Positions 1 through 64,000 of a stretch of DNA of 64,000 nt are shown in pieces. The notes below the pieces were generated by a model that saw nothing but the letters and a program-made list of their open reading frames with translations, had not been told where the DNA came from and made no database searches. Numbering within the stretch: position 1 is the first letter of the stretch; each line of letters starts with the position of its first letter. The position numbers and the translations under genes were made by a program. This stretch comes from Rhizophagus irregularis (Eukaryota > Glomeromycota > Glomeromycetes > Glomerales > Glomeraceae): positions 2,108,001-2,172,000 of the forward strand of contig NC_089430.1 of assembly GCF_026210795.1 (NCBI RefSeq), given 5' to 3'.

Positions 1-1147
1 TATCAATCTTATATGATATTTCACTTGGGTATTTATAATTTAAAAATATATTAGTAAATGATTAATTTATTATACTGATTTATTAATTGTTTTTATTTTA
101 AAAGACTTCAGAATATTCATCGGACAAATTTTGTACATCGAGATTTACATAGTGGTAATATATTGGTAGATTTACCATCTTATTACGAAACTTGTAAAAT
201 CGGGGATCTAGGATTATCGCGACATGCAAATGGTACCTCTTCGGATAATGAAATATATGGAGTAGTACCTTATATTGCACCAGAAATATTTAAAGGGTCT
301 GCATTTTCTAAAGAATCTGATATTTATAGTCTGGGTATGATCATGTGGGAACTTACGACAGGCTGTAAACCTTTTACTGACGTTGAACATGATCATAGTC
401 TTATTTTTAATATTCTTGATGGCGCACGACCTGAAATTACAGAAGATACACCAGAATGTTATACTAATTTAATGAAAAGTTGTTGGGATTCTGATCCCGA
501 AAAAAGACCTTCTATAGTCGAAATTTGTAATATTTGTAATTCATGGATTAAAGATCATGCTAAGAATTTTACTCATGCTGAATTAAAAAGGAAAAAGTTA
601 ATTAAATCAAAGAAACTTGGTCCCAAGTTTGCCAAAAAACCTCATCCAAAATCTATTTATATAAGTAGATCATTAAATTCTTACATTTCTAAATGTTCAT
701 CTATCAATTTTTCATCAAATGGTATGTACGATATTATTTTATTAAAATTATCTTTGGATAATTAAATTAAATATCTTTTTTATAGATTACATTTCAAATG
801 AAATAGAATTTGACATAGATATCGAAAGGTATTTTAAATTAAAATATTGGTTAAATTATTAAATTTAACAACGAAAGCCTTTTAATAAATAAATACAATT
901 TTTATATTAGTAATGGATCCAACGTAATCAAAACTAAGCGAAATATTAAAGAATTAAGTATTAATTCTTGTGAAAATAATGGTAATTATTTTTATTTGAT
1001 TAAATGTTAAAGAATGTTTTTTGTTAATAATTTTTTTTTTATTAATTATTTTTTAATCAATCAAAAATAGGAAAACGCATTAAAATTAATTCCAGTTATT
1101 CAAGGACTTCTTTCACCATCTCTCAAAAAACAATAATGAAGTACTAG
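1..1147 (+). CDS. TKL-type protein kinase, 3' part (5' end outside window)
   Basis: Cytosolic Ser/Thr/Tyr-like kinase of the expanded fungal TKL group; partner unknown. Exons read as <1-28, 105-722, 786-828, 911-981, 1071-1147, all with GT-AG borders and matching phases, stop TAG at 1145. The visible protein begins at the alpha-E helix (YDISLGLQNIH), then catalytic loop HRDLHSGN, GDLGLS in place of DFG, IAPE, the SDIYSLGMIMWEL helix and a CWDSDPEKRP segment. After the kinase comes a tail spread over three tiny exons. The tail exon pattern is the same as in the kinase at 39628-42109, where GKRIKI matches GKHIKI, so the two are paralogues and support each other's models. The beta3 lysine and glycine loop lie upstream of the window. 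Catalytic residues that can be seen are intact, so the gene is probably active. Confidence 0.85.
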
Positions 1148-1454
1148 TAAGAGATAGAATATAATTTTCATATTAAACATGTATTTTATATTATATATCG
1201 ATATGTGTATTTTATTTAATGATTAGCTAGTGATTAAGCTTTTGTAAGAATAACTCATTTTATATGTAGATATCACAAGACGTGTTTGTTACGATAAATC
1301 TTGCCAACACACATATTCTTTCAATATATTAAATTTATAATAAACATTCTTGATCATGATGGTTGTGATGAAGTATTAATGCTAATGAATTATCGTCCAT
1401 GTCATCATTGATTAATAGATGCATAAGTCGTAAAATTATGTCAGGTTGATTTAA

Positions 1455-1790
1455 AGATGTTCAGCCGGTCTTTCGGTCTTATTCGGTCCTGTACGGCCTT
1501 TATAGAAAAAATCCCTGATCTGGCATCTAAAATTTTTGTGTCGCAGCGGGATTGGCAAAAATTGGTCTCTATTCTGCTTTTTCTAAAGCTAGCAGAGACC
1601 AAATTAGCCAAAGACCGAGAAAAGAAAAAAATAGATTTCGATCATGAAAACTAATCTAATCTTGAATTGGCTGATTGGATTAAAACCAAACTTTACCACT
1701 TTTCAGTCCTTAACGAATCTACTGCGACACAAAAGTTTAGAGGCACAGTTCCTAGAAAATTTCAAGACCGGTCTTTCAAGATATTTGTAG
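1455..1790. repeat. Imperfect inverted-repeat (foldback) element
   Basis: The arm near 1525-1552 (ending tttttgtgtcgcag) is repeated in reverse complement near 1721-1747 (ctgcgacacaaaagttta). An inner pair, ttggtctct / agagaccaaatt, lies inside. Both outer parts carry ccggtctttc. The segment is richer in G+C than its surroundings. It fits a non-autonomous foldback or MITE; no coding capacity or clear target duplication is seen. Confidence 0.5.
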
Positions 1791-2499
1791 AAAGCTATAG
1801 AATGTTACAAAATAATCAGTTATGATGATTAATAATGTTAATTCATTATTTCATTTTTACCGCACAAAGTAAATACAGCTTAAGTAACTATTACAAAGAT
1901 ATACTAGCACCGAAGCAATAAATGTCATGAGTAAACGGTCCATGTACCAAACACGTGACATTTATCTATTACACGTGACGAATTAAATTTTGATCGAAGC
2001 AAAAGATTCTGGCCCATCTTTCTAAAGTTAAAATAAAATAAATAAAATAAATAACTAATTGAACAAAGAAAAGATTTTTCACGCATTTTTTGAATAGGTG
2101 GGACAAGCAAAAATTACAAATGAGAGGTATATTAAAAATATCGTAATATTAAGATGAGATGTTAGAGTTTGCTAAATCCCACGAATTTTAGGATGATAAT
2201 TTCATAATCAGTAAACTATTTCTTTTGTTTTTTTGTTTTCTAATAAAAAGTTTTTAACATGACAATTAGTAAAGTTGTAAAATAAAATGTAAGGATTTAA
2301 GCTTTAGACAAAATTTAGCATGATTTCTTTTTTCTTATACCATATTTTAAAGAAATTTAAGTAATAACAAGATTTCATCATTATTGATTTTTTAAAAGTT
2401 AGGAAGATTTTTTTGAGAGAATAAACATAACTTTAACTTTTTACAAATTTTCATAATAATAAATAAGTTACAAAAATATCTTTTATTTTTACTTTTATT

Positions 2500-3226
2500 T
2501 TATTTAGTAATTAATTTGACTAATATTAAATCCATTTTGTAGTAATATTATTATTAGTTTTAACCCAATATAGAAAGCTTTTAGTTTTAATATAATTTCA
2601 ATAAATAATAGAATTTAAAATAAAAAAAATTTTATTTAAGATTTCATATACGTTTATAATATTATCAATGATATTTTCAAATGGTTAATCTGATCATTTA
2701 AAGGTTCGAATTTTTTTCAATAACATAGCGATTCAATAATATCATAATTTGACTTATATTAAATTATTCTCCAATCGGATATGAGTGAAATAAATGAACT
2801 TGAAAAATATAATTTAAGATATAGTATTAAATTTGATATAATGGTCTGGTCATAATTATCACAACTATTACACTATTACATAAACACTTATCACGAATTA
2901 TCATCATGTAATAACAAATTAATCTATTATTATTCGTTATTCAAAAAAATTTATATGATTACTTCATTATAATTAATTTCATTGATAACTAATAATCTAG
3001 TTCTCCAGGACCCCGAGCTATATATATAGAGGTAAGGTGCAGCCAAAAAAAATTACTATTAGCTAGTTCTCCCTATATTCATCTAACCAGCTCTCTGGCC
3101 CGACCTGAATGATATAATAATTTGAAATCAGTTTTCCCTATATTATAAGAAAATTAAATTATACTTGATAATTACTTACTAATACTAGTACATATCTAAC
3201 GGTTAGATTATTTAGATTTTTTATAA
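2500..3226. repeat. Segmental duplication, detached 3' flank of gene copy 1
   Basis: Shared strings with 21680-22250 include attaaatccaatttgtag-like, atagaaagctttta, attttcaaatg and ttcattgataa, in the same order. The match runs to about 3226 and would continue into the 3' end of the gene at 6721-8937 if the intervening ~3.5 kb were absent. Confidence 0.7.
3001..3073. repeat. Short insertion between ctagttctcc direct repeats
   Basis: The sequence ctagttctcc occurs at about 2998-3007 and again at about 3062-3072, flanking roughly 55 bases that contain gaccccgagctatatatata and gccaaaaaaaattactatt. This segment is missing from the duplicate at about 22190. Related pieces recur near 43070 (gccaaaaaaaaattactatt) and 47055 (gaccccgagctatacatag). 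It fits a small mobile repeat with its target duplication. Confidence 0.45.
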
Positions 3227-4335
3227 GATAATAAATAAAATACCGAAAGCGAATATGGATTCTAGTAATTCTTAATTTGACACGACATATTGTCGTTTTC
3301 TAATTCTTTTATTATTTCACTTGCTTCGAAACTAATAGTTGCATTATTTTTTTCGGAGCTAATGTTATTAAAATAGAAACTATTACGGAAATTCTGGCCT
3401 GTCATCTTCAAATTCACAATATTTTATGTTATATAAAGATTAGATATATATTTTCGTTACAAATATAGGATATAAATATTTGTTATTAAATTTTATACTT
3501 AATTTGATAAAACTTTACATATTCACCATCTGTGTTTGGCATGGGAAGTTCTCTTTTAAGTTTTACCATTTATAATGCTTTAAACCATCGTCATCTATTT
3601 CGATTCGAAAGGTGATCTACAACCAGAATGATTTTTAAAGCTCAAGCATTAACAATAACCATATGCTATAGTATCGTTGAATTCATATTCGCATCTGGAC
3701 AAGCATATGTCACTAATAGAATATCAGTAAAATAGTATAATAGATTATAACACGATCATTTGGATTTTAGTTTTAATAAATACAAAATTTGATATTTCTT
3801 AATACAATGTATAGTTATTTATTAGTATTATTTATAACAATAAATGTTCAGTTATTCACTTATTCTAATTTTAATTCCAAGTTTCACACATAACAGTTTA
3901 GAACGCCCTACCAAGGACTAAGGCAACTTGCATATATATACTATGATATACTACGTAAATAAAAAATTAAAGATAATAATCTATAAAGCATAATGAAAGA
4001 AAAATAAAAGTAAAATTAACTTCAATATACAAACTAGTAATTTAAACTATTTGACTCTAACTTTCACATAAAAGAAAACCTCATTCAATATTATGTTTAC
4101 TATCTTGATAAATTTCATTTAATTCTATAAAAAAAAAAATAGATTAGATGAATTAGAAAGGAAATATTAGTAAAATTACAAATATGTAAATAGTAACTTA
4201 CTCAATTCACTCAATTGAACATCTAAGCACAAACTGTGCATCATGTAATCATAGTATTAAAATGTTAACAAAATGTAAATAAAATAATTATAATAATGAT
4301 TATTAAGAGAATACTTACTGGATTTGCTGATGTAG

Positions 4336-6480
4336 CATTGCTGAAACCCGTGATTTCATGACATCGCTTTCACTATAGTGTCATGTTGTTATTTTAGTAA
4401 CGTAACAATGTATTGTACGTTAATACGAAATTGCAATACATCTACAATACTGTGATTGCGTTGTTTAATACATTGTGACTATATCATAAATATGGCTTTT
4501 TTTTATATTAAAATTTTTTAAGTATTATTTTTTTTATTTCATAATATTGATGTTGATTATGCGACTACAATGCTTATAATTGCATAGTAACGATGATGAT
4601 ACTATATTATACTGAATAATCAATTGTTTTATGCGCAGATATTTATACTTAAGTATCAGCTAATGTAAAACAAAAAAATTTAATAATAATTTCTTAAAAT
4701 ATTTCTGAATGCCATTTTTTTTTTATTATTTTATATTCCCCTATAGGCACTAATGGATATACATATCTAAAAAAAATTATAAAAAAAATCAAATTTCGGC
4801 CCTTATTTATATGAAATTATGTATCACGTGATTAACGTGACAATTTTAACAGATCAGCCACGTTTTTTTAAACTTTAACAAACCCTTTTCCTTCCTCACA
4901 GTCTCACCCTTCCCTTCCCCGTCTTTTTCTCTTCCTCTTGTTTCGCTCTCTCTAATAAAATCTTTAACTGAACGGTTAGCAACATTTTGATATTTTTCTT
5001 TATTAGACAAAAATCATTGCATTATGCAATGAAAATTGAGTTCATAATGATTTTTTTTTTAAAAAAAAAATAAGTTTATTATAACTTAAATGACAAAATA
5101 ACTACGGTAAAAAAATGGATTGAAAAAAAGCTAGAGAATGAGTACATTCATTATTTCAAATATGATGAATTTAAAATCAATGAAGAAGAAATTGGTAGAG
5201 AAAGGGATATCAGAATTCCGGTAAGATTTTTTTTCTTTTTTTTTCATCTTTATTTTTTTAATGAACGGTTCTAATGGTTCATTTTTTTCCTTTCTTTAGA
5301 TGGTTCTTTTAAATTACCTTGGGAGACATTTTGGTAAAGTTTTTTATTTATTTCTTCCATCTTTTAACAAACGGTTCCTAACAGTTCATTTCTTTCTCTT
5401 TTTAGGCAGTTCTTTTGTATTTCTTGTGGTAAGTTAAATTTTATTTTTTTCTTTCATTTTTTTTATTTGACAAAACGTTAACTGGCGGTTAACTAAAATT
5501 TTATTTTCTTTTTTTTAGATGGTCAGCCTTTGGACATGTGAATTTCTAATGGTTGGTTTCTTTTTACTTTTTTAAATTCTTTTGAATTAAATTTTTTATT
5601 TTGATAAGTTGTTGACTATCATTTCATTTTCTTTCTTTGTTTTTAGACAGGTCACGTGTGAATTTTCAACGGTTAGATTTTTTCCTTTTTAAGTTTTTCA
5701 AATTAAATTTTTTCATTTTTATTTAACGAAACATTTAACTAACATTTCATCTTTTTTTAAAAAAAACAGTCATGTCCTTTTCTTTTTTTATGTTCTACGT
5801 TTCAATACTTCTCTTTCAGATGTCCGGACCTTTTGACATGTGAGACTTCAGTAGTAACTATTTTTGACAGGAATTGTATTACTATTGGCATATAATGAAT
5901 CAAAATGAAAATTTGACTTTGATTCTGGATACAGAATAGTGGATACAAGAACTTAAAATGCTCCCTCATCACGAAAATTATTTTACTTGTTTTACTTATA
6001 GGTTCTGTACAATTTCGAATAGTGGAATAGGGTATTGAAATGGTAAGTTTCGTAATGAAATTTACCATTTTCTTAGTATTGGAAACATCCTTATTTTATA
6101 CATTTTTTTTTGTAGTTATATAAGGGCTTTGGCTGGGTACCTGGAGATTGGAGATGGTAAATTTCTTTGCAAAACTTACTTTTTTTGTTTTCTTTAATTA
6201 GAAACATTTTTGATGTTTAATTTATTTTTTTTTTTTAGATCTCAGCTTCTTCAAAACTTCTTGTTATTAGACAGATTGTTTTTTGGAGTCTTTAAATGTG
6301 TAGAATTTTGGTAGAAGGCTCCCTTTCTTGGGATTATTTCGTTTTAAGGAAAAGTTTCATTTTTTTAGACTTTTTCAAATTACCTTTAGCAAAACATGTT
6401 TATTAAATAATTTTTTTTCAGATACTTTTATACATTTTATATAAAGAATTATATTATCAATACTTAATAATGAATAATTT
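4336..6480. mobile_element. Candidate element with exon/intron-like cassette array (array 1)
   Basis: The left end cattgctgaaacccgtgatt matches the left end of the 3.1 kb element at 31905 (cattgcagaaacccgtgatt). As in that element there is then a C+T-rich stretch (4880-4960) and a series of short segments bordered by ttttag and gtaag, each preceded by a branch-like motif such as cctaac. Two donors sit in hairpins (6038-6069 and about 6150-6175). The whole lies within an insertion relative to the second gene copy. No matching right terminal repeat was found, so its right border is uncertain. Confidence 0.45.
5086..5220 (+). pseudogene. Kinase N-lobe exon fragment inside cassette array 1
   Basis: An open stretch of about 45 codons reads ...WIEKKLENEYIHYFKYDEF..., followed by EEIG, then a gtaag donor at 5221. 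This resembles the segment just before and into the glycine loop of TKL kinases of these fungi, but the loop glycines are lost after EEIG and no other kinase exon follows. It is best explained as a captured or decayed kinase exon. Identification rests on recall of family patterns only. Confidence 0.4.
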
Positions 6481-6720
6481 AATAGTTAGCTAGCGTAGTA
6501 TGTAATATATAACATTGTTTGCTTTATTAAATATATATGCAAATAAAGTGTGTTTACAACATTGTTAAATTACTACATTTTGGCTATATGTTTACAATAC
6601 TAGTAAAATATGTATAGTGAAATTGTTTTTACAGTAAATTAAAAAAGCATAGTGGCGATACATTTTCTCACTTTTGCGTCATATGATGTTCAATAACGAT
6701 GATGGATGAATCACGTGATT

Positions 6721-8937
6721 TTAGCGCAGTGTCAAACGTTGTTTAGAGATACGAATATTCCAAGCATAATACCAAAGATGTTGATTTGGTTTAATTGAAA
6801 TAGTTCCATTACTTTTTAATTCATTAATCCAATTTTCAAGTGGTGTCTCCCCAAAATCTAAAGTTGGTTTCAAATAATCCAACACATATTTAAATAATAA
6901 ATCACCAGTAATATCAGGGATTTCAAGTAAACTAGCAACAAAATCAGCTGATTTAACTTCAATGTTTACTGGTTCCCAAATATTATCTTCAGAACTAATT
7001 CCAAGTACAAATGTATGCTTAGAGTTAAGTTTTGAAAATTTTCCACTGTACCTTATTTGATAAGGATGAATTTTCAATGGATCTTTAAACGAAATACCCA
7101 CATGATCCATGTCAAACGAATCACTGAATTAAAATTGAAATGTGATTTGTGATTAGCATCAAATTATTTTAAAAATAAAATAATTATTCTTGATAAATTA
7201 GAACACATACCTGTCTTCATCTTCATCATCATCACTTAAAATTAAATAATTGTTAAGCATAAATAAATAAAATGCATAAAAATATAATATAATCTATTTA
7301 TAAACTCTACCTTAAGATTTCCAAGTCATTAGTAGGTAAGATTACAACAGATGCTGTCCATCTATCAGTTTTAGACGTATTATAAACATCTCTATATTCA
7401 TTATTTATAATTGTAATAATAGCTGTTATTGATACATCACTATTTATAGGAGAAGTAATCTTAATTCCAGTTCTTTTAACATCAGTGTAAGAATTATCTG
7501 ATTCATCATAATCCCTGATTTCATCAAAGGAAGAAATTGTTTTGGTATATGGACGAATAGACTCAAAAATAGCTTGAGTTTCTGGATCAAGTAATATTAC
7601 ATCTGGCTTTTTTTGTTTTATAGGAAATTTCTCAATTATATTATGAGCAATTGATAATAAATCTTTATCAAGGTTTGAAAGTCGAGGATAATTATCAATT
7701 GCAAATTGATGAAACCAGCCTTTAGTTAATTTAGCACAGAACCTAAAAAGTGCCAATTTATAAGAATTTTCTTGATCATTGGAGATCATTGGAATAAGAT
7801 ATCTTTCAAGTGCAATAACCATCACTACTTCTTTCATACAATTAATTTTTGTTTGATAGTCAAGTTTTTCAAAAAGGGATTTTTTTATCAATTCTTTAGA
7901 CTATATTATAATTATTTAAATTAAACAATTAGTATTTAAATGAAATTTTAATTAAAACACATAATCATTATTTTCCTTAATGTAATTACCTGGCCATCTC
8001 TTAAACCTTGATAAATTGGATGATCACCATATTTTACAAGTTCATATAAATCCTCATGGGAAATACATTTTTGTACAAAAAGATTATCTTCATATTCCAA
8101 GAAATCATCATTGGACATATTTAAATTGATACTATATGCACCTGGTTTACTGTATATAATTTCAGTTTCTTTAATACGAGTTTCTAATATAAGTTCAATT
8201 AACTCATCACGTTGTGGACTATATAAGTCCTCTGCTATATTCTTCTTTTTCGTTTGGGTCAGGGCTACATAATCTCTCAACAAATGTAAATCTGAAATAT
8301 TTTTATGCAAATCTGCTTGACAATAAATTAGAGATGTTTTCAAAGCTTCAAGAATTTTTAATGGAGCGACAATACATAAGAAATTTGACAATAATGGAAG
8401 CATTGTTTTATCTTCAATATTACAACATAATTCTAAAATCATTAGAGCACTCATTTTTGGGTGAACATCATTAAACCTTTCAAATTCAATTTTATTGATT
8501 TCATCATCATCTTGCATATCATCAACTTTCATATTATCTTCAGAATTACCTTCAAAGATGGATTTCATGTTTCTGAAATCCACTTTCTCAGAGACAAGTT
8601 CAATATAAAAGCTAATAAGTTTTTTATCTGCTGTGTATTTATCAATATACTCTCCAGCAAGTATTAGTCCACCTCCTGGATAATAAATTAATTTTATATA
8701 TTTAAAAGTAGCATTATATTCTTTAACTTTATTAATAAATAAAGTTGTTTGTAAAGGAGTTGCCATCAAATCCCAATCATTAGGTTCACGAAAAGAATAA
8801 ATATGCCATTTTGCAGCACGTGAGCCAATAAGAACAGGATAATCTATAAGTGGAATGTTGCCTTCATTCTTGATAATATTATTTAAAATGATTAATATTT
8901 CCTTATAACTATCAGCAATGATTTGAGGTTTAATCAT
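6721..8937 (-). CDS. Nucleotidyltransferase-fold-like protein, copy 1
   Basis: Four exons on the minus strand: 8937-7990, 7900-7311, 7234-7211 and 7123-6721, giving 654 residues. The ATG is at 8937 and the start matches the paralogue at 24610. Residues 34-56 hold a GS (38-39) followed by DWD (54-56), with a possible third acidic residue at E113 in IEL. That pattern fits the minimal nucleotidyltransferase (Pol-beta) fold, but substrate and partner are unknown. The middle and C-terminal regions match no family I recognise; exon 3 encodes only eight residues, mostly acidic. The last residues differ from the paralogue (SKQRLTLR against KKSKKSHH) exactly where duplicated flanking DNA is interrupted, so an insertion appears to have replaced the natural 3' end. 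Splice sites are conserved in both copies, which supports the model. Confidence 0.75.
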
Positions 8938-9036
8938 TTTTTTTTTTTTTGAAAATTAGCAGAAATGTAACTTTTTAAAGAAAAAAGTAAAGGTTCAGAG
9001 TTGAAATAGAAGTTATATCTGAAAAAAAAATTATCT

Positions 9037-9052
9037 TATATATATATATATT
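9037..9052 (-). promoter_or_regulatory. TATA-like tract upstream of copy 1
   Basis: An uninterrupted TA run lies about 100 bases upstream of the ATG at 8937. It fits a TATA element, but is low-complexity and could be a simple microsatellite. Confidence 0.35.
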
Positions 9053-9584
9053 ATTTTAATAATTATTTGAAGTATGAATCATTATAATAATATGATTTAT
9101 TATTAATCATTAAATGCTTGTCATATAAACTTATTTAGTCAGTACAAACATTACATCATGAAGATTAATAATTACATATTCTTGTCTAGAAATAATTGAT
9201 CAGCTTTTATCTTTGAAAATTCTACTTTATTTTAAACCAATATTGATTTACTCTGTTGCAATACAATAAGTATTTCAATTAAACTTTTACACATTAAAAT
9301 TTATTAATAATGATAAAATTTTGATATTTAATAAAGTATAATAATTATAACCCATTATTTTTGCAAAAAACACATTGTAAGTATGTATTCTACTACTAAT
9401 TATATTATAACTATCTATAATTAAACATGTAAACATATGAATATATGATATATGACGTAACTCTTAGTTAAGTCACGTCATAGACATAACTAAGATGCAA
9501 TAATTGTAACGTATAAAAATTGATCACGTATCTACTCTTCTTCAGAATGAAAACTAGAAAAATGTTTGTATAGGGCATCGGATC

Positions 9585-9850
9585 TGATCCATATTTCATC
9601 CCTTAAATTTCACCAAAAATTAACACCCAATTATCAAATCCTAGATTAATCCATATTTTATCCCAGATTTGATCTATATTTCATCCCAAATTTAATTTCA
9701 GAATGTTAAATTTATATCACCAGGATAAATCAAATCCAGGATATAATAGAAATCAGATCCGGGATAAAATAGGGATGAAATATGGATTAATCCATTTTTA
9801 CCCCAGATAAATCCGGGATTTGATCTGAGGTTTAATCCCAGACTTAGCTT
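9585..9850. repeat. Foldback repeat of atccatatttcatccc-type words
   Basis: The word atccatatttcatccc at about 9588 returns in reverse complement, gggatgaaatatggat, at about 9772. Around them are many variants of ggattaatcc and ccgggatttgatc on both strands. The segment can fold on itself over most of its length. No gene is visible. Confidence 0.55.
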
Positions 9851-11640
9851 AGAGAATACTTTGATAATGGAATTATAGAACGATAACACTGTAAAATATC
9901 TATATAATAAGCATTTATCCGAGTGTCCGAAAGATAAGATTAATAATCCCTTTTACACTTATTATTATATTCGATTCTTTTTGCCTTTTTCTTATGATGA
10001 AAAAGTGTATCCTTAATTAGATTAAGGATTGATAGAACATATATGAAGCAGTTTAATTTAATTTGATAGAAATTATTCAAGAGGAAATGTTATTAAAGTA
10101 TAAACATATTAAAGTATGAGATATTTACAAATAAGAAGATGATAAAATTACGAATAAAGAAAACCTCAATTGGAAAAAGAAGAAACTCGATAGAAGAAAA
10201 TCTTTATTCTAGAGATGAGATGAGAGATTTAAAAATGGAAAATCTAAATTAAGAAAAGGACGTAAATGATATATTTAGAAGATGTATAGATTCATTGTTT
10301 TGTATAAATAGTAGATAAATTTCGATTTTAGAAGATTAAGAATCTCTTTTGATTCTTAGATTTAAAGTTAATATAGTTATTTTATATAATTAACATATTT
10401 TATTATTAACTAAAACATTATTTTGTTAACGACTCAACGTGGTGATGACCCACACCACAGGGTTGGGCATTACACTGTATTTGACTAATTAATGTGGCAT
10501 TTTTTACTACAAATTAATCAAGCGCAGTAACGCTCTTTTTCCTTACATACTATTATTTTCTCTGAGCTGTATAAAAATTCTGATATAGAAAGTAACAATA
10601 TAACGTTATGAACTCAAAAGAAACTGGCCTATCGCAGTGTTGACGAAAAAATTATTGAAGTTCGGGCAACAATTCAGGTAGGATGATTTTTTTTCAAGAG
10701 ATTATCTTTTTTTTTTTATTAAATTAATTTTGAAGATGAAGAATGGCGCTATTGCTTAAGATAACATACTGTACATGGACTTACATCACTAGATGAATAA
10801 TACTGATTTGAGAATAAATGAAATATACTTTTTCGTAGTACTTACAAGAAAACAATTTCGAAGCTTGCAAACTAATATTTTTTCGTACAGATTTCCGAAG
10901 ACCTAATTAATATCACGGAAGTGCTAACAAAAAATTCTCAGCAAGGTATTTACTAAAGTTATGATGCTACTTTATTTGCATCGCTTGTCTTATATAACTG
11001 ACGAACAAATGAAATCGGATTAAAGTTAATGTTTGATAATATGTTAATATATACAAGCGGTGAGCAAAATTATTTGGAAAACTTTAAAGTGAATTTACTC
11101 AACAAATTTGCAAATAGTTTAATATATTTAGTCGCCACTGGTTATAACGAACCTGTTAGTATCAAATCTCATTAGAATATTCAGAATGGATTAAATCCGT
11201 CATCTGTTATCTGAATCTAAATCTGTTTAGTAGTGTTTTGATCCATATGCGGTTTGACCCGGGTCAGCCCAGATAAACCGTGAATATTCAGGTGAATACC
11301 GCGGATTGCAGATTTCGAATAACTTGAAATATTTCATGAACTAGTGATCAGTATTTTATGATTTATAACCTCTTAGTACTACGAATATAATCGTAGTGCT
11401 GAAATTTCTTAATACTCAGGGTTAATCCCAATTTTTACAAAATTAAGTTTTTATCCAAATAAATGATTATTTTATCCAGATGGTGGTTTTCATCTGGATC
11501 GAAATACTATCGTTTAGTCATCTGATTATCTGTGACGAATAATCGGATTATGTTGGATTGATCTCAGATATCCGATTAAATAATATATATGTGTGTGAAA
11601 TGTTATTAATGGAATATTTAAAAGTAACTATGTAAAGGTT
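9851..11640. other. Gene-free interval
   Basis: A+T-rich, with no coding segment I can support. A G+C-richer patch at about 11220-11330 contains cggtttgacccgggtcagcc and related short palindromes; origin unknown. Confidence 0.4.
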
Positions 11641-12480
11641 TCACTGACAGTTTTTTCTTCTTTTTTTCAATAGGGACAGGGAAATGGACTTTCTTTTTCT
11701 TTTTTTACTGGAAATTGGGTTCAGTTCATTCAGATCTTCTCATAGGAGTTCTTTTATAAATATTTTTTTTCTTTTTTACTATTTTAACCCATTATTAATC
11801 ATTTCTTATTTTTTACAGTCTGGCAGACGAACGGTTTGAGGCTTTAGAAGACATTAAAGTTGATGGTTTATTTTGTTCATTTTTGGTTTGACTTTTTGTT
11901 TCCTTGGCCTATTATTAACTATTTATTTATAGGAATGGACCAACAGGTGAATGGTTTGAAACTTTAAAAAACATTAAGGGTAGAGTTTTGTTTTTATTTT
12001 ATTTTATTTGAACGTTTTCTTTATGTCAATTATTAAAGTTTATTTTTTTCTCTCCTTCATTTTACAGGAATGGACTGATAGATAAATTTTTCATCCCATT
12101 GATTTCTTCCTTCCTTTTACCTCTTGAACTTTATTATTCACGCTAACAGTGAAGTAGGTTTTTTTTTCTCCCATATAACCTTATCTCTTTCCACTTCTAG
12201 TTTTTTATTTCCTCTTTTAGATTAGCCGATAGCCAGGTGTGCTAGGGACACTAATCTTTAGAAGTCCCATTTAAGTATTTCGTTTCATTTGTTTATTCGA
12301 GGGTTTCTTGTTCTTTTTGGCCATTACTAACAGTCTTTTTTACAGATATGGATTGATGAACAAATGATTCAAGTCCATTTCAATGTTAAGGTTTGTATTT
12401 CATTTCATTTAAAGAATTTTTTTTGCTCCTTCAACTATTGCTAACCTTTTCTTATTTTTTATAGAGTAGAGCTCTGAAAT
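11640..12480 (+). other. Exon/intron-like cassette array (array 3)
   Basis: At about 11820, 11935, 12068 and 12345 related segments (ggcagacgaacggtttgagg, ggaccaacaggtgaatgg, ggactgatagat, ggattgatgaacaaatgatt) each follow an acceptor-like ttttacag or ttatag and a pyrimidine tract. The pattern is a tandem series of short exon-like units 110-280 bp apart. No continuous protein can be read through it. It could be a non-coding transcript or a decayed gene. Confidence 0.45.
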
Positions 12481-12908
12481 TATAATAGTAGAATATGGCG
12501 ATATGATAAATTTTGAAACTTAAAAGCAGTTTTCAAATAAAAAATAAAATTTATATTATTTATATTAAGTATATTAAGTTTAAAAGTAGTTACACTAAAA
12601 GTTTATTATATAAAGCCTAAAAAAATTTAAAAGTAATTACGTCAAAAGTTTATGTGAAGTCTAAAAGTCAAAATCCATATGGCAAAAGTCATTTATGATG
12701 TCATATGATAATGTTGACGCTACTGAAGGGACATTGAAAAAAATGACGTAACTACATAAGGTTCAAAAATCTGCACCATAAATAATTACGAGGGCTTTTA
12801 AAATACAGATTTTCAGCAAAATTGATTTCTAATTATTGCTATTATCATAAAGGTGTGACCAATTTATCAGGGATCATAAAAATTGCCAACTAGAATATGC
12901 GATTTGCC

Positions 12909-12924
12909 GGGGACTTCATCCCCC
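12909..12924. repeat. G/C hairpin, copy 1
   Basis: ggggacttcatccccc, followed by aaatataacattt. A second version lies at 15211-15227 in the same orientation with a similar downstream flank. In this A+T-rich DNA such a stem is exceptional. It may mark the ends of a repeat family. Confidence 0.45.
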
Positions 12925-13473
12925 AAATATAACATTTATAATTAAAAAAATTCTTTGATATAAATAAATTGAATTGTATGTAAAATCACTAAAATATTAC
13001 TGAATAATAAAATTTATTATAATTAGATCCTATAAAAAATCATGTTTTTGATAAGGTTTTATACAATTTTTTCTTAAAAATAATATTTCTAATCTATATA
13101 GGAATACAGAAAATGCACAATTCCATATTACAAAATGCATCATTTGCATGATTTGACCATAATTTATGCTGAATTTATATTGATTTGATCACAGAAATTA
13201 CATACTTTAAGCATAGAATTTACATGATTTGGTTAATGAATTTACTACTTAAATTACAATTATTAATATTAGTTGCATTTATATGAATTTGATTTTAATA
13301 ATATTTTATTAAATTATTAAATCAAATATAAAAATGAAAAAAAATCCTTAGTATCAATGTGATTATAATTAGCCAATAATATAAATTAATTCTTATGATT
13401 TAAAATAATGATGTAAGTTGTAATAAGTGTTTTAAAGTTAATACAGCTACAAAAAAAATGAAATCTTATAAAA

Positions 13474-14780
13474 ATTAATATTCAAGTAGAATCAACCCGC
13501 CTGAACAACTTTCAATTAATAAATGAAGTTGATTTCATTTGTCCAAAGTAGATATATTACGCTCTAAATTAAAAAAACAGAAAAGAGAGTTAATATCATT
13601 AAGAAAAATGCAATTTTCTTTAAGCACTACACCTACATTCATGAAAATTAATATTCAAGTGGTTTCAACCCACCTGAACAATTTTTAATTAATAAATGAA
13701 GTTGATTTTATTTGTCCAAAGTAAAGATATTACGCTCTAAATTAAAAAAAAAACAGAAAAGAGAGTTAATATCATTAAGAAAATGCAATTTTCTCTAAGT
13801 ACTACACCTACATTCATGAAAATTAATATTCAAGTAGAATCAACCCACCTGAACAACATTCAATTAATAAATAAAGTTGATTTCATTTGTCCAAAGTGGA
13901 TATATTACGCTCTAAATTAAAAAAACAGAAAAGATAGAGAGTTAATATCATCAAGAAAAATGCAATCTTCTCTAAGCACTACACCTATATTCATGAAAAT
14001 TAATATTCAAGTAGAATCAACCCACCTGAACAACTTTCAATTAATAAATGAAGTTGATTTTATTTGTCCAAAGTGGAGATATTACGCTCTAAATTAAAAA
14101 AAAAACAGAAAAGAGAGTTAATATCATCAAGAAAAATGCAATCTTCTCTAAGCACTACACCTATGTTCGTGAAAATTAATATTCAAGCAGAATCAACCCA
14201 CCTGAACAACTTTCAATTAATAAATGAAGTTGATTTCATTTGTCCAAAGTGGAGATATTACGCTCTAATTAAAAAAAAACAGAAAAGAGAGTTAATATCA
14301 TCAAGAAAAATGCAATCTTCTCTAAGCACTACACCTATATTCATGAAAATTAATATTCAAGAAGAATCAACCCACCTGAAAAACTTTCAATTAATAAATG
14401 AAGTTGATTTCATTTGTCCAAAGTGGAGATATTATGCTCTAAATTAAAAAAAACAGAAAAGAGAGTTAATATCATCAAGAAAAATGCAATCTTCTCTAAG
14501 CACTACACCTATATTCATGAAAATTAATATTCAAGTAGAATCAACCTGCCTGAACAACATTCAATTAATAAATGAAGTTGATTTCATTTGTCCAAAGTGG
14601 AGATATTACGCTCTAAATTAAAAAAAAACAGAAAAGAGAGTTAATATCATCAAGAAAAATGCAATCTTCCCTAAGCACTACATCTACATTCATGAAAATT
14701 AATATTCAAGTGCTTTTAACCCGCCTGAACAACTTTCAATTAATAAATAAAGTTGATTTCATTTGTCCAAAGTGGAGATT
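13474..14780. repeat. Tandem satellite, about 8 units of ~175 bp
   Basis: The word attaatattcaag recurs at 13474, 13647, 13822, 13999, 14175, 14349, 14523 and 14698, giving spacings of 173-177 bp. Units also share cacctgaacaa, gaagttgattt, gtccaaagt and cttctctaagcactac. Two neighbouring units 174 bp apart stay in one reading frame, which yields a chance 127-residue open frame at 14064-14447. Other units are out of frame, so coding is unlikely. Confidence 0.9.
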
Positions 14781-14789
14781 ATAGTGTGT

Positions 14790-16320
14790 TTGGAAAAAGA
14801 AGTTTAATTTAAAAAAATTTTATATAAAAAAAAATGTAATATAAAAATTAAGAACTGAGTTGACAAAAATTTGAAATAACATGAATTTTAAATTAATTCT
14901 TTCATTAATTATAAATTCAAGTAGTTTAAAAATAAAAATAGTAAAAAAAAATATTTTTTATGAAATATCACAGTATTTTTTAAAAGAAATACACTTATAA
15001 TTTTAATTTGTAATTATGTAATATCCAAATATTTAATCTTACAAATAGAAAAAAATGTAAAAAAAATTTTATGATGTTTTTATAAAAAAAGAAAAAATTT
15101 TAAATTTTTGAAAAAAAATTTCGTCTAACACTTTTTTAATTGATTATCACAAGATCTGCATGATCATCTATACGTTTTTAATTTTTTTAACTTATTTATT
15201 TCTTAAATAAGGGGGACTTCGTCCCCCAAGCATATCATTTGTTCATATATGCCAATTTTTGGAATTAGCACTTTTTGATTCTAAAAAACAAACTTTACCT
15301 AATTACTGGTTGCACAAAATAATAATCTATGAATAAAATTGTTAATCATATTTTTTTTAATACACCATTATTAAAATTTAAATAATCATTATAAAATTCT
15401 TGGAACAAAATTGCAAATAACTTGATGTCTATGTAAGATAAATGGATGAATTTATATTCATCCAAAAGAGAAAAATTAAGACCTATCTAATGAATCCAAA
15501 AACAAATGAATTGATTCACTGGTTGCTGAGCAAATGCATTCAATATATTTTTTTTTAATTTTTATCTTTGATTGTTGATATCACCATGCCTAGTAATGCT
15601 AAAATAAAGTACATTCTTACCTTTCAAATGAGTTTAAAATTATTTGATTAGCATATGTGAATGCCAAGATATTAATGAACTTGTTAATTGCATAAACTGA
15701 TTATTTCTTATCAAAAAAAAAATTTTAGAATCTTATTAACTTAAAAAAAATAAAAAATCTTATATTAAAGCTTATATTTTTAATATTTTATATAAAAAAA
15801 AGTAGGGAACTGAAGTTAAAATAAATAAAAAAAATAATTTTTTCTTATGAATAATAATTTTTTTTTTTACTTACTGTTTAAAATAACCACTTTATATATT
15901 TATTAATTTTTTTTAACAAAAAAGTGATTGAAAAGTGATTGAAAAAAAGAATTGGTTATTATCTTTGTTTTTGAATATAATAAAAAAAATTTTTTTATTT
16001 TCTGATAAATTTGGATTATCTGAACATATAACACATATTTAATTTAGGTTTATAAAAGTTAAATGGATAAAATTTTATGAAAAATTTAATTTTGGATTAA
16101 CTTTACTAACTGAAAGTTTCTTGAAGTTAAATCAGATGACCTTTGATTAAATATGTATTAAATTTTTTGTGAAGTTTAAAAATTGATAAGTATTGAATAA
16201 AAAGTAAAATAATTCTACAAAAAATAATATAGCATTGAACAATACAATGAGCAATTCTTGAGTGAATAATGTTCAGTAAATGTCAATAATCAGTACATAA
16301 TATTATTTTGCGTATTGTTT
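14790..16320. other. Gene-free A+T-rich interval with second G/C hairpin
   Basis: Only homopolymer-rich DNA is seen, apart from gggggacttcgtccccc at 15211-15227, a 7-bp stem with a 3-base loop and sibling of the hairpin at 12909. Confidence 0.45.
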
Positions 16321-16552
16321 AAAGCTCCTGGCCAAATGGTTCCAATTTTTATTTTTTTTGATAATGTGTCAAAATAACTCGCCATCTATCGATGCTAAAA
16401 TGATGATTTTGGCATCATTTGAAAGCTCTCAATAAGAGGATTCCAATGAGCTCTTAATCGTCTTTCTATGATCACTGGATGGTGAGTTATTACGTGAAAA
16501 CAATTCTGACCAATTAAAAAAGAATTGAAAATTGGAACTGTTCGGAGCTTTT
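16321..16552. mobile_element. Foldback MITE, ~232 bp
   Basis: The outer ends aaagctcc...ggttccaattttt and aaaattggaac...ggagcttt are inverted copies. Further in, aataactcgccatctatcgatg pairs with gatcactggatggtgagttatt read in reverse. The whole element is thus close to a perfect palindrome around about 16430. No coding capacity; target duplication not clear. Confidence 0.7.
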
Positions 16553-18200
16553 TTATTATTCAATGTTTTGATCATTGAAATGATCAATGCACTAGTATTA
16601 TTGGTTTAATTATCAATATATACAGATCACGATACAAAGTTGTTAGCAATCAGATGATCTAAATTTCATAGTGTTATTTATTGTGATTGGCCGTTGTAAT
16701 AATAAGTTGTATTCCAAAAAAGGAAGGAAGTAGGTCCTAGGCTCAATTGCCGATCGTATCTTCCTGATAATTTCATTAACCGTATCAGGTATATCACGCG
16801 TTTCACGTTACACAATTCAATTTATTTATTTATGCAGGAAGGTTATTTTTCTTAGTTATTTAGTTTCACGTAAAAAAATAAACAAATTATATGTGTTTTA
16901 TAAATTTATAAAATTTTATATGAGGACATTATGTAGACTTTATAAGAAATACAATGCCAGGTTTGTGTCTTATCGGGATTCTATCGTCAGGTTCCCTTTT
17001 TCATTTTAGTAAATATAGTACATTTAATGATATTGATTTCGTAATTCATTTCAATAACTTGAATTATTAGTGCTATCATGTATGATTGACACTAGCATGT
17101 CCATTGTAATGCCGGAATTTACCTAGTATAGGGCGCAGTATTATATTTAGTTTAGATACTTAGAAAATTTTGATTTTATTTATTTGTTGCGGTCCGCGAT
17201 GACCTTAAACTATGATGAACGTCCATGCACTTATTTTTATTTAGTTTTATTTGTTTGAGTAAAGGGGTATGTATATCACTGTTAAGATGACAATAGTAAA
17301 AAGATCGACAAAGGAAAGTGATTGTGACAAAGGAATTGTAGATCAGATAATACAATGAACTTCGGAATTGAATGATGCCGGACATCAAGAATTTTTGAAT
17401 TAATAATAAGAAGTTGATTTTGATAATTATGAAATTTAGGAGAATTACAAGTGATCAATAAGAATTTATAAAGGGAAATCGATAATGAAGTATTAAAATT
17501 AATTTTAATTTGGAATATCTAAATCGAGTAATACAGGATACGGAACTACGTGGGAACTTAAAAAGTATAAAAAGTGAATATTTTGGAATTAAAAGAGGCT
17601 TAGTATTTTATTAGAATATGGAGAAATAATCGATAAATATTAATAAGTGGTAAAATTAGTAATATTTTAATGTTTATGTCACTTTGATATTATGTTGTTA
17701 ATGAATTTATGTGAAATGATATACGAGAATTATGGATACTTAGGGGGAATTATCGCAGTTCGAAAGTTATATTTAGGATTTTGGAAATGTTATTAATGAA
17801 TTTATGAAAGGTGCTATACGGGAAATTATGTTACTTAAGGGAAACTATCGAAGTTCGGAATTGTAAATTATGAATAATGTGAATTTAGTAATGATAAAGG
17901 AATTTGGGATTAAGGAATATTAATTTTATTAGTTTATTTTAGGTTTATCTTATATTTTATTTAGCACCAGGCATGAACTCGGGATAATTTTGATTATTTT
18001 GTATATTTTGTTATTATGAATAAAGTTAACAATGTTCAATGACGTGGTGGCAAACGTGCGTAAGCATGGGCGTGTAATTACACCATATAAATTTATTTTA
18101 TTTGAATTCTGATAGTTATTAACTTTCCTTCCTTTGCTAACCGAAAATGAAGAATAAATACTAATAAAAATAAACAGTATTACTAAATGATGTAAGTTGA
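16553..18200. other. Gene-free interval
   Basis: No gene supported. The short open frames at 17176-17388 and 17950-18261 lack homology or splice context. Several related phrases (gggaattatcg...gttcg, gggaaactatcg...gttcg) near 17740 and 17840 suggest a degenerate direct repeat. Confidence 0.35.
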
Positions 18201-18204
18201 AATG

Positions 18205-18952
18205 ATTCATCTGATTACGGCACACTTTGCCGAAAGCCATTTCGCCGAAAATGATAGACATGATAGCGATTATTATTTTATAAAAATATTAATTGCGCAA
18301 TGGAAATAAAAATTTTTTATTATTCATTTATCAAATTACATCAGGAATCTTAATAAATATTCCGAATATACAAATGACAAATGTATAAAATAAAACTTAG
18401 ACGTGAAAATCCTAAAGTTCCTCTTATAGAACATACTGAAAACCATCACACCGTTAAATATATATTAAATGGATGATACACAAGCGTATATAACATTTCA
18501 TTTTTTAGTTTCTATTTATATTCTTTTGCCACGTCACCTATTTTTAAAAATTAAATAAATGTTCAAACAAAAAATTCTTTTTATTTTTGAGTGTCTTTTC
18601 TTCTATGATAATATCACTTTAATATTCAAGTAACTGATATTAATTGTTACGTAATAAATAAATAACTTTATTTTACTGAACACGTTTAAATATTCACGAA
18701 TAGCAATTATATTTGTGTTATAGTCTTCTAATAACATATAATACTTGTATGCACAAAATATTTATATAATATGTATTTATATATATAGTTTTTTTTAAAA
18801 AAAAACAAAACTTTCTTCAATTAATTAAAAAATCAAAAACTTCAAAATCATATAGGCTAATGTTCAAATCTATTTCTGATCATGAAATTTACCAATATAA
18901 GACTTCTTTCTATTCGGTGAAACGGCTTTCGGCGAAATGTCCGGATGAAATG
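18205..18952. mobile_element. TIR element, ~750 bp, non-autonomous
   Basis: The left arm near 18223-18249 (cactttgccgaaagcc, then atttcgccgaa) is matched in reverse by the right arm near 18913-18939 (ttcggtgaaacggctttcggcgaaatg) with few differences. Just outside, ttcatc on the left and gatgaa on the right extend the symmetry. The interior is A+T-rich without a transposase. It fits a non-autonomous DNA transposon. Confidence 0.6.
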
Positions 18953-19584
18953 GAAATGAGAATTTAGTATTATTTACTATAGAATCATTTTGGAAAATGA
19001 TGTTAGTTGATTTATCATTAACCTATTACGTTATATTTTTTTTAAAGTAAATATGATAAACACGCTTTAATTACATGCTTTTCATATGTATAATGGATGA
19101 TGTCTGCTGACCCTAACGCTGTCCGCTTGGTCACGTGTTCGTGCATAACTCCGCATAACTTTGCCAAACCTGACTGGAAAATGTCCTGTCGGGAAGAGAA
19201 ATCGTGCCGCATCCGATCACTTTCTTTCAGACTTAGAATTATTTCCTTTTTAAATTCAAGTGCAATGAATATTAAATTAAAAATAATATAATTTTGACGA
19301 GAGTTCTTTTTGTTTCATATAATGAAAGGTAAAATCATTTCTGATCAGTAGATCAGTCCATAATAAACCCATTTTGGTATAATTAGTTATTAAGGGGTAA
19401 AATTTCAAAAAGTGTTGAATATAGGTTTGAGTTTTAGCATTATTTACTCATATCCATTCGTAATATTCGTAATATTTCAGTTCTATCCAAACAGGGATCT
19501 CTAAACATGTTATTAAATTATACAAATAATGGATGCCTAATATGAATATGATAATCTTTTTCTTATACTCTCAATTCTAAAATG

Positions 19585-19592
19585 TATAAATA
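19585..19592 (+). promoter_or_regulatory. TATA box of the secreted-protein gene
   Basis: tataaata lies about 80 bases upstream of the ATG at 19666, a spacing usual for the TATA-bearing genes of this window. Confidence 0.5.
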
Positions 19593-19665
19593 AACTAACA
19601 GAATCACAACTTCCCATGATAGTTATTTTTTTTTCTAATTTCATTATACAAACAACTCATTAATC

Positions 19666-20310
19666 ATGAAACTTATAGTTTTTATTATTGTATTATTTCT
19701 TATGTTCTTCAAAACTTTTGCTTTTGTAACTTACGGCGATTGTGATAGTAAGCTATCTAAAAAAAAACTTTTCTTTATTTATTCAAGATAGCTAATTTAA
19801 TAATTAATTCTTTTTTTTTATACTTACGCTATTCTATTATAATAAAAAGATGATGGAAGTATTGTATCAGAAATTATATTTCCGGCTGCAGGGGTGGTCC
19901 GATTACAATTAGTTCAGCCAGATAAAAGAGATGATCCTAATCTTTACCCATGTTGTTTGCAACAGGGCGTAATGTTACTTGAAAATTATATGATTTATAA
20001 AGATGATGGCTCAAAAGATCCACTTTTTACTTTTGTGGGAGATCGTACATGGGTAAATGGGTACGATGGGAGTAATATCTTACAAAAAGATGATGATTGT
20101 GATAGGAGTAGTTTTAAATGTGATCAACTTTATGAAGGAGACTACGCATATACACGATTTGACAATTTTGATGCTTCAAAATTAACTCCGGGAGATGCAA
20201 TTATAGTGTCAATGACTACATATTCTCATTGTTATTATGCCTCTGAAACAATTTGCGTAGGCTCTTGCAAGCCTTTATTCCATATGCATTATTGGCCACT
20301 ACCCAATTAA
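19666..20310 (+). CDS. Small secreted cysteine-rich protein, candidate effector
   Basis: Two exons, 19666-19747 and 19850-20310, joined by a gtaag/aaaag intron that keeps the frame; 180 residues. The first ~19 residues (MKLIVFIIVLFLMFFKTFA) form a typical hydrophobic signal peptide. The mature part has eight cysteines (YGDC, YPCC, DDDC, FKC, SHC, TIC, GSC), an even number consistent with disulphides, and no transmembrane segment. It ends in HMHYWPLPN. I recognise no family. Secretion into the apoplast or symbiotic interface and an effector role are inference from size, signal peptide and cysteine content. A TATA box lies upstream, and no neighbour suggests a pathway. A minus-strand reading over the same place is weaker. 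Confidence 0.75.
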
Positions 20311-20659
20311 TCTTTATAAAATTAGGTGTATGATTAATTAATTTAATTTTCGTGTTAAAAGGTTTGATTACAATGTATTATCATCATTTTTGATATCCTG
20401 ATTCTTTTTTATCGCAACGAAATATGAAAATTATTATAAAAACATATATATATATATATATATCAATAAATTATAGGCTTTTTATTCATCCAATTAAAAT
20501 TTCATACATAAGCATTGTAAAAATCTACAAATCTAAAATATTTAAGGTCGGATAAGTGATACCAACTTAATTGATGAGTTTTAACATAATTATAATTAAG
20601 GCAAAAAACCAACTTTCTTGAAATCCCATGTAAGAAACGCAGTTTTGGAATATTCGAGG

Positions 20660-20919
20660 TATACATGTTGCCGAAACTCAGCAATTACGGCATAATTTCA
20701 GGTTTCAGTTTCGTCCAGTCATTCCCGAAAGTCGAAATTCAGGCCGAAATTGTCTGGCCAGCACTATACATTTTGGCCTACATTATAAATTTTGTGTAGC
20801 CTATTCTATGTCACGTGATTTACAACTCTGGCAAATTTGCCCAGAATTACCAAATAATTTCGGCCATGTTTAAATTTCGGCTTCGGCCATATTTTCGGAA
20901 AATTTCGGCAACATGTATG
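20660..20919. mobile_element. hAT-like MITE, 260 bp
   Basis: Perfect 16-bp inverted ends atacatgttgccgaaa (20661-20676) and tttcggcaacatgtat (20903-20918) are bordered by the 8-bp direct repeat attcgagg at 20652-20659 and 20920-20927. An 8-bp target duplication is characteristic of hAT transposons. The interior is rich in ttcggcc and gccgaaat words and has no open frame. Confidence 0.8.
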
Positions 20920-21379
20920 ATTCGAGGCGATGCTCCGATTGTTACACGAATTACAAATTTAATCAGTTTTTTGCAAATAAACCTAAGTAAATAATAAATA
21001 ATTACGGCATGTAAAATAATATTTTGAAGATATTTAACATGGCTTTAGACACTTTCACTTACGTGAATAAAAAATAGAGCCGTGTGAAGCTTACATTATG
21101 TAGCCAATACAGTAATAATGGAAATGAATTATTTGTCATTTTTATTCAGTAACCTTTACACTCTTAGGTAACGTTTGGTATTCCACGGCTCTTATCCAAG
21201 GAGTCTTCGAAAGATTCAAAGTTATTGGTAATTTAGTCGAATTGCCTAGGTTACTTTTTTGTGAAATCTTATCTTACAAAGCACCCTGCGGTAGTTACTA
21301 TGGCACTTTGGTAACACATACGGGTTAATCGGGGTTATGTCAATTTATGACAATACCAAATTATCGTTTGATAAATCAC

Positions 21380-22235
21380 AGATAAAGCATGTGATATTTA
21401 TCCAATATTTATACATTACACGAGACTTGTCGAGCGAAGAAATTTTGCGCCTTGAAGGCTCCTTCCAAAGCGAATTTTTTGAAAAAATAAAATAATAATA
21501 ATAATAATAATAATAAAATTAATTAATTCGATTGGTTTTGATACGAAATCTCGAAAATCATTTGAACGATATAATGACTTGTCGGGAGTTGAGATTTTGG
21601 ATTGTCGAGATTTTGTTGTCAATCTTGTGTTAGTCGTGCAAGTGGCTGTCAAGATTTTGATCAGATATCAATTCGATTAATATTAAATCCAATTTGTAGT
21701 AATATTATATCTTTAAATTTAACTCAAATACTCAATATAGAAAGCTTTTAATTAAGTATAATTCCACTTGATTTAAATAAATAAAATAATAAGGATGTTA
21801 AAAATATACAAAATTTTTTCTTGAAATTTCATGTACGTTCATAATATTACCAATAATATTTTCAAATGTTTCAAATGATTTCATCTTGTCATTAAAGGTC
21901 CGAATTTTTCAACATAACTGACGATCAACAATAATTTTTTGATTCATGGTTTTATGTGACATAGATGTTCGATCGATCGTTCCGACCAGTAGATTTTTTA
22001 GGTAATAGCTTAGAGAATTTTATATAATTTTTTATCAAACTAATAAACGAGGAACTGGTCAATTATGTTTATCGCAACTACTGTATTACACTATCACATA
22101 CACATATCACAAATCATATAACACAAATTAATCTATTATTTGCTATTTTTTATATAATCACTTTATTATAATTTCATTGATAATCAATCTTGTTCCCCTA
22201 AGAAAATTAATAATTACTTATTAATACTTTCATAG
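21380..22235. repeat. Segmental duplication, flank of gene copy 2
   Basis: This is the intact counterpart of about 1925-3226. Here the flank runs directly into the last exon of the gene at 22236-24610. A (taa) microsatellite occurs at about 21487-21515. There is no gene of its own. Confidence 0.7.
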
Positions 22236-24610
22236 CTAATGGTGAGATTTTTTGGATTTTTTATTCAATTTATAATTCCAAGCATTATACCAAAGATGTT
22301 GGTTTGGTACCATTGGAATATCTCCTTTAACTTTCAATGTATTGATCCAATTTTTAAGTGGTGTCTCACCATTATGTTTTAAAGTTGGTTTCAAATAATC
22401 CAATACATATTTAAATAATAAATCACCAGTAAGATCAGGGATTTCAAGTAAACTAGCAACATAATCAGCTGATTTAGCTTCAACACATCTTGATTTCCAA
22501 ACATCTTGTCCTACTCCCCAACTACTACCACTACTTGCGTCAATTGCAAGTACAAATGTATTCTTAGAGGTAAGATTTAAAAATTTTGAACAGTAACTTT
22601 CATAATAAGGATGAATGTTCAATGGATCTATAAATGAAAAATTAGACAAATTTCTGAAATAAAAATTGAAATGTGGTTTATGATTAGCATCAATTTATTG
22701 TAAAAATAATATAATTATTCTTGATAAATAGAAAGCATACCTTTTTTTATTATTTTCATCAACACTTAAATTAAATAATTGTTTAAATACTAAGTAAGTA
22801 TAAATAAATAAAATACATAAAATAAAAAAATAATTTATTAATAAATTCTACCTTAAGATTTCCATGTCATTAGTAGGTAAGATTACAACAGATGCTGTCC
22901 AATCAGCAGATGGAGTGCAAACTTCCTCAGTGATAGATATACACACAGTTGTAATAATAGCTGTTACTGATATGTCATCATTTACAGGAGAAGTAATCTT
23001 AATTCCAGTTCTTTCAATTTCAACTTCAGAACCACGATTATCAATCTCAAATTCATCAAATGAAGAAATTGTTTTGGTATATGGACGAATAGACTCAAAA
23101 ATAGCTTGAGTTTCTGGATCAAGTAATATTATATCTGGCTTTTTTTGTTTTATAGGAAATTTCTCAATTATATTATTAGCAATTGATAATAAATCTTTAT
23201 CAAGGTTTGAAAGTCGAGGATAATTATCAATTGCAAATTTACGATACCAGCCTTTAGTTAATGTAGTACAGATCCTAACAAGTGCCGATTTATAAGAATT
23301 TTCTTGATTATTGGAGATCATTGGAATAAGATATCTTTCAAGTGCAATAGCCATTGCTTCTTCTTTAACACAATTAATTTTTGTTTGATAGTCAAGTTTT
23401 TCAAAAAGTGATTTTTTTATCCACGCTTTAGACTATATTTTAATTATTTAATTAAGCAATTAGTTTTTGAATAAAATTTTAATTAAAACACAATAATCTT
23501 TATTAAGTTCCTTAAACTTTATACCTGGTCATCCTTTAAGCCTTGGTAAATCGGATGATCGCCATATTTAACGAGTTCATGTAAATCATCATGAGGAACA
23601 CGTGTTTGTACAAAAAGATTATCTTCATTTTCTAAGAAATCTTCATTGGACATATTTAAATTGATATGTGCACCTGGATTACCTCGTATAATTTCAGTTT
23701 CTTTAATACGAGTTTTCAACATAAGTTCAATTAATTCATCACGTTGTGGACTACATAGTGGTTGAATTGGTGAAACTTTATTATAATCTAATAAAATTCT
23801 CAACCAATGTAAATCTGAGATATTTTTATAAAAATCTTCTGGCCAATAAATATGAGATGTTTTCAAAGCTTCAAGGATTTTCAATGGAGCAACAATACAT
23901 AAATAATTTGACAATAATGGAAGTATTGTTTTATCTTCAATATTACGACATAATTCTAAAATCATTAGAGCACTTATTTTTGGTTTAGGATCATCAAACA
24001 TTTCAAATTCAATTTTATTGATTTCATCATCATCTTGTGTATTGCCCTTATTATCATCATCCTTATTATTTTCAGAATTTTCAGAATCATCATCATTATT
24101 ATTTTCAGAATTCTCAGAATCATCATCAAAATTATATCTCTTAAAATAACGTCTGTAACGTCTGTAATATTGATCATCATCCTTATCACTTTCATCTTCA
24201 TCATCACTCTCTTCTTTATTCAAACTCATAATTAATTTCATGTTCCTGAGATCCACTTTCTCAGAGACAAGTTCAATATCAAAACTAATAGATTTTTCAT
24301 CTGTAGATTGATCAATATACTCTCCAACAAGTTTTAGACCACCTCCTGGATAATGAATTAATTTTATTTTTCTAAAAGTTGCAATAGATTCTTCAACTTT
24401 ATTAATAAATAAAGTTGTTTGTGAAGGAGTTGCCACCAAATCCCAATCATTAGGTTCACGGAAAGAAGAATTATGCCATTTTGTAGCACGTGACCCAATA
24501 AGAACAGGATAACCTATAAGAGGAGTGTTATCTTCATTCTTGGCAATATTATTTAAAATAGTTAATATTTTTTTACAATTATCAGCAAGGATTATTTGAG
24601 GGTTACTCAT
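22236..24610 (-). CDS. Nucleotidyltransferase-fold-like protein, copy 2
   Basis: Exons 24610-23525, 23432-22852, 22764-22741 and 22653-22236 give 702 residues, with borders exactly matching copy 1. GS is at residues 39-40, DWD at 55-57 and DIE at 111-113, the three carboxylates expected of a nucleotidyltransferase core; the substrate is unknown. Unlike copy 1, an acidic low-complexity insert (residues ~130-195) contains a repeated DDDSENSENN unit. The third exon again encodes eight residues but is Asn/Lys-rich (DENNKK) where copy 1 is acidic. The conserved C-terminal part includes SADYVASLLEIPDLTGDLLF and a WYNAWN motif of unknown role. Because its 3' flank is uninterrupted, this copy probably shows the ancestral C-terminus. 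Confidence 0.78.
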
Positions 24611-27600
24611 TGTTTTTTTTTTTTTGAAGAAAAAGTAAATTTTGAGAAAAAGTAAAATTTGTAGTGATTTAAAATAAAGGAAAAACTGAAGTTGTTAGAC
24701 CTTGAAAAAAAAAATAAGATTATGAAATATATAAAAAAATTTAGATTGATAATCGATGACTTGTAATATGCAATTAATTTGATTTTAATCTCTCATAATA
24801 GTCATATTGATAAGATTTTAATCATGCCATATTTGGATGCAATCAGTCTAAATTGTACAAGTGAAACATAACTAATTCAGTCATACTTGAGATAATTTTT
24901 GTCATGGTATTAGATTCTAACCAAAAATGTAGAAGTTTATAATAATAAAATTTTGATTTGAAACAAGTTATCAGTACTTTATTTTTTTTTTCATAGTATT
25001 TTATTGAACATATTTATATATTATATGGTAGAAAAAAATTAAAATTACTCCATAATGATTAAATAATTGTATGAAAAATGAGATTAGCATAAATATGTCG
25101 TAATATTTCTTTAAGCAGGAAAGAGAATAATACATGAAGATAATATTGAAGATCCCAATTGATGCAATTGATGGATGTTCTCACTTGCTTTAAAATTTTT
25201 TCTTGTTAATTGTTAATTTATATTCTATTTAATTGAGACAATCAGTACGATGTTTACATTGTCGATAATTAAGGGGCAAGAAAACTAAAATTTAGTCACA
25301 TCTAGTGTCTTTAAAAGTATTATAGTCACGATTCACGAAATAGGTAATTAAGCAATAATAAGTAAAGTTTATTGGATTTTGGAAATCAAGACAATTGTTC
25401 GCAACTATAATTTTATATATACAATAAAAAATGATTTCGTACAGTAATTTTATAATATACACTTTTTATATGAAAATTTATATGATAAAAAAATATACCT
25501 AATATATTAAAGAATTTTTTTTTATTTTGCAATCTCATTTATTCTTTATTTTATTTATCTCAGTTACTTATCATATAACTTCTTCCCTTACCTTAATCTC
25601 TTTCCTTCCCCTAATTAAAGTAGTTAATCCCTGAATCCTGATTATTTCCCAACATTTTCCCTTACATTAATTCCTAACCCTTACCCAGTTCTTTTCCTGG
25701 TTTATACTTCCTTATGTTCATTGTCTAATAACTTCCCTATACCTTACACTAATCCTCTTCCCTTACCCCTATTCTTATACTTTACCCTAATCTCTTACCT
25801 TGTGGTTATGGTATAATGGTGCGATGACTGCGACGTGTGATATGGTGGTTGTGGAGCAGTGGTGAATGTGGTATAATTTTACGTGCGAGTTAGAAAATAG
25901 GCTCTTACTTTTAGTAAGCTCGTTGTTATATTAGACGTTCACGTTAATATAGGATACGAGATTGAAAAGTTTTTATGGTTCTACAAAAAGCTTAACTTAA
26001 AAAAAAAAATTGTAACTTTAAATAAATTTAAGTAAATCAAAATTATAAATGAAGTTAAAGTATGGGATGTTAAGATTTTATAATGGTTTGGGATAAGGAC
26101 GCCAGGTACCAGCATGCTGCGATAGGAGCCATGGGATGGTACGCTACGGCAAGATGCTATGAACAATTTTATGGGTAAACCATGGTTCACTTTTAAAAAA
26201 GCCCCTTACGGACCTTATGAAGGACCGTATCACTTTATAGTATGTATGATGTCAGATGTGAATTTTTCAGTACTTTGTCATTATATGTGTGATGAGACTT
26301 TTCAATTTCTTAGTATATTATTTCATCATTTGTTGCTATCATGTTAACACTAAAAATTAATTACTGTTATTTGTTCAGTCGATTAAGATATTTTTATGAG
26401 ACATCCAATATTGAAATCAGTATTAGTTGCACGTCACTGACCGAACTATAACTGATGAAGTTATCAGTCTTTGACCATTTAATACATACTATATCTTAAA
26501 TCAATAAAAAGTATAATTTGAAGTAATTAATACCCAATAAAAAATTTATTAATTCAAAATAAAAAAAAATATTATATAATTCGACATTTTTAAATCAAAC
26601 CAAATTTAAATTTTGTTTTGTTCGTTATTATAGTAAAATATAATCTATCCAATACTTGTTAAAAAAAGTCATTAAAAGATTTCCGATTTACGATAAAAAA
26701 TATCATAATTAATATTATTAATATAATTTTGACGTATTTGAACTTTTACAATATCTTGGAAGAATTTATTCTTTTTTATTATCCATTTCCTTTTCAACTG
26801 ATATGTAAAACGCAATCATATGAAAAAAGAGTAAGAGTTTCTCTTAATTACATGTAAAAAAAATTATTTTTAATCATTACGTTACAGTATAATAAAAAAT
26901 TACACTTACAAATGTTGTATTATAACAGTGTTAGTATAAAAAGTTTCATTTTCAAAAGAAAAATTGAGCGTATTTACAATTTTGCCGGTATACGTTATTA
27001 GTCAAATAATAGAAAGTTAAACTACCGTTTAATTTATAAATAAAAATACATTGTATTTGAATGAGAATTTTCAAGAATTAAGTTTTCAAAAAAAAAAAAA
27101 TAATAAAATTTTGTAGATTTAGGAAGCTTTATAAGAACAACTTGAACAATATTTGATTATATTTAATTGGTTTAATTTATTTTTATTATTTGCGAGTTTT
27201 TAAATCAATACAAAATTTAAATTTTCCTTTTAAGTATTAAAATTATTATCAGCAGAATTTTGGCATAGTATGTGGGTAGTGGAATAATTTTTTTGTGCGT
27301 TTTATTTCTTTATTGCAAAGACTTAGAATTAAATGTCAAATATTTTTAAACTTGCATATTCGAACTAGATAAATACATAAATATATAAAAATATAATCAT
27401 TGTGATATATCCAATTTTTCTTGTTAACATGCATGAAATTCTATTATTCACTTATCAGCATTACATTCTATCTCAAACCTTCGTTCATTATATCAACTTT
27501 ATGGAGGTTATAATCATATTAAAAGAACAACCTGATCTTGTTTCATAGTTGATTGCTAATTCAAGTTAATTAAGTTAATTGTAATCATATACTCCATACC

Positions 27601-27950
27601 ATCATTTGTGGGATCTTTGAGAATGGTAGTTCATGTATTAACATCGATATATTGAAATGCTTCTCTCACTTCTTCATTTGTATGAAGCCATCAGGAGTTT
27701 AAAAAGGGTGTAGATTTGCAAAATTACACGTATGTAAAAAATCACGCAAATTCACGACACCTACGTGGGTATACGGGCGTGTAAAATCACAAATATTCTT
27801 AATAATGAGAATTCCTATATTAATTTAATAAAAAAATTTTTGTATTTTTAAATATAAGGGAATACACGATAAAATTCTTCTCTTCCTTTCTTTTTCTTCA
27901 TGTTCCCTTCACCTCTCTCCTTTCCTTCATTTGTTATTTCTTTCCTTAAT
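24611..27950. other. Gene-free interval
   Basis: No supported gene. At 25540-25800 one strand is rich in ccctta/taccctaa-like words, a degenerate pyrimidine tract. The segment at 27410-27560 resembles 28747-28870 (cattctatctcaaacctt against gttctatctcaagctttt), so both are copies of a dead sequence. Confidence 0.4.
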
Positions 27951-27959
27951 ATTTTTATT

Positions 27960-28090
27960 TACTCGGCATAATTTTTTTATATTTATTTATTTATTTTTTT
28001 TTTGCTTACCTTAGGAATCGAACTGATTACCATGAGTTATTTTATTATATATCATATCTCGCAACTTAACCACTATGTTATTTAACTTTT
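27960..28090 (-). repeat. SINE-like tRNA relic
   Basis: On the minus strand an A-box-like tagtggttaag is followed about 40 bases later by a B-box-like agttcgattcc, then an A-rich tail (aaaaaaaaaataaataaat). The order A box, B box, A-rich tail is that of a tRNA-derived SINE. The anticodon arm is too degenerate for a functional tRNA. Confidence 0.4.
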
Positions 28091-28139
28091 TTTATAATTT
28101 ACAGTATTATATTTTATATTTATCTTAAAAATCATACTT

Positions 28140-28620
28140 TTTGAGTAAGTTACGCAAAATTGCATATTTACATGTTTTTTTATATCATAAAATGGTGTAA
28201 CTATCTATTTATATAAATCCACACTACTTTTTTAAACGCAAATTTATCAAAATATTTCGAATTGTTGTATTTATGTATGGATTGCTTAAAATCATATGTT
28301 TGTACAATTTTTTAGAATGTGAATATCCGAAACTACTTGTTTATGTAAATTTACACAATTTTTTTTTAGATGGAAATTTGTTGAAATATTTTAGACTGTG
28401 ATTTTATATATAGAATACTCAAAATTATGTATTTATACAATTTTTCAGAATATAGATTTTTGAAAATATCTGTTTATAAAAAATCTATGCAATTATTTTA
28501 GACACGAATTATCAAATACTATATTTTAAGTGTAAATTAAACAATATCGTGTATTTACGAGTTTTTTCAAGGTGTAAATTTTCGGGATTACCCATATTTG
28601 ATAAATCTACATTAATATAC
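28140..28620. repeat. Degenerate tandem repeat, ~85-90 bp period
   Basis: Phrases such as tgtttatgtaaatttacacaattttttt and gaatatagatttttgaaaatatctg recur with drift every 85-90 bases. The units are too diverged for exact borders. Confidence 0.35.
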
Positions 28621-28746
28621 ACATAATTTAATCTCCTGATGAGATTAATACTTCCCTCGGTACTGCCGGATGCACAAAATATTACTTGGTCTTATTAAAA
28701 CAGTAAAAACAATATTATATATATCATGATAATTATTGTGTTATGT

Positions 28747-29214
28747 TCAACTTTTTTTTTTAATAGCCAACATGAATTCTATTATTCCCTTACCAGTATT
28801 ATGTTCTATCTCAAGCTTTTGTTTCATTATATCAAGTTTATAGTCTTCTAAGTAATGCATATTAAGAGAACAGTTATTAAAATAGATAATTATAGGTGTA
28901 TGATAATTATTTTGATTTTGGTAATTTTTTTTTTTCATTAATTTCATTAGGTATTTGCACAACCTTTCAATTTAATATAATATTTATTATTCACTTACCA
29001 ATAGATTTGGGTAACACAACAATGTGTACGCGATTTTCAACAGGTTATTCAGTAAAGACATCTCCAACTGTATTTGGAGGAATTTCTGGCCATTTAGCAC
29101 ATTTATAATATTCACATTAGGATCATCAAGGTTGTTTGAGTTGAAAGAAATATTAACAATCCATAATCTAGTAAGTAACCTTGCTTTAATTTTATCAAAA
29201 TCAGGTTTTCCCAA
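28747..29214 (-). pseudogene. Unidentified gene relic
   Basis: Two minus-strand pieces, one containing KLEIEHNTGKGIIEFMLA and one NLDDPNVNIINVLNGQKFLQIQ, look protein-like. They are in different frames with stops between. A shorter copy of the first piece lies at 27420-27560. I cannot name the family. Confidence 0.3.
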
Positions 29215-29745
29215 TTAAATTCTTTTAAGCCTTTCAACAGTGTCATTATTATTTTCTGTAACTTTGAAATAACAATCTATTGTTTCACCATGGACTAGAA
29301 GTTGATTGTGATCCTTCTAGGAGCTATAGCTGACTTTTTAGGAGTAATGTGAATTTTGTAGACTTAGAAGGAACAGCAGTTGTGGACCTTGATTACATCT
29401 TTAGAAAAAAATTTTTTTGTTAATACACTCAGGTAATATGGTATAAGTTGTACAAGCAAATAAATTACACAATTTATCATATTAATTATACCACAGTTTC
29501 TAATGATGATTTTTTTCTTGATATTCTCATGGATGATGTTTATTTAAAAAGATGGGTTAAAAAAAGTCTATCAATATTAAATAAAAGTCTATCAATTTTA
29601 AAATAGTAAGTCTATCATTATTATTTTCAAAAGTACATTAAAAAGTTGGAACTATAATATTCACGGAGTCACTGTAATATCATAATTTTCAATGACTGCC
29701 CTGTGAAAATCACTCATGATATTCCATTACTTATTTGGATGATAA

Positions 29746-30109
29746 GGCTGCTCCAATTTAATAGTTTGTTTAACGTCCTAACTTTATATAAAAATTGAGG
29801 GGGGGAGGGGGTCAAATTAAGTAAACATTTAAAAATAAACATAGTTTTTTCTTTATCACTCAATGCATTTTTACTAAAAATACATCTTAATTTATTACAG
29901 ATAATGCAATTAATAAGTTTACATATATTACTTTTATTAATTATACCATTTTCTTTGGTAGATTCAATTACACTGGAAAGAAATTCTTTTAAATATTATA
30001 CAGATCGGTGATGTTATTATAAGTCACGTGATATAACATATGTTTGTTTATTTTCAAAAATTTTTTGGGGGGTGGGGTACGTTAAACAAACTATTAAATT
30101 GGAGTGGCC
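29746..30109. mobile_element. PIF/Harbinger-like MITE, 364 bp
   Basis: Inverted ends of about 33 bp, ggctgctccaatttaatag... and the reverse of ...ctattaaattggagtggcc, differ at about three sites. A taa triplet lies directly outside each end (29743-29745 and 30110-30112), the 3-bp target duplication typical of this superfamily. G-rich runs lie just inside each end (gggggggaggggg and ggggggtgggg). No transposase. Confidence 0.75.
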
Positions 30110-30112
30110 TAA

Positions 30113-31904
30113 TCTAAATTAAGGTAAAAATGTACTTAAAAGATCTGGATTATTAAAATTTTTTTCAATTAAATAAATTATTTACTGATCATTTCTTACC
30201 ATATTTGGATAAGAAAAGTTTATAATTTGGCTTAATAATATCCAATAAACGTTTTTTTTTTATTTGTGATTTATTTACCTTTATATTTTACAATAAAACT
30301 AAAGAAAATACTTCTAATTTAAGGATTCAATAAAAATTATATAAGACAATTAGTAACTATATTTTTATATATATTATTTAAAGTGGTTTTTGTTAAATAA
30401 AAAACTAATTTTAAATTTAATAAATTTAGATCTTAATATACTTAATATTCAATTATTACCATTTACTATAATGTGTTCTTGTATCTTGTATAGTTTTACT
30501 AACATAGATGAGAATTAGTATAAGGGATAATAGATTATAATAATCTCATAATATTTCCTGTTGAATTCAAATCAATTTAACTCTTTTTTTTTGATTTAAT
30601 AAATAGTTCAATTTTACCAAGATATTTTGAAAGTCTTATTCCTTTGTATTTAATAATTTAATAAAGAAAGAGGTTTCAGTTAATAAAGTAAATTAAATTC
30701 ATGAAAAATTGAACTTAAACTCAGAATCAATATGATAATCAATAAGATAGTGGAATAATACTTAGTTACTATGCAAAATTTTAAAAATGTATAGTTAACA
30801 TTAGTAGAATGAATTCCAAGTAATAAATAAAATCAAAAAAATAAACTTAAGCATAATAATTAAATTATTATAGAGAAACAAGAAACAATGAGTAGTATAC
30901 TAAAAATTGATTTTTGATCAAAAAAACGTCAAACTTGACGTTATTTAACCAAAAAAAAAGAATATTAAAATTAAATCATTTATATAAAATTTTCTATTGC
31001 AATTAAGACTTTTACTTTAAGAAAGCAAGATAATTAAAATTATACTTTCATTTATCTTCAAAATACATTGTTTAAAAATATGACTGAATTAAAATAATTA
31101 TAATTAGTATATAATTAAATCTTCAGGATTTAATAAACTTACTCAGAGGAGACGCTACGACTGAATATTTTTAAGTTGAAGAAAGAAAGATAAAATAAAT
31201 ATTTATTCTAGATATCTTCTTTCTTTTATTTTACTTATGTTATTAAAAAAATAATTTAGATTCTAATTTTTCTTAACTAAAAATATTGAAGTAATAGTAA
31301 CATTACAAGTACTATGGTAGACAACTTAAAAAAGTATTAAAATATGAAGAAATGGCGATATTATTAGTGTAATAACATGTTACACTGTAAACCTTAGAAA
31401 AGTATCAAAATTATATATTATATATTTATCAAGATATGAAAAATTACTATATAAAATTGTTAACTTAGCTTACTCAAGAAAATAACCCAAAAATAATTAA
31501 CTAATTTATGATTGAAACTAAATAATATAGTATCATAGTAAAACTTAGCCTAATAGTTATATTTCTCAGTAATAAACATCATTTCATTATTCCTATGTCA
31601 TGACTAGCTATAGCCTGAATGCATTTCAACACAAATTGAAATAAAATATTTTGGACATATTATACAGCAGAAATGCATATTCTATTATACAAATTCTTTC
31701 AAATTCTTTATTCTTCATAGATATAATGAATATAATAGATTTGAGATTCATAAACTTTATTAAAAATGAAACGAGGATTATCTAAAAAATTGAATTGCCC
31801 GAAAGAATTTAGATGATTGTCTCAGGATATTAAAGAGTTATTTGTAAGGTTCGCCGCAAAAACGAACAAAGAGATGAAAGAATTAGGAATAACATCACTT
31901 AATA
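30113..31904. other. Gene-free A+T-rich interval
   Basis: No open frame, splice pattern or repeat that I can support. Confidence 0.4.
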
Positions 31905-34900
31905 CATTGCAGAAACCCGTGATTTGTTACCATGCAGTTAAGAAATCGCCATCAAATCACAATGATCTATTGACCAACATGTGACGACATGGTATCAAAC
32001 GATCTCATGAAATTTTCGATAACATATCTTTACGAAGTTGTAAAATGCTATTAAATAGGTGGTGAATAGGTGGTGAATAGATGGTAATTGTCATCAAAAT
32101 TTAGTCAAAAAAACCAATTCAAGATAATTTTTCGATGCATTAAATATTACTTGACAATTTTTTATTTAATCAATATTAATCTTAATAAAACCTTATAAAA
32201 ATTCGGGCCAAAATTAATTATTCGACCTAAATTAGTAATGATCTACTATTTGATCTTGCGGGTAAAATTTTTGCCGATTGATCATGTGAATCATCACGTT
32301 TTTGAACAATGGCAAAATTAAACTTTTTTTACCCTTCCTTTTCGTACTTCCTTTTCACTTTCGTTCTTCCCTTTCCCTTTCGTTCTCCCCTTCCTTTTCT
32401 ATCTTTTTCTCACACCTTTTCCTGCCTTTTTTTAGACTCTTTCATCTCCTTCCCTTTCGTCCTTCCCCTTCCCTTTCATTCTTCCCTTTCCCTTTCATTC
32501 TCCCCTTCCTTTCTACCTTTTCCTCACGCCTTTTTTCCGCCTCTTTTTCTTTGAAGTACTGTAAGTTTCATTTCGAAACTTACATATTTTTTTTTTAATT
32601 TATTTTTTTAAATTTTCTCTTTTTTTTTTGTAGGTATCCAGTTCCTTCAGCATTGGACTTTTTAGTTGGATTTCTTGGCGTTGGACGCCACTTGGCTTCA
32701 GTGTTCTTTTTTGTAGGATGGTACCTTGCTGTAAATCAACATCTTGGAATGAATCGGTAAGTTTTGAAGCAAATCTTTGCTTCAAAACTTTTTAAAATCT
32801 ATTTTATCTTTTTTTTTAATATAAACAACGAACTAACATTTCTTTTTTATTGTTTTATTTTGCAGGAGCTGGTGGTCACAAAATCGGACTTTAAAATAAG
32901 AAACGAAGGAGGATTTATTTTCTTTTTATTTTTAAGAAACAAACTAAATTTTTTTTGTTATTTTTTTTATAGGACGTGTAGGAGGAACATATCAGATATA
33001 AGAAAATTGACCGACATTGATAGAAAGATGAGTAAGGACTTTAAGGTAAGAAATGGGGAAAGGGAAGGAAGAAGAGGATTCTGTTATTTTAAATTTAAGA
33101 AATGAACTAACGTTTCTTTTTCATTGTTTTTTTTATAGGATGCCGGCTTGAACACAAACCAGACTTTAAAGTAAGAAATGGAAGGGGGATTTATTTTCTT
33201 TTTATTTTTAAGAAACAAACTAACATTTTTTTGGTATTTTTTTTATAGGACACATAGGAGTACGTACTTTAAGGTAAGAAATGGGGAAAGGGGAAGGAGG
33301 AAGAGGACTTTTTTTTATTTTAAATATGGGAAACGAACTAACATTTCTTTTCGTATTTTTTGTAGAGTGCCAGCTTGGACTATAAGGAGGGAAATTCGGT
33401 GATGGAGTTTTTTACTTTTTGTAAATAATTCTTTCAACGAAACATATAACGTTCCATTTTTTTCTTCTTTTTGTAGGCTGCTGGTTCTTCAGGATCTGGT
33501 CTTCGAACGCATGGACTCAATGGAGCTTTGCAATTTTTTAAAAAAATTTGTTTTTTTTAAAAATTTTTTTGTCTTTTTTTTTGTGGATGTCAGTTTCTTC
33601 GGGGACTTGAGTCTGGTAAGCTTTGATTCGAAAATTCAAACCATTTTTTTTTTTAATTTATTTTTTTTAATCTCTCTCTTTTTGTATGTATCGGTTCTTT
33701 CAGCTTTAGGACTTGAATATGTGATATGGTAAGTTTCTATTTGAAACTTATCCGTAATAATATTTTTTTAGCTTGTTTTTTTTAAAAAAAATTTATCTTT
33801 TTTTTTGTAGGCTTCCAGTTCTTTTAGCGTTGAACTTTGGAAGTTGGCTTCTTGGATTTCTTCAGTTGGATTTCTTGACGTTGATTTCATTGGCGTTTTG
33901 GAATAAATTGGTAAGTTTCGAAGCAAATCTTTGCTTCAAAACTTTTTAAAATTTATTTATTTATACTGTATATATTTAATTATTTTGATTTTTTTTTGAT
34001 TTTTTTTTCTTTTTTTGCAGGTACCGGTAAATTAAGCTTCCTGGGTCCTGATCAGTAAGTTTCGAAACGGTTCATTTCGAAACTTTTTTTAAGTTTATTT
34101 TTTAATTTTGTTTTGAAGATACTAACCGTTTCTTCTTTTGTCTATTTTGCAGGTCTCTTCAATTTTTTAGTCAGCTTCTTTCATTTTATTCAGTTCATCT
34201 GACATGCAATACATACAATTAGGGGTAAGTTTTGAAGTTCCACTTTACTTCGAAACAATTTTTTTTATTTTTCTTTTAGAAACGTTAACTAACATTTCTT
34301 GTTGCTTTTTTTTGTAGGATCTTGGATCGGTTATATGGGTTTCAAAGGTGTTTTGCATTTTGTAATTTAGACTGCTTTTCGTTTTGAACAGATGTGGATT
34401 TCGGTGAGTGGATTTTTGTAAACATTATTTTTTAACGAAACGTTACTAACATCCTCTCTTTTCTTTTTTTTAGACGGCTATTTTTTGGGAACTTTGGATG
34501 TGTGGGATGAATATCATTCATAGAGTTAATAAGGGATTTTACATTTATAGAATAATTTATATTAATAAAATAACTTTGTTGAATAATAATAGATTTGAGT
34601 ATGATTAGTTTTAGAATAGAATACTTTAATATTTCTTTACAACTTATTTAAAATAAATTAACTATAACTTTACTACAATTTTAATATTTGTTTAATAAAG
34701 TTTATAGAACACTTTACAATATATTTAAAATAAATAAATTATAACTTTACTACAACTTTAATATTTGTTTACTATAACTTATACATATATTTATTATAAC
34801 TTAAATATGTGTTAATTATAACTTTAATTTGTATTTACGATTTCAATACTATTTTTGTATGACTCGATTAAATCAGGTGTCGATTTCCTTAATATGCAGT

Positions 34901-35036
34901 AACTTTATACATACGATTATGTTAAACTTATCGTGGCAGTGTAAAACCATATCGTGACCAAGTCTTGGTTATAATTCCTACGATAAAATTTTGACATGGT
35001 CACGATATGGTTTCGATTTTAAAAGTTTCTGCAATG
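31905..35036. mobile_element. 3.1 kb TIR element with TA target sites, carrying cassette array 2
   Basis: It begins cattgcagaaac and ends gtttctgcaatg, and each end is bordered by TA (31903-31904 and 35037-35038), as in Tc1/mariner-type insertions. Near the right end a perfect 17-bp hairpin, aaaccatatcgtgacca (34944) with its reverse at 34997, forms a subterminal stem. No transposase frame is visible. The interior has a C+T-rich stretch (32330-32550), an array of short exon-like units (32560-34510) and an A+T-rich 3' third. The left end matches 4336, so at least two copies exist here. Confidence 0.55.
32560..34510 (+). other. Exon-like units with 5' splice sites in hairpins (array 2)
   Basis: Repeated order: an exon-like block, a gtaagttt donor that is the 5' arm of a hairpin, an aacgaactaacattt branch-like motif, a long T-run, then ttttgtag. 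Hairpin donors start at 32561, 32757, 33729, 33911, 34055 and 34225; for example gtaagtttc-atttc-gaaacttac at 32561 and a 15-bp stem with a 2-base loop around 32759. Two sub-families of exon blocks occur: one with ttccagttcctt/ttccagttctttt and one with gtaagaaatgg. No continuous protein can be read across it. Confidence 0.5.
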
Positions 35037-36384
35037 TATTTCTGATTCAAAAGCTGTATTAGAAAACGATGATGTCGGAATATAGGCATTAATTTATTTA
35101 GCCAAAATATTTAAAAACAGGCAATGTTTACCATTATTTTAAACAGAAAGATAAAAATATATGGTAGACTTCTTCTGAAAAATACAAGATGGGTATGATA
35201 TCTTTACTTTATGGTTTGCATCTTCTTTATATGGCTATTGGACAATGCCAAATTAGATGTATAAGATCGAAAAGTTTATTGTAAAAACTTTTGATTGAAA
35301 TCATGTACTGTACTTCACCTTTCATAACACTTTTCCAACTCATACTAAGACATTTTGCATTGTCAATCTCATATGTATATAATGTATTTGTATTTTAAAA
35401 TTGCACAAATTTCACCTAATATGTATAAATTAATTACATAGTACTTAAGTAGTCAGAATGACCAGAATTAAATAAATTCAAATTTTGTTAATTTATAAAT
35501 TTTCTTAGTAAAAAATTACTAATTATTTCTATCTGAACTAATTTAAAATACCGATGAGATTGTTTCTATTATACATAATTTATTTTAATACAAATTTTCG
35601 TTATTAATTATTTTCACTTTTTATTTTTTTGTTTCAATCTGTTCATCAATGTTAAAAACATACATCTATTTCAGTGTTAATAATTCAGCGTAAAATAATT
35701 GTATCCACTTCCACTCAATTTTAACTTAATTTAAAATTTATTCTTCATCCTGACCAAATTTAACAATACTCAAGAACAAGTAAAAGACAGACTTAGAAAT
35801 TGACAAACCAAAATAATTGCGTATCAATAAGCTGATATATACAGGGTTTTCTTAGAAACGAAACAAAAACTGATAATACTTCTATTACTGTATATTCAAA
35901 ATCCTTAATGGTGAAAGGAAGTAAAGATGTTGAATTTATTTAGTTGAATGGAATGTTAGAACCCTTATAGTCAATTCCTACAAACAACATAAACGCATAA
36001 TCATATAATTTTTAATAAGGTGAAACAAAAGTAAAATTAAAAATAATGATTTTTACGTACCAAACTTCGGATTGCGATATTGCATTTTCATCTAATATTC
36101 TGAATAGAAAAATGTATTCTCTACTTATTCACCTATGGATAAACTACCTTGGTCTTCAGGGTTCCACGAAACTAGTATGTACCAATACACTACACTATAC
36201 ATCTCTCAAAAATGTTTCTTCATCCTAAAATGAACGGATTCTAAGTGCTTTTAGTCATTTGAAAACCAGGTAACAACATTCAATGATTATTACAAGTATT
36301 ATTGCGCTTTTCAAAATTGTGCTACCCCCTGCAGGTCATCTAATAAAAAAGATTATGAGATTATGATTACAGGAAGATTACTGG
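35037..36384. other. Gene-free interval
   Basis: Nothing supportable. The small frame at 36046-36228 has no family features or splice context. Confidence 0.4.
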
Positions 36385-36515
36385 ACAAAAACTGGATAAT
36401 TTTGTCCTGTAATTGTCCTGTAATTGTCCTATAATCATCCTATAATCGTCCTATAATCATAATCACTTGGTAATTGTCCAGTAATTGTCCTGTAATTGTC
36501 CTGTAATTATAATCA
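36385..36515. repeat. 11-bp minisatellite
   Basis: About ten copies of tgtcctgtaat and close variants (tgtcctataat, tgtccagtaat) lie in tandem just downstream of the hydrolase gene. Confidence 0.8.
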
Positions 36516-36654
36516 TCAAGTAATTATGACGTATACAGAATTCTGAAAACTGCGATAATATATTTATTTTACTAAATGATATGAATAAAATATACAAAAA
36601 TAACAAATAAATAAGATAACAATAAATAAGTAAATAAATAAATATCATTTATCA

Positions 36655-37867
36655 TTATTTCTTATTTAAAATTCTTTCTTGAATTCTATTAAAAATAACA
36701 TTAGAAGCATCTTCCCATTTAAGATCTAACATAACTTCATGACCTGAACCTTCAATCATATCATAACCAACACCATATGCTTCAGCAGTTTCTTCTACGT
36801 GTTTTAAATTATCAGCAAGTGCATCTTCTCCAGCACCAATTACGATCATTGGACATTTAATTTTTTTATAATCAACAAAGGATCTAGAAAATTCAGCAAG
36901 TCCAACAACACTACAATTTTTGTCTAATTTTGGATGAATTTCTTTAGCCATTGAATCAGGAAATGCCTTAGAAAAGAAAGCTTTCTTCATTAATTCAGGA
37001 GTTTCAATAATTAAATATGGATTTAATGTAAGTAATGCTTTAATTGTAAGCCAATCCACTTTACTTGAAAAGATACCAGATTTATTAATTAATGGTGATA
37101 CTGATGCAAGTAAAACCCCTCCTGACACCTTATGATGATTATCTTGAAGATATTTTTGAGTAAGTCCTCCACCCATTGAATGTCTAGTTAAAATTATAAT
37201 TTACTCATTAAATAATTTAATACATTTTAGTATAAAAAAAATCCATATATATATTTTTTATAATTACCCAACAAGGATAGGTTTCTCCTTAGTTTTTTCA
37301 GTGATTTCATCAGTCACAGATGATATATCATTTACCAATTCCTCCAACGTCCAAAATTTATCCCTTATTGGAGTTTTCGTACTTTGCCCATTTCCTCGGA
37401 AACTATATATGAACGAAATCATGTTTTAAATATGTAAAATTTTGAATTAATCATACAATTATGGTACTAACCTCAAAGAAAAACATTCATATCCTTTATT
37501 TGAAAACCAATTAGAAAAATTTTCCCAAGACCAAGCAGCGAGGAATGCTCCATGAATAAATAAGAGTGGCGGATAATTCTAATAAATGAGTAAAAAAAAA
37601 ATTAATAATAAATAGAAAATAAAATTTAATTTTTTTTATTTTGTAATCGTTTTCTTATTATTTTTTTTTTACCGTTTGTTTAGTAGGAGGATAATGTATA
37701 ACTTCAATTTTAACATTATCACTAGAATCAATAAAAATAGTTTCTTTATTAGATGTATTAGATGTATGAAATTGACTTAAATTAAATTTAGTCGTAAATG
37801 ATTTATTGATAATATTTTTATTTAAAAAAGAAAAATTTCTTTGTTTAAAAATTTTTTGTAAATTCAT
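36655..37867 (-). CDS. Alpha/beta hydrolase, probably mitochondrial
   Basis: Four exons, 37867-37673, 37578-37472, 37402-37268 and 37183-36655, give 321 residues with matching phases. The N-terminus (MNLQKIFKQRNFSFLNK...) is rich in Lys, Arg, Ser, Asn and Phe with no acidic residue in the first ~45, fitting a mitochondrial presequence. I chose the ATG at 37867 over 37927 for that reason; the longer form would add 20 mostly hydrophobic residues. PPLLFIHGAF forms the oxyanion-side strand. GHSMGG supplies the nucleophile, Ser148. GAGED gives Asp266 and GSGHE gives His294, completing the triad. It likely hydrolyses an ester or lipid substrate; the exact substrate cannot be told. The gene appears intact and has no operon-like neighbour. 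Confidence 0.85.
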
Positions 37868-38652
37868 CGTAAACGAATCAGCAGCAAATACTAAAACAAA
37901 AAATGGTTGTTGAACGTTGATCAACATGAGGTCATTTTAAAGTTAAAATTTAGTTTGTTACACGTTTACCCAAAAAGTATTAATCATATTACTTAATTAA
38001 ACCTAGTTTGTATGAGCTCACATTTCACAAAAGTTAAAAAAAAAAAAAAAATTTCACAAAAGTTCATTCAGGACCGCAGTTTAAAACCATAAAGTATTTT
38101 TAAAAATGTATTAACTGTTAATAATTCTTTAATTCTAGCCAAAATTAATGCACATATCCTTATTAAAATATTCGCTTTGTACGTAACAATAAAATAAATT
38201 TTCTAAAAAAAAAAAAATAATCGATAGAAGAATATGAGAACTTTAGAAAAACCATTAAAAAATAGTCGTAATACAGGAATTATACAGAAATAAAATTTTA
38301 GTCATTTCATGTTTTGTTACTAAATAAAATCAGACTTTTTTAGCTCATGATCATATAAATATATAATTGTCACAAAAAAGAAGTTGTAAACTAATAATAA
38401 ACCAAGAATAAAATTAAATTTTTATTTATCAATTGTGTTTCATTCTTAAAATATATAATAAACTAGACTTTTTCGGATCTGCATTTGCAAAAGTATTACA
38501 GAGACCGACTTGTTTACCATAAAAAGATAATTAATGTATTACTACATATATATCCATTGAATTCTTAAATTCGAAATCTGCATAATGCATAAAAATTCTG
38601 AATTATATTTCCGAAATAGATAAATAAATTTTCGTCTCATTAGTACTTAATA

Positions 38653-39378
38653 ATGGAAGGTTCTTTAGCTAAAAGTGCAAATAAATAGATAAAAGCAAAA
38701 GGATTAAAATCTAGTTCTATACCAATTTCATTTATTCCTTTCAATAAAAACAAGGATAACTGTGATTGTGGAAATAAATATTCTAAAACACTTTTATTTA
38801 ACCAAAAATATTGTAAAAAGTGCATATCTGGATATATTAAGCTTATACTAAATAATAATGACAATATTACTCCCTCAATAGATCAATTACATAACTTCTA
38901 TTTATTTAAATGGGTCATAATCGATGTTATCATATATACGGATAATAGTATTGTATGTAATAATCATGAAGATAAAGATTTTGATAAATACGAAATTCAA
39001 GAATTTCGAGGATGGTGTGAAAATTGCTCCAAAATTTTATATTTTAAACAAGTAATTAGTGATTACTTACCTTCTCCATCTCATATTGATGATAATTGTA
39101 AATTATGTGGAAAAGTAATCGACCAACATTTTCTTTTATGTTCAGATTGTTATCAAATTTCTTGTAGATGGGTAAAATCAACTTTAGCTGAAAATACTGA
39201 AAATTCTGTTCTAATTATTTATTTACCTTGGTGGGATACACACGATCAATGCATAATTTGTAGTTCACAACTAAATTTTACTTCGGATTATCAAAAATGG
39301 TGTTTATATTGCTGTATGTTTTATATTGGATGTAGATATTGTTTAACAACAAATATTATTTTCGGAATTACGAATTAA
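38653..39378 (+). pseudogene. Duplicated Cys-rich N-terminal domain with two in-frame stops
   Basis: One reading frame runs from the ATG at 38653, through TAG (38686) and TAA (39376), straight into the Cys-rich domain of the downstream kinase gene. The stretch matches that domain piece by piece: SKTLLFNQKYCKKC against SQTLLFEQKYCKYC, and IIYLPWWDTHDQC against ILYLPWWDAYYQC. The TAA falls where the second copy has CAA (Gln). Cysteine pairs are preserved throughout, suggesting zinc ribbons. Decay is recent: apart from the two stops the frame is open for about 240 codons. It may be a dead tandem duplication, or the gene may use only the second copy. Confidence 0.65.
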
Positions 39379-39627
39379 TCTCAATGTAAAAAATGTGAAA
39401 GAACATCATTTATCAAAATCAATGTAACCGATATCAAAGAATCCTTTTTAACTCGGAATCATATTAATCAGATTTCCAATTATATAAGTAACATTGATAA
39501 AAATTCTAATCCATTAGAAGTGTATAATTTTATTAAAGGTCTTAATTGCTTCCCTTTAAAATCATCAACAGATCTAATTTCACATTCTCAAATTACAAAT
39601 TTGGAGAATAATGATGGGAATTCTGCT

Positions 39628-42109
39628 ATGCCAATTATGTTTATTCCTTTTATTAATGAAGAAGAAACCTGTTATTATTGTTATTATTGTAAAAGGAAAT
39701 ATTCTCAAACACTATTATTTGAACAAAAATATTGCAAATATTGCTTATTCATTTATATTAAATATTCAGAAAATAACTATAATATAGATGTATGTGTAAG
39801 TACAAAAAATACTCAATGTGATAAACATGAACCTAGAACCTTGGGTTTTTGTGCAGAAAATATTCAAGAATGGTGTAGTTATTGTTCTGAAATTTCATTC
39901 TTTAGACAAATAGTTACAAAATATAAGTTTGACATAATGAATTATGATCAAAAAATTATTATAAATGATCATTCCCAATTTTTTTTTGAATCATTAGAAT
40001 CATCTTTAATTAAAAAGCCTATTGCAATCCTTTATTTACCATGGTGGGATGCTTATTATCAATGTTTAGCTTGTAATTCACAATTAGAACTTAAATCTAA
40101 TTGTCAAAAATGGTGTTCAAATTGCTTTATAATTTATACTGGATGTAGATATTGCTTGACAACAAATATCATTTTTGGAATTACAAGTCAATCTCAATGT
40201 AAAAAATGTAAAAGATTATTATTTACTAATATTAGTATCAGTGGAAATGATACAATGATACTATAGATAAATTTTTGTGTATTACAAAATTAATTATTGA
40301 TTATGATTTTCAAATTGATGATTATATTAAAAATACCAATCCATTAAAAATATATAGTTATATTAAAGATAAGTTGAATTCTTCCCCTTCAAAATTAAAA
40401 ATTGATTGGATTCCATATTCACAAATTAAAAATTTAGAAAAAATAGCAGAAGGTGGATTTGGTATTATTTATAAAGCTAAAATTGATGGAAAAGTTGTTG
40501 CTGTAAAAGGATTTTTAAATTCTCAAGATCCTAGTAACGATTTTTTAAATGAAGTAAGTAAAAATTATAGTATATTTTTGGAATGTTTTATTATATTAAT
40601 AATTTTTAATTTTAATATTTCTGTATTTTAGTTAAAATCACTATATCAATGTTATGATGAGAAATTTGAATGTATTATTAGATGTCATGGAATTACAAAA
40701 AATCCTTTAACAAATGAATTTATGTTTATAATGAAATTTGCAAATGGAGGAAATCTATATAATTATTTACATGATAATTTTACAAATATTACATGGAAGG
40801 AAAAATTATATATTTTATGGAGAATTTCAGATGGGTACATTATTTATAATTTTAATATCAATATTATGAAGATATTAACTAAAATTTTTTTAATTAGGTT
40901 ACAAACTATTCATGAAAAAGACTTCATACATCGAGATTTTCATAGTGGAAATATCTTGATTGAAATAATTGAAAATGGTTCATGTAAAGTAGACCAATAT
41001 CTGATTGGAGATTTAGGATTATCACAACCTGCAAATAATACTTCATCAAATAATGAAATATATGGTGTAATACCTTATATTGCACCAGAAGTATTTAAAG
41101 GTGCTAAATTTTCAAAAGCATCTGATATTTATAGTATGGGTATGATTATGTGGGAGTTAACGACTGGTTGTAAACCTTTTGCTAATATAGAACATGATAG
41201 TAATTTTATTTATGAAATTATTGATGGAAAAAGACCTGAAATTACGGATGATACTCCTGAAGATTTTGCTAATTTAATGAGAAAATGTTGGAATTCTGAT
41301 CCTAAAAAGAGACCTTTGGCAAAAAAAATTTGCGAAACTGTTAATCATTGGTTAACAACAAAAGATGATGATCATATTTTTAATCAAGCTGAAGAGATAC
41401 GATTAGAATTAATAAAATCAAAATCACTTGGTCCCGAATTCAGTAAACCTCGTCATTCGCATGCAATTTATACAAGTAGACCATTAAATTCTTTGATCTC
41501 CAAATCTTCTGTTATTTCTTCAATGACTTCATTTAATATGAAAACAAAGTATGTACTCTATTTCTTTTACGTTTATAATATCGTTAGCATTAACAATATT
41601 AGCAATAATTATTTAATTATCTTAGATAATAAGCTTGAGACATTAATTGAAGAATCAAATACTGATATAAATGGTAATTCTTAACAAGTATAATTAATAT
41701 CAAAAGAACTTAATTAATTATTTACCTTCTTGTTTCTTTTAGAATACATTACAAAAGAATATGAGCTAGATATAGATGATACTCAAAGGTACGAATAAAA
41801 AGAATAAAAATTTTGCTAATATTGATGATATTAATTTGAATTATTATATTTTAACCAAATAGAGATTCTATTATTCAAAATTCAAACATTCAGTATTGCT
41901 CAAATTCATTAAATTCAGAAACTAATCCTTTAAGAAAGCGAAATATTGAAGAATTAAATGTTGAAATTCAAGATAATGGTAAGTAAGCTTTTATTTATAC
42001 AATGCAAAAGCAATTATTATATTATATTAATTTTTATTTTTTATTTAAAAAAAAAATAGGAAAGCATATTAAAATAAGTGACGAAATAGACAAAGAAATT
42101 AAAGAATAG
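39628..42109 (+). CDS. Cys-rich domain plus TKL kinase
   Basis: N-terminal cysteine-pair domain (CYYCYYCKRKYSQTL, YLPWWD, CRYC), then a kinase: IAEGGFGIIYKA glycine loop, VAVK lysine, HRDFHSGN, GDLGLS (DLG for DFG), IAPE, and CWNSDPKKRP. Kinase exons: up to 40553, 40632-40834, 40898-41548, 41603-41673, 41743-41788, 41873-41978 and 42060-42109; the 54-base intron at 41549 can also be read through in frame. The two halves are in different frames at about 40240-40266. Either a very short 32-base intron (40235-40266, phases fit) or a one-base frameshift lies there, and there is no ATG in the kinase frame upstream. The start at 39628 is the first ATG after the TAA. Catalytic residues are intact. 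Paralogue of the kinase at 1-1147. Confidence 0.65.
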
Positions 42110-43240
42110 TAGATTTATTCTAGTAAAACCAATTACTGTATTTGACTTATTTATTTCATAGTTTTATTTCAATATTTTTATCTTTTTTATTTATTATACT
42201 AGTTTTTTTATCGTGTATTTTCTATTTTGTATGCAATATGAAAAATTTTTGAAAAACAAATATTATACGATTTCTACGTATATGATAATACTGTATATGA
42301 AAGCTATACTTACAACGAGAAGCCCGAGTTTAGGATTCTTATCCTAGACCTGAGAGGTTAGACACCTTATTCTGGATCTTGTGGTGGCACAGCTGATCGT
42401 TATCAGTCTCATTTATTTTTTTTTATTGCTTAATATCATTTTGTTTCACAAAAAATCAACGTTCTTTCTCTTTCTTAGTTCTTGCACTTTGATCTATAAT
42501 CTTCTCTATTTAGTTTTTACATAAATTATAGTTCTTTTTTTTCATACTGAACAAATTTTTTATTACCATTATTTTCGTAATAATGTGCATTAAAACAATA
42601 AAAAAATTTATCAAAATTTTTAAATCTCAGCTTTCTTGCCAATAATTTATTTGACCTTTTGGCGAATATATGATGACTTTAAAAAGCATGTAATACATTG
42701 TTTTCAAAAAAAAAAAAGTTTCTTCAAATGAAATTGTAACTTGAAAACCATCAATTTATTTGTATAGAGAAGTGAGGGAATACATAAGGATATTATTCGA
42801 AAACAACGCTTATAGCCTTATATCATTATATATATTATACCTCAGGTGTCGATTTGTTTCAGTGTGATTACTGACGTGCGTCAGATATATGTAAGGTATA
42901 ATTAGACATTAAATATTCCAGCCTTAAATTTTTATCACATAAAAAAATGTAATCAGAAACATTTCATTCGAAATTATTTTTAAACTACACTTATAAATAA
43001 AATGTTAAAAAAAGTGTTTATTACCGTGTTAGCTGTCAGGCGTCAATTTACATTTGACAAGGCCCCTTAAATCAGCCAAAAAAAAATTACTATTAGTTAT
43101 ACACATTTTTTTCAGGGCCGGAAGGGACGTTAGCTATCACCTGGCGTGGAAACATACAAAATAAATAATAAACACAAATGCGCAGCAATTAAAATCTTTT
43201 TTCCCTTTATAGAAATTTACAGTTACATGATCATCGTAAA
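42110..43240. other. Intergenic DNA
   Basis: No gene. It contains gccaaaaaaaaattactatt at about 43075, shared with the small insertion at 3040, inside a patch flanked by the near-direct repeats gttagctgtca and gttagctatca (43029 and 43131). Confidence 0.4.
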
Positions 43241-43244
43241 ATAA

Positions 43245-43253
43245 TATAAATAG
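43245..43253 (+). promoter_or_regulatory. TATA box of the BTB-TLD gene
   Basis: tataaatag lies 62 bases upstream of the ATG at 43307. Confidence 0.6.
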
Positions 43254-43306
43254 GGCTTCGACTTGAAATTTTAAATTTTAAATTTTGCTGCTTTATTATT
43301 TCAACA

Positions 43307-44757
43307 ATGTCTTCAAAATTTTTGGCAGAGTTATCTAGCGATTATGAAAAATTTTTTGAGACAGAAATTGGATATGATGTTATTATTTATGTCGGAGAAG
43401 ATCAAAATGTCAAAGAAATTCATGCTCATTCAAATATTTTATGTGCTAGATCTCAATATTTTCGTTCTGAATTTTCTAACGAACGGGTCGAGAAAAAGGA
43501 TGGAAAATTTATTTTTAGAAAGCCAAACATTTCACCACAATTATTTAATATCATTCTTAGGTAATATACTATGTAAATAATTTAACATTTTTTATTTAAT
43601 AAAATATTTCTAACTATTAATTTTATTAGGTTTATTTATTGTGGAAATATTGAATTGAAGAATTTACAAGGTCCTGATGTATTAAAGTTGTTGATGGTAG
43701 TGGATGAACTATATATCAATTCGTTAGTTATTTATATTCAAGAATTTTTGATTGAACATCAAACCGAATTTTTAAATCAGAGCCCAATCGAAATCTTTGA
43801 AATTATTTATTAACATGAAAAGTTTACAGATTTATGGAATTTTTGTCTTAAAAAAGTTTGTAATGAACCTAAAATTTTATTTGATTCTGAAAAATTTATT
43901 CAATTAAAAGCTTTTTTATTGGAATTATTATTAAAAAGGGAAGACTTAAATATGGATGAAATTGAAATTTGGGAGTATTTATTAAAATGGAGTTTTGCTC
44001 AACAAAATATACAGAAAAATCCAACAGAATGGAATAAAGATGATATTACAAGGATTGAGAGAGAATTGCACAGATTTATTCCTTTTATTCAATTTTATGA
44101 TATTGAACCTACAGATTTCTTTTACAAAGTTTATTGTTACAAGGAAATCTTACCACCAAATTTAATTCATGATCTCTTAGAATATCATATAGTTCCTAAT
44201 GTAAAACCTAAAGTTAATTTACCTAATTCAAGAAAAATAAATTCAACCTTGATTGAATCGAAACACATTCCTCTTTTTTCTTCATGGATTGGTAGAAAAG
44301 AATCCTCCTATTATGATAGAAAAAGTTGTCCTTATGATTTTAAATTATTATATCGTTCAAGTCGGGATGGAATTGACACTAAAACTTTTCATAATAATTG
44401 TGACAATAAAGGAGCAACTATTTGGGTAGCAAAAATTAAAGACTCAACGCAATTAATTGGAGGATATAATCCACTTGATTGGAATGGAAACTCGGGTTAT
44501 AAAGCTGCGAATGATAGTTTTTTATTTAATTTTACAAATGGAAGAAATATTTCCACTGCAAAATTAGGGTATGTTAATAAGACCAATGTAGCTGTTTATT
44601 GTGAATATAATTATGGACCAAGTATGGGTAATTTATTTTGTAAAAATAATAGGTGGTATACTAATTCTTCTGATAATGGAGATCGTTATCCTAGAATAGG
44701 AATTCCAGAAAGTTTGATGTAGAAGATTATGAAGTATTTCAATTAATTAAAAAGTAA
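43307..44757 (+). pseudogene. BTB-TLD protein gene with nonsense and frameshift lesions
   Basis: Exon 1 (43307-43560) encodes the start of a BTB domain (DVIIYVGEDQNVKEIHAHSNILCARSQYFRSEF), which in other proteins binds cullin-3 or dimerises. Exon 2 from 43630 continues it through a BACK-like region (LLLKREDLNMDEIEIWEYLLKW) to a TLD domain (LLYRSSRDGI, FHNNCDNKGATIWVAKI, IGGYNPLDW, FLFNF). Two breaks: an in-frame TAA at 43811 in IIY*HEKF, where the family normally has Gln, and loss of one T in agttt at about 44713, which shifts the frame and stops at 44720. The lost frame still reads FDVEDYEVFQLIKK up to 44757. The TATA box and splice sites are intact, so the loss is recent. A readthrough or downstream-start product is possible but unproven. 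Confidence 0.8.
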
Positions 44758-45984
44758 TTTTCAAATAAAAGTATTTTCATAGTTTAAAAAACCATATAGT
44801 ATCTTATGAAAAATTGTTTCACCACCAATAATTACAATTTTGTGCTTTTAAACAAATTAACTTTGTTAGTAAGGAAATGAATATTTTAATTTAAAATTTG
44901 TAGTAATTTCTATTTTTTTTTTTCATATGGTAATTTAGTGAAGGTTAAATAAATTTAGTTTTAAAAGTATTTTTCTGTATGTACGTAATAACTGAGTGAC
45001 AAGGTAATATTAACATATAATGAAGATAATCACGATGTGTAGAATGAGAGGACAATTTATAAAATTATTACTATGTCATTTTGAAATAATTTCAGAAGTA
45101 GAATTGTTGGAAGTAACCGCGCTTTTTTCAGCAATCCTGTGTATGAGTGTATCTATTAAAATTGGAAGAGGAGATATTTGACAATTTTTTTTTTAAACTG
45201 TTTCTAACATTAAATAAATTTTATTCTTTTAATTTAAATAAACTAATATTAAATCAGGAAAAATTGGCTCAAGAATATTACGACTTGAAGATCCCTATAA
45301 AAAATTTTTATCCGAATATTTCCATTATTTCTCCGTGTCTTCCATAAAAATTCTGTGAAAATGATACATTTACGGATATCCGTGTTAGCGAGATGAAAAT
45401 TTCCATGATTTAAGGCTATAAATTCCATTAAAATGATACATTCACGGAAAAAACATGGAAAAATAAAACACGGATCAGATGTTTTACAGGGAGAGTGAGT
45501 TAGAGCTCAAATTAAGATTCAAGATTTCAAGTTGATCTGAAAATCAATAATAATCTAGCCCAAAATCATTCGTATTCATAATTTGTCTGCCATTGGTGTA
45601 TGCTGGCATTATAATAGTTTAGCCAGCATTGCAGATTACTTTAAACCCACACTTTGCTCTGGACTATAGAATTCTAGTCAGGGTAGCACTGATACAAGAT
45701 GCCCGTTGTCTGATCATTTGATTCCTTACGTTGCATAGCTATTTCATTAACTTAGCTAATAATTGTTGATATCCTCACTCTAATATGGTTAAAAAAGATA
45801 ATTCTCCATACAACATGCAGTATGCTTACCTATTGTAATAACTTGATTGATAATTGGACAATTATCTGGTTTGTTATTCCAACATTCTATAAAGTATTGT
45901 AAATTGTATACATCGCTTAATTGATCAAAAAATATATTTTGTATATAAATAATATATTTTAATACCGGTATAAATTTTTACATA
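44758..45984. other. Gene-free interval
   Basis: No gene supported. aaaatgatacatttacgga and aaaatgatacattcacgga at about 45359 and 45437 form a direct repeat, and ccgtgt/acacgg words near 45330 and 45470 form a loose inverted pair. Confidence 0.4.
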
Positions 45985-46655
45985 ATATCAGGAATCTAAG
46001 ATCTTGTAAAATTTCCAAAGCCATACAAAGAATGGATTGGATAGGCATTAGCAAAAGGTAGCCAACTAATGGATAATTCCCATAAGAGTATATCAATGCT
46101 ATAAATTTCGCTCCTTTTATTTAAAGAGCATGGCCTCATCTGATGATGGTTGGTTCTTTTTTTTTCAGAAATTTTTGGATCAACATGAACATCATAATAA
46201 ATAATTATATATATATACAGTATTATATATTCTTAATAATCCGAAATCTCATAATTTGATGTACCTTGATGAAATAATATATCATTTAAGTGCTTTAGGT
46301 ACGTATGATAATTAAAAACATTTAATTAAGGAGAATAAATTGTACATTATACTTTATATTCATAATATAAAAGGAATTAATCACTAAATCATGATGCACA
46401 ATTCTTTCATCATGTAAATACGATACAGCCTTTCCTCGTTCATTAAGTTTTCTGACGTCCTTAAAAAAGTCTGAGGCCAGGTAACGTCGAGACTGCACCA
46501 AGTTTCTTCAGATGGTTGTAGTGATGAAATAATTACATCCCGGTAGCGGTTCAAAAATCCGTGATATGACAGGCACGAGTCAATTGAAGTGCCAAATTTG
46601 ACTTATCATCCCAAGTGAGTTTATCAAAATGTACTTTTAAATAATTTCAATTAAT
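45985..46655 (-). pseudogene. TKL kinase pseudogene
   Basis: Minus-strand fragments appear in kinase order: LKVHFDKLTWDDKSNLALQL (about 46640-46580), then after about 130 unrelated bases KAVSYLHDERIVHHDL (about 46445-46390; HRD has become HHD), then KRSEIYSIDILLWELS (about 46125-46080). The invariant Asp and Gly of SDIYS-G are changed, stops intervene, and the DFG and APE segments are lost. It derives from a kinase of a different subgroup from the others in the window, judging by the LTWDDK and SYLHDE phrases. Confidence 0.7.
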
Positions 46656-49176
46656 TGGCATATCCCACTACTAACAAATATTTCTTTTTTAAACTACTAC
46701 TTTGATTTTCTTTTAAGGAAAAAAAAATCAATAATAATTAGGGTCTTAATATTTATCTAAAAAAATATTATCAGTTGAGGAATTTTTAGATGACAATGAT
46801 ATCATAAAATTGCATCATGAAATTTTGAATCGAATTTGTGGATCTACGACGAAAATACCACGCGTATTGTCACAAGATATTTGGAAAATTCAGATTTCCA
46901 CATATTTCCACAATATTCGATGTAGATTTCCATGTTAATTTTAAGTGGAAAAAAATTTCCTGATGAGGATAGTGAAGATAAAATTGATAAAAATTATTCT
47001 GAAGAAGTTGAAGTGCAAATTCAAATGTCTTTAGGTGACGCATCCAGACGGGACCCCGAGCTATACATAGAAAGGTGGTCCTGGTTATTTGCTTAGAATG
47101 AGCCACAAAATCATGTAGATCGCTTCCATTTGTGAATAATGCCGACCAGCATTACATAGTGCTGGCCCCGAAGAAATGCGTAGAGCTAATAGTAAATGTG
47201 GCTATCCCCTGACCATATATATAACTCGGGATCCTATCCAAACCCATGCAAAACTTGGTAAAATTTTTTGAACAATAAAAAACAGATGGATTTAATATGG
47301 AAGGTATGTAAAAAATATCTTGAAGATGACTAATTATACCTTGTAAAACCAACCTATAATTTAAGACTAATTTAATAATAGAATAATAAACTATAAAATT
47401 TTCATGGGGTCCGGGACCCTAGCACAAATATTTTATTAACTAATTATATTAAATTATAAAAATTCATATTCTCCCTCAATACCACGCCTTCATTTTTTCC
47501 AATGAAGTTGTAGCATTTTCATTTTTTCATGTACTACATAAGTTCCCTATATATTGATTGTTCCATAATTTTTCCTATATCCTATTTGTTACCAACGGTA
47601 CTGTTTATTGCGTGATCTATTAATTTTCTTTTATTATTTTTTATTATTTCCTAATTTTTTTCCATCATTTTTCAACTTTACTATACTCGCCAATCCCTCC
47701 AAATCTACATCTACCCAATCAGATCTAAACTTCCTTTTGTCTTTCCTAAATATATCTGACTCTTTTTGAAATTAATTACCTCATTGCATCTTATTAACCA
47801 AATTTATGATCGCGATCCATCTAAATAACCATTACAAGCCTTAGTAAAATTCATTTTCTCCGCAACTGAGAAGAATTTCGTTTTTATTAATCTACGTGTT
47901 GCTTCTCTAATAATAGAATAACCTATCATTATGGTTGAAGGCATTGTAGGTAATGTTTGAAGAAAATTTTTTTATGGAACGCTCTTATCGTCGTATCCAG
48001 TTCATTAGCCATTAATTTATCAATGATAATTTCATTCTTGATTAATTTAAATGTGACCAATTTACATTGTAGCATACATTCTTAACAAATAAATTTGATA
48101 GTTGATATCTCTGCCTTATTCTTTATATGTTAGATTTTTTACCCATTATCTAAAGCAATCATCAATTTTAATGCTATTCCATTTTAAATTGATAACTGTT
48201 TCATATTAACCCTATATCCTTTAAATCAATTTTCTCTTCCCATATGTTATGTTAAATGAAGAATTGGTGTGGAGTGGCATAAGTAACTCATTACAGATGA
48301 AACTGATGAAACTAATAACCAAGAATGCCTTTTTCTAGTTTTTTTTGTTGATTTATCTTACTATTGAAATGTATAAACTAAGAATATTTTAATCCGATAG
48401 GTCTTTTCTTTTCTTTCATAAAACTTTAACCAATCAAATTTATTTGCTTAATCAAACGCTCAAAGCGAAACATTATCACCGATACCGACACACTGGCAAG
48501 GTGTACGTTATCTACCTTCTCCCCTCCACGAATAAACCGAATAAACCACACAACAGTCTTCTACAAAAAGTATCATTCCGCCCATGACAGTATTTACAGG
48601 CGGCATTTTTCAATGAAGATCAAGATGGGAGAGATTGTAATAATCGTGAAATTAACCAGGATTTTTTTGCTTCACATTGTTAATTATGGGTTTTCTAGAA
48701 CAAGTCATGCCTAAAGTTCTTGGTTTGTATAGGCGGGACGGTCCCACGTGTGGGATTAGGTTTCAACTTCTTAAATGTATAGTTTAGTCTATCATAATTT
48801 AGGGTAGCAACTACATATTTTGTTGTGATTCTATTCTGTCGTTATGCTAAAAATAAAAAAAAAAATTTATTTCTTAATCAATTTGTTTATCAAAACTATT
48901 TAATGATAAAATTTTATAGAATTCTGATCATTAGATCTAATAGGTTACCGCACTGTAAAAATAAAAATTAAATATGAAGACAAGGATTATCACATTTTGG
49001 GGGGACAAGAAACATGACCAGAATTTCAACTTTTTTCTAAATGCCCAGAGTTGATTTACTTTGACTAAAATGTTGAAATTAATTTTTATTGTTTCTACAG
49101 CAGCAATATAGTACATTGATTTGTTGGTGTTATATTATAAAAACAGCGTATGACTATAAAATTTTTCTGGGAAAGG
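46656..49176. other. Interval without an intact gene
   Basis: At 46770-47075 the plus strand reads protein-like pieces (LSVEEFLDDNDIIKLHHEIL, then after a frameshift DEDSEDKIDKNYSEEVEVQI), probably an unidentified dead gene. gaccccgagctatacatag at 47053 belongs to the repeat also seen at 3010. Nothing supportable from 47400 to 49170. Confidence 0.4.
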
Positions 49177-49365
49177 CCACAGACCCATTTTAGGCTTTAT
49201 TATTATTTATTAACTATTTTTATTTTTATTATTATAACCATATAGAAAATTTTTCAAAAAATGACGTTTCTTTGGAATAAAAGGAGTTTTTCCAGAATTT
49301 TCTTTATAGGGTAAATAATAAAATGCCTAAAATAGTGTTGCTTGCTGTAAGTGGCATTTCAGATA
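49177..49365. repeat. Small inverted repeat
   Basis: ccattttaggctttattatt near 49188 is mirrored by taataaaatgcctaaaatag near 49317, with gccac at the left and gtggc at the right outer edge. Possible small MITE. Confidence 0.45.
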
Positions 49366-49539
49366 ACAACTTGGGTCATTGTTTTGTTTTATTTATGATT
49401 ACCTTTTATGGAAAGGTTTGAGTTCAAAGGAAAGCGAGATAGAAAAATATCAAAAAAAATAATAAAACGATAGTGGCTTATACTTTTTTCTCCCGCTTAA
49501 CCTGTTTTTTATTTTGCTCGTTAAAATAAATTTATTTTT

Positions 49540-49830
49540 GTTCCTAATTTCGGATTATGGCTCGAAATTACGGTACATTCTTAATTTCGGCCAAATTCGG
49601 TCAATTTTGCATTATGTCACGTGATGTTACGCCGATGTCCAAATAAGGAATTTGTTCCAATACATAAAGTTACACAAGTGTCCTAAGAAGGAAAATAAAA
49701 TTTGTCGATCATTTTGGCTATTATACAAGTCACGTGACATGTATTAATTACGGACAACTTTACGGCAAATACGGCACAACCTTTACAAAGTATTGCAACT
49801 ATTACGGCAGGCATTTGACCTCGACATAGA
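49540..49830. repeat. Diverged repeat rich in aatttcggcc and tcacgtga words
   Basis: This patch shares its vocabulary (aatttcggcc, attacggca, gtcacgtga) with the hAT-like MITE at 20660-20919, but the ends cannot be aligned. It may be an old relative. Confidence 0.35.
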
Positions 49831-50089
49831 TTTAATAATTGGAATGTTAATGTAAAGATTTACTGTATACAATTACCACTTTGTAAATAAGGAAATTTTC
49901 TCTGTTTCGTATTTTTGCTGTACAACAAACAATGAGCGGCAAAATTTGTTTGTTATACATACAATGCTTCAATGTTTTTGCACATAATACATTTGCATAA
50001 ATATTATTACCATATTTACTAATATTTAATAATAATAAAAAAGGAAAGAAAAGATATTTACTTTAACTTGAAAGAATTTTGATATAGTA

Positions 50090-53000
50090 ATGGGTCAATG
50101 TATTAGTAAAGGTAAACATATAGCATTAATATAAAATATAAATTAAAATTATTCAAATTTTTAAAACAACCTTGAAATATAGTAATAGCTTTCAGTAATG
50201 TTAAAGAAATTGAAGAAAATGGCACTGAAGAATTTGAGGAAAGTGGCACCAAGGAATCTAATATCTGTAAATAATTTAATTACTAGCTGGTCTTATATAA
50301 TATGAATAATAATGAATAATAATGGAATTGCTTATTATCTTTGTTATATTGCAAATAAATAAATAATTTATAAATGATTAATAATACTATAGTTTGTAAG
50401 TTAAATCTTTAGTTCTTTATTTATTCATTTTACATGATATAATATTTAAATAACTAATTTCTTTGTTTAATTAATGATTAATTATACTACAGCTGGTAAG
50501 TTACAGTATTTAAAAATTATTTGATATTTTATATAATTCAACTAATTATATTTTCTAATTAAATAACTAGATTGTAAGTAATATATTTAATTTATTAATT
50601 TATATTTATATCTAACTAATTAGTATAATTAATAATACTACAGGGTGTAAGTTACATAATATTTGTATTTCTATTACTTACATATTATTTAAGCTAAAAA
50701 ATTCCTCATTTAAAAAATTATTTCCTTTAGATCGTAAGTTATAATTTATTTATTATTACTTATTTTATATAGTATTTACATATAATTTGAACTAATCATA
50801 TTTAAAAATTATTTAATAATATAGGGTGTAAGTTAATTATTTAATTCTATTATCACATGTTTATATAATATTTACATATAATTTACACTAACTGAATTTT
50901 TATTTATAAAATTATTTTGTAATTTCTTTTAGATTGTAAGTTATAAGCTTATTTAATTTTATTATTACTTATTCACGTTTAATTTAAACTAATTAAATTC
51001 TTTATTTAAAATTATTTAATAATATAGTTCGTAAGTTATTTATCTAATTCTTTATTTATATAATATTTACATATACTAAATTTTGTAATTTCTTTTAGAT
51101 CGTAAGTTATACTTATTTAATTCCATTATAATTTATTCATATAATATTTACATATAATTTAAACTAATAAATTCTTTATTTAAAAATTATTTAATAATAT
51201 AGGGTGTAAGTATTTTTATAATTCTATTATCACTTATTTGTATAATGTTATATATAATTTATACTAACAATTAAAAAATTATTTTGTAATTCCTATTAGA
51301 TTGTGAGTTATAAGTTATTTATTTAATTCTATTTTTACTATTTTATATAATATTTACATATAAATTTAAAAAATTATTTTGTAATTTCCTTTAGATCGTA
51401 AGTTATGTTATTTATTTAATTTATTATTACTTATTTGCATATAATTTTAACTAAATTCTTTATTTAAAACATTATTTAATAATATATATAGGGAGTAAGT
51501 TATTTATTTAATTCTTTTAACACTTATTTATATAATATTTACATATAATTTAAACACCTAAATTTTTTATTTAAAAAATTATTTTGTAATTTCTTTTAGT
51601 TGGTAAGTTATAAGTGATTTATTTAATTCTATTATTACTTATTGTTATAATTTTACATGTAATTTAAACTAACTAAATTTTTTATTTAAATAGATTGTAA
51701 GTTATAAGTTATTTATTATTACTTACTGTTAAAATATTACATGTAATTTGAACTAACTAAATTCTTTATTTATAAAATTATTTTGTAATTTTTCTTTTAG
51801 ATGGTAAGTTATGAGTTATTTATTTAATTCTATTATAACTTATTTATATAATGTTTACATATAATTCAATCTAACTAAATTCTTTATTTAAAAAATTATC
51901 TTTAGATGGTAAGTTATAAACTATTTATTTAATTTTATTATTACCATATAATTAAAACAATTCTTTATTTAAAAATTAATTAATAATATAGGGAGTAAGT
52001 TATTTATTTATACTATTATTATTTATTTATATATTATTTACATAATATTTAAACTAATTTAATTCCTTATGTAAAAAATTATTTTGTAATTTCTTTTAGA
52101 TCGTAAGTTATAAATAATTTATTTTATTTATTTAATATTTTCATATAATTAAAACTAAGTTCTTTATTAAAAAATTATTTAATAATATAGGATGTAAGTT
52201 ATTTATTTAATTCTATTATTACTTATTTATATAATATTCACATATAATTTAAATTAACTATATTCTGTATTTAAAAAATTATTTAATAACATAGGGAGTA
52301 GGTTTTTTATTCAATTCTATTATTACTTATCTATACAATATTTATATATAATTTAAACTAACTAAATTCTTTATCTAATAATACAATAGGGGGTAAATTA
52401 AATATTTAATTCTAGTAGTATTACTTATTTAAATAATATTTATATATAATATAAACTAACTATATTCTTTACTTAAAAAATTATTTTGTAATTTCCTTTA
52501 GATCGTAAGTTATAAGTTATTTATTTAATTCTATTATATAATGTTTACATATAATTTACATCAATCAAATTCTTTATTTGCAAAACTATTTAATAATATA
52601 GGGTGTAAGTTATTTATTTAATTCTATCATTACTTATTTATAATATTTATATAACTAAATTCTTCATTTAAAAAATTATTTTGTAATTTCTATTAGATCG
52701 TAAGTTATAAATTATTTATTTAATTCTAATTTTACTATTTTATATAATATTTACATATAATTTAAACTAACTAAATTCTTTATTCAAAAAATTATTTTAT
52801 AATTTCCTTTAGATCGTAAGTTATGAGTTATTTATTTAGTTTTATTATTACTTATTTATATTTACATATAGTAATTCAAACTGACTAATAAATTATTTAA
52901 TAATATAGGGTGTAAGTTATTTAATTAATTCTATTATCACTTATTTATATAATATTCACATATAATTTAAACAACTAAATTCTTTATATAAAAATTATTT

Positions 53001-56000
53001 TGTGGTTTCTTTTAGTTGGTAAGTATAAGTTATTTATTTAATTCTATTTATCTATTATTACTTATTTGTATAATATTTACATATAATTTATATCATTTAA
53101 ACTAACTAAATTCTTTATTTATAAATTATTTTGTAATTTCTTTTAGATGGTAAATTATTAATTATTTATTTAGTTCTATTATTTATATATAATTTAAACA
53201 ATTAAATCTTTATTTAAAATATTTAAAAATTATTTAATAATATAGGGAGTAAGTTATTTACTTAATTTTTATTATTATTTATTTATTTAATATTTACATA
53301 TAATTAGAACTAATTAAGTTCTTTATTTAAAAAATTATTTTGTTAATTCCTTCTTAGATTGTAAGTTATAAGTTATTTATTTAATTCTATTTTTATTTAT
53401 TTATATAATATTTACATATAATTTAAACTAATTAAATTCTTTATTTAAAAATTATTTTGTAATTTTTTTTAGATGGCAAGTTATAAATAATTTATTTTAT
53501 TTATATAATATTTTCATATAATTAAAACTAAGTTCTTTACTAAAAAATTATTTAATAATATAGGATGTAAGTTATTATTTAATTCTAGTATTACTTATTT
53601 ATATAATATTCACATATAATTTAAACTAACTAAATTCTTTATTTAAAAAATTATTTTGTAATTTATTTTAGTTGGTGAGTTATAAGTTATTTATTCAATC
53701 TATTATTACTTATTGTTATATTTACACATAATTTAAACTAACTAAATTCTTTATTTAAAACACTATTTTGTAATTTCTTTTAGATTGTAAGTTATAAATT
53801 ATTTAATTCTATTATTACTCATTTATATAATATTTACATATTATTTAAACTAACTAAATTCAAATTCTTTATTTAAAAATTGGTTTGTAATATCTTTTAG
53901 ATCGTAAGCTTTAATTTATTTATTTAATTCTATTATTACTTAATTATATAATACTTACATATGATAAAACAATTCTTTATTTAAAAATTATTTAATAATA
54001 TAGGGAGTAAGTTATTTATTTAATTCTATTATTTGTATAATCTTTACATATAATTAAACTAATTAAATTCTTTATTTAAACAATTATTTAACAACATAGA
54101 GAGTAGGTTTCTTATTTAATTCTATTATTACTTATTTATATAATATTTAAATTAAACTATTTTTTTAAAGTTTAAACTAAACTAAATTATTTATTTAAAA
54201 ATTATTTTGCAATTTTTTTAGATCGTAAGTAATAAGTTATTTATTTAATTCTATTTTTATTATTTTATATAATATTTACATATAATTTAAACTAATTAAA
54301 TTCTTTAATTTCTTTTAGATCGTAAGTTATAAATTATTTATTTAGTTCTGCTATTTATTTATATATAATTTAAACTAATTATATTCTTTATTTAAAAAAT
54401 TATTTAATAATATAGAGTGTAAGTTATTTATTATTACCTATTCATGTAATATTTACATTTAGTTTAAATTAACTAAATTCTTTATTTAAATAATAATTTT
54501 GTAATTTCTTTTAGATGGTAAGTTACAAATGATCTATTTAATTCTATTATTACTTATTTATATAATATTACATATAATTTAAACTAATTAAATTCTTTAT
54601 TAAAAAAATTATTTTGTAATTTCTTTTAGATCGTAAGTTTATTCTGTTGTTACATATTTGTAATATTTACATATAATTTAAACTAACTAAATTCTTTATT
54701 TAAAAAATTATAAATATTATTTAATAATATAGCTTGTAAGTTATTTGTTGTTTCTAATTGTTATATATTATATATAATATTTATTTATTAACTGAATTCT
54801 TTCATTTAAAAATTTCTGTCACTTTAGTTGGTAAGTTATGAAATATAGTTTTTTTATTATTATATATATTTATACAAAAACTGATGACATATATTATATT
54901 AAATTCCAATTTAAATTAGAGTAAGTGTTAATTTTAATCTTTAATTTATTATAAACTTTAATATAATTTTAATTGATTAAATTTATAGATTTGGAAAAAG
55001 TGGAAATACAATTATAGATGAATTTATTTTTGAAAAAAAGTTAAAATGGATTCCTTATAATAAATTTAAAAATATTGAATATCTTGATAAAGGAGGATTT
55101 AGTACTATATACAAAGCTACTTGGTTAAATAATAATAATGATAAAGAAATAATTCTTAAATGTCATGATAATTTAAATGATAATTTAAATGAATTTTTAA
55201 ATGAAGTATGATATTATATTATTTATTTCTTTTAATTTAATTTACAATTTATTTATTAATTAATATGTTATTATTTTATAGTGGAAATATCATGAAAGCT
55301 GTTTAGATTCATATGATATTATTTATTTTTATGGATTTACAAAAAAACCGGATACTTTGAAATATATGGTAGTAATGGATTATGCAAACAAAGGTAATTT
55401 AAGAGGAAACCTAACAAGAATAATCAAAAATAATTGGAATCAAAAGTTATATATGTTGTATGAAATTATTTCTGGGCTTATTAATATACATAAACAAAAT
55501 CTTATTCATTGTGATCTTCATGATGGAAATATTTTAAATCATAATGAGAGTAAAATTTATATTAGTGATTTAGGATTATGCAAACCTATAAAATCATTTT
55601 TGAAAAAGTATAGTATTTATGGTGTTGTACCATTTATGGCACCTGAAATTTTAAGAGGCAAACCTTATACCCCAGCTAGTGATATATACAGTTTTTCTAT
55701 GATTATGTGGGAATTTACATCTGGGATACCACCATTTAATAATAGAGCACATGGTATTCAACTTAGTTTAGATATTTGTGAAGGTGAACGTCCTGAAATT
55801 ATTGAAAATACTCCACAATGTTATGTAGATTTGATGAAAAGATGTTGGGATGAAAATCCATTAAAAAGGCCATCTTCTGAAATAGTTTTAAATATTATTA
55901 AAGAATGGATATTTCTTCCTTATGACAGGAAAATTGAAGATATTAATGAAGAATTAAAATGCAATATTATGGAATTCATAAATGCACCAATAGGGCATAA

Positions 56001-56175
56001 CAATCTTACTACTGAATCTCATCCACAGGCTTGTTATACAGGTCGCTTACTTGATTTTACTAGTAAAAAATTGAATGAAATTCTTGAAAGTAAAAACTCA
56101 CAAGCTAGTATAAAATTGAATGAAATGTCATTAAGTGAAGATTTGAATGAGTATAAAATTGAAGATTTGAAGTAA
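50090..56175 (+). CDS. Myristoylation-signal TKL kinase with a 45-unit micro-exon linker
   Basis: Exon 1 (50090-50111) encodes MGQCISK, a typical N-myristoylation start with a palmitoylatable Cys4, so membrane anchoring is likely. Exon 2 (50183-50266) is acidic (KEIEENGTEEFEES). Then come 45 triplet exons, a possible single-base exon at 54920, and kinase exons 54989-55205 and 55282-56175 (stop at 56173). The predicted total is 450 residues. The kinase has a GGFSTIYKA loop, beta3 lysine in IILK, HCDLHDGN (the HRD arginine is replaced by Cys), SDLGLC for DFG, MAPE and CWDENPLKRP. Without the triplets a gene model would either stop at exon 2 (ICK*) or begin at the kinase. The non-RD loop suggests constitutive or weak activity. 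The kinase part is certain; joining it to MGQCISK through the array is inference from splice signals and frame. Confidence 0.65.
50393..54830 (+). repeat. Tandem array of 45 three-base micro-exons (~100 bp period)
   Basis: Triplets lie between AG and GT at 50393, 50493, 50571, 50644, 50731, 50825, 50933, 51028, 51099, 51203, 51300, 51395, 51492, 51600, 51694, 51801, 51906, 51992, 52100, 52191, 52295, 52390, 52502, 52602, 52697, 52813, 52909, 53016, 53147, 53246, 53358, 53473, 53564, 53672, 53784, 53901, 54004, 54100, 54222, 54319, 54416, 54515, 54630, 54733 and 54828. Spacing is 71-131, mean about 101. Donors are gtaagt-like except gcaagt after 53473. Two unit types alternate irregularly: one ends in ttcttttag before atc, att, atg or ttg; the other ends in aataatatag before ggt, gga or gat. 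Many units keep aaactaactaaattc, a branch-site candidate about 45 bases before the acceptor. Confidence 0.85.
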
Positions 56176-59100
56176 TTAGGTATGCAATATAGTATATACA
56201 AAAATTAATTTTGAAAATTGTTTATATGAAATTAATTTCACTTATTTAATTATTTAGATATTAAAACAGATGAAAATTTACTTGTGTTTTAAAAAAGTTT
56301 TATAGTTTTTTATAAGTGATATTTGATATTATGCATTTAACAAAAATTGTTCTTTATTTTATTCCTTTAGATTTATTATTTATTCATTAAAGGCTAGAGT
56401 AGTAAAATTCTTAGTTTGTAATTTAAATAATTCCTTTTTTTTATATTTTATCAAAATATTAAATATATGTATTCTCTTAGAATTATTTAAACACTAAGGC
56501 TATCATAGTAGTAAATATTTTACAAATTAATTAGTTTGTAATTTAAATAAATCTTTTTTTAATTATTTTAAAAATATAAATTATCATTTATCAGAATGAT
56601 TAAACATACAAACAATTTTCAATATATAAAATTAAAATAGATAATTTGTAAATTTCTTATGTTTATTTTCAAGACTGATGATAATATTAATTAAAATTTC
56701 AGTTAGTACCAAAATTTCTAAATCAGGTAAAAAATTTTACAGATCGTTAACATAAAAATCAGACGTTTAGCTCATGGGTTGAACCGGTTGATTTCAATCA
56801 CTGACTAAAATAAAATTTAAATATAAAAAAAATTCTAAAACGACAAAAAATTGGCTAAAATAGTAAAATGTATTTTCTAAATAAAATCTTTTAACTTTAG
56901 TTCTTTACATATAGAAATTAATAACTTATAAAATTTTCTTTAAAGTTCCAGATACAAACTATGTTATATAATTTTTATGCTCCAATTCTACATAATCTAA
57001 TTCCTTTAAATACAACTTATGATGAAAACTACTGTAAATCCAGTGCGAAAAAAGATAAAATAAAATGTGCATTTTTATTGGCTGGAGATCATGTGGCGGA
57101 CAGAGTCAGGTGATCATTTTTTTTTTGTAACAGACAAACTTACATTATGGTCAAAATCTGACATAAAACAAATAAATAAATTAAGGTCAAAATCGGTTCT
57201 ATACTTGTTTTATTATATCCTTTAAATATGATGAGAATAAATATTATATTGCAGAAATGAATAATTACGTATACAAAAAATGTTTCAGGAGTTTTTTTTT
57301 TGGCAAATAGGGTTAGAAAATTTCACAAAATACAGAATAATTTTCATTGTAAATTATTCCCTATATTGATGTTATCAAAGTTTAAATAAAATTACTAAAG
57401 TATACGTTCATATTTTATAATCAATGACCGTATCTTATTTTAATTCAAAGGTCCTATTTTAACTTTAAATAAATAATCCTTTACAATACATATTTGAATC
57501 ATGATATAAAATTTTCGGGTTTATGAACTCGAGGAATACTATTTAATTTTTTGTTTTTCGTCATAAAGGTTATATCTATCTAAATTGCACGTGTTGTGCG
57601 ATCTGTGGACGTGAACTTTATTGTTGTATATCTTTGGTATTTGGTATGTGCACTTTATAAATATCTGTACCACTGTGCAGAAAATACTCATTAAAGAGAG
57701 TTTAAAAAACAAATTATATATCATGCTAAGAATACACACGCTTTACAATAGTATACTGCTAATTGCTACATAATTAACGAATAGTAATAATTTATTAAAC
57801 AAACATTAGTATTTACGATTGCAAATTTATGTATTCAACAAATATAATATTTCACCCAGTATATATTGAATGAGATTTTTGTCCTCGATATTTAAATTAA
57901 ATTAAACTAAATTTAAACAAAATCCGTATAAATATACAGGATATTTTATATTTTTCCAAATCACTAAATATAACTGAAAATAATATTACTAGGTGTAACC
58001 TGTCGCGTTGCGCCGGGATAATACTTGCCCATCAAGTAAGAGAGTAATAATAACACACTTATCAGTTATATTTTATTTACCATGCAGTGTGAATAGGTCT
58101 AGTTTTTACTATTAGTCGGAAATAATTTTAATAAATTACAAGTTTTATACAGTATATGAAATATTATTTATTATTAAATGCAAATTTTATTTCACGAAAC
58201 AAATGTTGCAGTATTGCGAAATTTACAAATTCATTACAAAAACAATTTTTGTATAAGTAGTTTATTGTTACATTGTTACAAAAAAAACTTTTTTTTTTAT
58301 CTTAAAAAATTCCATTGTAGCATTAAAAAAATTACATCCTCTGTTGAAATTTGAAAAAAAATACATATATATTGTTAGTTATCATATCTCAAAGAAATTC
58401 ATTATAGCAATCTATTGTTATAGAAAAAAAAATCTAACTAATTAAAATGAAAAAAAAAATTCCCAGGAAAATTAATTATAACGATCTATTACAAAAATAA
58501 ATAAATAAGTAATTATGTTTGAGCTTGATACAACCTAAAAAATGATATTATTAATAATAAGAATCGGAAAAAAACCATGGCGCCACAACATCGATCTGAT
58601 CACTGATCCAAACCTAAATGGTGAAAGAATGTATTCGGAAAAAAAATAAAGCCAAACCGAAAAAAGAGAAGGGGAAAAAAATTTTCGGATTTGAAAAAAG
58701 CCAACCGGGAAAAAAAAAAGGTGTTTCGAAAGAGAAAAGACGAAATTTGAAAAAAAAGAAAGAACCAAAAGTAAAAGATTGGTTCAAGAAAAAAAAATGA
58801 AAATTAAGAAATAATAAATATTTGGAAAAAAAAAATTCTGATTAAAAATTTCATTAACCGGAATTGGATTAGATGTACAACATGACTTTGCCGATCAAGC
58901 GGGTCTTAACTATAAAGAATACGGATCAGCAATTCAAAATTAATTTATAAAGGCTAATCAATTACAGTATATAGATTTTTTTGATTATATAGATTAATAA
59001 TATTCGTAATTGACCGATCGACTGCGAATTTTTTTTAAAAAAGATTTTTACTGTAATAAAATTATTTCTGATTAATAGTTCAACGCCCGTTTGATTATCA

Positions 59101-60370
59101 AGCTGAAATGGTTATCTGTTAAAAAAGAAAAATTAATTTCGTAAAAAATCACTTTGACCGGATCCTTAAATTGTTTAGCTGAAAAGAATTTTTAATAAAT
59201 ATACACGTACAGTATTTTCATAGAAACAACTTTTTAAAAAATAATGTATTTTAATTAACAGCAGGTTCATACATAGAAAATAGCTAAGATAAGAGTAGCA
59301 GGTCAAAAGAAATAATTTATAGTTCAAGTTTTATGATAAAATTGGATAAAAAAAATTTGTAAATTTTTTACGCATTTTTTAAGTAATTATATTTTGATTT
59401 TAATGACCGTAACCGTAATTGTCAGATTTTTTTTAAAAAAAATGAATTGAAAGAATTAAAATTTCTATTCTTAATTTTTTTTTTTTTACTAAACAATTTT
59501 TGGTTATACGCTATTATTTCTTTACAATTATGATTCACCTATTTTAATTTCTTATGCGAAACTGCGAATATTTTATATTTTGAAACATTTTTTTTTGTCC
59601 TATAAGTCACGTTTTATTTAATAAACGACGATGAGATTTTATATAATAAAAAAAATTCAAACTTAAAAGGTTAATAAAAAGAATAAACAAAAAAATAAAA
59701 AAAAGTGATTATTGTGAAAAGTAACTTAAACATAAATGGAAATCATAAACACGATCCATACGAACCAAGTTTTTTCTTCGACTTTTCATTAAGAAAATGA
59801 AAGAAATTTTTTCAAATAAAAAATGAAAATTAAAAACGTGCAAATGAATAATAATAACATGGCTATATCGTTTAATAAATTTTACCAAGAATTAAAAAGG
59901 ATTGAATATATTATTTATTCATATATCCTGAAACAAATAATGAAAGAGATCATAGGTATTAAAATATTTACAACATGTATCATTTAAAAAGTGTTCATAA
60001 CCTACTCATATTTTTCAGAATTTCTTTTAGTTAGTGTAAATTGGTGACACGTAGTTTATTTTTAAATGTAAAGTATGACAGTGTCAATGACTTACTAAAA
60101 TGGTAATCATTTATACATTGAAGTAACAAATCACCGTTTGCCAAGAATTTTGTGTAATACAACTTACCGTTACTGCGCTCAGTGCGCTGAAATGCTAAAT
60201 TAAAAATTTTCTTTCTTTTTTTTTTTTGTTATGGGAAGAGCTCGAAATTTGTGGAGGACCAGGTTCTATACCTTATTTCAACGCCGAATGCATAATTCAA
60301 TCGTATTACGCAAATCCAACAATGTAAGTCACATGACATGCATATCACGTGATAATTTACATTTTCTATT
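56176..60370. other. Gene-free interval
   Basis: No supported gene. A purine-rich stretch at 58618-58800 gives a lysine-rich open frame that looks like low-complexity DNA. A G+C patch at about 57990-58010 (cctgtcgcgttgcgccggg) is unexplained. Confidence 0.4.
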
Positions 60371-60377
60371 TATATAA
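60371..60377 (+). promoter_or_regulatory. TATA box of the cassette kinase gene
   Basis: tatataa lies about 115 bases upstream of the ATG at 60487, after a tatcacgtgata palindrome at about 60341-60352 that could bind a bHLH-type factor. Confidence 0.45.
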
Positions 60378-60486
60378 CCTCGGTCCGAAACAATATCTTT
60401 TCCACTTTTTAACCCGCACAACTTGTTTTAGCTTTTTTTATATCCCCTCAATTTGAATTTGTTTATAAATTACAAAAGTTCTGCTC

Positions 60487-63400
60487 ATGGATTCTTTTGG
60501 GCTAATTAAGCCATCAGATGCTAGCGAGATATGTGAAAAATGTTATTACATATGTTATGCAATGCGATTTCAACAAAATTTCAAAAATTGGACTAGTGGT
60601 AATGATAATATTGATAAATTTATTCAAGATACTCAGTTATCAGCTCATGAAGATGTAAGGGAAGTATTGGAATGGATACCTTATGATAGGTTGTATAATA
60701 TTAAATATATTGCAAAAGATGAGTTTGGTAAAGGTAAAGTATATAGAGCAAATTGGATTGATGGATATATAAGTGATTATGAAGACGATGAAAGTTTGGA
60801 TAGTGAAAGCAAAAATTGGATAAGAGAAGGATGCAATATGTTTGTGAATTTGAAGAGTTTAAATACTCCAAATATTCTTACATTGGAATTTATAAATAAG
60901 GTATATATAAGTTTATGTTAATTACATAACAAAATTATGAATATTTTATTTTTCTAAATATTATTACATTTGTAGATTAAAATTGAACATGAATTTTATG
61001 GAATAACTTTGGATTCAGAAACAAGAAATTATATGGTGGTTTTGAATAATAAATGTAAAGAGTGTAATGAAATGTGTAATTCAATATACTTTCAACAAAA
61101 TTTTGAAAATTGGACTAGTGGTAATGATAATATTGATAAATTTATTCAAAATACACAGTTATTAGCTCATAAAGATGTAAGAGTAGCATTAGAATGGATA
61201 CCTTATGATAGATTTCATGATATTAAATATATTGCAAAAGATGAAGTATATAGGGCAAATTGGATTGATGGAAATATATATTATTATTACTATGGTACTA
61301 GTAAAAGTTGGGATAATAAAAATCAAAATTGGATAAGAAAAGGATGCAATATGTTTGTGAATTTGAAGAGTTTAAACACTCCAAATATTCTTACGTTAGA
61401 ATTTATAAATAAGGTATAAGTTTAAGTTAATTACATAACAAAATTATAAATATTTTATTTTTCTAATATATTATTACATTTGTAGATTAAAATTGAACAT
61501 GAATTTTATGGAATAACTTGGGATTCAAAAACAAAAAATTATATAATGGTTTTGAATAATAAATGTAACAAGTGTAATAAAATGTGTAATTCAATATACT
61601 TTCAACAAAATTTTGAAAATTGGACTAGTGGTAATGATAATATCGATAAATCTATTCAAAATACACAGTTATTAGCTCATATAGATGTAAGAGTAGCATT
61701 AGAATGGATACCTTATGAAAGATTGTATAATATTAAATATATTTCAAAAGATGAGTTTGGTAAAATATATAGAGCAAATTGGACTGATGGATATATTTGG
61801 TATTGGGTTAATAAAAATCAAAATTGGATAAGAGAAGGATGCAATATGTTTGTGAATTTGAAGAGTTTAAATACTCCAAATATTCTTACATTAGAATTTA
61901 TAAATAAGGTATAAGTTTCAGTTAATTAGTACATAACAAACTTATAAATATTTTATTTTTCTAATATATTATTACATTTGTAGATTAAAATTGAACATGA
62001 ATTTTATGGAATAACTTGGGATTCAGAAATAAAAAATTATATGATGGTTTTGAATAATAAATGTAAAGAGTGTAATAAAATGTGTAATTCAATATACTTT
62101 CGACAAAATTTTGAAAATTGGACTAGTAGTAATGATAATATCGATAAATCTATTCAAAATACACAGTTATTAGCTCATAAAGATGTAAGAATAGCATTAG
62201 AATGGATACCTTATGATAGATTGTATAATATTAAATATATTTCAAAAGATGAGTTTGGTAAAATATATAGAGCAAATTGGACTGATGGATATATAAGATA
62301 TGATAAAAGTTATGAAAGTTGGAATAATAATAATCAAAATTGGATAAGAGAAGGATGCAATATGTTTGTGAATTTGAAGAGTTTAAATACTCCAAATATT
62401 CTTACATTAGAATTTATAAATAAGGTATAAGTTAATTACATAACAAAATTATAAATATTTTATTTTCTAATATATTATTACATTTGTAGATTAAAATTGA
62501 ACATGAATTTTATGGTATAACTTGGGATTCAGAAATAAAAAATTATATGATGGTTTTGAATAATAAATGTAAAGAGTGTAATAAAATATGTAATTCAATG
62601 TACTTTCAACAAAATTTTGAAAATTGGACTAGTGGTAATGATAATATCGATAAATCTATTCAAAATACACAGTTATTAGCTCATAAGGATGTAAGATTAG
62701 CATTAGAATGGATACCTTATAATAAATTGTATAATATAAAATATATTTCAAAAGATGAGTTTGGTAAAATATATAGAGCAAATTGGACTGATGGATATAT
62801 TTGGTATTGGGTTAATAAAAATCCAAATTGGATAAGAGAAGGATGCAATATGTTTGTGAATTTGAAGAGTCTAAATACTCAAAATATTCTTACATTGGAA
62901 TTTATAAATAAGGTATAAGTTTAAGTTAATTTGTACATAACAAAATTATAAATATTTTATTTTTTTAATATATTATTACATTTGTAGATTAAAATTGAAC
63001 ATGAATTTTATGGAATAACTTGGGATTCAGAAATAAAAAATTATATGATGGTTTTGAATAATAAATGTAAAGAGTGTAATAAAATGTGTAATTCAATATA
63101 CTTTCAACAAAATTTTGAAAATTGGACTAGTGGTAATGATAATATCGATAAATCTATTCAAAATACACAGCTATTAGCTCATAAAGATGTAAGAGTAACA
63201 TTAGAATGGATACCTTATGATAGATTGTATAATATTAAATATATTTCAAAAGATGAGTTTGGTAAAATATATAGAGCAAATTGGACTGATGGATATATAA
63301 GATATTATGAAAGTTATGGAAGTTATCAAAGTTGGAATAATAAAAATCAAAATTGGATAAGAGAAGGATGCAATATGTTTGTGAATTTGAAGAGTTTAAA

Positions 63401-64000
63401 TACTCCAAATATTCTTACATTGGAATTTATAAATAAGGTATAAGTTAATTACATAACAAAATTATAAATATTTTATTTTCTAATATATTATTACATTTGT
63501 AGATTAAAATTGAACATGAATTTTATGGAATAACTTGGGATTCAGAAATAAAAAATTATATGATGGTTTTGAATAATAAATGTAAAGAGTGTAATAAAAT
63601 GTGTAATTCAATGTACTTTCAACAAAATTTTGAAAATTGGACTAGTGGTAATGATAATATCGATAAATCTATTCAAAATACACAGTTATTAGCTCATGAA
63701 GAGGTAAGTGTAGCATTAGAATGGATACCTTATAATAGATTGTATAATATTAAATATATTTCAAAAGATGAGTTTGGTAAAATATATAGAGCAAATTGGA
63801 CTGATGGATATATAATATATGATAAAAGTTATGAAAGTTGGAATAATAAAAATCAAAATTGGATAAGAGAAGGATGCAATATGTTTGTGAAATTGAAGAG
63901 TTTAAATACTCCAAATATTCTTACATTGGAATTTATAAATAAGGTATGAGTTTAAGTTAATTACATAACAAAATTATAAATATTTTATTTTTCTAATATA
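60487..64000 (+). CDS. TKL kinase gene with at least seven tandem N-lobe exons (3' end outside window)
   Basis: Exons: 60487-60900, 60976-61413, 61486-61908, 61984-62424, 62490-62912, 62988-63437 and 63503-63943, all beginning and ending in phase 0. Exon 1 starts MDSFGLIKPSD and has a CEKC...C motif. Exons 2-7 each encode IKIEHEFYGIT (beta4 region), NKCKECNKMC, FENWTSGNDNID, LEWIPYDRLYNIKYI, a degraded glycine loop (KDEFGKIYRA), a variable segment, then the beta3 lysine in FVNLKSLNT and LTLEFINK (alpha-C). No C-lobe (HRD, DFG) lies in the window. Spliced in series it would encode a chain of half kinases. Used one at a time, each exon could complete the same kinase. The C-lobe is presumably just beyond 64000. 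The reading frame is open through all copies, which argues against decay. Confidence 0.8.
60976..63943 (+). repeat. Tandem exon duplication, six copies of ~500 bp
   Basis: Exon starts are spaced 510, 498, 506, 498 and 515 bases. Introns of 65-75 bases are nearly identical, with ttacatttgtag acceptors. Exon sequences are nearly identical except after DGYI, where lengths and residues change: YYYYGTSKSWDNK, WYWVNK, RYDKSYESWNNN, WYWVNK, RYYESYGSYQSWNNK and IYDKSYESWNNK. Confidence 0.9.

Follow-up and report, generated by a model that had tools for sequence, protein, structure and literature searches.

The locus described here lies in a window of 64,000 nucleotides from Rhizophagus irregularis (the whole stretch of DNA analysed) and raises the question of whether a long run of triplets, each enclosed between an acceptor and a donor splice site ahead of a kinase exon, is translated and, if so, in which order and phase. 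We consider it very probable, from the genomic sequence, that the window contains a kinase gene with a linker encoded by 45 three-base exons and one one-base exon, all of them included in order by stepwise splicing. The spacing of the splice sites, an avoidance of stop codons, a consistent book-keeping of the reading phase and the recurrence of the arrangement in many genes are directly observed. Many genes of this plant-root symbiotic fungus appear to be cut into dozens of consecutive three-base coding pieces and, if the array is true, we know of no more finely divided coding sequence.

The initial annotation had reported that exactly three bases separate a 3' from a 5' splice site 45 times in 4.4 kb. 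This count was confirmed, and it greatly surpasses chance: all 37 AG-NNN-GTAAGT sites on the forward strand of the window (37/37) fall inside the array, and the reverse strand carries only one. The array, delineated by an acceptor-NNN-donor scan, spans 50393..54830 (+ strand, as for all features below), the first bases of its exons being 50393, 50493, 50571, 50644, 50731, 50825, 50933, 51028, 51099, 51203, 51300, 51395, 51492, 51600, 51694, 51801, 51906, 51992, 52100, 52191, 52295, 52390 and 52502 (exons 1-23) and 52602, 52697, 52813, 52909, 53016, 53147, 53246, 53358, 53473, 53564, 53672, 53784, 53901, 54004, 54100, 54222, 54319, 54416, 54515, 54630, 54733 and 54828 (exons 24-45). The acceptors of the 45 units are TAG (43) or CAG (2), the donors GTAAGT (37), GTGAGT, GTAGGT and GTAAAT (2 each), GTAAGC (1) and GCAAGT (1), and the 44 introns between the units measure 68-128 nt (median 97).

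Nor is the array peculiar to the window gene. Over the whole genome examined (146.7 Mb, 32 contigs), TAG-N3-GTAAGTTA has 4268 matches, compared with 86 at N4 and 89 at N2 spacing, and in 20 other regions [TC]AG stands exactly three bases upstream of GTAAGT at 548 of 604 sites. Eighteen other arrays were examined, at least one of them in an unrelated gene family; among the arrays taken, some of which are incomplete, the number of units ranges from 17 to 90. GTAAGT donors follow 659 of 763 microexons versus none of 17 exon 1s. A putative branch site, YTAAY, is present in the 75 nt preceding 638 of the 698 units of 17 arrays, in surroundings that are AT-rich.

The phase in which the triplets would be read is dictated by the exons preceding them. 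In the window model, exon 1 (50090..50111, picked by eye) encodes MGQCISK plus one base, a putative N-myristoylation/palmitoylation start. In 17/17 genes exon 1, likewise chosen by eye, ends with one base over, at lengths of 13, 16, 19, 22 or 25 nt; this count omits L031, where no exon 1 was identified, and L051, which is part of a gene only (6 kb). Exon 2 (50183..50266) encodes the acidic VIAFSNVKEIEENGTEEFEESGTKESNI with one base left over, and the homologous acidic exons of other genes end in the same phase; no exon-2 candidate was found in L044, L048 and L050, and some genes have further candidates in other phases. Because exon 2 leaves one base, every linker codon would take its first base from the end of one exon and its other two from the start of the following exon, so that the description of these exons in the initial annotation as single-codon exons is not supported. 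Read in this phase, the window array gives the peptide FSDWYRYFHRYYRIDYDGNRWRDRYHRFDGNYGFDYRKNHQYDPF, and all 45 codons are sense, as had been claimed; the further claim that stops appear at once in another phase is true of the third phase, which has six, but not of the second (the triplet-as-codon phase), which also has none.

A stop test needs more triplets than the window array contains (0 stops versus 1.35 expected). The test set comprised 19 arrays with 763 triplets and 744 adjacent junctions, read in the phase set by the exon preceding each array; it consists of a 17-array set together with L051 and L053, with 12 overlapping detections and one false unit in an insertion of L038 dropped before counting, and its tally supersedes that of the 17 arrays (3/681 stops; 13 phase-0 stops), which predates this removal. 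Stops arise at only 2 of the 744 adjacent junctions, compared with 30.1±4.2 after shuffling (0 of 10000 shuffles were as low). The gaps at both of these junctions are long (193 and 172 nt); inspection by eye reveals in each an extra unit that the search pattern does not cover, and its inclusion removes the stop. No avoidance was observed for triplets two apart (26/725 stops, 29.4 in shuffles) or three apart (34/706, 28.7 in shuffles). After a triplet ending in T, the next one is of the AA/AG/GA class in 2 cases and of the GG class in 51, against 137 and 75 after other bases (Fisher p 2.9e-17); ATT and ATC likewise differ in the junction stop analysis (0/65 versus 16/81, p 6e-5), and only two distinct types of stop-forming pair were observed, the shuffle mean being 20.7 and the minimum 12 (2000 shuffles). 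Since stops are avoided at adjacent junctions only, it is most likely that the triplets are spliced together in sequence and translated, with codons split over the junctions. Likeness of the first five triplets between paralogues was dropped as evidence of selection: these triplets differ by 0.33 per site and introns 1-4 by 0.31 (12 arrays), and with nearby introns about as conserved the likeness is no sign of it.

The phase also accounts for a break in the earlier gene model. The array alone leaves one base, while the kinase exon starting at 54989 needs two, so that the model as first drawn was out of frame. Its exon list had missed a one-base exon, A, at 54920 (54920..54920, aaattag-A-gtaagtg), which would supply the base needed, so that two bases instead of one are carried into the next exon. 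The kinase exon follows (54989..55205), its first A being the last base of a codon that precedes FGKSGNTIIDEFIFEKKLKWIPYNKF, and the last kinase exon (55282..56175) has the stop codon at its end. With the one-base exon the window gene forms one 450-aa open reading frame, and without it the frame breaks. This product matches Pfam PF07714 over residues 110-355 (E 8.1e-40, 137.2 bits, cut-off 23.1), which identifies it as a protein kinase of the Tyr/Ser-Thr type. All arrays with a readable kinase exon (14/14) contain the one-base exon and depend on it for the frame (in L043 with a changed donor), and in the same 14/14 the kinase exon starts in the same phase. The genome pattern TATTTAAATTTTAGNGTAAGT, designed for this exon, has 82 matches, its reversed control none, and at least 54 of the 82, among the matches listed, lie 328-506 bp upstream of a kinase match (one of 91 scored out of 6266 candidates), compared with 0.1 for random placement. 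The array of the channel-like gene L044, whose product has no Pfam match up to E 1, is in frame without a one-base exon; one was looked for in this gene, and none was found or needed. The possibility that the final exon has five bases (AGTAA) was rejected, as with the one base left by the triplets the kinase would fall out of frame. Overall, stop avoidance together with this phase book-keeping upholds the proposal that the triplets are in-frame three-base exons of a kinase gene, encoding a linker in the exon-2 phase.

In the deposited models examined, the array is either missing or translated in a phase conflicting with exon 2, and no model was found in the exon-2 phase itself. The only deposited protein found to read through an array, P0007, comes from the same gene as L053 and contains most of its triplets in order, but with each triplet as a codon; an apparent retained intron piece precedes the triplets, and a five-base exon replaces the one-base exon. 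If the reading proposed here is true, the N-terminal gene models of a large kinase family in a key plant symbiont are wrong.

These observations bear on three other readings of the array. The initial annotation had suggested that the triplets are real exons skipped in many combinations, one gene thus making very many linkers. An exon length of three throughout does let the frame survive skipping, and many triplets (ATN, GGN, TTN) form no stop with any neighbour in the exon-2 phase. However, stop-forming pairs are avoided between direct neighbours only; about 3.6% of single skips would create a stop, and since stops arise at the shuffle level between triplets two or three apart, no sign of selection on skipping products is visible in the 19 arrays. 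We regard free combinatorial skipping as very unlikely. We find it still harder to accept that the triplets are spliced in as whole codons, in the phase of P0007, with an extra exon before the array and the five-base AGTAA exon last. Besides the deposited model, this phase would suit the few triplets that are stop codons themselves (2/763; for other triplets beginning with TA or TG the count is nearly as low, 7/698) and, taken alone, the fact that base 3 is the most variable. On the other hand, exon 2 leaves one base, also among P0007's own exons, and P0007 changes phase only via the retained intron piece; the whole-codon phase gives no reason for stop avoidance at adjacent junctions, and it would turn the window linker mostly into I, G, L and M (39/45 residues). 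The reading of triplets as whole codons was discarded on the exon-2 phase and the junction stops.

Least credible of all, to the point of being nearly negligible, is a non-coding satellite in one long intron, or a transcription start just 5' of the kinase exon, with the splice motifs as leftovers or decoys. The units are indeed tandem repeats, and the deposited models P0002, P0003 and P0008 begin no earlier than the array, either with the kinase or channel exon or shortly ahead of it. A satellite would nevertheless have to avoid stops across introns of ~95 nt, at direct neighbours only, and to maintain a phase-correcting one-base exon in 14/14 arrays. As for a direct splice, exon 2 is out of frame with the kinase exon if spliced to its start at 54989, and in frame, with loss of FGKSGNTIID, if spliced to an internal AG (55017).

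For ordered inclusion, we infer the actual splicing, its stepwise order and the function of the linker from these regularities. Ordinary spliceosomal introns of ~95 nt, mostly with GTAAGT donors, would separate the three-base exons and would be removed successively, each splice bringing the growing exon to the next donor; as two spliceosomes cannot flank one three-base exon, the growing exon would have to reach that donor stepwise. Every triplet would be included, in order, and the one-base exon would add the base for entry into the kinase frame. The predicted product has a short acidic, possibly membrane-anchored N-terminus, a hydrophilic linker and a kinase domain, the number of units setting the linker length. 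The process would resemble recursive splicing, yet three bases would remain at each step. At the AG-GT ratchet points of recursive splicing nothing is left behind and long introns are subdivided. These share with the fungal units an acceptor directly adjoined by a donor, so that introns must go in steps; instead of a zero-base exon, 45/45 units have three bases, which are predicted to stay in the mRNA. The arrays would offer a test of how small and dense the exons are that a spliceosome tolerates, as well as a one-base exon that nature has replicated dozens of times.

Among the literature matches listed, none is, by title, about arrays of three-base exons. One parallel is offered by the Schistosoma micro-exon genes, for which PMC10526429 describes exons of mostly 15 bp (6-81 according to its text, 3-81 according to its abstract); a gene has 10-20 of them, and its introns reach 5 kb. 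Common to both are runs of many very short, mostly in-frame exons that are hard for automatic annotation. The window gene has the tandem very short exons divisible by three (45 of 3 nt) but not the long introns (0.1-5 kb, compared with 68-128 nt for its 44); more generally, the fungal arrays hold 17-90 exons, all of 3 nt, with introns of ~95 nt, their hosts are kinases and a channel-like gene, and the lag test suggests that inclusion is constitutive. One-base exons confirmed by RNA are reported for plant APC11 and VPS55 (PMC4674806, PMC8831610) and for Fusarium CYP621A (PMC12940212), where again the frame depends on one nucleotide enclosed by AG and a donor. Each of those is a lone exon of one gene family, whereas the putative fungal one recurs in dozens of paralogues after a three-base array. 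In polyubiquitin UBC, splice sites also stand in tandem within a repeat gene, but there the dual-specific AGGT sites delimit entire ubiquitin monomers, and splicing is stochastic (PMC10809524), while each fungal unit is a 3-nt exon.

With regard to descent, near-identical introns often lie between unrelated triplets, also in arrays on different contigs, and copies at unrelated positions are a hallmark of introners. Introners known so far are scattered, whereas the fungal copies are placed every three coding bases. Near-identical introns across many positions and genes are shared with the introners of PMC9860276, in whose main text Rhizophagus and Glomeromycotina are unmentioned. It is possible, if doubtful, that the arrays arose from mobile, introner-like introns inserting beside existing ones and adding three bases each by a three-base target-site duplication. 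Introns 1-2 edits apart are flanked by different triplets on both sides in 9/10 between-array pairs (for example, L045 CTT..CTT and L051 AGA..AGA, 1 edit in 101 bp), and both flanking triplets differ in 42% of 79 such pairs within arrays. Identical flanking triplets occur in 9/34, 14/69, 14/97, 12/122, 14/91 and 27/287 introns, ordered from the closest unrelated copy to none. Against this, 25/34 of the youngest introns carry different triplets on their two sides, and with equal flanks in just 9/34 the target-site duplication was not upheld as sole origin; the 38 identical intron pairs are all within arrays and keep both triplets in 82%, as expected of plain segmental duplication, and a combination of gene conversion between introns and selection on codons fits too. 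A mobile-intron origin concerns descent and is compatible with ordered inclusion.

Gain and loss of units is probably the route by which linker length and sequence evolve in the kinase family. Only tentatively, and against our expectation, would we extend this to a genome in which three-base exons number in the thousands and dozens of genes contain them, with codons split by introns, obligate stepwise splicing, a one-base phase switch and growth by mobile introns adding three bases each; if this were true, intron gain would directly lengthen and diversify protein linkers, and intron gain and protein lengthening may here be one event. Point hypermutation of the triplets was considered since near-identical units bear unrelated triplets. 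In its continuous form it was not supported, because the two copies of a segment duplicated within L040 (units 32-51 versus 47-66, an offset of 15 units; 19 introns, 1.0% diverged) show differences at no fewer than 4 of 60 triplet sites, and the differences listed are all confined to the first three triplets.

All 45 three-base spacings between a 3′ and a 5′ splice site proposed in the initial annotation of the kinase gene (50090–56175, + strand) were recovered, between positions 50393 and 54830. The acceptors of these predicted exons (hereafter triplets) are TAG in 43 cases and CAG in two, 37 donors read GTAAGT and the other eight are close variants of it, and the introns of the array measure 68–128 nt (median 97). 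A pattern scan found AG-NNN-GTAAGT nowhere on the + strand of the window beyond the array and at one site on its − strand. Over the whole genome scanned (146,748,485 bases, 32 contigs), TAG-N3-GTAAGTTA gave 2113 + 2155 matches vs 90 + 85 for the reversed pattern; with a four-base or two-base spacing it gave 86 and 89, the reversed controls being higher (214 and 230). Patterns for the first and the last triplet had 74 and 99 genome matches (controls 1 and 1). Within 20 fetched regions, [TC]AG stands exactly three bases upstream of 548 of the 604 GTAAGT sites and is absent within 40 bases of 26, the next commonest distance being one base (11 cases, never more than one in a region). The arrays analyzed in addition to that of the window were chosen, mostly as large ones, from at least 117 clusters, which were sampled with a few triplets among the matches listed and are no census; L053 was chosen as the locus of the deposited protein model P0007. 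Two unit sets were used: 698 units from 17 arrays, and 763 curated units from 19 arrays including that of the window.

One base is left by exon 1 in 17 of 17 genes (lengths of 13, 16, 19, 22 and 25 nt, exon 1 being chosen by eye). In the phase left by exon 2 each codon takes the final base of a triplet and the two opening bases of its successor. A stop is therefore formed wherever a T-ending triplet precedes one that begins with AA, AG or GA, and both kinds are common. Such adjacent pairs occur at 2 of 744 junctions of the 19 arrays vs 30.1 (sd 4.2) after permutation of triplets within arrays, none of 10000 shuffles being as low; they represent 2 distinct pair types vs 20.7 on average in shuffles (lowest 12), with junctions partly dependent through duplicated stretches. 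The two stop-forming junctions fall in gaps of 193 nt (L040) and 172 nt (L046), and in both an extra out-of-pattern unit can be read by eye, whose inclusion abolishes the stop (donors GTATGC and GTAAAC; the GTAAAC unit, of six bases with an aag acceptor, is less certain). With the class of the following triplet held constant, the ratio is 2:51 if the preceding triplet ends in T vs 137:75 if it does not (p 2.9e-17), and ATT precedes a stop-forming triplet in 0 of 65 cases vs 16 of 81 for ATC (p 6e-5). Across the 19 arrays the third phase contains 116 stops in 744 and the whole-triplet phase 2 in 763. The window array by itself, with 0 stops vs 1.35 expected, has too little power.

Stop-forming pairs are not avoided at lag 2 (26 of 725 vs 29.4 expected) or at lag 3 (34 of 706 vs 28.7). 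Avoidance is thus confined to adjacent junctions and indicates selection on the codons that immediate neighbours, and no others, make up over introns of ∼95 nt; in-order splicing followed by translation would be the sole explanation of this known to us. The best explanation, and in our judgement a highly probable one, is that the triplets are joined in order and translated in the exon-2 phase, with a one-base exon (see below) entering the kinase frame. The suggestion that triplets are skipped freely fares poorly, as avoidance at lag 2 would be expected if skipping products mattered; since it is not seen, constitutive inclusion of the triplets would be the simplest reading.

Exon 2 of the window gene (50183–50266) leaves one base, and the kinase exon, which starts at 54989 with A-TTT-GGA-AAA, needs two before it. 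The earlier model of a kinase linker is supported in placing the triplets between exon 2 and the kinase, but the triplets alone put the kinase out of frame. A one-base exon (aaattag-A-gtaagtg) at 54920, 89 nt past the last triplet, gives a predicted splice model with a single open frame of 450 residues, which is broken if this exon is omitted or if exon 2 is joined to 54989. A point against in-order joining is that exon 2 could instead be joined to an internal AG at 55017, bypassing the array with the frame kept; this join, however, loses FGKSGNTIID from the kinase exon. The one-base exon is present after 15 of the 19 arrays, and in the 14 of these where a kinase exon is recognisable exactly two bases are needed in every case, giving the junction codon GAA in 12, AAA in one and GCA in one. 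The 14 include the decayed L043, with the one-base exon donor changed to GTAATT and the kinase exon interrupted; L033, also a decayed member, has kept the one-base exon and lost the kinase exon. No one-base exon was found by pattern after the L046, L049 and L050 arrays, where the sequence is unrelated; in L046, aag-A-gtaagt occurs 599 nt further downstream. The genome contains 82 matches to a 21-base pattern that takes in the one-base exon (0 in the reversed control), 54 of which lie 328–506 bp upstream of a same-strand kinase match among the 91 listed (0.1 by random placement), and 75 of the 91 kinase matches listed have a one-base or last-triplet pattern at most 2500 bp upstream. A similar repeat (tgttgtgcctcagattgattc or close) directly follows both the L046 and the L050 arrays.

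An array is also carried by a gene unrelated to kinases (L044, 3312–9713), in which 31 triplets separate MDEI plus one base from a long channel-like protein. L044 is in frame without a one-base exon: none was found there, and the exon that follows the array requires one base. Deposited relatives bear the name ion transport domain protein, and the starting methionine of one of them, P0008, lies downstream of the array; a Pfam search of the L044 model returned no domain, and PF23317 is annotated (precomputed) on P0008. Among deposited models, P0007 is 99% identical to a contig 11 locus over residues 166–461 and includes the majority of the L053 triplets in their genomic order, every one of them read as a complete codon (about thirty, compared by eye). 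This phase, aided by an apparent retained intron piece and a five-base final exon (by eye), conflicts with P0007's own exon 2, and the model may have been built by a gene finder without RNA support. P0001 and P0004 apparently have an extended exon using the one-base-exon donor, as judged from unmapped protein letters. Our searches found no deposited protein model in the exon-2 phase.

For units with flanking introns 2.7% apart (541 pairs, not independent), the triplets differ at 46, 39 and 55% of first, second and third positions. Where introns differ by 1–2 edits, both flanking triplets differ in 42% of 79 within-array pairs and in 9 of 10 pairs between arrays; of the 38 pairs of identical introns, none of which spans two arrays, 82% keep both triplets, and an internal duplication of L040 has kept its triplets save at one edge. 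Since near-identical introns stand beside unlike triplets, introns often spread, or become homogenised, independently of their codons. Of the 34 introns for which a close unrelated copy exists elsewhere, 9 are flanked by equal triplets, vs 27 of the 287 that have none; overall, identical neighbouring triplets number 96 of 744 vs 71.0 (sd 7.3) in shuffles. Likeness of the first triplets was dropped as support: the first five of 12 arrays show 0.33 differences per site and their introns about as much (0.31), so array starts have no extra triplet conservation. Insertion of introner-like elements fits in part, as does gene conversion combined with codon-level selection. By eye, two kinds of unit occur across all arrays, with acceptors like ttttag or atatag, and their triplet sets seem to differ (AT/TT vs GG/AG/GA/CT).

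GTAAGT donors are found in 659 of 763 microexons vs 0 of 17 exon-1 donors. Strong donors and short introns are in keeping with intron definition. Guo and Liu (PMC4674806) argue that a one-base exon cannot hold two complexes simultaneously. Intron removal in the arrays should be stepwise, because a three-base exon would give no space for two complexes at once. The putative linker would connect a short N-terminal piece (MGQCISK plus an acidic stretch in the window gene) to the kinase, its length being set by the number of triplets. Schistosome micro-exon genes, single one-base exons, recursive splicing, the polyubiquitin splice-site array and introners show only partial likeness, and among the literature matches listed, a scope with subscription papers and preprints mostly outside it, no title points to arrays of three-base exons.

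Two tandem repeats were also noted in the window. One of 174 bp at 13471–14779 (7.5 copies, 93% matches) has a 129-residue open frame in one phase, and ∼6.7 copies of a 498-bp repeat coding kinase N-terminal pieces (FQQNFENWTSGNDNIDKSIQ...EWIPYDRLYNIKYI) extend from 60568 to the window end at 64000.
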